A stretch of DNA of 35,717 nt from Bacteroidales bacterium (GTDB lineage Bacteria > Bacteroidota > Bacteroidia > Bacteroidales > GCA-2748055), in the NCBI GenBank assembly GCA_023138875.1, contig JAGLOO010000050.1:1-35717 (forward strand), written 5' to 3'. The translations under genes and the position numbers were made by a program. Of the stretch, positions 1-35,717 are shown piece after piece. Under the pieces are notes generated by a model. The model saw only the letters and a program-made list of their open reading frames with translations. It was not told the origin of the DNA and ran no database searches. Within the stretch, counting starts at the first letter, position 1. Each line of letters starts with the position of its first letter.

Positions 1-26
1 CCACGGATTGATACCACGGATTGATG
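1..26. repeat. short direct repeat at the window edge
   Basis: The unit CCACGGATTGATA is followed immediately by CCACGGATTGATG, so two 13-base units match at 12 of 13 positions. It lies at the very left end of the window, so more copies may exist outside it. No function can be assigned. Confidence 0.6.
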
Positions 27-235
27 CATGGACGATCTGGTATTTCAAGAAGCGTTTATTAGCTGTTAAAGCCCCTATTACCCGGGATAGCATTGGTCTT
101 TCTGAGGTGCAGGAGTTGGTGCAGGAGTTGGAGCAAGGGCTGGTGCAAGGGCTGGAGCTGGAGCTGGTGGACAAAATCCCAGGCAACAAACCCAGTCAAA
201 AATTCTTTGAAAAACTGGTCAGGGTGTCCCGATGA
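2..235 (+). CDS. possible 3' end of an unrecognised gene with VQEL repeats
   Basis: One frame is open from the left edge to a TGA at 233-235. It could be the C-terminal 77 residues of a gene that starts outside the window. The reading contains five tetrapeptide units (VQEL, VQEL, EQGL, VQGL, ELEL) at nucleotides 107-166, then a lysine-rich tail. The repeats would favour a short amphipathic helix. No family is recognised. The Gly/Ala-rich reading of the same repeat in another frame is equally possible, so this may be non-coding repeat DNA rather than a gene. Confidence 0.25.
   Translation, partial: HGLIPRIDAWTIWYFKKRLLAVKAPITRDSIGLSEVQELVQELEQGLVQGLELELVDKIPGNKPSQKFFEKLVRVSR
107..166 (+). repeat. 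12-bp degenerate tandem repeat, five units
   Basis: Five consecutive 12-base units are visible, from GTGCAGGAGTTG (twice, identical) through GAGCAAGGGCTG and GTGCAAGGGCTG to GAGCTGGAGCTG. The period is a multiple of three, so the array keeps any reading frame that crosses it. Confidence 0.7.
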
Positions 236-339
236 CGAAAACAGGAGCAACATACATATAAGGTTAATTACCAGATTCTGGATCGCTCTATCTGCGAAAC
301 AGACAGGACTGGCATCCGGGTACTTATTACCTTGAAGTT

Positions 340-1626
340 TTAATAAACCGGCATCACCTTCAGGTCAACTTCATTGGCCACCTGGTCAAGGGTGAGGGGT
401 TTGCCAAGGAAAAGCAGGGTATCGTTGCCAACCTTAATGGGATTATCGGAACCGGGATCAACTCCCTGGTCAGGCAGGCCAATCAGCCATTCAAAAAACC
501 TGCTGGCATCTGAGTAATCCTTGAACCGGAGTGGATACTCTTTGCCAGCACCGGTCCGTATCTTCATTGCTCTCTTTTGTGTGTGCTCTGTCCCGATACA
601 GTAGAACGAAGGCAGATAATCCTTCTTTGTAAAAAGCGGGATCTCCTTTTTCACTGTCCCGGTATAATACTCCACCTGATCGTCCCACTCCTGGTAAGTT
701 TTCCAGCCCGATTGAACATGCCGGTAAACGTAATCCAGTTCCAGAACTGCCTTGATGGTATCCGGGGCATCTTCCATCCTGGGAACCAGCACATCCATAT
801 GTTTCAGGGCTGTAATGGTCGGTCCGTTGAGTCCTTCCTGATCGTCCCCGGAAAACAGGGGAATGGTCAGCCTCTCCGGAAACCCGGCAAACTCCATGGA
901 TACATCTGCAATGACATTTCCCGAAAGGTCGATCTCCCTGGTCCCTTCCTCCTCGATCTCGATCCGCGTATCACTGATGCTACCGTTCAGCTTCAAATAC
1001 CTGGATCTTATCTCCTGTTTTTCGTCCCGGCTTATGGTGCCTTTACCTGTTATATCCGTTTTCTCCTTCACCGGACCTTCCGCATCAAGTTCCAGGCTCC
1101 TGGTAAAACTTACATCGGCGATCTCAATTTCACCATATTCAGTGACATACCTGTTCCATTTCGTGAAATAGAGATTGTAGTGACCGGGTATCTCAAGACT
1201 GAATTTCAGGTACTCGATCCTGTCAGCCGGGGTAAACCTGCCGGAGCCATCATTTAATACCGAATAATCCCGGAGTTTGCTGATGGTAAACACCATTCCC
1301 AGGTCCATATTGGTATAATCAAAAGCCGGGATGGCTCCATCCACCATGTATTCATGATTGAGGGCACCTGTGAACTGCTCGTTGTCGGGGTACCTGGTGT
1401 TCAGGATCTGGATCAGCTGAGTCTGGGCACCTGCACTCAGGTCCCAGAGGTTTTTTCCGGGAGTTTCAGAACCGGCCGCAGTCAAACTGTAATCAAACAG
1501 CTCCATATCCACCAGCGAATTGTCCTGCGCTTTATACGTAGCCGATTTGAATCGCTTCGTGGTGGTACAACCGGTCAGCAGAAACAGGATAATGAATCCG
1601 GTAATCAGGATAGCAAACTTCTTCAT
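340..1626 (-). CDS. predicted lipoprotein of unknown function
   Basis: This 428-residue protein starts with a clear lipoprotein signal: a hydrophobic stretch after MKKF ending in LLTGC, with Cys20 as the expected lipidated residue. The rest is soluble and rich in beta-prone, charged segments. No catalytic motif or known domain is recognised. The mature part (about residues 25-428) would sit on the periplasmic face of the inner or outer membrane. It is the last gene of a long minus-strand run, 34 bases downstream of a small unknown gene. The gene call is firm because the frame is long, has a clean signal peptide and an ATG start; the function is unknown. Confidence 0.85.
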   Translation of the reverse strand: MKKFAILITGFIILFLLTGCTTTKRFKSATYKAQDNSLVDMELFDYSLTAAGSETPGKNLWDLSAGAQTQLIQILNTRYPDNEQFTGALNHEYMVDGAIPAFDYTNMDLGMVFTISKLRDYSVLNDGSGRFTPADRIEYLKFSLEIPGHYNLYFTKWNRYVTEYGEIEIADVSFTRSLELDAEGPVKEKTDITGKGTISRDEKQEIRSRYLKLNGSISDTRIEIEEEGTREIDLSGNVIADVSMEFAGFPERLTIPLFSGDDQEGLNGPTITALKHMDVLVPRMEDAPDTIKAVLELDYVYRHVQSGWKTYQEWDDQVEYYTGTVKKEIPLFTKKDYLPSFYCIGTEHTQKRAMKIRTGAGKEYPLRFKDYSDASRFFEWLIGLPDQGVDPGSDNPIKVGNDTLLFLGKPLTLDQVANEVDLKVMPVY

Positions 1627-1660
1627 AGCATCATTATTAATACTCCCTCAACAAATTAAA

Positions 1661-1858
1661 TCAGTCGCTGTACACCCTCGCAATGATCCTTTCTCCTGGA
1701 TTTTCCGTACAGTAAATTTCAATCTTCTTTACTATTTCTTTTACGGAGAATTCCAGGTCAGGAATACAATTAAACGACATTCCATTCTCATACACATCGT
1801 CTTCACTCCGGTCGATACATTTCTCTACGCCCAGGTTACGAACAATTAAATAATACAT
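1661..1858 (-). CDS. small hypothetical protein
   Basis: A 65-residue frame with an ATG start lies just upstream of the lipoprotein gene on the same strand. The sequence is mixed and charged, with two cysteines in the middle (FNC and IYC), and has no signal peptide or membrane segment. It resembles no family I recognise. Its position in a tight same-strand run and its protein-like composition support a real gene, but its shortness leaves room for doubt. Confidence 0.45.
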   Translation of the reverse strand: MYYLIVRNLGVEKCIDRSEDDVYENGMSFNCIPDLEFSVKEIVKKIEIYCTENPGERIIARVYSD

Positions 1859-1927
1859 ATGGATATATTGATTATGCCTTTTTGTATTTGAGAGTGATAA
1901 CCTTAATAAATATAAGAAATTATCCGG

Positions 1928-2800
1928 TTATGCATGAATTGACGCTCCAACTGCAAGCTGATCCACCCATTCCACAATGATGCTGAATATCTCCTCCCTG
2001 TTGATTTCGTTGAAGTTTTCGTGGAAGTTCTCCGGATAGTAGTGCTCTGTGAGTACACCGGGATCGATTTTTCCCAGCAGTTGGCGGGTAGCCCCTGCGT
2101 CGGCCAGGCGGTCATCTCCGGCCACAAAAGCAAGCAGCGGGTGTTTCCATCCGGCAATCTGATCCGGAATGTATTGCTGTGCTTTCAATAATTCACTGGC
2201 AAACCGGGCCGAAACATGTGCGGCCCTGATGTGGTTGCTTTCATCATCAAGGTGTCTCTGATATATCTCCTTATCGAGCGTAAGATAGGGCTTTGAATCC
2301 TCAATGGGAACAGTCATTTTCGGCGCTACTACAGAAAGGAGCCCGGCTATTTTCAACAGGATCCAGGGTGCTTTGATGGCATTTACATAGTAGGGAGAGG
2401 AAATAATGAATCCCTTGATCTGTGGATCATTACCCAGTCTGTCCAGTCCATAAAGGGTAGCGATCAATCCACCCATGGAGTGGCCCAAGATAAATACGGG
2501 CAGACCGGCATATTGTTCCTTTGTCCATTCGATCATCAACCCAAGGTCGTCCAGAAATACTTCAAACCGGGGAATATAGACCTTCTCCTTCAGGTCATGA
2601 CCATGCAGATCATGGGCAACAGTGGCGATACCGTGTTTCTTGAAATAGAGGGCTGGCGTCAGGTAATCCCCACCATGGGCCATCCCCCCGTGAATAGCCA
2701 GCATCACTGCCCTGGACCGGTCCGGTTCCCATATGTGAATATCCCTGTCAATTCCATCGCTGCATGTCAGTTTTTCCATTCGGTCTTCCGAGAATCTCAT
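1928..2800 (-). CDS. alpha/beta hydrolase, monoacylglycerol-lipase-like
   Basis: This 290-residue protein has the alpha/beta-hydrolase layout: an oxyanion-type AIHGGMAHGG segment near residues 35-44, the nucleophile elbow GHSMGG with Ser108, a probable acid in AGDDRLADA (Asp229 or Asp230) and a probable catalytic His in NFHENF (His260). This pattern and length match the serine aminopeptidase S33/monoacylglycerol lipase group (Hydrolase_4), which cleaves esters of lipids or small molecules. There is no signal peptide, so it is probably cytoplasmic. The ATG at 2800 is used; an alternative ATG seven codons in is possible. It follows the truncated PhzF gene by 39 bases. The exact substrate cannot be read from the sequence. 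Confidence 0.85.
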   Translation of the reverse strand: MRFSEDRMEKLTCSDGIDRDIHIWEPDRSRAVMLAIHGGMAHGGDYLTPALYFKKHGIATVAHDLHGHDLKEKVYIPRFEVFLDDLGLMIEWTKEQYAGLPVFILGHSMGGLIATLYGLDRLGNDPQIKGFIISSPYYVNAIKAPWILLKIAGLLSVVAPKMTVPIEDSKPYLTLDKEIYQRHLDDESNHIRAAHVSARFASELLKAQQYIPDQIAGWKHPLLAFVAGDDRLADAGATRQLLGKIDPGVLTEHYYPENFHENFNEINREEIFSIIVEWVDQLAVGASIHA

Positions 2801-2839
2801 ATTAAATTGTTTTAATGGGCAGGACTTTTCATGATTGGA

Positions 2840-3448
2840 TCATTTGATGGCCTGTATAAAAATCTCTCCAACCATATAGGTAACTGCCTGTCCGGAAATC
2901 TTAACCCTGTCACCCAGGTTCTCGCAGACAAGGTCACCTCTGCGCTCAGAGATCTGACGGGCAGACATTTTTTTCTTGCCGAGCACCTCTGACCAGTAAG
3001 GTGTAAGGGAGGTATGGGCCGATCCCGTTACCGGGTCCTCGTTGATCCCGGCCCCCGGGGCAAAGAAACGGGAGACAAAATCCACTTCAACCCCCTTTGC
3101 AGAAACAATCACTCCCCTCACCCCTGCCCCGGCCAGTTGACCGAAATCAGGTTTCATCTCCTCGATATCCTGCTGGTCCGGGTAGATCAGCAGATAATCG
3201 GTCTTTCCCTTCAACGCTTTCAAAGGGGCCCTCCCCAGCGCATCCACCAGGTTCGCTGATACTTCAACCTCTTTCAGGGTATCGGCTGGGAAATCCAGTG
3301 TGAGCGTATCCCCGGATCTACTCACGCTAAGCCCACCGGACCTGGGGGAGTTGAACGCTATTACATCCGACGGATGGTCGAAATATTCAAACAAAACATG
3401 CGCCGTGGCCAGGGTGGCATGACCACAGAGGTCCACCTCCAGTTTCAT
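2840..3448 (-). pseudogene. 5'-truncated PhzF-family isomerase gene
   Basis: The readable protein starts abruptly at MKLEVDLCGHATLATAHVLF, which in intact PhzF proteins (about 260-290 residues) lies some 70 residues in. The rest of the family is present to the normal end, including the second-half motif INEDPVTGSAHTSL. The missing part holds the family's catalytic glutamate (the NLSETAF region), so activity is not expected. The break lies 10 bases after the stop of the DUF1287 gene. The frame extends a further 18 codons into that gene's 3' end but shows no PhzF sequence there. A 10-base palindrome, TTTCATGAAA (3443-3452), covers the first usable ATG. Either a real deletion or an assembly artefact made this junction. 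Confidence 0.75.
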
Positions 3449-3458
3449 GAAATTGAAA

Positions 3459-4049
3459 TTAATTCCCGTTATAAATATAGTGCCCGATGATGCGGAAACC
3501 AAACAGGCAATCCTCCAGTACCTGCCCGGCTCCTATGTTATGGACCACCTGGTACTCTTTCCCACCGGGTGATCTCCGGTCCACCACGATCCCGATGTGG
3601 GTAATACCTCCGCCCAGGTTCCAGCATACAATGTCCCCCGGCAGGTAGCCTCCAGGCTCATCCGTAATGGCCTTTACTGTTCCATGCCGCTCAAAGAATG
3701 TCATCAGGTTGGGCACCCTGCGGTGATCAATGTTCCTGTCGGGCCAGCTTAATCCCCAGATATCAGGGTAGAGGTCAAACTGTGCCACCATGTCCTCGTG
3801 TACCTTCTTCTGAAGATCGATCCCCAACAGCCTGTAAGCGCGGATGACCACATCGGAACATACTCCGCGACCGGCAGGTACATCCCCATTGGGATAATCC
3901 ATGGCATAGTAGGCCGGATCATACACCACTTCCTGTTCGGTAAGTAGAAGTGCGGCTTCGCTGAGCTTTTCCGCAAATCCATCCTGTCCGCAGGCCAGAA
4001 TGGCCCCGGATACAAGCAATGCAATGATGAATGTTCTTCTCATCTCCAT
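3459..4049 (-). CDS. DUF1287 family secreted protein (NlpC/P60-like fold suspected)
   Basis: This 196-residue protein has an N-terminal signal, hydrophobic to about residue 20 and ending ILACGQ; Cys20 could even make it a lipoprotein. The body matches the DUF1287 family as I know it: YPNGDVPAGRGVCSDVVIRA with Cys64, VHEDM, then NIDHRRVPNL, and later THIGIVVDRR with His151. Cys64 and His151 are candidates for a cysteine-peptidase-type pair, as in cell-wall amidases, but the biochemical role of the family is not established. It lies 66 bases downstream of the STAS-like gene and directly upstream of the broken PhzF gene. Its own length looks normal. Confidence 0.85.
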   Translation of the reverse strand: MEMRRTFIIALLVSGAILACGQDGFAEKLSEAALLLTEQEVVYDPAYYAMDYPNGDVPAGRGVCSDVVIRAYRLLGIDLQKKVHEDMVAQFDLYPDIWGLSWPDRNIDHRRVPNLMTFFERHGTVKAITDEPGGYLPGDIVCWNLGGGITHIGIVVDRRSPGGKEYQVVHNIGAGQVLEDCLFGFRIIGHYIYNGN

Positions 4050-4115
4050 TATGACAACAATTTGGTACTAATATATGCTTTGATGGAGCAATGTTTGCAG
4101 ATCAGGCCGGATAAA

Positions 4116-4475
4116 TCAGGGCGCAATCCACCTGAATGCTGCTTCTTCGGTAACAAAAGGACGTACCTGAAGATGCTTGACCATGTGGTCCACCATAACG
4201 GCATTGGATATGACGGGATGATCCAGTACAATGGCAACCTTCAGATTCTTCAATCGGTCGCTATATTTATTAAGGAAATCACTCATTTCATTGACGTTAC
4301 CCGGATCCCCCGGCATAACCACGTTTTCAAACAGGGTTATGACACCTTTGTAACCAGACAGGTCCTCAATTTTATTAAATATTTCTTTCCATGAATTAAT
4401 CATATCATCCAAAGATACTTCCCCTGAAAAACGCCGAATAATGACTTTATCCTTAATTTCAATAGAAGCTTTCAT
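4116..4475 (-). CDS. STAS/SpoIIAA-like small cytoplasmic protein
   Basis: This 119-residue protein has no signal or membrane segment. Its pattern of alternating strands and helices (an initial strand pair ending in IIRRFSGEVSLDD, then a helix, then GVITLFENVV, a helix, KVAIVLDHP and a final helix) resembles STAS/SEC14-like or 'SpoIIAA-like' proteins of Bacteroidota. The resemblance is of fold pattern only and no catalytic residue is evident. It starts at an ATG 117 bases downstream of the hgcB remnant on the same strand, so it could belong to that transcript. Function unknown. Confidence 0.65.
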   Translation of the reverse strand: MKASIEIKDKVIIRRFSGEVSLDDMINSWKEIFNKIEDLSGYKGVITLFENVVMPGDPGNVNEMSDFLNKYSDRLKNLKVAIVLDHPVISNAVMVDHMVKHLQVRPFVTEEAAFRWIAP

Positions 4476-4592
4476 ACCAATATTAAATTTAAGAAAATGA
4501 ATCGCAGGGTATTATCTCCCGGTAAATATATTTGACAGGTGTTCATTCATGAGTGACGAAGGGATAAATAATGAGCTGCCGTAAGGATTGGA

Positions 4593-4761
4593 TTACCCGC
4601 AACTACACTCGTCCGTCTTTTTGCCTTTCAAAGAAGCATAGAACATGGCCGTGGCGCAACCAACCCCACTATTTACCTGGACAGCACCTGATGCACATCA
4701 TGCAACCATTGCATAGCTCCTGGTCAAGATTCAACGTATTATCTGAATATGCGTTGTACAT
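4593..4761 (-). pseudogene. hgcB: hgcB remnant: ferredoxin partner of HgcA with an internal out-of-frame deletion
   Basis: Starting at an ATG two bases after the hgcA stop, the frame reads 30 residues with the first ferredoxin motif intact (CNGCMMCIRCCP, C-x2-C-x2-C-x3-C-P) and then hits TAG at 4669-4671. From 4679 to the TAA at 4593-4595 a different frame reads the characteristic HgcB end: VNSGVGCATAMFYASLKGK, then DECSCG. Known HgcB proteins are about 95-100 residues and carry a second CxxCxxCxxxC motif between these parts. Here that middle (roughly 40-45 residues) is missing, and 169 bases from start to stop is not a multiple of three. HgcB donates electrons to HgcA for mercury methylation. 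This copy should not make a working protein. CAGGT occurs twice at the join (CAGGTGCTGTCCAGGT on the minus strand), which could have helped a deletion. Confidence 0.85.
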
Positions 4762-4762
4762 G

Positions 4763-5542
4763 TTACAATTTAATATGGTAGAAAACCAGTGTAGCAATAA
4801 ACAGAACAGATCCACTTCCGAATAACCATACCATGGCCGGAAAGTATCTGAAAATCTCTTTCTTCACTCCGGTCCTTGAAGTGAAGGTTGTTGCGCCAGT
4901 AAAATTGAGTGACAGGAATGCACTGACTACCGCCAGGGCAGGAATAATTCCTGCAGCAAAGTAGAGGGCAGTTCCGGCAATAAACAACGGGAGCAGGACA
5001 TGTTTGAGTTCAACCGGTATGAGCAACAGCCTGTCCATGACCGGAAATTCCACCAGCCTCATTTCAGGGATTGTTTTTCCCAGTTCCAGGTACCTGGAAA
5101 GATCTGAAGCCCTTACAGGACCATATTTGATCCCGAATCCACTTTTCTCCTTCACCAGATGGGCCGCAATACCGGGAGCCCCCAGCTGGGGTAAAATAAG
5201 CGTGCGGTGATTTACAATTTCCTTCAGTCCTGTCAATTCAATTCGATGGATCAGTTCATCCGTACCAAAGGTTCCCTTACCGGCGGCACACCAGACATTA
5301 ATGCCCCTGGTGTCAAGAACCAGTATATAGCTGTCAACCCCTGTAAGATTTGATCTTAAGGCATCGAAGCTCAACGTATAGTTGGCTGTCACGAATACTG
5401 AAGATGCGGGACCGGGATTACCAAGTTTGTATAGCCCGGGTTCAACAGAATGGCCCATGCGTTTTATACCCATCCTGACCAAAATGTGGTCCAGTTGATC
5501 AGAAAAACTGATCCTGGAATTTGTGTGTTTTACTTCTAACAT
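4763..5542 (-). CDS. hgcA: HgcA-like corrinoid protein (mercury methylation) with a shortened membrane domain
   Basis: The soluble half carries the HgcA signature cap-helix motif NVWCAAGKGTFGT (Cys85 from this start), preceded by VEPGLYKLGNPGP and FVTANYTLSFD and followed by LILPQLGAPG and YGPVRASDL, all typical of HgcA. In the family the cap-helix cysteine coordinates cobalt of a corrinoid that passes a methyl group to Hg(II). Known HgcA proteins are about 320-350 residues with four or five C-terminal membrane helices. This one is 259 residues, and only about 80 residues follow the MDRLLLIPVEL segment. The reading goes from the first helix directly to the late SAFLSLNFTGATTFTS segment, so about 50-60 residues seem to be missing in frame. 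The ATG at 5542 overlaps the stop of an upstream fragment (TGATG), and hgcB follows after two bases. A different frame-compatible start lies 10 codons upstream but is not an ATG-supported choice. Function is doubtful given the short membrane part and broken partner. Confidence 0.85.
   Translation of the reverse strand: MLEVKHTNSRISFSDQLDHILVRMGIKRMGHSVEPGLYKLGNPGPASSVFVTANYTLSFDALRSNLTGVDSYILVLDTRGINVWCAAGKGTFGTDELIHRIELTGLKEIVNHRTLILPQLGAPGIAAHLVKEKSGFGIKYGPVRASDLSRYLELGKTIPEMRLVEFPVMDRLLLIPVELKHVLLPLFIAGTALYFAAGIIPALAVVSAFLSLNFTGATTFTSRTGVKKEIFRYFPAMVWLFGSGSVLFIATLVFYHIKL
4938..4954. repeat. perfect palindrome at the apparent hgcA deletion point
   Basis: GCAGGAATAATTCCTGC is an 8-base inverted repeat around a single central base. 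It encodes the AGIIPA segment of HgcA, exactly where the membrane domain seems to jump from the first to the late helices. A hairpin here could mark a replication or assembly deletion junction. Confidence 0.7.
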
Positions 5543-5658
5543 CAGCAACTCTTTTCCCGGAATAGCACCCAATATTCCTTAGTGACCTCATGAGATTTTG
5601 CCTTGAATCCTGATCCAAACATGTCGCACTTATCGCGCTGGGTGAAGAACTGCCCGTT
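5542..5658 (-). pseudogene. orphan 3' gene fragment directly upstream of hgcA
   Basis: One frame, ending at TGA 5542-5544, reads 38 residues including CDMFGSGFKAKSHEVTKEYW and ending in VLFREKSC. It looks like the genuine C-terminus of a soluble protein but has no upstream body: the frame closes at a TAG near 5689-5691, beyond which the glycosyltransferase gene ends. The TGA overlaps the hgcA ATG in the TGATG manner of translationally coupled operon genes, which supports it as a real former member of the hgcA operon. The end resembles that of small SAM-dependent methyltransferases in a general way, but I cannot name the family. Confidence 0.5.
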
Positions 5659-5702
5659 AAGAAGAAATATAACAAAGAAGGAAAACTGCTATCCGATCAG
5701 GC

Positions 5703-6662
5703 CTATCTCTTTAACAATATATAATTCCTGAATTCGCCCAGTCTCCTTCCTGAAAGCAGGTGTTTTTCAATCCAGGAGATGGTCCTGTATTTCAGTTTAT
5801 CGTGTTTTGCCTTCACGGGATTCAGGCAGCGGGTGGGACCCGTAAAGCGAAGCTGCTCTTTCCAGTCATACCGGGCAATCCATTCGTCCAACACAGCCGG
5901 ATGAGTACCCATGAACCTGGTAAGTTTGTTCAGGTTCCCGTAATCATAGATCCGGTCGTATTTATGCGCTTCGATCTGCTTCTCAATCTTCTCACGGCCT
6001 CTGTGGTTCATACTGAACACCTTGATCTTGTTCTGCATCACTGCAGGAGGACGCACCCATCCATAGTGAAAGATCTCTGCATCCACACCGGCCACTTTCA
6101 GTTTGTATGTTCCCTCCTGCTGCCTGTAGTTGATGCCATCAAAATCAGGAATCCTGCGGAATGACTGTGCCGACTCCCATGAGTAGACATCAGGAAGGTT
6201 TTTGATGATTCGGACCTCTTGCCGGTACCAGCAATGGGAATCCTGAATGTGTTCATAGTCGCCCCAGAAGTGCCGGTAACGAAACAACAGGCCCTCCACC
6301 TCCTTATCATAAAGCAATTCACGGCAACGCTCCCTGATGTTGTCCAGGTCCTTCTCGTGTACCACCTCATCCGACTGCAGGTAGAACAACCAGTCGCCGG
6401 TACACAACTCCCTGGCTAAATCTGTCTGGTGAGCGTGTTCCATACCCCGGGGATACTTCTCAATGTCCCACACCGTATCGATGATCCGGATCTTTTCACT
6501 GCCTATGGCTTCAATTTCCCGGCGGGTGGTGTCATCTTCATCAGAATCCCCCAGTGCCACAACAAATTCATCCACGATAGGCAGGATGGACTCAATGGCC
6601 TGGCGCATGGGATAGTATAATTTGAGGGCGTTCTTGCCCATGGAGAAACCACTTATCTTCAT
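5703..6662 (-). CDS. family-2-like glycosyltransferase
   Basis: This 319-residue protein starts at the ATG at 6662 (MKISGFSMGKN), seven bases after the ABC exporter stop. The N-terminal half has the GT-A features: a nucleotide-binding start, IVDEFVVALGDSDEDDTTR, and DWLFYLQSDEVVHEKDL, whose acidic residues would bind the metal and nucleotide sugar. The C-terminal half is charged and has no long membrane helix, so the enzyme is probably cytoplasmic or membrane-associated by its surface. Tight coupling with an MsbA-like exporter suggests transfer of a sugar to a lipid or glycan that the exporter flips, for example lipid A core or a glycolipid. Donor and acceptor are not readable from sequence. 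Confidence 0.8.
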   Translation of the reverse strand: MKISGFSMGKNALKLYYPMRQAIESILPIVDEFVVALGDSDEDDTTRREIEAIGSEKIRIIDTVWDIEKYPRGMEHAHQTDLARELCTGDWLFYLQSDEVVHEKDLDNIRERCRELLYDKEVEGLLFRYRHFWGDYEHIQDSHCWYRQEVRIIKNLPDVYSWESAQSFRRIPDFDGINYRQQEGTYKLKVAGVDAEIFHYGWVRPPAVMQNKIKVFSMNHRGREKIEKQIEAHKYDRIYDYGNLNKLTRFMGTHPAVLDEWIARYDWKEQLRFTGPTRCLNPVKAKHDKLKYRTISWIEKHLLSGRRLGEFRNYILLKR

Positions 6663-6669
6663 AGGAGAG

Positions 6670-8493
6670 TTAAAACATTTGCATTGAATGAAGTTTATGG
6701 TACAGGCCATCTTTATTCCGGTTCAGTTCATCATGGGTTCCCCGCTCCACAATCTTGCCTTCATCGATCACAAGGATCATATCGGCATGTTTAATGGTGG
6801 AGAGCCGGTGTGCGATCACAATGGAGGTCCGGTTCTGCATCAGCTTGATGATAGCATCCTGCACCAATCTCTCTGACTCAGTATCGAGCGCAGAGGTTGC
6901 TTCGTCCAGGATCAGGATGGGCGGATTGGCCATCACGGCCCTGGCAATACTGATGCGTTGTTTCTGTCCCCCGGAAAGCTTGCTTCCACCTTCCCCCACA
7001 TTGGCATCGTATTGATTTTCAGTATCTATGATAAACTCATGGGCGTTAGCCACCTTTGCTGAATGGATGATCCTCTCCGTATCGGCTCCTCCGTTGCTCC
7101 CGAAGGCAATGTTGTTCCTGAAGGAATCATTAAAAAGGATCGATTGCTGACTCACAATGCCCATCAACGTTCTCAAGGACCTGATACGGTAATCCCGGAC
7201 AGGGATCCCGTCAATGTAAATCTCCCCTTCAGTCACATCCATAAACCTGGGCAGAAGGTCAACTAGCGTTGATTTCCCTGATCCGGATTTTCCCACAAGG
7301 GCAATAGACTGTCCCTTTTTGATGGTAAAGGAGACGTTTTTCAGCACATATTCCTTATCATATTTAAATGAGACATTCTTGTACTCGATGGAGTCGCTAA
7401 ATGCACTGACCTGAACTGCATCCGGCTTCTCCCTGATCTTCACATCAGCCAGCAACACCTGATCCACCCGGTCCACCGATGCCATGCCCTTCTGTATATT
7501 GAAATAGGCCGCGGTAAAATTCTTTGCCGGGGTAATGATCTGGCTGAAGATGATCAGGAATAAGATCAGTTTCTCACCGGTAAGGTTGCCTCCCCCCGAC
7601 AGCACCAGTGATCCTCCGTAAACCATGATGACCATCAACACAATGGTGCTCATGAATTCACTCAGGGGACTGGCCAGGTACCTCCGGCGGATGACTTTCC
7701 TCAGCAGGAGGGCAAAGCGGTTGTTGGTATCGGCAAACTTCCCTGTCATGTGTTCTTCACCGTTGAATGCCTTGATGATCCTTAATCCTGTGAGGGTCTC
7801 TTCCAACAGTGCCAGCAGTTCACCCAGGCGCTCCTGTCCCCTGAAAGTGGTTTTCCTGAGACTGCGTGCAATGCGACCGATCAGGACCCCTGTCAGCGGA
7901 AGGATCACCACCACAAATATGGTCAGGTTAAAACTGGTGGAGAACAGGACTATCAGGTAGATAATGATGGAGATCGGATCCCTGAACAACATCTGCAGGG
8001 AACTCATAATGGAGGTTTCAATCTCCTGTACATCGCTGGAAATGCGGGCAATCACATCGCCTTTCCGGGCCTCGGTATAATAGGAAAGGGGAAGCCTCAG
8101 CACTTTCTTATAGATGTCGTTTCGTATATCCCTTACAGTGAAAGCCCTGATCGGGGCCAGCACATAATTGGCCAGAAATAAGAATCCGTTCTTCAAGAGG
8201 CTGAACAGCACCACCATGATGCTCACCACCATAAGCGCACTGGCCTCACCCCTGACCTCCGTCATTTTACTCATGTAGTAATTGAGGGTATGCATGAAAT
8301 AGTCCGTGCTCAACTCAAACTCCATGGGTTCGAAGACCTTGGGCTGGGTTTCGAACAACACACTCAGAAAGGGAATGACCATGGCAAAGGAAAAGACCGC
8401 AAAGAAAGCACCCAGGATATTGTAAATAATATTCTGGGCCACATACCACTTGTAAGGCAGTAGATAATTTAAAAGCTTGAAAAATCTTCTCAT
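6670..8493 (-). CDS. MsbA-like ABC exporter (membrane and ATPase domains fused)
   Basis: This 607-residue half-transporter has six predicted membrane helices in the first 330 residues or so, followed by a complete nucleotide-binding domain. Visible motifs are Walker A GKSGSGKST (near residue 400), Q-loop region GIVSQQSILF, signature LSGGQKQRISIARA (near 510), Walker B ILILDEATSALD (near 530) and the switch IAHRLSTI. It acts as a homodimer in the inner membrane. The MsbA group flips lipid A core or other lipids outward; related proteins export drugs or peptides. The start is taken at the ATG at 8493 because the longer frame would need TTG. It lies 33 bases downstream of purB and seven bases upstream of the glycosyltransferase. 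Confidence 0.9.
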   Translation of the reverse strand: MRRFFKLLNYLLPYKWYVAQNIIYNILGAFFAVFSFAMVIPFLSVLFETQPKVFEPMEFELSTDYFMHTLNYYMSKMTEVRGEASALMVVSIMVVLFSLLKNGFLFLANYVLAPIRAFTVRDIRNDIYKKVLRLPLSYYTEARKGDVIARISSDVQEIETSIMSSLQMLFRDPISIIIYLIVLFSTSFNLTIFVVVILPLTGVLIGRIARSLRKTTFRGQERLGELLALLEETLTGLRIIKAFNGEEHMTGKFADTNNRFALLLRKVIRRRYLASPLSEFMSTIVLMVIMVYGGSLVLSGGGNLTGEKLILFLIIFSQIITPAKNFTAAYFNIQKGMASVDRVDQVLLADVKIREKPDAVQVSAFSDSIEYKNVSFKYDKEYVLKNVSFTIKKGQSIALVGKSGSGKSTLVDLLPRFMDVTEGEIYIDGIPVRDYRIRSLRTLMGIVSQQSILFNDSFRNNIAFGSNGGADTERIIHSAKVANAHEFIIDTENQYDANVGEGGSKLSGGQKQRISIARAVMANPPILILDEATSALDTESERLVQDAIIKLMQNRTSIVIAHRLSTIKHADMILVIDEGKIVERGTHDELNRNKDGLYHKLHSMQMF

Positions 8494-8526
8494 TGGGTTA
8501 GCTTCATTATATACCAACGGTATATT

Positions 8527-9870
8527 TTACAATCCTGTATAATTCCATGGTGTTATTTTCAACAATTCTTCCTTCACCACATCATTGACCGATAGTCCAA
8601 GGATAAATTTACGGATCGTTTCCTGTGTAACGGCCTCGTTGGTGCGGGTCAGTTCAAGCAGCGCCTCGTAGGGTTTCGGGTAGTTCTCCCTCCTGAGGAT
8701 GGACTGGATCGCCTCTGCCACCACCGCCCAATTCTTCTCCAGGTCGGCACGGATGGCCGGCTCATTCACAATCAATTTGCCCAGTCCCTTGATAAGCGAC
8801 TGCATGGCTATCACCGTATGGCTCAGCGGCACCCCGATGTTGCGCAGAACGGTGGAATCGGTCAGATCGCGTTGCAACCGGGAAACCGGTAGCTTGGCAG
8901 CCATGTGGCTGAAAACCGCATTAGCGATGCCCAGGTTCCCTTCTGCATTTTCAAAATCGATGGGATTCACCTTGTGGGGCATGGCCGATGAACCGATCTC
9001 TCCTTTCGTGATCTTTTGCTTGAAATACTCCATGGAGACGTAAGTCCAGACATCCCTGGAAAGATCGATGAGGATAGTATTGATCCTTTCGAAGGCATGG
9101 AACATGGCCGCCAGGTTGTCATAATGCTCGATCTGGGTGGTGGGCCAGGAACGCTTTAATCCAAGCACTTCACCTACAAAATGTTCGCCAAATTGAAACC
9201 AGTCAATCTCCGGGTAGGTCACCACATGGGCATTCATGTTACCGGTGGCACCTCCAAACTTGGCAGGTACCGGGATCTCTTCAAGTTGTTCAAGCTGGTT
9301 ATCCAGCCTTTCAATAAAAACCCTGATCTCCTTCCCCAGGAGGGTTGGAGAGGCCGGCTGTCCATGGGTCCGGGCCAGCATGGGGATCTCGTCCCATTCC
9401 GCGGCCAGTTTTTCAAGCACCTGTGTCAGCTGGTCCAGCATCGGGTAATAGGTCGTCTGCATGGCATCTTTCAATGACAGGGGTGTGGCGATATTATTGA
9501 TATCTTGTGAGGTAAGGCCGAAATGGATGAATTCCTTAAAATGGTCAAGCCCCAGCGATTCGAACTTCTCCTTTACAAAATATTCAACGGCTTTCACATC
9601 GTGATTGGTCACCTTTTCTATCTCCTTAACCTTCTGAGCATCTTCCACGGAAAAAACCGTGTAGATCTGCCTGAGGTTCTCAAACTGCTCCTCCGGAACC
9701 CCGGAGAGCTGGGGTACACCAGCCAGGCAAAGGGCGATGAAATATTCCACCTCCACCATCACCCGGTACTTGATCAATCCATATTCAGATAAATAACCGG
9801 AAAGCGTTTCTGCTTTTGACCGGTATCGGCCATCCACAGGAGAGATGGCCGTCAGTTTATTTAATTCCAT
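8527..9870 (-). CDS. purB: adenylosuccinate lyase
   Basis: This 447-residue protein has the full fumarase/aspartase-superfamily pattern of the proteobacterial-type PurB. It begins MELNKLTAISPVDGRYRSK and contains TSQDINN at 120-126, the ARTHGQPASPT segment with His169, and the signature loop GSSAMPHKVNP at 293-303 that carries the catalytic serine. It splits SAICAR to AICAR and adenylosuccinate to AMP, releasing fumarate, in cytoplasmic purine synthesis. The length is normal. It is the first gene of the long minus-strand run and is read divergently from the NfeD gene, with a TAnnTTTG element on each side of the 70-base gap. Confidence 0.97.
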   Translation of the reverse strand: MELNKLTAISPVDGRYRSKAETLSGYLSEYGLIKYRVMVEVEYFIALCLAGVPQLSGVPEEQFENLRQIYTVFSVEDAQKVKEIEKVTNHDVKAVEYFVKEKFESLGLDHFKEFIHFGLTSQDINNIATPLSLKDAMQTTYYPMLDQLTQVLEKLAAEWDEIPMLARTHGQPASPTLLGKEIRVFIERLDNQLEQLEEIPVPAKFGGATGNMNAHVVTYPEIDWFQFGEHFVGEVLGLKRSWPTTQIEHYDNLAAMFHAFERINTILIDLSRDVWTYVSMEYFKQKITKGEIGSSAMPHKVNPIDFENAEGNLGIANAVFSHMAAKLPVSRLQRDLTDSTVLRNIGVPLSHTVIAMQSLIKGLGKLIVNEPAIRADLEKNWAVVAEAIQSILRRENYPKPYEALLELTRTNEAVTQETIRKFILGLSVNDVVKEELLKITPWNYTGL

Positions 9871-9892
9871 TTTGTTGATTTGAATGACTCCA

Positions 9893-9900
9893 CAAATTTA
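9893..9900 (-). promoter_or_regulatory. candidate -7 element for purB
   Basis: On the minus strand this reads TAAATTTG, a full match to the Bacteroidota TAnnTTTG box, 22 bases upstream of the purB ATG. No good TTTG-like -33 box is seen at the usual spacing, so support rests on the one element and its position. Confidence 0.4.
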
Positions 9901-9914
9901 GCAGAAAATATTCT

Positions 9915-9922
9915 TACTTTTG
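9915..9922 (+). promoter_or_regulatory. candidate -7 element for the NfeD gene
   Basis: The octamer TACTTTTG matches the Bacteroidota TAnnTTTG box and lies 18 bases before the ATG at 9941, implying a very short leader. The -33 region is not convincing. Together with the opposite-strand element at 9893-9900 it suggests a compact divergent promoter region. Confidence 0.45.
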
Positions 9923-9940
9923 GAGATATAAACAGTCATT

Positions 9941-11401
9941 ATGAAGCGCACGATGTACATGTTGGCGGCCGCAGTACTGGCACTGGTATTCAGCAGCCAG
10001 TTAGTAGCCCCCGACAGCACTAAAACCGACACTTCTCCGGGTTTAACGATCTTATCGGTCGATATTGACTCTGTGGAGAAGACCCTGATCTACACATTTG
10101 CTATCAAAGACAACATTGCCGCACCCACGTGGCGGATCACAAAGGAAGCATTTGAAGAAGCCTTCTCACTGGGGGCCGACCTGGTGATCCTGCAACTAAA
10201 CACCTATGGCGGGGAGGTCAGGGCTGCAGACTCCATCCGGACAAAGATCCTCAACTCCCCCATCCCCGTTTACGTTTTTATCAACGATAACGCAGCTTCT
10301 GCAGGGGCACTTATCGCCATTGCGTGTGACAGTATCTATATGAAGCCGGGGGGCAAGATCGGGGCAGCCACCGTGGTCAACCAGACCGGTGAACAGGTCC
10401 CGGATAAATACCAGTCATACATGCGTGCCACCATGCGCGCCACTGCCGAGGCCCATGGAAAGGACACAGTCATTTCAGGCACCGACACCACCCTGGTGTG
10501 GAACCGCGATCCGGCCATCGCAGAAGCCATGGTCGATCCCAGGTTGTTTGTGGAGGGCGTGAGTGATACCGGCCAGGTCCTCACCTTCACAGCCTTAGAA
10601 GCTATGGCGAATGGGTACTGCGAAAGAACGGTCGAATCGATAGATGAGATTATCAGCAACCTGGGAATTGAGCAATATGAGCTGAAATCCTACAACCCAT
10701 CGGGCATGGACAAGGCCATTGGTTTCCTGATCAATCCCATGATCAGCGGGGTACTGATCATGATCATCATTGGAGGCCTCTATTTCGAACTTCAATCTCC
10801 AGGAATAGGATTTCCGCTGGCTGCATCCATCATAGCAGCGCTGCTCTATTTTGCCCCGCTCTACCTGGAAGGCTTGGCCGAGAACTGGGAATTGATTATT
10901 TTCGTTGTCGGAGTTATTCTGATCCTGGTGGAGATCTTTGCCATCCCCGGATTCGGAGTGGCCGGTGTTGCCGGGATCATTGCCATGGTAACAGGTCTCA
11001 CGCTGAGCCTAGTGGACAATGTGGTCTTTGAAGAACCTGAATTTACCGGGGAGGGACTGTCACTGTTAATGCGATCCCTGGGCGTGGTTCTGTTCTCCGC
11101 TTTTCTGGGATTGATCCTATCGCTCTGGACGGCAAATAAGCTACTCACCACCACCCTGTTTTCGAACCTTTCCCTGAAGAGAGAACAGCGCATGGAGGAA
11201 GGCTACATCGGGGTGGAAACCGAACCGCATACACTTATTGGAGAGACAGGTCTGGCCCATACGGTATTGCGTCCGTCGGGGAAGGTGAAGATCAATGAGA
11301 AACTGTATGATGCCAGTTCGGAGTATGGTTTCATTGAGAAGGGCGAGCAGGTGAAGGTCGTCCGGTATGAGACCGGACAGGTCTATGTTGTAAAAGCATA
11401 G
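9941..11401 (+). CDS. NfeD-type membrane-bound serine protease (ClpP class)
   Basis: This 486-residue protein is a long-form NfeD. After an N-terminal signal (to about residue 25) comes a ClpP-like protease domain. It has the NTYGGEVRAAD segment (NTxGG motif), then INDNAASAGALIA with Ser120 as candidate nucleophile and a Lys in VPDKYQSY (Lys156) as candidate general base. Four to five membrane helices follow (about 265-385). The protein ends in the OB-fold NfeD domain with IGETGLAHTVLRPSGKV. Family members studied in archaea cut stomatin-like (SPFH) proteins. In many genomes an SPFH gene sits next to nfeD, but none is seen here; the next gene is a GNAT acetyltransferase starting within a few bases of the stop. 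Periplasm-facing protease domain and membrane location are inferred. Confidence 0.9.
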   Translation: MKRTMYMLAAAVLALVFSSQLVAPDSTKTDTSPGLTILSVDIDSVEKTLIYTFAIKDNIAAPTWRITKEAFEEAFSLGADLVILQLNTYGGEVRAADSIRTKILNSPIPVYVFINDNAASAGALIAIACDSIYMKPGGKIGAATVVNQTGEQVPDKYQSYMRATMRATAEAHGKDTVISGTDTTLVWNRDPAIAEAMVDPRLFVEGVSDTGQVLTFTALEAMANGYCERTVESIDEIISNLGIEQYELKSYNPSGMDKAIGFLINPMISGVLIMIIIGGLYFELQSPGIGFPLAASIIAALLYFAPLYLEGLAENWELIIFVVGVILILVEIFAIPGFGVAGVAGIIAMVTGLTLSLVDNVVFEEPEFTGEGLSLLMRSLGVVLFSAFLGLILSLWTANKLLTTTLFSNLSLKREQRMEEGYIGVETEPHTLIGETGLAHTVLRPSGKVKINEKLYDASSEYGFIEKGEQVKVVRYETGQVYVVKA

Positions 11402-11407
11402 GTGAAC

Positions 11408-11824
11408 ATGGTCATTCGGGACTACCGGAAAGAAGACTTTCCAAAGGTTGAGGAACTCTGGAAACAGACAGGCATTTATACGTTTGAGAGGGGTGATACA
11501 TCTGAAATAATCCTGCAGTGTACAGACTTGGGTGGTAAGTTCCTGGTCATGGAAGATCCTGTAACAGGCAACTTAGCGGGGACCTCCTGGATGAGTTATG
11601 ACGGCCGGCGCATTCACCTTCACCATTTCGCCATCCAGCCATCCCTGCAGAAAAAAGGTCTTGGCCGGATCCTTACGGAGGAATCCCTGAAATACGCAAG
11701 AGATAAAAACTGCCCCGTTAAACTGGAGGTTCACAGTAAAAACCTCGCGGCCGTCAATCTCTACAAAAGTCTGGGTTTTACCGCATTCGAAGACTACGAT
11801 GTATACATCATCCTGAATCCTTAA
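11408..11824 (+). CDS. GNAT-family N-acetyltransferase
   Basis: This 138-residue protein begins MVIRDYRKEDFPKVEELW, a typical GNAT opening. It contains the acetyl-CoA binding segment QPSLQKKGLGRILTEESL (the Q/RxxGxG/A pattern) and ends with NLAAVNLYKSLGFTAFEDY, the usual RimI-like close. It would transfer an acetyl group from acetyl-CoA to an amine of unknown identity in the cytoplasm. The ATG at 11408 is preferred; a GTG at 11402, directly after the NfeD stop, would add two residues. The near-contiguous arrangement suggests co-transcription with nfeD. Confidence 0.88.
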   Translation: MVIRDYRKEDFPKVEELWKQTGIYTFERGDTSEIILQCTDLGGKFLVMEDPVTGNLAGTSWMSYDGRRIHLHHFAIQPSLQKKGLGRILTEESLKYARDKNCPVKLEVHSKNLAAVNLYKSLGFTAFEDYDVYIILNP

Positions 11825-11856
11825 TACCCTCCGTTGTTTATAAAAAAAAGAATACG

Positions 11857-12507
11857 ATGGTTCGCTCATTGCTTGTTCCGCTTCTGCTGCTCCTGCCGGC
11901 TCACCTTTCATCACAGGAATCTGTCTGGGACCGCTGGGATGCAGAGGTGGTACAGAAACTGAACACCGCAGGTGAAGCAGGATACATGACCGAAGAGGAA
12001 AAGAAGGTGATCCTCTTTATAAACATGGCACGTCACGACGGGTCCCTCTTTGCAGAGACCTTCCTGGAAACCTATATGAAGACCAATGACCTGGAGAACA
12101 GCCGTTACATCAGGTCCCTGTTCCGCGATCTGAAAAAGTTACCGGATCTTCTTCCCCTGGAGCCCGGGGAGGACCTGACTGCAGTGGCACAGGGACATGC
12201 CATTAAATCTGGCAAAACCGGTCACGTGGGACATATAGACTTCAACAAACGCTTTAAGCCTCTGATGGGTAATCCATACCAGCATGTGGGGGAGAACTGC
12301 TCCTATGGTTATGAAGAGGCCATAGATATTGTCATCACCCTGCTCATTGATGAAGGCATCAAAGAGATGGGGCACAGGAAAAACATCCTGAATAAGAGTT
12401 TCAATTCGGTGGGCGTAGCCATCAGACCCCACAAAAAATACCGGGTCAACTGCGTGATGGATTTTGGGCGACAGACCAGGTCCAGCCTCAACGAAGTTCC
12501 TTATTAA
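11857..12507 (+). CDS. secreted CAP-domain (SCP/PR-1-like) protein
   Basis: This 216-residue protein has a signal peptide ending near HLSSQES (about residue 20). The CAP domain is seen from about residue 50 to the end: INMARHDGSLFAETF, LTAVAQGHAIKSGKTGHVGH with the family His, GENCSYGYEEAIDIV, then EMGHRKNILNKSF and a final strand NCVMDFGRQ. The His and Glu residues of these motifs line the CAP cavity. Bacterial CAP proteins are secreted or periplasmic and their activity is mostly unknown. The gene is 32 bases after the GNAT gene. Its last 20 bases overlap the 3' end of the convergent ccsBA gene. Confidence 0.88.
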   Translation: MVRSLLVPLLLLLPAHLSSQESVWDRWDAEVVQKLNTAGEAGYMTEEEKKVILFINMARHDGSLFAETFLETYMKTNDLENSRYIRSLFRDLKKLPDLLPLEPGEDLTAVAQGHAIKSGKTGHVGHIDFNKRFKPLMGNPYQHVGENCSYGYEEAIDIVITLLIDEGIKEMGHRKNILNKSFNSVGVAIRPHKKYRVNCVMDFGRQTRSSLNEVPY

Positions 12508-15500
12508 TGTCTAATTTGCCTTGTCTGTTGTACGCAAAAATGGCCAGACCGCTCAACAGCACCAAAACGACGTAGACCACCCAGGGCATCTTAAATGACG
12601 ATCCGCTGGCATAAGAGTGGATCCCTCCCAGAAAGTAGTTCACCCCGAAGTAGGTCATCAATACCGAAGCATAGCTGATAAAGGAGGCCAGGTTGAAGGC
12701 AAAAACGCCCCGCAAACCAGGGATCCGGTGCATATGGGTTACAAAAGCATATACCAGCACGGTGATCAGCGCCCAGGTCTCCTTCGGATCCCAGCCCCAA
12801 TAGCGCCCCCAGGATTCATTGGCCCAGACACCTCCCAGGAATACTCCGGCAGTCATGAAGTAAAGTCCCACAATCAGGGTCAGTTGATTGACCCGGGTAA
12901 CCTGCTGGATCACCTCCTGCATCCCCACGTTGTTCTTCGGAGTGAGAAGTGCATACAAGACCACGTTCAGGAGCCCCATGATGGAAGCCAGTCCCAGGAA
13001 TCCGTAACCAGCCATGATCACGGTCACATGGATGGTCAGCCACGGTGATTTCAGCACCGGGACCAGGTTGGTGATCTCCGGGTTCATGTTGCTCATCTGC
13101 GCCACCATCAATGCAAGTGCAGCAAGAATGGCCGTTAGGGCCATCGCATATCCCGAGCGTTTCACAAAAATGAGTCCGGCCAACAGCGTAACCCATGACA
13201 CAAAGATCATGGATTCATAACCGTTGCTCATGGGAGCATGACCACTGATATACCACCTGACAGTCAGCGCCAGGGTATGTACAACAAAAGCCGCTACCAG
13301 GTGGATCACACCTACTCTGAAAAACCACCTGAATACCCTGTTCGGACGAAACACGATCAGGAACTGAAGTACCATCAATACAAGTCCAAAAATGCCATAG
13401 AACCCGACAAGACGCGGAAAAATATTGATCCTGTTGTATACGATCTCCATTCTCTTTTTTAATGCGGATGGTATCGGGTTTTCCACGCTCAACTGGTTAT
13501 TATGGAGCAGTGCCAGGTTGGCTTGCCCGCTGGCATAATCGCTGTTCCGGATCGCATGCAAGTACTTAAGAAAAACGGTGCCCATGGTGTCGGTTTCCGC
13601 TTTCATCTCTCCCATGAGGGCCTCAGAAACAGACGCCCACCTGTGGTTTTCAGCTCCAGGGTCCGGGAATATCCGGATGAGCCCTCCCGACTGTACCAGG
13701 AACAGGGCATTGACACGGTCATCCAGTTTTATCACCTCCTTGTCCAGGTCGGTCTGCAAAGCAACCTGTTTCGAATAGGCCTCATTGACCAGTTCGCTGA
13801 GCAGGTAAGTATTTCCGCTGGAATCCATCAGGTCGTTGAAACTAACCAACTCCCCTTTAAAACCGATCAGACGATGGAGCTCAGGGTGCTTGACCTTGAA
13901 CAGAGGCGCCTGTTTCCACACATCGGGATACAACATCATTCCCAGCAGTACCTGGTCCGGGGTATAATCCCTGTACCTGGATTTATTGGTGATCTTTCTG
14001 ACAACCTCGTTGGAGAGTGTATTCATGGGCTCAAAACGTCCGCCTTTATCCAGTACCCAGAGGTATCCAAATTCCTCCGCCACATCCTTCGGCGGAACCT
14101 CCTGGGAAAATACCGGAAGGCTTCCACCCAGGATTAAAAGTGCAACAATGGCCGATTTTACTACCATAGATGTTTTTTTTGCGATCATAGCAAACCGGGT
14201 CCCCGGGACAAACATGGCAAGCACCATTCCCGCGATCAGCACCAGGTATCCCAGGTAGGTCACAAAGGTACCTGCCCGGTCCTTGTTCACTGACAGCACC
14301 GTACCCAGTTCATCGTTATCATATGAGGCCTGGTAAAACCTGTATCCCCTGTGTTTCAAAACGTTATTCATGAAGATCCTGCGATCTTCCCGGATCCCAA
14401 GTTCATTATCAATGAGTACCACCTCACTGGCAAAAGAAGAAGGACTGTTGGAACCAGGGTACCGTTCCACCTCAAAGTCTTTCAGGAAAAGTGAAAACGG
14501 GATAGGAATCTCCCTGGAACCATAGGTGATGGTATAGGCTAGATCACTCATTTCTCCCGTCACCGGAGTGCCGGTCAGCCTGGCCAATCCCGGCACGTAA
14601 AGCTCCGAGGTCATGCCCCTGTAGTTCAATTCCAGCTTTACAGCGGCCAGGTGGGATCCCTTCTGGCTGGCCGGAGCCTTCACCAGTTGTTTTCTTGCGG
14701 AGGGTAGATAATTCTGAAGGGCCATCCGCATGTGGCCAAGTGTATAAAGGGTGCTTTCTCTGATGGGAACAGGTTCTCCCGGCAGGTAATCTTTGTTGGT
14801 TTCACCACCCATCTGCATGGTGGAAATGGTAAAAAGGGCAAACGCATGGATCTCATTACCTTCTGAAACGAACCTCAATACTGCTGTGGTATCATCATTG
14901 TTGAATGCAATATCCATTCCCATCGCTTTGATGGTGCTCCCCGACGGGATCCCCACCGAGGTCTGCCTGTCAGTCACCAGCATCAACTGCAGATATGGTT
15001 CACCATCCGGGGCAGCCACATACTGTTCCACGACATCAGGCATATAACCTGTGGACTTGATTTTCACCTTTTCTCCACCGATCCGGGTACGCATCCTGTA
15101 GTTACGCGGTGTCAGTTCGGATAGCATCATTTCCCTGCTGTGTTCCACCGTTTCCCCTCCTGACTTCAGGGTCACCTGCATGTATGCGTTATTGCTCAAC
15201 ATGCTGTTGGAGGTGGCATTCTCCCGGATGTGCATGTTCCCCTCGTAACTGAAAAACCTGGTGATGGCCGCCCCAGCAAAGATCAGGATGAAGGCCAGAT
15301 GAAATACCAGGACAGTAATCTTTCTGCGCTTATAGAATTTATACCTGATCATCACTCCCGCCACATTGATCCCGATCAGCAACAGCAGTATCTCAAACCA
15401 ATGCGTTCCATAGGCCACGGCCCATGCAGTCTGGGTGTTATAAGCGCTTTCCACAAAGGTGGCAAGGGCAAGCACAACGATTAATAAAATCAACAGCACA

Positions 15501-15544
15501 CCCATGAATGGCATGGAGACAAAAAATGATAACCTCTTCAACAT
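12488..15544 (-). CDS. ccsBA: fused CcsB-CcsA (ResB-ResC) cytochrome c synthetase
   Basis: This 1018-residue membrane protein fuses the two System II partners. The N-terminal part is ResB/CcsB-like: three early helices, then a large periplasmic region to about residue 430 including a RRIFMNNVLKHRGYRFYQAS segment, then another helix. The C-terminal part (from about residue 660) is a multi-helix CcsA domain with the tryptophan-rich WWD motif in GVWANESWGRYWGWDPKE (Trp916 begins WGWDPKE) and flanking histidines that bind heme. The complex exports heme and attaches it to CXXCH motifs in the periplasm. The ATG at 15544 is chosen over an upstream TTG. It lies 48 bases downstream of feoAB in the same direction and overlaps the CAP gene by 20 bases tail to tail. 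The tetraheme cytochrome at 22.6 kb is a likely client. Confidence 0.93.
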   Translation of the reverse strand: MLKRLSFFVSMPFMGVLLILLIVVLALATFVESAYNTQTAWAVAYGTHWFEILLLLIGINVAGVMIRYKFYKRRKITVLVFHLAFILIFAGAAITRFFSYEGNMHIRENATSNSMLSNNAYMQVTLKSGGETVEHSREMMLSELTPRNYRMRTRIGGEKVKIKSTGYMPDVVEQYVAAPDGEPYLQLMLVTDRQTSVGIPSGSTIKAMGMDIAFNNDDTTAVLRFVSEGNEIHAFALFTISTMQMGGETNKDYLPGEPVPIRESTLYTLGHMRMALQNYLPSARKQLVKAPASQKGSHLAAVKLELNYRGMTSELYVPGLARLTGTPVTGEMSDLAYTITYGSREIPIPFSLFLKDFEVERYPGSNSPSSFASEVVLIDNELGIREDRRIFMNNVLKHRGYRFYQASYDNDELGTVLSVNKDRAGTFVTYLGYLVLIAGMVLAMFVPGTRFAMIAKKTSMVVKSAIVALLILGGSLPVFSQEVPPKDVAEEFGYLWVLDKGGRFEPMNTLSNEVVRKITNKSRYRDYTPDQVLLGMMLYPDVWKQAPLFKVKHPELHRLIGFKGELVSFNDLMDSSGNTYLLSELVNEAYSKQVALQTDLDKEVIKLDDRVNALFLVQSGGLIRIFPDPGAENHRWASVSEALMGEMKAETDTMGTVFLKYLHAIRNSDYASGQANLALLHNNQLSVENPIPSALKKRMEIVYNRINIFPRLVGFYGIFGLVLMVLQFLIVFRPNRVFRWFFRVGVIHLVAAFVVHTLALTVRWYISGHAPMSNGYESMIFVSWVTLLAGLIFVKRSGYAMALTAILAALALMVAQMSNMNPEITNLVPVLKSPWLTIHVTVIMAGYGFLGLASIMGLLNVVLYALLTPKNNVGMQEVIQQVTRVNQLTLIVGLYFMTAGVFLGGVWANESWGRYWGWDPKETWALITVLVYAFVTHMHRIPGLRGVFAFNLASFISYASVLMTYFGVNYFLGGIHSYASGSSFKMPWVVYVVLVLLSGLAIFAYNRQGKLDINKELR

Positions 15545-15592
15545 CAAATTCGATTTTGTTTTTCTTAATTTAAATGGCGCAAGATATAAAAA

Positions 15593-18049
15593 TCATCCAT
15601 TTAGCAACAATGTTCCAATCTGGAACACTGCGAAGCTGGTAACCCAGGCAATTGCTGTGGTATAGAACAATACAAAACCTGCCCACTTCCAGCTGCCCGA
15701 TTCCCTGCCCACAGCTGTAACAACAGCAATACAGGGCAGGTAAAGGAGGATAAAGATAAGAAATGAAAACCCCGAAATGGGCGTGAATACAGGCTTGCCA
15801 GCAAGCGGACCGGATGTATACATTTCATCCCTGATCCTGGTCTGCAATGAAGTTGAACTCCCGTCTTCTGCTTCAATACCCGCCTGGTACAGCACACCCA
15901 TGGTACTGACTACAATCTCCTTTGCTGCGAATCCTGTAACAAGACTGATCCCCATCTTCCAGTCGAAACCCAGGGGCCTGATCACCGGTTCGATGGATTT
16001 CCCCAGCCTGCCGATATAGGAGTGCTTCTGTCGCTCGGCCTCCTTTTCCCGCTTCAGCATTGAGATACGCTCCGGGGATTGCTCCTGTGCAATGAGCTGA
16101 TCATATTCGATGGAGTATTCCACATTCCTGGGAAAATAGCCCAGCGCCCAGATCACCAGGGAAGCCAGTAGGATTACGCCACCCATCTTCTTCAGGTAGT
16201 ACGCACCCTTCCTCCACATATGCAGCAGGATCACTTTCATACCCGGGTTACGGTAAATAGGCAATTCCATCACAAACGGCGCTTCCCTGTTCTTAAACAA
16301 AATACTCTTGAACAGGATGGACATGAGCATTGAAAACACCACCCCCACCATGTAGAGCAAGAAGATCACGTTCCCGGCCTTTTCCGGGAAAATGGCCCCG
16401 GCGATCAGCACATACACCGGTAGCCTGGCACTGCATGACATGAATGGGATGATCAGCATGGTAAGTATCCTGTCGTTCTTGTTTTCCAGGGTGCGGGTAG
16501 CCATAATGGCCGGAACATTGCAACCGAATCCCATGATCAATGGTATAAAGGATTTCCCGTGCAACCCGAACAGGTGCATCACACGATCCATGATAAAGGC
16601 GGTGCGGGCCATATACCCCGTATCTTCCATCAGTGAGATGAAAAAGAAGAGGATCAGGATGTTGGGGAGGAAGACAATCACACCCCCCACCCCTCCGATG
16701 ATACCATCCACCATCATATCCCGAAGGATTCCCTCAGCCATGTGAGACCTAAGGAATGTACTGAGCAGGTCGATCCCCGATTCAATCCAGCCCATAGGAT
16801 GGTTGCCCAGGGTAAAGGTGGCATGGAACATGAGCCATAAAAAGGCGAGAAATATGGGCAACCCCAGGTATTTATGGGTAAGGATCCGGTCGATCTGCTG
16901 GGACCTGGTAAAACCGGGATTCTTACCGCTTTTTTTCATGGTCTCTTTCAGTGCGCCTGAAATAAAACCATACCGGGCATCTGTCACCAGGGTCTCCGTA
17001 TCCTCCTTGAATAGATGCCTGATCCGGTATATCTCATCCCGGGCCGTTTCCTGGATCCGGATAAAGTTATCCGCATCGGAAATAAGATGGGTGCAGCTAT
17101 CATCCCGCTCCAGCAGTTTCAGCGAAAGGAACCTGGATGAATAATGATCGGTATGGGAAGGATTTTCACGGATCAACTCCTGGAGCCGTTGAACCGACTG
17201 TTCAATCTCCTCACCATAATTAATATGGATGTGCCGGATATCAGGATCATCTCCTTCAAATACACGGATCACATGGTTCAATAACCGGAAGATCCCTTTG
17301 CCGCGGTGACTGATGGTGGGAACCACGCGGATGCCCAGTAACTGGCTAAGCAGGCCGATATCCAGCTTGTCTTTCCTGGCCATCAGGTCATCGTACATGT
17401 TCAGGGCAAGTACCACCGTGATGTCCATATCGATCAGCTGACTGGTAAGGTAGAGGTTTCGCTCCAGGTTATTGGCATCCACAACGTTCACAACCACATC
17501 CGGCTTTTTCTTCAGGATGTGCTCACGTACGAACTTTTCCTCACTGGAATAATCGGAAAGGGAATAGGTACCCGGAAGGTCGGTGATACGAAAGGTATAC
17601 CCCCTGTGGTTAAACAATGCTTCCTTTGAACTTACTGTCACACCGGGATAGTTACCCACATGTTCCCTGGAGCGTGATACCCGGTTAAAAAGCGTGGTCT
17701 TTCCACTGTTTGGATTCCCCACCAGTGCCACATCGATGATTTTACCTGGCCTGGGAACAAACGGTCCCCTCTGGAAGGCACCGGAGATCCTGGACGCAGG
17801 AGTCACCACGATTCCCGGGGCATCTGCCCCTGTGACCACCTCGATCAGGCTGGATTCGCTGCTTCGAAGGGTCACGTTACTGTCCAGTATCCTGTATTCA
17901 ACCGGGTCCTTCAGGGGGGCAGATTTCACCACAGTGACCGGCTTCCCACGGATAAATCCCATTTCGGTTATCCTTTTCCGGAAAGCTCCCCTGCCCTTTA
18001 CGCGGGTGATGGTTGCAGTATCGCCTGTATGCAGGTCATTCAGGGTCAT
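15593..18049 (-). CDS. feoB: FeoA-FeoB fusion ferrous iron transporter
   Basis: This 818-residue protein opens with a FeoA (SH3-like) domain (residues 1-73; DLHTGDTATITRVKGRG, then ITEMGFIRG). It is followed by a linker and the FeoB GTPase with G1 GNPNSGKTT at 111-119, a G2 region with NYPGVTVSSKE, G3 DLPGTYSL and G4 ALNMYDDL. The C-terminal half carries the FeoB gate helices, including IPLIMGFGCNVPAIMATRT and FIIPFMSCSARLPVYVL-like segments with their conserved cysteines. It imports Fe(II) across the inner membrane. FeoA-FeoB fusions are common in Bacteroidota. The start is the ATG at 18049, six bases after the permease stop, so the two genes are almost certainly one operon. Confidence 0.95.
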   Translation of the reverse strand: MTLNDLHTGDTATITRVKGRGAFRKRITEMGFIRGKPVTVVKSAPLKDPVEYRILDSNVTLRSSESSLIEVVTGADAPGIVVTPASRISGAFQRGPFVPRPGKIIDVALVGNPNSGKTTLFNRVSRSREHVGNYPGVTVSSKEALFNHRGYTFRITDLPGTYSLSDYSSEEKFVREHILKKKPDVVVNVVDANNLERNLYLTSQLIDMDITVVLALNMYDDLMARKDKLDIGLLSQLLGIRVVPTISHRGKGIFRLLNHVIRVFEGDDPDIRHIHINYGEEIEQSVQRLQELIRENPSHTDHYSSRFLSLKLLERDDSCTHLISDADNFIRIQETARDEIYRIRHLFKEDTETLVTDARYGFISGALKETMKKSGKNPGFTRSQQIDRILTHKYLGLPIFLAFLWLMFHATFTLGNHPMGWIESGIDLLSTFLRSHMAEGILRDMMVDGIIGGVGGVIVFLPNILILFFFISLMEDTGYMARTAFIMDRVMHLFGLHGKSFIPLIMGFGCNVPAIMATRTLENKNDRILTMLIIPFMSCSARLPVYVLIAGAIFPEKAGNVIFLLYMVGVVFSMLMSILFKSILFKNREAPFVMELPIYRNPGMKVILLHMWRKGAYYLKKMGGVILLASLVIWALGYFPRNVEYSIEYDQLIAQEQSPERISMLKREKEAERQKHSYIGRLGKSIEPVIRPLGFDWKMGISLVTGFAAKEIVVSTMGVLYQAGIEAEDGSSTSLQTRIRDEMYTSGPLAGKPVFTPISGFSFLIFILLYLPCIAVVTAVGRESGSWKWAGFVLFYTTAIAWVTSFAVFQIGTLLLNG

Positions 18050-18055
18050 CAATCG

Positions 18056-19324
18056 TCAAATCCTTCCTTTGAAACTGTATCCCAGTCCCTCAACGGTATC
18101 CTGAATGATGGAATCAGTGATAGTTTCGGCCTGGATAGTAACCCTGTTCTGGTCAGGATCGGCCAGCACCTCGGAAATGGAAGTATTTTTCTTCAATCCG
18201 TTCTCAACACTGACCTTGCAGTGGTTGCAGGTCATCCCCTCTACCCTGAATATATGAATATTTGATTTCATTTGTTCTGACTTTGTTTTATCCTCAATGC
18301 GGTTCCCTCGCCTTGACAGGGATTTCATGATATATCCATTAATGATCAGCAGCAGCAGTGCAGCCGATGAGATCCATTTGAACCATCCGGTGGTGTGTTC
18401 ATGAACATCCGAATGAAGCCCGGATGGAATGAAGCCGGTGATCCATTCCCGGGGGATCAATTCATTGACCAGGATCCCAAAAACCAGGGCTCCCCCGATA
18501 ATGCTGACCAGGTAGATCCACAGCGACCTTTTATCCATGGCATTTCCAATAACTGCCATGGTGGCAATATTTGTGGCCGGTCCGGCCATCAGCAGTACAA
18601 GCGCCGCCCCCGGTGATAATCCCTTCATGAGCAACACAGCTGCGATGGGAATGGAGCCGGTGGCACAGATGTACAAGGGTACCGAAGCCAGTAACATAAG
18701 CAGCAGGGCCAGGTATTCACTGGAAATACTGCGAATGAAAAAATCATCCGGGATCAGAACCGACAACAAAGCAGCCACCAGCATCCCGATGATCAGCCAC
18801 TTTGAAATATCCTGCAACAGTTCCACAAAACCATACCTGAACAACTCCCTAACCGACCGGTCATGATTATTTTCTTCCGCTGACACCTCCTGTTTTTCCT
18901 TAACACCGTTCCTGTCGGACAGGTTACCCATTACTCCACCAAAAATCCCGGTCAGAAGAGCCACCACCGGCCGGATGATGGCCAGAGGAAGGCCCAGCAA
19001 TGCATAGGTGGCAAAAATGGAATCCACGCCGGTCTGGGGTGTAGAGATCAGGAAAGAAATGGTGGACCCCCGGCTTGCTCCATTCTTATAAAATCCAATT
19101 CCTGCAGGCAGCACCCCGCAGGAACAGAGGGGCATGGGAACCCCCAGAAGGGAAGCATTCAGCACCGATCGAAAATTGCGCTTCCCCATATACCTGGTAA
19201 TGATACGCCGCGGAAAAAATACCCTGAGTATGCCTGCAAACAGGAATCCCAGCAACAGGTAAGGCGACATTTCATTGACCAACCTGATCAGTTCTTCAAA
19301 ATATGTTTTCACAATCTCCATCAC
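18056..19324 (-). CDS. SO_0444-type metal permease with C-terminal heavy-metal-associated domain
   Basis: This 422-residue protein has about ten predicted membrane helices. It shows the permease family (PF03773-like) motifs MPLCSCGVLPAGIGFYKNGA and SFLISTPQTGVDSIFATYA, and later CATGSIPIAAVLLMKGLSP. After the last helix (about residue 345) comes an HMA domain with VEGMTCNHCKVSVENGL; the CNHC pair near residue 365 would bind a soft metal ion. The SO_0444 group is annotated as Cu/Zn efflux. That role is inferred here; export of copper or another soft metal fits the fused HMA domain. It is the first gene of the permease-feoAB-ccsBA run, so metal efflux, iron uptake and heme attachment may be co-regulated. 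Confidence 0.88.
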   Translation of the reverse strand: MMEIVKTYFEELIRLVNEMSPYLLLGFLFAGILRVFFPRRIITRYMGKRNFRSVLNASLLGVPMPLCSCGVLPAGIGFYKNGASRGSTISFLISTPQTGVDSIFATYALLGLPLAIIRPVVALLTGIFGGVMGNLSDRNGVKEKQEVSAEENNHDRSVRELFRYGFVELLQDISKWLIIGMLVAALLSVLIPDDFFIRSISSEYLALLLMLLASVPLYICATGSIPIAAVLLMKGLSPGAALVLLMAGPATNIATMAVIGNAMDKRSLWIYLVSIIGGALVFGILVNELIPREWITGFIPSGLHSDVHEHTTGWFKWISSAALLLLIINGYIMKSLSRRGNRIEDKTKSEQMKSNIHIFRVEGMTCNHCKVSVENGLKKNTSISEVLADPDQNRVTIQAETITDSIIQDTVEGLGYSFKGRI

Positions 19325-19382
19325 AATGTCTCAATCAACGGGTAATTATAACAAATGAAACGTTATAAAGATCAATTCCCTG

Positions 19383-19390
19383 CAAAACTA
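19383..19390 (-). promoter_or_regulatory. candidate -7 element for the permease-feoAB-ccsBA run
   Basis: On the minus strand this reads TAGTTTTG, matching TAnnTTTG, 58 bases upstream of the permease ATG. The -33 region is not evident, so the call is weak. Confidence 0.3.
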
Positions 19391-19546
19391 CAACAACCCC
19401 GGGGTCCCCCCATCCCTACATGTGGGTATTTTCCGGGAACCAAATACAAAAAAACAGGAAAAATCCATACTTACCAGGCCGGATCTGCAAAGAAAAATTG
19501 GTTTTCTATACAAAAGACGCTTTCTTTAGTATATAAGATACTGTAA

Positions 19547-20680
19547 ATGAAAAGACAACTCCTTACCACATTTTTCCTTATCACCTGTGTATTTATCTCT
19601 TTCGGACAGAGCAATACTTATATCCTGAAAAGACAGAAGTACAAAACCAGCCTCACCTCCATCAATATATCCCCGGACGGCAGCCTTTTGCTGGCCGGAT
19701 TCCATGACGGATCGTTCAGGCTGCTGGATCCGGTATCCTTCCAGACCAGATTGGAGGTGGAGGAAGCACATTACAAGGCGGTTAATGCCATGGACATGCC
19801 TCCAAAAATGGATTTTGTCCTCACGGCCGGACATAATTCCATTAAGTTGTGGGACCTGACCGGGAAACGCGTTGCCAGCTGGTCCTCCCATGCCACCACC
19901 ATCTGGAATGTGGATATCAGCAACGATGGAAAACATGCCGTCTCCTCCGCATTCAACAAAACATTCCTGCTGTGGGATGTATACAACAGTGTGGTGCTGG
20001 AACAGATGCGTGGCCATGAAGATGTAACCATGTCGGTATGCATCAGTCCCGATAGCCGGTTGATTGCCAGTGGAAGCAATGACCTGACTGTAAAGATTTG
20101 GGACATTGATACAAAGCAGGTTGTTAAAACCCTGCATGGTCCCACCCAGGATGTCTATGATGTGGCTTTCAGTCCCGACAGTCGTCTTCTGGCAGTTGCT
20201 TCCAAAGACCGTTCCGTGAGGGTTTACAATGTGGAAGAGGAGGAACTGGTCCATCTCCTGAAGGGGCACAGGGACATGGTGATGGAGGTGACATTCAGTC
20301 CCTGCGGACACTACCTGGTGAGCGGATCGGCCGACCAGTCCCTGATCCTCTGGGATGTGGCCACAGGCGAACGGATCCACTCCTTCCTGGACAATGAAGA
20401 GGCGGTACTGGACCTGGTCTACCATTCCGATGGAAACTCTTTCTACAGCATCTCCTTTGCGCAGGACCTGACCCGCTGGGAAGTGCATCCGGAGATCTTC
20501 GTGCTGAAATATTACGACAAACCATACCTGGAAGAGCTCTCCGGCGATCCCCTTTTTGAACCGAGAAGAAAGGGTGAAGCCAAAAAGGATTTCCAGGCGA
20601 GACAGGCAGAGGCCGGGAACAAGAAAAAGGAGATCATGGAACGCTACTACCAGCAATACCTTTCTGAAAGGGACCGGTAA
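19547..20680 (+). CDS. periplasmic or secreted WD40-repeat protein
   Basis: This 377-residue protein has a signal peptide (hydrophobic to about residue 20, ending SFGQS). Seven WD40-type repeats follow. Clear ones are SVCISPDSRLIASGSNDLTV with KIWDI, DVAFSPDSRLLAVASKDRSV with RVYNV, and EVTFSPCGHYLVSGSADQSL with ILWDV. Seven blades make one complete propeller, a binding scaffold with no catalytic residues. The last 60 residues are charged and rich in Lys, Glu and Arg and probably helical. A long antisense frame covers the gene but shows no protein-like features. The partner is unknown. It lies between the metal cluster and tryptophanase, with its own 220-base upstream gap. Confidence 0.85.
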   Translation: MKRQLLTTFFLITCVFISFGQSNTYILKRQKYKTSLTSINISPDGSLLLAGFHDGSFRLLDPVSFQTRLEVEEAHYKAVNAMDMPPKMDFVLTAGHNSIKLWDLTGKRVASWSSHATTIWNVDISNDGKHAVSSAFNKTFLLWDVYNSVVLEQMRGHEDVTMSVCISPDSRLIASGSNDLTVKIWDIDTKQVVKTLHGPTQDVYDVAFSPDSRLLAVASKDRSVRVYNVEEEELVHLLKGHRDMVMEVTFSPCGHYLVSGSADQSLILWDVATGERIHSFLDNEEAVLDLVYHSDGNSFYSISFAQDLTRWEVHPEIFVLKYYDKPYLEELSGDPLFEPRRKGEAKKDFQARQAEAGNKKKEIMERYYQQYLSERDR

Positions 20681-20921
20681 CCCGGCTGCCCAAGAACATC
20701 CATCCTGCAACAAGCAGATTGCACATTTCATGCTAAATTTGCAACAGGAATGTACCATTGTATCTCAATATCATTCAAACGCCTGTTCCTGAACATCAAG
20801 AACCGGGACACCTACACTTTCCAGTAAGGTAACCTTCCATTGCCCGATCATTTTTCCTAATTCCTGACTTCCTGACAAATAATTTTCACCTTGCTGTATT
20901 GCAGCCTTTTAGCTTCTAAAT

Positions 20922-22307
20922 ATGTTACCTTACGCTGAACCGTACAAGATAAAAATGATCGAACCCATGTACCCGAGTACACGGGATGATCGTGAACAAT
21001 GGATCAAAGATGCCCGGTACAACCTGTTCAATCTCAAAAGCCACCAGGTATTCATCGACTTGCTTACCGATTCCGGAACCGGAGCCATGAGCCAGGAACA
21101 GTGGTCTGCCCTGATGTCGGGCGATGAATCCTATGCAGGCAGCAAGTCTTTTGAGCAGCTCAGGGAAACCATCACCTCCCTTACAGGATTTCCATATGTG
21201 CTTCCCACCCATCAGGGCAGGGCTGCTGAAAATGTACTGTTTTCAGTCCTGGTCAAAGAAGGGAATGTGATACCCGGCAATGCACACTTCGACACAACCA
21301 AGGGACACATCGAGTTCAGGAAAGCCAATGCATTTGACTGCACCATCGACGAGGCCAGCGATACTTCTGTTTACCATCCCTTCAAAGGCAACCTGGATAT
21401 TGGAAAACTTGAAAACGTGTTCCAGGTGTATGGAAAGGAACGCATCCCTTTTATCATCGTAACCATCACCTGCAATTCTACGGGAGGACAGCCAGTGAGC
21501 ATGGAAAACATGAAGGCGGTCCGGGAATTTGCAGACAAGTATGGTATTCCGGTAATCTTTGATGCTGCCCGGTTTGCAGAGAATGCCTACTTCATCAAAA
21601 CCCGGGAAAAAGGTCACAAAGACAGATCCGTCCGGGAGATCGTGAAAGAGATGTTCTCCCTGGCCGACGGGATGACCATGAGCAGTAAAAAGGATGGCAT
21701 CGTTAACATGGGTGGATTCATTGCACTCAACAGCAAGGCCATTTTCCGGGAGGCCACCACCTACAATATCATGTTCGAGGGATACATCACCTATGGAGGC
21801 ATGTCCGGCAGGGATATGGCAGCCCTGGCACGGGGACTGAAAGAGGCAACTACATTTGCCTACCTGGAAAGCCGCATCAAACAGGTTCACTACCTGGGAG
21901 AGGTGCTCAGAGAAAACGGGATCCCTGTGCAGGAGCCCTTCGGGGGACATGCCATCTTCGTGGATGCCGGCAGGTTTCTTCCCCGTGTACCAAAAGAGGA
22001 GTTTATCGCTCAGACACTGGCACTTGAACTCTACCTTGAATCAGGGGTCAGGGCCGTTGAGATCGGGACCCTGCTGGCGGACCGGAATCCCGAAACCCGG
22101 GAGAACCGCTATCCCAAACTTGAGATGGTGCGCCTGACCATCCCCCGGAGGGTTTATACCAGGAACCACATGGACTATGTGGCCGCAGCCATGCAGCACA
22201 TTTACCAAAGGCAGGATACCATTACCTCGGGATATAAGATCAGGTACGAAGCACCCATCATGAGGCATTTCACAGTGGAACTGGAAAAGATCCCCGGTTC
22301 AGTTTAA
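20922..22307 (+). CDS. tnaA: tryptophanase (tryptophan indole-lyase)
   Basis: This 461-residue PLP enzyme matches the beta-eliminating lyase family end to end. The PLP lysine lies in MSSKKDGIVNMGGF (Lys257), and the substrate-side motifs THQGRAAEN, STGGQPVSMEN and DAARFAENAYFIK are present. Two positions separate tryptophanase from tyrosine phenol-lyase. Here FDTTKGH has Asp124, as in TnaA, where phenol-lyase has Thr, and AVEIGTLL has no Arg after the Glu, where phenol-lyase has MERG. The reaction is tryptophan to indole, pyruvate and ammonia in the cytoplasm. No TnaC-like leader or TnaB permease is seen next to it, so regulation differs from E. coli. The start ATG at 20922 gives normal length. 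Confidence 0.93.
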   Translation: MLPYAEPYKIKMIEPMYPSTRDDREQWIKDARYNLFNLKSHQVFIDLLTDSGTGAMSQEQWSALMSGDESYAGSKSFEQLRETITSLTGFPYVLPTHQGRAAENVLFSVLVKEGNVIPGNAHFDTTKGHIEFRKANAFDCTIDEASDTSVYHPFKGNLDIGKLENVFQVYGKERIPFIIVTITCNSTGGQPVSMENMKAVREFADKYGIPVIFDAARFAENAYFIKTREKGHKDRSVREIVKEMFSLADGMTMSSKKDGIVNMGGFIALNSKAIFREATTYNIMFEGYITYGGMSGRDMAALARGLKEATTFAYLESRIKQVHYLGEVLRENGIPVQEPFGGHAIFVDAGRFLPRVPKEEFIAQTLALELYLESGVRAVEIGTLLADRNPETRENRYPKLEMVRLTIPRRVYTRNHMDYVAAAMQHIYQRQDTITSGYKIRYEAPIMRHFTVELEKIPGSV

Positions 22308-22408
22308 ACGATCATGCTCAAAAACATGATGCATGCTTTGATCAGGCAACATCCCAGAGATTTTGTTTCAGTCGATAAGTAATTCATTCTTTTGCGATAT
22401 CATGGGTG

Positions 22409-22438
22409 GCAAGGATTACATTGCGGTACAATCCTTGC
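22409..22438. repeat. inverted repeat downstream of tnaA
   Basis: GCAAGGATT and AATCCTTGC form a perfect 9-base stem with a 12-base loop, in the roughly 290-base gap between tnaA and the cytochrome gene. No T-run follows, so it is not a classic intrinsic terminator; it may be an RNA hairpin or protein site. The rest of the gap (22308-22600) is AT-rich and holds nothing else I can name. Confidence 0.5.
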
Positions 22439-22600
22439 ACAACAAATACAAAACAGCATTTTAACCAGCTTATGTATCGTCCACCGATCTCTTTAAAATT
22501 ATTCTAAATAGCATAAAAGCAATAAGATAACACCACATATTATTAATTTTAAAAACATCTAAGACGTTCCTTTTTTTTCGTTAATCTCAATAGCTGTATT

Positions 22601-23128
22601 ATGAAAAAGTTACTCTATTTTTCCATTATTCTGCTCTTTTCCAGTGGAGCAGTCTACTCCCAGAAGTTCAAGTACATCGGGGCAGCCAAGTGTAAAATGT
22701 GTCATAACAAACCGGCAACCGGCGAGCAATTCAAGGTCTGGAGCGCCGCTCCCCACGCAAATTCCCTCAAATCTTTGTCAAGTCCGGAATCCCTGGAATA
22801 TGCAAAGAAAAATGGGATTGCCGATCCTACCAAAGAAGCAAGTTGTCTGTCGTGCCACTCCACATATGCGGCGGCTCCTGAAACTCTTCGTGCAAGCATT
22901 ACTCAAGCAGAAGGTGTCTCCTGTGAATCATGTCATGGCCCCGGAAGTGCATTTAAATCGGCTTCCGTAATGAAAGACCGGGAATTTGCTATGGAAAAAG
23001 GAATGATCCTTGCTACAGAGGAGGTATGTAAAAATTGCCACAATGACAAGAACCCATTCTTCAAGCCATTCAATTTCAAAGAAGCCTTGGCTATAATAGC
23101 ACACCCCAACCCAAAAAATGCGCAATAA
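22601..23128 (+). CDS. periplasmic tetraheme cytochrome c (c554-like)
   Basis: This 175-residue protein has a signal peptide (to about residue 20, VYSQ) and four CXXCH heme-binding motifs: CKMCH at 31-35, CLSCH at 82-86, CESCH at 108-112 and CKNCH at 143-147. The FKYIGAAKCKMCH start and the SCESCHGPGSAF segment are typical of the cytochrome c554/c-prime-like multiheme proteins of Bacteroidota. Extra histidines (for example in APHAN) could give bis-His ligation. It would carry electrons in the periplasm; the donor and acceptor are unknown. Heme attachment would depend on a System II synthetase such as the CcsBA at 12.5-15.5 kb. Confidence 0.92.
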   Translation: MKKLLYFSIILLFSSGAVYSQKFKYIGAAKCKMCHNKPATGEQFKVWSAAPHANSLKSLSSPESLEYAKKNGIADPTKEASCLSCHSTYAAAPETLRASITQAEGVSCESCHGPGSAFKSASVMKDREFAMEKGMILATEEVCKNCHNDKNPFFKPFNFKEALAIIAHPNPKNAQ

Positions 23129-23194
23129 ATAATTTTGCAAACGAGGCCCTTGCAGGATTCGTCATAAAATGCCGACATTTACCGGCTCAGTTTT

Positions 23195-24598
23195 ATGATG
23201 AATGATCTAACCCAGGGAAGCGAGGGCAGAAATATTTTCCGGTTTGCCGTACCAATGCTGGTGGGACACATGTTCCAGCAGCTCTATACATTTGTGGACC
23301 AGATCATCGTTGGGCGCTTCCTGGGCAAGGAGGCCCTGGCTTCGGTGGGAGCTTCCTTTCCGGTCATCTTTACCCTGATTGCACTGATCATCGGGATTGC
23401 CACCGGGGGGACCATCGTGATATCCCAGTTTTTCGGTGCGAAGAAATTTACCAAAGTTAAAAGGGCCATCGATACCATCTTCATCATCATGGGCATCTCT
23501 GCGGTGCTGATGACTGTGGTGGGGATTACATTTTCTGAGCAGATCTTCCGGCTGATGAATCTTCCCGAAGAATTAATGCCAACCGCCAACGCCTATTTTA
23601 CCATCTATGTATCAGGATTGGTGGTCTTTTTTGGATACAACGGTGTGGCTTCTGTATTGCGTGGACTTGGTGATTCGGTGACACCCCTCTACTTCATGAT
23701 CCTGGCCACCTTTCTGAATATCGGCCTTGATCTCCTTTTTATCGTGAAACTGGGCTGGGGAATTGAAGGAGCGGCACTGGCCACCATCATTGCCCAGGGT
23801 ACAGCCTTTATTGTGGCCGTAATTTACCTCAACAGCAACCATGAACTGATCAAGTTCAACATCAGGGAGTTTTCCTTCGATTACGAGATATTCAAGCAGA
23901 CCCTCAGGATCGGGCTTCCTACCGGGTTGCAGCATACATTTGTGGCACTCGGAATGATGGCACTGATGGGGATTGTGAACGGATTCGGTACCGACGTGGT
24001 GGCTGCCTATACTGCTGCAGGGCGGCTCGACAGCCTGGCCATCATTCCATCCATGGTCTTTTCACAAGCACTGTCCACCTTCGTGGGACAAAACATCGGT
24101 GCCGGAAAGATCGAGAGGGTGCGGCGGGGACTATCACGTACACTGTTGATGGCTTCGGCAGTGGCCGTGGGCATCACGGTATTGATCGTAATATTCAAAT
24201 ATCCGCTGATGGGCCTTTTCACCCAGGACCAGACGGTCATCAATATCGGGGGAGAATATCTCACCATTGTGACTGCCTTTTACCTGCTTTTTACAGGGAT
24301 GTTTGTTTTCAGCGGGGTCATGAGGGGTGCAGGGGATACCATCGTTCCCATGTTCCTTACCCTGTTCTCGCTCTGGATCATCCGCATCCCTGTTGCTGTG
24401 TTCCTGAGCCAGGAAACAGTTGAGATATTCGGATTCACCATCAAGGGAATAGGTATGGGTGAATCGGGGATCTGGTGGTCCATTCCCGCTGGCTGGGGCA
24501 TTGGAATGATCCTTACGATCATCTACTACAGGACAGGCAAATGGAAAACCAAAACGGTGGTCAAGGCCAAAGTAGAACCCGCAACGGTGACCAGGTAA
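23195..24598 (+). CDS. MATE-family efflux transporter
   Basis: This 467-residue integral membrane protein has twelve predicted helices in two similar halves. It opens LTQGSEGRNIFRFAVPMLVG, the usual MATE/NorM start, followed by MFQQLYTFVDQIIVGRFLG. The second half repeats the pattern with LRIGLPTGLQHTFVALGMM and FVGQNIGAGKIERVRRGL. MATE proteins export cationic drugs or metabolites in exchange for Na+ or H+. The substrate cannot be told. The start has two adjacent ATG codons (23195 and 23198). The gene lies 66 bases after the cytochrome and ends 36 bases before the convergent DUF1846 gene. Confidence 0.92.
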   Translation: MMNDLTQGSEGRNIFRFAVPMLVGHMFQQLYTFVDQIIVGRFLGKEALASVGASFPVIFTLIALIIGIATGGTIVISQFFGAKKFTKVKRAIDTIFIIMGISAVLMTVVGITFSEQIFRLMNLPEELMPTANAYFTIYVSGLVVFFGYNGVASVLRGLGDSVTPLYFMILATFLNIGLDLLFIVKLGWGIEGAALATIIAQGTAFIVAVIYLNSNHELIKFNIREFSFDYEIFKQTLRIGLPTGLQHTFVALGMMALMGIVNGFGTDVVAAYTAAGRLDSLAIIPSMVFSQALSTFVGQNIGAGKIERVRRGLSRTLLMASAVAVGITVLIVIFKYPLMGLFTQDQTVINIGGEYLTIVTAFYLLFTGMFVFSGVMRGAGDTIVPMFLTLFSLWIIRIPVAVFLSQETVEIFGFTIKGIGMGESGIWWSIPAGWGIGMILTIIYYRTGKWKTKTVVKAKVEPATVTR

Positions 24599-24634
24599 AT
24601 CATTTATGACCAAAAGAACTGGAATCCAGCTTTG

Positions 24635-26173
24635 TTATTCCCTTAAAAAAAGACTCTTCGTAGAAAAAGCCGGGTCGCAGGTCAGGTTCATACGCAGTTT
24701 CCTTAGACCGGCTTCATCCCCCGGTGTGGGAATATGGGTCAGGTGAACCTCACAGTTCCTGAGTTCCTTCAATTTCTGGACTGCCATCTGGGCGGCGGGA
24801 TTCGAAATAGCTGATATCCCCAGTGCGATCATGGTTTCTTCCAGGTCGAGGCTGACCATCTTGCCCTTCAGGATCTCCTTTTTGAGAAAAGCAATTGAAT
24901 CGATGATACTTTTTGGCAAAAGGTCTATGCTGTCCGGAAGTTCGGCCAGGTGTTTGGTAGCATTCAGGATGAGGCTGGACGCAGCATGCATGAGAGGTGA
25001 ATTCTTACCTGTGATGATGGTTCCGTCCTTCAGTTCAATGGCTGCCCCGCTAAAGATGCCTTCATTTCCCTTTCCCTGTTTTTCTGCTTCTTTTGCTGCC
25101 TGGATGGCTGGCTCCACAACCTTTCTGTCATCCACCCTTGCATTCACCATTTCCATGATCATCTCAGCCCTATCGAGTGTATCCCTGTCCACCAGTCCTA
25201 TGGCATACTCCACCGCACACCTGTAATATCTCCTGATGATCTCCTGGTGACTGGCTTCCTGGATCACCTCATCATCCATAATTCCTGCACTGGCCCTGTT
25301 GACGCCCATGTCAGTGGGTGATTTGTACATTGAGTCTTCACCAGTAATCTTTTCAATGATTTTTTTAAGCAGTGGAAAGGCTTCATTATCACGATTATAA
25401 TTAACTGATTTGACATTATAAGCTTCCAGGTGGTGATGATCAATCTGTACCAGGTCTTTCAGATCCACGGTGGCTGCTTCGTAAGCTATATTGACCTTGT
25501 GCGAGAGGGCCAGGTTCCAGATCGGGAAAGTTTCGAACTTGGCATAACCGGCCTTTATACCCCTTTTGTAATCATGGTAGAGGTTGCTGAGGCAGGTGGC
25601 CAGTTTGCCGCTCCCTGGCCCCGGAGCAGTTACTACTACAATGGGCTTGCTGGTTTCAATGTATTCATTAGACCCGTAGCCAAAGTCGCTGACGATATAA
25701 TCAACATTCGATGGGTACCCTTTGGTGAACTTGTGTGTATACACCCGCATCCCATTGCGTTCCAGCTTGTTTTTAAAGGATCTGGCAGCTGGCTGGTTCT
25801 CGTAGCGGGTAATGACAACAGCAGAAACATCAATTCCCCACTCCTTAAAATCATCAATGGCCTTCAATGCATCGGAATCATAGGTAATCCCGAAATCAGC
25901 CCTTATTTTCTTTCTCTCAATATCACCTGCATAAATGCAAAGGATGATATCAATTTTGTCTTTCAATTTCTGCAATAGACGCATTTTTACATTTGGATCA
26001 AAACCGGGAAGTACCCTTTCAGCATGGTAATCAAACATGATCTTACCACCAAATTCAAGGTACAGCTTATCCTGAAAACGGTCAACCCGTTCAAGGATAG
26101 CTATCGTCTGCTCTTTTAAATACGCTTCGTTATCGAAACCGATTTTTTTGGAAGGATTAGGTTTTTGGGGCAT
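24635..26173 (-). CDS. DUF1846 family protein
   Basis: This 512-residue protein matches the DUF1846 (UPF0371) family over its whole length. Recognisable parts are IGFDNEAYLKEQTIAILER at the start, KLYLEFGGKIMFDYHAERVL, the P-loop-like VVVTAPGPGSGKLATCLSNL at about 180-200, and SPTDMGVNRASAGIMDD. It has no signal or membrane helix, so it is cytoplasmic. The PGPGSGK segment suggests phosphate or nucleotide binding. The function of the family is not established. It is a single gene with its own promoter region and AT-rich 200-base gaps. Confidence 0.92.
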   Translation of the reverse strand: MPQKPNPSKKIGFDNEAYLKEQTIAILERVDRFQDKLYLEFGGKIMFDYHAERVLPGFDPNVKMRLLQKLKDKIDIILCIYAGDIERKKIRADFGITYDSDALKAIDDFKEWGIDVSAVVITRYENQPAARSFKNKLERNGMRVYTHKFTKGYPSNVDYIVSDFGYGSNEYIETSKPIVVVTAPGPGSGKLATCLSNLYHDYKRGIKAGYAKFETFPIWNLALSHKVNIAYEAATVDLKDLVQIDHHHLEAYNVKSVNYNRDNEAFPLLKKIIEKITGEDSMYKSPTDMGVNRASAGIMDDEVIQEASHQEIIRRYYRCAVEYAIGLVDRDTLDRAEMIMEMVNARVDDRKVVEPAIQAAKEAEKQGKGNEGIFSGAAIELKDGTIITGKNSPLMHAASSLILNATKHLAELPDSIDLLPKSIIDSIAFLKKEILKGKMVSLDLEETMIALGISAISNPAAQMAVQKLKELRNCEVHLTHIPTPGDEAGLRKLRMNLTCDPAFSTKSLFLRE

Positions 26174-26374
26174 TGGTAATGAAAGTTTGAATTACGATTT
26201 CAAGATAAATAAATAATTTAATTCTATATCAGTTTAAGGCTATTCATATTCATTGTTGAGTAACAACCTGTAATGATGACATGGATTGTTCGACTAAAAT
26301 CGGCAAACATTGAACAATACCGAGACAGGATTGTAGTTAAAATAATCCTCAAACAATCCACATAAATTTACAGG

Positions 26375-27337
26375 ATGCAGAAAACCCTTGAATTAACGGA
26401 TATGGCACTGGAGGTGGTGGAAGGACTGAAAGCTTCCAAAAAATATATCTCCTCCAAATTCTTTTATGATGCGGGAGGAAGCCGTATCTTCCAGGATATC
26501 ATGCAGATGCCCGAATACTATCCCACCGGATGCGAGGCTGAGATATTCGAGACACACAAGCGCAGGATCGGATCCCTGTTCTGCAGGGATTGCAACACGG
26601 TGGAGCTGGTGGAGCTGGGTGCAGGGAATGGACAGAAAACCCGGATCCTGATCCGGGGCCTGCTGGATGAACAGGTGAACTTCAGGTACATCCCCGTGGA
26701 TATCTCCGAAGAGGCTGTTATACAATTGGAGGGTTCCATGAAACAGCAATTTCCCGGGTTATCCATGGTAACCCGCATTGGAGACTATTTCCACATGATC
26801 GAAGATCTATCCCGGGAGTATCCCGACCGTAAGGTTGTGATGTTCCTGGGTTCCAACCTTGGAAATTTCAACCGTGAGCAGAGCATCTCATTCCTCAGTC
26901 AGTTGAACCTTGTCATGTCGGACGATGACCTGTTCTTTATCGGTCTTGACCTGAAGAAAGATCCGGAAGTGATCCGAAGAGCCTATGATGATCCCCACGG
27001 TCACACCCGCGATTTCAACCTCAACCTGCTGAAAAGGCTGAACAGGGAACTGGGTGCAGATTTCAACCTGGACCACTTCATGCATGCACCCTATTATGAC
27101 CCGGAAACAGGGACCGCAAAAAGTTACCTGGTAAGCACCAGGGACCAGAATGTTAGGCTGCAAGATGTAGATGACACCATTCATTTCGGGAAATGGGAAA
27201 CCATCTACACTGAAATGTCCCAGAAGTATGACATGGAGATGATCCACGACCTGGCAGATGCCAGTGGTTTCAGGGTGGCAGAAAGCTTCTTCGACCGCCG
27301 GGAGTATTTTGTGAACTCATTGTGGGAAAAAGTGTAA
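26375..27337 (+). CDS. egtD: EgtD-like L-histidine N-alpha-methyltransferase
   Basis: This 320-residue protein is a SAM-dependent methyltransferase of the EgtD (DUF2260) group. It has SSKFFYDAGGSRIFQDIMQM and PEYYPTGCEAEIFE near the N-terminus, a SAM-binding VELGAGNGQKTRILI, YIPVDISEEAV, and MFLGSNLGNFNREQ. The C-terminal part has NLNLLKRLNRELGADF and a FFDRREYFVNSLW close. EgtD trimethylates histidine to hercynine, the first step of ergothioneine synthesis. No egtB or other ergothioneine gene is in this window, so hercynine alone, or a partner elsewhere, must be considered. The start ATG at 26375 follows a 200-base AT-rich gap. Confidence 0.85.
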   Translation: MQKTLELTDMALEVVEGLKASKKYISSKFFYDAGGSRIFQDIMQMPEYYPTGCEAEIFETHKRRIGSLFCRDCNTVELVELGAGNGQKTRILIRGLLDEQVNFRYIPVDISEEAVIQLEGSMKQQFPGLSMVTRIGDYFHMIEDLSREYPDRKVVMFLGSNLGNFNREQSISFLSQLNLVMSDDDLFFIGLDLKKDPEVIRRAYDDPHGHTRDFNLNLLKRLNRELGADFNLDHFMHAPYYDPETGTAKSYLVSTRDQNVRLQDVDDTIHFGKWETIYTEMSQKYDMEMIHDLADASGFRVAESFFDRREYFVNSLWEKV

Positions 27338-27546
27338 GGTTATCCATTCTGTAACGACCATATACACACATTGACAAATTATTTCTTATGAAAACAGTGT
27401 AGCCTTCTGGAGGGATGTAGAGGTCACAAAATAAATGGGTTATAACATATTTTAACGATTTTCCGTTGATTTAGACCCCCTGATTGGCTAACTTGGTTCA
27501 ATATTTGTACTTCTGAAGTGAAACTAACGCTACCACGTTTGCCGGA

Positions 27547-30500
27547 ATGATCAAAAGATATATTTATCTTTTTATACTAACGCTATTCCTGAATCCATCC
27601 CTTTCCGGTCAGGATGAGTATGTTCGTTTTAAGAGGATCACCATCAATGAAGGGCTTTCCCTCAGTTCTGTGTATAATATTTACCAGGATTCCAAGGGTT
27701 TCATGTGGTTCGGCACCGAAGACGGGCTCAATAAATATGACGGACAGAACATTACGGTATACGGTGCCACCACCGACCAGCATCACATCCTTGCCAATAA
27801 ATGGATTGAACTGGTCTACGAAGATAAATCGGGCATGATCTGGCTCGGGTCCCGGGGCGGACTCACCAAATACAATCCCCGCAGGGGTGTTTTTTCCACC
27901 ATCCAGCACGATCCCTCGTCGCCCAACTCCCTTTCCAATGATACGGTGACTGTCATTGCGGCTGACATTCGAAATGATGTATGGGTAGGTACATTCCAGG
28001 GATTGAATCGCGTAGACAGGTTTACCAACGACGTGGAACGGATCATTCCGGATGAAGAAGAACTTGCAGGTCTCACATCCCGGATTACCGGGTTTATCCA
28101 GGATAGGTCGGGCACCTTCTGGATCGGTACATACCAGGGATTGTACAGCTATGACAGCAAATCCAACCTCTTTTTCAATGAAACTGCCGATGGCTCCCTC
28201 GATAACGACATAAGGATTTATTGCATGTCTGATGGAGAGGATGCCCTCTGGCTGGGAACAAATAAGGGCCTTGTGCAGCTGGATCTTTCAGGAGACAGGC
28301 AACACCACCAGTTCCCAATGGAATTCTCAGATCCGGAATCAGAAATGTCATCGATACTTGTGGACAGGCTTAACCAGGTGTGGATACAGACCGGGGATGG
28401 ACTCTACTGCTATAAATTACAGGAAAATGACATTCAGAAGGTTATCGGAACAGGGGGAGTCACTCACTCGCTGGCCCTCAATCCCGTGGAACCACTGGTG
28501 GAAGACAGGAATGGCTTTATCTGGTACGGATCATTCAACGATGGTGTATTTAAGATTGATCCGCAAACCCTCAACTATAAGCACCTCATCCATAATCCAG
28601 CCGATCCACAGAGCCTTGCTGAAAACTCCATCAACTGCATCTTTGAGGACCGCTCAGGGACCATGTGGTTTGGAAGCTTTGGTGCCGGGATCAGCATCAT
28701 GGATCCCCAGGCTAACATATTTACCCTGTTTAAGAACAATCCGTTCAACTCCAACAGCCTGGCCAGCTCATTCATATGGACCATCTTCGAGGCGTCCGAC
28801 AGTACCATCTGGATCGGAAGCAATGCCCATGGGATCAGCTGTTACAATCCAAGACACGGAACCTTCACCCATATTAATCACAATCCTGTTGATCCCACAT
28901 CCCTCTCCAATTCATCGGTAAGAAAGATCTACCAGGATAGCAAAGAGAGGATCTGGATAGGAACTGACGGGGGCGGACTGAACCTGTACAATCATAAAGA
29001 CCGCTCTTTCACCCACTTCGTGCATGATCCGGCCGACCCAACCTCTATTTCTGACAACTCTGTCAGGGCCATCTACGAAGACCGCCATGGTGAGATCTGG
29101 GTGGGGACCAGGAATGGACTTAACCTGCTCGAAACAGATCAGAATTCTTTTCGACGGTTTCTTACAGATGCAGCTGATGACAACTCTCCTCCTCACAACT
29201 TTATCTATTCTGCCATCTACCAGGACAGGGAAGACAACCTCTGGATTGGCACCTATGGAGGTGGACTCTGTAAAATGGATCCGGAGGACGGAAGTTGCAT
29301 CAGCTATAACCATGATCCTGAGGATCCTACTACCATCTCCGACAATATCGTTTTTTCCATCCATGAAGATGAAATGGGGAGGTTCTGGATCGGGACCAAT
29401 AGCGGGTTGAACATGTTCTACCCGGCTACAGAGTCCTTCCGCCGTTTTGGGGTGAGTGAGGGACTGGCCAACGAGGTAATTTACGGAGTTCTGCCCGATG
29501 ACGACAACTGGATCTGGCTGAGCACAAACCTGGGGATCATCCGGTTTAACCTTGAAACATTCCAGGTAAAGAACTATGACATGAACGATGGTCTACAGAG
29601 CAATGAGTTCAATGGAGGGGCCTACCACAGGGGCGGTGATGGCAGGCTCTATTTTGGAGGGGTTTATGGTTTAAACGTGATCGATCCATCAAGCATAGAA
29701 CCTTCAAGCAACGTGACCGAAGTAACGCTGACCAAACTAGAGGTGCTGGGAAAGGATGTATTGATTGCAGGAGTCGACCTGGAAGAGGCATTTGAAGAGG
29801 ATCCCAACCGTATCATAGAGTTTGAAGGTGAATACTATTCCAGCGAAAACATCACCTACATGGAAGAGATTGTGCTGGATTACAACCACCGTTTCTTCTC
29901 CATTGAGTTTTCTGCCCTGAATAATCTCCAGCAGGGAAAGCTTCAGTATTCCTACATCATGGAGAACCTGGAGACTGAATGGAACAATGTGGGAAGCAGG
30001 AACTATGTTTCCTATGCCAACATGAAAACCGGGTCGTACCTGTTAAAAGTGGTGGCAGAAAATACTGATGGCTTCAGGAGCGATCCACCCCTGCAACTGA
30101 GGATCGTTGTCACGCCGCCCTTCTGGAGGTCATGGTGGTTCATCCTTCTGGAAGCGATGGTCGCTTCAGCCATTGCTGTGATGATCTATATTTACCTTGT
30201 AAAATCCCGGACCAACAGGCTGCTGAAATATCAGAACCACCAGATCAGCCTGACCAACGAGGCCCTGAGAGAATCTGAAAAGAACCTCATGGAGCTGAAT
30301 GCCACCAAGGATAAATTCTTCTCCATCATCTCCCATGACCTGAAGAATCCTTTTTCCAGCCTGCTCTCCATCAGTGAACTGATGGTGGATAGTTTTGATG
30401 ATGCGGACACGGATGACCATAGGGCTGGTTTCAGAAAGATCAACCAGTCTGTAAGGCACCTGTTGAGCCTGCTTGAGAACCTGCTTACCTGGTCCAGCTC

Positions 30501-30984
30501 CCAGCGCGGAAAGATCAAGTGTGACCCGGTGAGGTTCAACCTCAGCAACCTGATACAGGAAAACATCAACCTGCATAAGCTTCCTGCCGAGAAAAAAGGC
30601 ATCGAACTGTTTTCACCCACAGAGGATGCGGTCTATGCCCATGGCGACCGTGACATGATCAACAGTGTGATCCGCAACCTGATGACCAATGCGGTCAAAT
30701 TCACCGACCGGGATAAAAAGGTGGAGGTTAAAGTCCTCAAAAAAGAGAAGAATATTGAAGTGTGTATTGTGGATGAAGGGATCGGGATCACAAAGGAGAA
30801 CCTGCGAAAACTCTTCCGGATCGACGAAAAATTCAAATCCACCGGTACGGCAGGAGAAAAAGGAACCGGGTTGGGACTGATCATCTGCCGTGAATTCATT
30901 GAAAAGAACGGCGGCGAAATCACCGTTCAGAGCAAACCCGGCGAAGGAACCACCTTTCGCTTCACCATTCCCATGTCAAATTAG
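27547..30984 (+). CDS. propeller-type sensor histidine kinase (reg_prop, Y_Y_Y, HisKA, HATPase)
   Basis: This 1145-residue protein has a signal peptide (ending LSGQ, about residue 21). Fourteen beta-propeller repeats follow, of the type FMWFGTEDGL, MIWLGSRGGL, NLWIGTYGGG, giving two seven-bladed propellers to about residue 715. A Y_Y_Y domain (about 779-858), one membrane helix (about 863-886) and a cytoplasmic kinase complete it. The kinase has HisKA with FSIISHDLKNPFSS (His930), an N-box NLMTNAVKFTD (about 1044), and G-boxes DEGIGITKENL and GEKGTGLGLIICREF. Family members sense periplasmic ligands, often glycans. Unlike classical hybrid HTCS proteins it ends after the ATPase domain, with no receiver or AraC-type domain, so it needs a separate response regulator, which is not in the window. 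Confidence 0.93.
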   Translation: MIKRYIYLFILTLFLNPSLSGQDEYVRFKRITINEGLSLSSVYNIYQDSKGFMWFGTEDGLNKYDGQNITVYGATTDQHHILANKWIELVYEDKSGMIWLGSRGGLTKYNPRRGVFSTIQHDPSSPNSLSNDTVTVIAADIRNDVWVGTFQGLNRVDRFTNDVERIIPDEEELAGLTSRITGFIQDRSGTFWIGTYQGLYSYDSKSNLFFNETADGSLDNDIRIYCMSDGEDALWLGTNKGLVQLDLSGDRQHHQFPMEFSDPESEMSSILVDRLNQVWIQTGDGLYCYKLQENDIQKVIGTGGVTHSLALNPVEPLVEDRNGFIWYGSFNDGVFKIDPQTLNYKHLIHNPADPQSLAENSINCIFEDRSGTMWFGSFGAGISIMDPQANIFTLFKNNPFNSNSLASSFIWTIFEASDSTIWIGSNAHGISCYNPRHGTFTHINHNPVDPTSLSNSSVRKIYQDSKERIWIGTDGGGLNLYNHKDRSFTHFVHDPADPTSISDNSVRAIYEDRHGEIWVGTRNGLNLLETDQNSFRRFLTDAADDNSPPHNFIYSAIYQDREDNLWIGTYGGGLCKMDPEDGSCISYNHDPEDPTTISDNIVFSIHEDEMGRFWIGTNSGLNMFYPATESFRRFGVSEGLANEVIYGVLPDDDNWIWLSTNLGIIRFNLETFQVKNYDMNDGLQSNEFNGGAYHRGGDGRLYFGGVYGLNVIDPSSIEPSSNVTEVTLTKLEVLGKDVLIAGVDLEEAFEEDPNRIIEFEGEYYSSENITYMEEIVLDYNHRFFSIEFSALNNLQQGKLQYSYIMENLETEWNNVGSRNYVSYANMKTGSYLLKVVAENTDGFRSDPPLQLRIVVTPPFWRSWWFILLEAMVASAIAVMIYIYLVKSRTNRLLKYQNHQISLTNEALRESEKNLMELNATKDKFFSIISHDLKNPFSSLLSISELMVDSFDDADTDDHRAGFRKINQSVRHLLSLLENLLTWSSSQRGKIKCDPVRFNLSNLIQENINLHKLPAEKKGIELFSPTEDAVYAHGDRDMINSVIRNLMTNAVKFTDRDKKVEVKVLKKEKNIEVCIVDEGIGITKENLRKLFRIDEKFKSTGTAGEKGTGLGLIICREFIEKNGGEITVQSKPGEGTTFRFTIPMSN

Positions 30985-30995
30985 CCAGTTCAGCC
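30958..30995 (+). repeat. direct repeat copy 1 (kinase 3' end)
   Basis: This covers the last codons and stop of the kinase gene and about a dozen bases beyond. It matches 32667-32704 with four mismatches in 38 bases, including an identical 19-base core GTCAAATTAGCCAGTTCAG. The two copies flank the minus-strand gene pair. Confidence 0.85.
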
Positions 30996-31010
30996 CAATC
31001 TGCCTTCTGA

Positions 31011-31862
31011 TCAATTAAAATTCACAAACCTGAACGATATATCGCCATTTTTCAAATTTAACTGAAAATAACCTGCATTGCTCAGTCCATCTTTCAAAGC
31101 ATCCATCACAATGTGCCAGGTGCTGCCAAACCTTTGGGTATAATGAAAATGATCATGCCCCGTAATAACCATATCGACCTGGTGTTCGGAAAATAATTCT
31201 AAAAGTACAACCAGCTCTTCAACAGGCGGGTTCGTGGTTGTTGTACGCCTGAACCGAAACAAATTGTTGTGCGTAAATACAACACATCGGCGATGGTCAG
31301 GACGTACACTTTCAAGTATTTCTTTAAACCAGTCCAGTTGCATATTCCCCAGCGTCCCACCACCGGTGTCCAGGCAGATATACAGATCCGTAGCCACCGG
31401 TGTCCTGATTGTAAAGAAAAAAGTGGAAGATCCGAACCTGGAATAGAACTCCTCCCAACCATTAAAATAGAGATCATGGTTACCCGCTATAAGAAATGAT
31501 GGTAAGGAATCCTGATCGGGAAGATGCTGGTCAAAGACGGCGTAATCCTCCACATGTCCTGTGGTCAGATCACCCACCATTACAACTGCCGATGCATTTG
31601 AGGTTATGGCCCTGGACAAAAGGGTATCCAGGTTCATTGTACCCCCCACATGACTGTCGCCCATGGAAAGGATAAGGTAGTCATCAGATGGAACAACGAT
31701 CTCCCGGTAAGGATGCATGGCATTCCATTCCATGGATTGCTCAAACCGTTGATTAACCGATTCATATGATATAAACATGCCTGGAATATCTGCAACCTCA
31801 CACGCCGTTAAAGTCAGTACAATAATCAGCGTAAACGGGATCTTCATCTGTTTATAATTCAT
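31011..31862 (-). CDS. calcineurin-like metallophosphoesterase, predicted lipoprotein
   Basis: This 283-residue protein has a lipoprotein signal (IPFTLIIVLTLTAC), so it is probably anchored in the membrane facing the periplasm. The metallophosphoesterase motifs are all present in order: GDSHVG, VGDLTTG, AGNHDLY, FTHNN and GHDHFHY, giving the Asp, His and Asn ligands for two metal ions. Its substrate is a phosphate ester of unknown kind. The ATG at 31862 is used, one base after the stop of the upstream gene; an ATG five codons later (31847) would also leave a good signal. Together with the upstream gene it forms an AT-richer two-gene island bounded by direct repeats. Confidence 0.85.
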   Translation of the reverse strand: MNYKQMKIPFTLIIVLTLTACEVADIPGMFISYESVNQRFEQSMEWNAMHPYREIVVPSDDYLILSMGDSHVGGTMNLDTLLSRAITSNASAVVMVGDLTTGHVEDYAVFDQHLPDQDSLPSFLIAGNHDLYFNGWEEFYSRFGSSTFFFTIRTPVATDLYICLDTGGGTLGNMQLDWFKEILESVRPDHRRCVVFTHNNLFRFRRTTTTNPPVEELVVLLELFSEHQVDMVITGHDHFHYTQRFGSTWHIVMDALKDGLSNAGYFQLNLKNGDISFRFVNFN

Positions 31863-31863
31863 T

Positions 31864-32628
31864 TTAATGGATGTCCCATATGATTCCTGTCCTAAAGAAA
31901 AAACCAAAATAATTCACACTCAGATTAAAGGCCCCGGCACTTTTATACCAGGCTTCCATAAACAGATTCAAAGTCGAACTCACCCTGGACTGGCCACGCA
32001 GGGTAAAGACAGGATTGGTTTCCTGGTTAATAATAAAATAGTCAATGTTTGTAACAGACAAGCCGATATTCCATTGGTTATCAGCTGGTTTCAAGTGATA
32101 GCCAAAGGAATAGACCAAATTCCAGTTCTCTCTGATCCTTTCATCCTCAATGTACCCATTTGAATCAATCGCCTTTTGCGTAAAAGCAAAGCTTCTGAAT
32201 TCAGTCCCAAAGCGCAAGGTAAAATGATTGAGCTTCATATCCAGCAACACGCCCCAATTGGTCTCACGCAACACATCTGAAAATGGAGTCCAAAGACAGA
32301 ATCCCTCTATTTCGAAAGGAAATTTTTTGACCTGCAGTTGTCTTGAAACCTTGAAGCTATATCCAGAAAAAACACGATCATTATTGCTTTTCAAATCAAC
32401 CTGAAGCCCGGTTTCAATACTGTTCTTGCCAAACTGATATTCCACCAGTCCTGCTGTTTTTATAAAAATCCCGTCCGAAACATTGTTCGAGCCCATATCC
32501 ATATACCCCGATATCTGCGTTTGGGCCATCAGGTTCATTCCTGTCCCAAAGCAGAGAAATGCAAATGAAATAACTGTACTGATTTTTATATGCTTGATGG
32601 TATTCTCCGGTTTTTGAAGTTCGTCCAT
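31864..32628 (-). CDS. predicted outer-membrane beta-barrel-like protein
   Basis: This 254-residue protein has a charged leader and a signal peptide ending MNLMAQTQ (about residue 36). The mature part is made of alternating short strands with aromatic ends, for example QISGYMDMGSNNV, LVEYQFGKNSIETGLQV, NHFTLRFGTEFRSF and LNLFMEAWYKSAGAF, and it ends near a terminal aromatic-rich strand. This is the pattern of a small outer-membrane barrel, but no family is recognised. It is translationally close to the metallophosphoesterase gene (stop and start one base apart), so the two probably work together at the cell envelope. Confidence 0.7.
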   Translation of the reverse strand: MDELQKPENTIKHIKISTVISFAFLCFGTGMNLMAQTQISGYMDMGSNNVSDGIFIKTAGLVEYQFGKNSIETGLQVDLKSNNDRVFSGYSFKVSRQLQVKKFPFEIEGFCLWTPFSDVLRETNWGVLLDMKLNHFTLRFGTEFRSFAFTQKAIDSNGYIEDERIRENWNLVYSFGYHLKPADNQWNIGLSVTNIDYFIINQETNPVFTLRGQSRVSSTLNLFMEAWYKSAGAFNLSVNYFGFFFRTGIIWDIH

Positions 32629-32666
32629 AGTAAATATAGGGGTATTATCAAGGCAGACAAAAAATC

Positions 32667-32704
32667 CGCTTCACCATCCCCGGGTCAAATTAGCCAGTTC
32701 AGAC
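32667..32704 (+). repeat. direct repeat copy 2 (kinase 3'-end remnant)
   Basis: This reads IRFTIPGSN and a stop, nearly the same as the RFTIPMSN end of the kinase gene at 30984, and continues with the same bases after the stop. Sequence to the left (before about 32664) no longer matches the kinase. It appears to be the stub of a second kinase copy, or of the original junction with the yicC promoter region. Confidence 0.8.
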
Positions 32705-32720
32705 CATTTTACTAATTTTG
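32690..32720 (+). promoter_or_regulatory. candidate promoter for yicC-gmk-nadD
   Basis: TAATTTTG at 32713-32720 is a full match to TAnnTTTG. A TTAG at 32690-32693 sits 19 bases upstream, close to the TTTG -33 box with typical spacing. The predicted start of transcription is near 32727, 18 bases before the yicC ATG. The region overlaps the kinase-stub repeat. Confidence 0.5.
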
Positions 32721-32744
32721 CTCTGAACAGAACCCAAGTAATCC

Positions 32745-33620
32745 ATGATCAGATCCATGACCGGTTTCGGAAGGGCCGAGTGTCTCCTTCCCGATAAGAA
32801 GCTGACTATTGAAATTAAGTCTCTCAACAGCAAGCAGATGGATACTAACACCCGCCTCCCTTCCCTCTACAAAGAGAAGGAGTTGGAGATCAGGCAGATC
32901 ATTTCTGCTGCCCTGGACAGGGGTAAGGTGGAGTGTTCCTTTTATTATGAACTGACCAATGATGCAGGCTCGGGAACCATCAATGGGCCAGTGGTAAAGA
33001 GCTATTATGAGCAACTCTACAGGATTTCGGAAGAACTGGGACTGGAAGTATCAATCGAGCTCCTGAATACGGTCATGCGGATGCCCGATACCATCCGGTC
33101 AGAGAAACCTGAACTGGTAGATGAGGAGTGGAACACGGTCAAAACAGGCCTCCAGCAGGCAGTTCAGCAGGTGAACGGATTCCGTTTCCAGGAAGGAGAA
33201 GCCCTGGACAAGGACCTGCGGGATCGTGTCGGCGCCATTTCTGAAAAGTTGTCACAGGTAGAGCAGCACGAGGCGGAACGCATCCAGCGGATACGGGAAC
33301 GCATCGGGAACAACCTGGCTACTTACCTGAAAAAAGAAGATATGGATGAGAACCGGTTTGAACAAGAACTGATCTTTTATCTTGAAAAGCTGGATGTTTC
33401 AGAGGAGAAAGTGAGGCTGGCCAACCATTGCAGCTATTTTCTGGAAACCATGGATGAACCGGGTCCCATTGGAAAAAAGCTGGGATTCATCTCCCAGGAA
33501 ATGGGCCGTGAAATCAACACCCTTGGATCGAAGGCCAACCATGCAGAAATTCAGCGACTGGTAGTGGAGATGAAAGATGAACTGGAGCGTATCAAGGAAC
33601 AAATCCTCAATGTACTGTAA
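32745..33620 (+). CDS. yicC: YicC-family endoribonuclease
   Basis: This 291-residue protein has the family's N-terminal motif MIRSMTGFGRAE, then EIKSLNSKQMDTNTRLPSLY, and the conserved C-terminal segment EMGREINTLGSKANHAEI, with acidic and His residues thought to bind metal. YicC proteins are cytoplasmic and have been described as RNA-cutting factors. The length is typical. The stop TAA overlaps the gmk ATG (TAATG), so the two are translationally coupled; the yicC-gmk pairing is widespread. Confidence 0.95.
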   Translation: MIRSMTGFGRAECLLPDKKLTIEIKSLNSKQMDTNTRLPSLYKEKELEIRQIISAALDRGKVECSFYYELTNDAGSGTINGPVVKSYYEQLYRISEELGLEVSIELLNTVMRMPDTIRSEKPELVDEEWNTVKTGLQQAVQQVNGFRFQEGEALDKDLRDRVGAISEKLSQVEQHEAERIQRIRERIGNNLATYLKKEDMDENRFEQELIFYLEKLDVSEEKVRLANHCSYFLETMDEPGPIGKKLGFISQEMGREINTLGSKANHAEIQRLVVEMKDELERIKEQILNVL

Positions 33621-34186
33621 TGGGTGGCAAACTGCTCATATTCAGTGCCCCATCAGGATCGGGGAAGTCCACCATCGTACAGCACCTGGTGAAGCTGGAC
33701 CTGGGCCTGGCATTCAGTATATCTGCCACTTCCCGGCAGGCCAGGGAAGGTGAGGTGGATGGCCGGGAATACCATTTCATTTCATCGGACCTGTTCCGGG
33801 AAAAGATCGACAACAATGGATTCATCGAGTGGGAAGAGGTATACCCGGGACAGTTCTACGGGACACCGAAAAGTGAGGTGGACCGGATCTGGAACAGTGG
33901 TCAGCACGCCCTGTTCGATATTGACGTGGTGGGTGGAGTGAATCTGAAAAAGGAGTATGGTGAAAAAGCACTCTCTGTTTTTGTAAAGCCCCCGTCGCTG
34001 CAAGAGTTGGAGCAGCGTCTCCTTTCAAGGGGAACGGACGATTCCGAGGCATTGAAGAAGCGGCTTGGAAAAGCCGAATATGAGATGCAGTTTTCATCTC
34101 AATTCGACCATATCCTGGTGAACGATTCACTTGAGAAAGCACTTACGGTGGCTGAATCCCTGGTACGAAATTTTCTTGCGCTATGA
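33620..34186 (+). CDS. gmk: guanylate kinase
   Basis: This 188-residue enzyme has the P-loop FSAPSGSGKSTIVQHL near the start, the GMP-binding part with SATSRQAREGEVDGREYHF, then GFIEWEEVYPGQFYGTPKSE, and the lid RLLSRGTDDSEALKKRL. It phosphorylates GMP to GDP using ATP in the cytoplasm. Length and motifs are complete. The start overlaps the yicC stop by one base and its own stop overlaps the nadD start (ATGA), so all three genes are coupled. Confidence 0.97.
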   Translation: MGGKLLIFSAPSGSGKSTIVQHLVKLDLGLAFSISATSRQAREGEVDGREYHFISSDLFREKIDNNGFIEWEEVYPGQFYGTPKSEVDRIWNSGQHALFDIDVVGGVNLKKEYGEKALSVFVKPPSLQELEQRLLSRGTDDSEALKKRLGKAEYEMQFSSQFDHILVNDSLEKALTVAESLVRNFLAL

Positions 34187-34761
34187 CGAAGACTGGACTC
34201 TATTTCGGCTCATTCAATCCCATCCACATCGGTCACCTGGCCATTGCCAATTTCATAATCGAATTCAGTAACCTGCAACAGCTCTGGTTCGTGGTGAGTC
34301 CCCAGAATCCACTGAAAGAGAAAAAGACCCTGTTGAAGGATTACGACCGGCTTGAGATGGTTCGGCTCGCCGTGGAGGATGACGACAGGTTCAGGGTTTC
34401 TGACATCGAATTTCGCCTGCCCACCCCCTCCTATACCATCGATACCCTGGCATACCTTGAAGAAAAATATCCAAACAAAGAATTTCAGCTGGTCATGGGT
34501 GCCGACGGATTGCGAACCTTCCATAAATGGAAACATGCAACGCTCATTGAGAAAAAATACCACCGGTTGATCTATCCACGTCCGGGAGTCAATATGGAGG
34601 CAGCAGCCCACCTTCCCAATGCAACCGTGGTGGAGGCACCCCTCATGGAGATCTCATCCAGTTTTATCCGAAGTGCCATCCTGGACGGAAAAGATATCCG
34701 CCACCTGGTGCCTGAGAAAGCATACCGGTACATGAGGGAAATGCATTTCTATGAGAAATGA
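34183..34761 (+). CDS. nadD: nicotinate-nucleotide adenylyltransferase
   Basis: This 192-residue enzyme has the nucleotidyltransferase motif GSFNPIHIGHLAIA (the HxGH signature), then FVVSPQNPLKEK, a FQLVMGADGLRTFHKWK segment and the C-terminal ISSSFIRSAIL motif. It adenylates nicotinate mononucleotide to deamido-NAD in the cytoplasm. It is the last gene of the yicC-gmk-nadD operon. A long imperfect hairpin begins 11 bases after the stop and may end the transcript. Confidence 0.96.
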   Translation: MTKTGLYFGSFNPIHIGHLAIANFIIEFSNLQQLWFVVSPQNPLKEKKTLLKDYDRLEMVRLAVEDDDRFRVSDIEFRLPTPSYTIDTLAYLEEKYPNKEFQLVMGADGLRTFHKWKHATLIEKKYHRLIYPRPGVNMEAAAHLPNATVVEAPLMEISSSFIRSAILDGKDIRHLVPEKAYRYMREMHFYEK

Positions 34762-34772
34762 AAGATGTGGTT

Positions 34773-34869
34773 ATTTGCACCCTGGAACGGATGTTTTAAA
34801 AGCAATCTTGTCAGGATTTGCGGAGCAAATAGTGCAGTTGCGTTGAAACATCTGCGGAAGGGTGCAAAT
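34773..34869. repeat. nested long inverted repeat (hairpin) after nadD
   Basis: The outer arms are perfect over 11 bases (ATTTGCACCCT at 34773-34783 and AGGGTGCAAAT at 34859-34869). Further pairing follows inside: ATGTTT (34791-34796) with AAACAT (34846-34851), and GCAA (34802-34805) with TTGC (34838-34841). At the centre sits a perfect small hairpin, ATTTGC-GGA-GCAAAT (34816-34830). The structure is almost 100 bases long and reuses the ATTTGC core. It could be a palindromic repeat unit, a remnant of a small mobile element, or a terminator. No T-run directly follows. Confidence 0.75.
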
Positions 34870-35069
34870 CCGGTTTTGAAAGGATTATAAATAAAACACA
34901 ACTCATTTATAACGAAACACATGATCTCCCGAAACATTCGTCTATTCATCCGCACGAGAACATTATGCGAAACGTATCCAGGGAGAGTTTCGGAAATATA
35001 GTATGTTATAAACAAGCCATATTAAACAAAATCACACATTAATTTTAACGTATAAAAATCACGAACAAA

Positions 35070-35076
35070 AAGGAGG
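35070..35076 (+). promoter_or_regulatory. strong Shine-Dalgarno sequence
   Basis: AAGGAGG, the full consensus, lies four bases before the ATG at 35081. Other starts in the window lack such a site, as is usual in Bacteroidota, so it stands out and fixes this start. Confidence 0.75.
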
Positions 35077-35080
35077 CAAC

Positions 35081-35717
35081 ATGACTAAACAAGAAAAAAA
35101 AGAGGTGACGATTGTCGGTGGCGGTAGTAGTGCGCATGTTTTGATACCTTTTCTTTCCGGAGCGGGTTTTACCGTCAACATCCTCACGCGGAAACCGAAG
35201 GAATGGTCCCAGAAGGTCGATGTTCAATTGCACACGATTCATGGGGAAACCCAGGAGGTGTTTAGTGGTTCCCTGACGAAAATCAGTGATAATCCGGCTG
35301 AGGTCATTCCACAGGCAAGTTTTGTGATTTTATGCATGCCGGTATGCAAATATCGTATCGCTCTTCATGGTCTGGCGCCACATCTTGCGAAAGACAAAGA
35401 GGTTTTTGTGGGGACCATTTATGGTCAGGCAGGATTTAACTGGATGGTCGATGAGATCAAGAAAAAATTTGATTTGAGCAATATCACAACCTTTTCCGTC
35501 GGTTTGATTCCGTGGATTTGCCGGATTATTGAGTATGGTAAGGTGGGAGTGACCTATGGTTGTCACGAGATCAATATCGTGGCGGTGTCACCGCCGAATC
35601 GTTTCTCTGAACTCAATGACATTTTGTTGAAGAATATTTGCGAGCGATGGCTGAAAAAAGGATCTTTCCGACAGGCCGCTAATTTTTTGTCCCTGACTCT
35701 ATCTGTCGACAACCAAA
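35081..35717 (+). CDS. opine/octopine-dehydrogenase-like NAD(P)-binding protein, 3' end outside the window
   Basis: The frame is open from the ATG at 35081 to the window end (212 codons). It starts with a Rossmann motif, VTIVGGGSSAHVLIPFLSGA, then NILTRKP, and continues with FVILCMPVCKYRIAL and a VFVGTIYGQAGFNWMV segment. This order (N-terminal dinucleotide domain, then a YGQAGF-type segment) resembles the NAD/NADP octopine/nopaline dehydrogenase family, which reductively condenses amino acids with keto acids; the C-terminal catalytic domain is not visible here. Codon use (frequent TTG, CGT, GGT, TTT) and the consensus Shine-Dalgarno differ from the genes to the left, which prefer CTG, ATC and CGG. 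Recent transfer or a contig joining error could explain this. Confidence 0.6.
   Translation, partial: MTKQEKKEVTIVGGGSSAHVLIPFLSGAGFTVNILTRKPKEWSQKVDVQLHTIHGETQEVFSGSLTKISDNPAEVIPQASFVILCMPVCKYRIALHGLAPHLAKDKEVFVGTIYGQAGFNWMVDEIKKKFDLSNITTFSVGLIPWICRIIEYGKVGVTYGCHEINIVAVSPPNRFSELNDILLKNICERWLKKGSFRQAANFLSLTLSVDNQ

What the first reader, a model, noticed from the sequence alone, without database searches (positions are those of the whole stretch)
4593..5542. hgcAB mercury-methylation locus in a Bacteroidota-like genome, with hgcB broken
The NVWCAAGK cap-helix motif and the surrounding HgcA segments are visible in the gene at 4763-5542. Two bases downstream, a reading with one CxxCxxCxxxCP motif and, in another frame, the typical HgcB end (GVGCATAMFYASLKGK, then DECSCG) can be pieced together. 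The middle of HgcB, with its second cluster motif, is absent and the parts are out of frame. Both genes are known to be needed for mercury methylation, so this locus looks like a freshly inactivated one: most of the signature remains, which implies recent loss.
Basis: partly seen in the sequence, partly recalled or inferred. Interest (0 to 1): 0.85.

Follow-up and report, generated by a model that had tools for sequence, protein, structure and literature searches.

The report
Borrowed, recently broken mercury-methylation genes
A Bacteroidota genome carries a mercury-methylation gene pair of the type found in methanogens and Chloroflexi, and both genes have lost their middle parts, so a genome that a standard marker score would flag as a methylmercury maker probably is not one.

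Summary
The gene at 5542..4763 (minus) passes the NCBIfam HgcA cut-off (352 vs 275 bits). Both HgcB pieces match the HgcB profile separately; about 35 codons between them, with five of eight cluster cysteines, are gone and the frames disagree. (1) HgcA is broken too: about 66 residues of the membrane domain are missing in frame (131 residues between two landmarks; 191-211 in 85 rows, 205-236 in 21 more). (2) The pair is not the type carried by genus mates (49-54% identical) but lies in a methanogen/Chloroflexi clade (up to 67%; grouping with mates rejected, AU p 0.0014), so it was probably acquired horizontally; 7 of 7 syntenic mates have no hgcA at this site. (3) Neighbouring phzF has lost about 60 residues near its start. 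All 50 residues invariant in 24 relatives remain, so inactivation looks recent. No place in the genome passes the HgcB cut-off. Best reading: acquired, then recently inactivated hgcAB. Main rival: local assembly error; raw reads were not available.

The parts
4763..5542 (-). hgcA remnant: corrinoid domain complete, membrane domain shortened to three helices; deletion junction near 4927
   Evidence: NF040863 352 bits over cut-off 275; about 66 residues missing between cap helix and NFTG motif; model with three membrane-domain helices
4690..4761 (-). hgcB N-terminal piece, with three cysteines of the first cluster motif; the frame meets a stop at 4671-4669
   Evidence: NF040864 positions 2-23
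4593..4688 (-). hgcB C-terminal piece in another frame: GVGC (conserved lone Cys) and C-terminal cysteines; deletion junction at about 4689
   Evidence: NF040864 positions 59-87; own-genome profile hit 4596-4712 with 28 bits
5632..5706 (+). probable 3' remnant of a MORN-like lipoprotein gene (name recalled) that is full length in 6 of 7 syntenic genus mates; edge of the hgcAB-bearing segment
   Evidence: similar stretch 5641-5694, 67% over 18 residues, E 0.002; synteny
4116..4475 (-). intact SpoIIAA/STAS-like gene, neighbour on the other side (present in 5 of 7 syntenic mates)
   Evidence: Pfam SpoIIAA-like, E 0.00017, just under its cut-off
2840..3448 (-). phzF-family gene lacking about 60 residues after its first three codons; junction near 3440
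   Evidence: G015 homologue aligned 65-262 of 262; frames; Pfam PhzC-PhzF from profile position 62
5703..6710 (-). intact glycosyltransferase-like gene, syntenic flank
   Evidence: 80% identical in G015 with the same neighbours
3459..4049 (-). intact DUF1287 gene, syntenic flank
   Evidence: 75% identical in G015

Best explanation
An ancestor of this Bacteroidota species acquired an hgcAB pair of the methanogen/Chloroflexi type between a glycosyltransferase gene and a STAS-like gene, at the cost of most of a MORN-like gene. The pair stayed under purifying selection for some time and then was recently inactivated by deletions: about 200 bp in frame inside the hgcA membrane domain, about 105 bp out of frame inside hgcB. 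Without a two-cluster HgcB, and with HgcA missing two of its five membrane helices, this locus should not methylate mercury. Shown here: gene identities, lesions in the assembly, a different clade from the mates, no hgcA at the site in mates. Inferred: direction and timing of transfer, loss of activity, that the lesions are real in the organism.
For: HgcA over its equivalog cut-off; HgcB pieces match only HgcB among NCBIfam models. Landmark spacing 131 in the window against 191-211 in 85 rows measured of 91 and 205-236 in 21 of 22 order-level genes. AU test rejects grouping with five genus/family mates, p 0.00136; in a 53-row tree all 25 rows of the same order, family and genus fall in one group and the window in the other. 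0 of 7 syntenic mates have hgcA at the site. Invariant positions kept 50 of 50. 14 of 15 window genes matched by G015 frames show no gap of 8 residues and no stop. No HgcB over the cut-off in the genome. Published mutants: truncating the HgcA membrane domain, or changing the conserved lone Cys of HgcB, abolishes methylation (PMC7305189, passages).
Against: No raw reads: the lesions rest on one assembly. Three deletions of about 100-200 bp within about 1.5 kb, with perfect conservation of the rest, is also what a local assembly fault in intact genes would give. End losses of 40 residues or more, such as the one in phzF, occur at four other places in the sample. hgcA base composition (46.2% G+C; 44.4% in the genome sample) and codon usage are ordinary for the host, so transfer is not visible in composition. 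The window's branch is long (0.84) and its exact sister unresolved. In the family mate G023 the Bacteroidota-type hgcA lies about 3.1 kb from a DUF1287 gene, so hgcAB near DUF1287 is not unique to the window, though the genes between them differ. Published truncations removed the whole membrane domain, not two helices.
Confidence: 0.66

Rival explanations
1. Local assembly error: the organism has intact hgcAB and phzF, and the assembler dropped three short stretches.
For: All invariant residues retained in the pieces. Small frameshifts, single stops and end losses occur elsewhere in the sampled genome. Clustering of the lesions in one short stretch fits a local problem. The absence of long repeats in 2700-5900 does not speak against it, because a collapsed repeat would leave one copy.
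Against: Among 178 homologous places in 0.81 Mb (window included) an internal loss of 15 or more residues was seen at one place only (19 residues, on C18, with 101 N-terminal residues also lost), so the assembly is not generally prone to it. The genes on both sides are clean.
Confidence: 0.24
2. A working, reshaped HgcA: a three-helix membrane protein that keeps a corrinoid function without HgcB, or uses another ferredoxin.
For: Open frame over 259 codons, 50 of 50 invariant residues kept, two helices removed so membrane parity is preserved, ten other places with ferredoxin matches to the HgcB profile in the genome, all below its cut-off.
Against: No relative measured shows the short form. hgcB is broken in the same operon. 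TM helices 4 and 5 form the published contact with the HgcB extension (PMC7305189).
Confidence: 0.07
3. The pair is an old second hgcAB type of Bacteroidota, inherited vertically and lost by the sampled relatives, rather than acquired; this is compatible with its inactivation.
For: Host-like composition; published statement that hgcAB distribution is driven by transfer and loss (PMC7862947, passages).
Against: Of 392 other genomes of the order sampled 22 have hgcA, none above 58% identical to the window's, and the 20 placed in a tree fall in the other clade; no hgcA at the site in 7 of 7 mates.
Confidence: 0.08

Closest known systems
hgcAB mercury-methylation pair, Euryarchaeota/Chloroflexi type (NCBIfam NF040863 and NF040864)
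   Same: HgcA corrinoid domain with NVWCAAGK, NFTG membrane motif, hgcB directly downstream; clade
   Different: Host is a Bacteroidota; about 66 residues of the membrane domain and about 35 codons of hgcB missing
hgcAB of Bacteroidota (genus mates G012, G013, G014, G016; family mate G023)
   Same: Same gene pair and order, host relatives
   Different: 49-54% identical over the first 180-200 residues, other clade, intact, other surroundings
Acetyl-CoA-pathway corrinoid iron-sulfur protein, gamma subunit (PDB 2h9a, 4c1n, 4djd)
   Same: Homologous corrinoid domain, query 31-152
   Different: Below the family cut-off (74 of 306 bits); the window gene has a membrane domain

Membership tests
HgcA | Passes curated equivalog score | tested here: met
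   352.3 bits, cut-off 275
HgcA | Cap-helix motif with the Cys that faces the corrinoid | tested here: met
   NVWCAAGK at residues 82-89
HgcA | Complete five-helix membrane domain | tested here: not met
   About 66 residues missing; three helices in the model
HgcB | Two CxxCxxCxxxCP motifs in one frame | tested here: not met
   Three genuine cluster cysteines left, second motif absent, frame broken
HgcB | Conserved lone Cys (GVGC) and C-terminal cysteines | tested here: met
   Present in the C-terminal piece, out of frame with the start
Working mercury methylator | Makes methylmercury | not testable with these tools
   Needs culture or sample assay
Bacteroidota-type hgcAB | Clusters with hgcA of the same order | tested here: not met
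   AU p 0.00136 against five genus and family mates; tree with 20 order-level genes
Horizontally acquired gene | Closest relatives in other phyla and no copy at the site in near relatives | tested here: met
   The 80 loci kept are Methanomicrobiales, Chloroflexota and other phyla (capped list that may omit near genomes; order and phylum sampled); 0 of 7 syntenic mates have hgcA there
Horizontally acquired gene | Foreign base composition or codon usage | tested here: not met
   46.2% G+C against 44.4% in the host sample; codon usage at the 21st percentile; expected only for recent transfers

The most novel reading that the evidence does not exclude
The shortened HgcA is not dead but reshaped: a three-helix corrinoid membrane protein kept under selection after HgcB was lost, doing a methyl-transfer job other than mercury methylation, which would point to an original function of HgcA.
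Probability: 0.06. Interest if true: 0.8.

Novelty: new variant of a known kind. Interest (0 to 1): 0.52.

Why it matters
hgcA presence is used to call an organism a mercury methylator. This genome passes the HgcA score that NCBI uses for naming, yet both genes are damaged, so such counts can include false positives. It also looks like both steps thought to shape the patchy spread of hgcAB, gain from another phylum and loss by deletion, caught at one place, in a genus whose other members supply intact own-type pairs and sites without hgcA as controls. A 2020 survey reported Bacteroidetes/Ignavibacteria HgcAB as one of only two groups that clustered monophyletically (PMC7438021, section 8); this gene would be an exception.

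Tried and rejected
A 48-aa minus ORF at 5545-5688 was first suspected as a remnant of an upstream gene. It matched no NCBIfam or Pfam family, no solved structure and nothing convincing in 50 relatives (best E 0.02), and the synteny shows that it overlaps, antisense, the probable MORN-like remnant. An idea that it was an arsenic methyltransferase tail came from memory and had no support.

Contamination or chimeric contig: judged unlikely, because both flanks are syntenic with genus mates on one contig and composition is host-like.

Plasmid or viral carriage: no match in 72,556 plasmid records; 35 pattern matches in viral contigs, none a relative. No tRNA in the window.

Literature: listings were read for a described decaying hgcAB; none was seen. 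One search was poorly aimed (its terms matched unrelated papers). Passages of PMC7305189, PMC7438021 (and its section 8), PMC11505543 and PMC7862947 were read; nothing else was read.

Rows dropped: in the spacing count 6 of 91 rows gave no measure (L056, L068, L079, L085 by motif; L008 and L009 are C-terminal stretches near contig ends), and 4 of the 85 measured are second fetches of the same gene (L010-L013). In the 53-row tree 2 of 22 order-level genes (L272, L278) were left out because my motif filter missed them. The 42-row tree used 42 hand-picked of the 87 rows. The frames used include some antisense shadows (one example is window 19529-20758 in the reverse comparison).

Full report
What is there. 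The window is G000:C46:1-35717 of a 4.79 Mb, 87-contig genome, 99.6% complete. It is a Bacteroidota: 21 SusD matches, a family that among the 14 control genomes was found only in Bacteroides, and 95 type IX sorting-tail matches. On the minus strand at 5542..4763 an open frame of 259 codons encodes HgcA: NF040863 at 352.3 bits against a cut-off of 275, while the HgcAB-like fusion family and the acetyl-CoA-pathway gamma subunit stay below theirs. Solved relatives found by sequence are corrinoid iron-sulfur proteins, over residues 31-152 only. One base after its stop comes the start of hgcB.

hgcB. The N-terminal piece (4761..4690) and the C-terminal piece (4688..4593) are in different frames. 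Searched apart, each matches NF040864 and no other NCBIfam model, at positions 2-23 and 59-87. Compared with relatives roughly 35 codons are gone, by a length that is not a multiple of three. Of eight cluster cysteines three remain; the lone conserved Cys and C-terminal cysteines also remain. Intact copies exist in many relatives. No other place in the genome passes the HgcB cut-off; the best of 11 matches is 42 bits against 99, and one of the 11 is the window's own C-terminal piece. One hgcA place was found in the genome.

hgcA is broken too. From the cap helix to the NFTG motif the window has 131 residues. In 85 measured rows of 91 (81 distinct genes) the spacing is 191-211, and in 21 of 22 further genes of the order 205-236 (236 is one outlier, L279; the unmeasured one is itself broken). 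By alignment and hydropathy the missing block takes most of membrane helix 2, helix 3 and part of helix 4. A model of the protein as it stands (25-row alignment, mean pLDDT 82, pTM 0.75) has a full corrinoid domain and three helices in the membrane domain, at lower confidence there. In print, truncations removing the whole membrane domain abolish methylation, the HgcB extension contacts helices 4 and 5, and the lone Cys of HgcB is essential (PMC7305189, passages).

Recency. Of 50 positions invariant in the 24 relatives aligned, the window keeps 50; single relatives, each tested against the others, deviate at 0 to 4. The frame has no stop. Either the loss is recent, or the short protein is still under constraint, or the assembly is wrong.

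Origin. Within the genus 6 of 17 other genomes have an hgcA match, four in full and two as C-terminal stretches near contig ends; one more is in the family. In these five full genes the best segment is 49-54% identical to the window's. In an 87-row quick tree the window lies in a 75-row clade with SH-aLRT 100, away from the mates. In a 42-row careful tree, holding it together with five genus and family mates costs 62 log units, AU p 0.00136. Among the order, 22 of 392 other genomes sampled have hgcA, 44-58% identical; the 20 placed all fall with the mates. In an even sample of the phylum 1 of 394 other genomes has one at E 1e-40 or better, also with the mates. The window's branch is long and its nearest sister unresolved, so the donor cannot be named. 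Composition is host-like (46.2% G+C in hgcA, 44.4% in 0.77 Mb sampled, five donor-type loci 52-60%; codon usage at the 21st percentile of 415 frames, some of which may be antisense), so transfer is not fresh or came from a donor of similar composition.

Site. Seven genus mates with the same neighbourhood (G002, G008, G010, G011, G013, G015, G016) have no hgcA in the stretches of 7-12 kb fetched there. Six have an intact MORN-like lipoprotein gene convergent to the glycosyltransferase gene; in G011 it is internally broken. Five have the STAS-like gene next to it. The window has only a short end of the MORN-like gene at about 5632-5706, then hgcAB, then the STAS-like gene. This is what an insertion that displaced most of the MORN-like gene would leave. 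The stretch of similarity is short (18 residues, 67%, E 0.002), so its place in the synteny carries the argument. Against a unique site: in family mate G023 the Bacteroidota-type hgcA lies about 3.1 kb from a DUF1287 gene, with other genes between. In the five full hgcAB of genus and family a MarR-like frame follows the pair (name recalled); the window has none.

Local or general damage? phzF at 2840-3448 lacks about 60 residues after its third codon, compared with G015; recalled from the family, this part holds the catalytic glutamate. The other 14 of 15 G015 frames that match the window show no gap of 8 residues and no stop. In 0.81 Mb of the genome (window included) 178 homologous places with mates gave 12 with any event. 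One is phzF. One, on C18, lost 101 N-terminal and 19 internal residues, and is the only internal loss of 15 or more. Unexplained end losses of 40 or more residues occur at four places besides phzF (251, 101, 52 and 40 residues); three places are small frameshifts with the rest in another frame; the remaining events are single stops. The reverse comparison gave 8 of 180. So the genome is not riddled with internal deletions, yet a cluster of lesions in hgcA, hgcB, phzF and the MORN-like gene in under 3 kb is odd. It fits a stretch freed from selection, or a local assembly fault. The search for repeats cannot decide, because a collapsed repeat leaves one copy. Only reads can settle this.

A second case. 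In G585, of the same order, hgcA (L271, about 1441-2071) has an in-frame stop at 1612 and another at 2071 after the first membrane stretch, and no hgcB was found by motif in the 3.6 kb fetched; frames that look like ArsR, an ArsC-type phosphatase and an arsenite transporter lie around it (the ars names are recalled, not searched). Decay of hgcAB may therefore be recurrent in this order; this too rests on one draft assembly.

Verdict. The more interesting part is that the broken pair is foreign to the lineage. Transfer and loss of hgcAB are both accepted in print (PMC7438021, PMC7862947); a damaged copy at an identified site, with mates lacking hgcA there, was not seen in the listings.

Noticed in passing
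L271 (G585:C99), about 1441-2071: A second decayed hgcA in the same order: two in-frame stops, most of the membrane domain lost, no hgcB found by motif, between arsR/arsC-like and arsenite-transporter-like frames (names recalled).
   Followed up: partly
window 2840-3448: phzF-family gene has lost about 60 residues after its first three codons while the genes on both sides are intact.
   Followed up: partly
L272 and L278 (G443, G554): HgcA with an unusual cap helix NVWCSAAKG; in L272 the adjacent HgcB has GTGC in place of GVGC.
   Followed up: no
L243-L247 (G012, G013, G014, G016, G023), just after hgcB: A frame of about 146-158 aa resembling a MarR-type regulator follows hgcAB in all five full Bacteroidota-type loci of the genus and family; the window has none (name recalled).
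   Followed up: no
L237 (G011) 4418-4697: The MORN-like lipoprotein gene beside the site is internally deleted and frame-shifted in another genus mate.
   Followed up: no
L121 (G000:C18) 3186-4689: Another gene of the window's genome lacks about 100 N-terminal and 19 internal residues compared with G010.
   Followed up: no
L017 6307-6726 and L040 3642-4010: Frames resembling ArsC-type low-molecular-weight phosphatases lie next to intact hgcAB of the same type, as also in G585; a possible arsenic link (names recalled).
   Followed up: no
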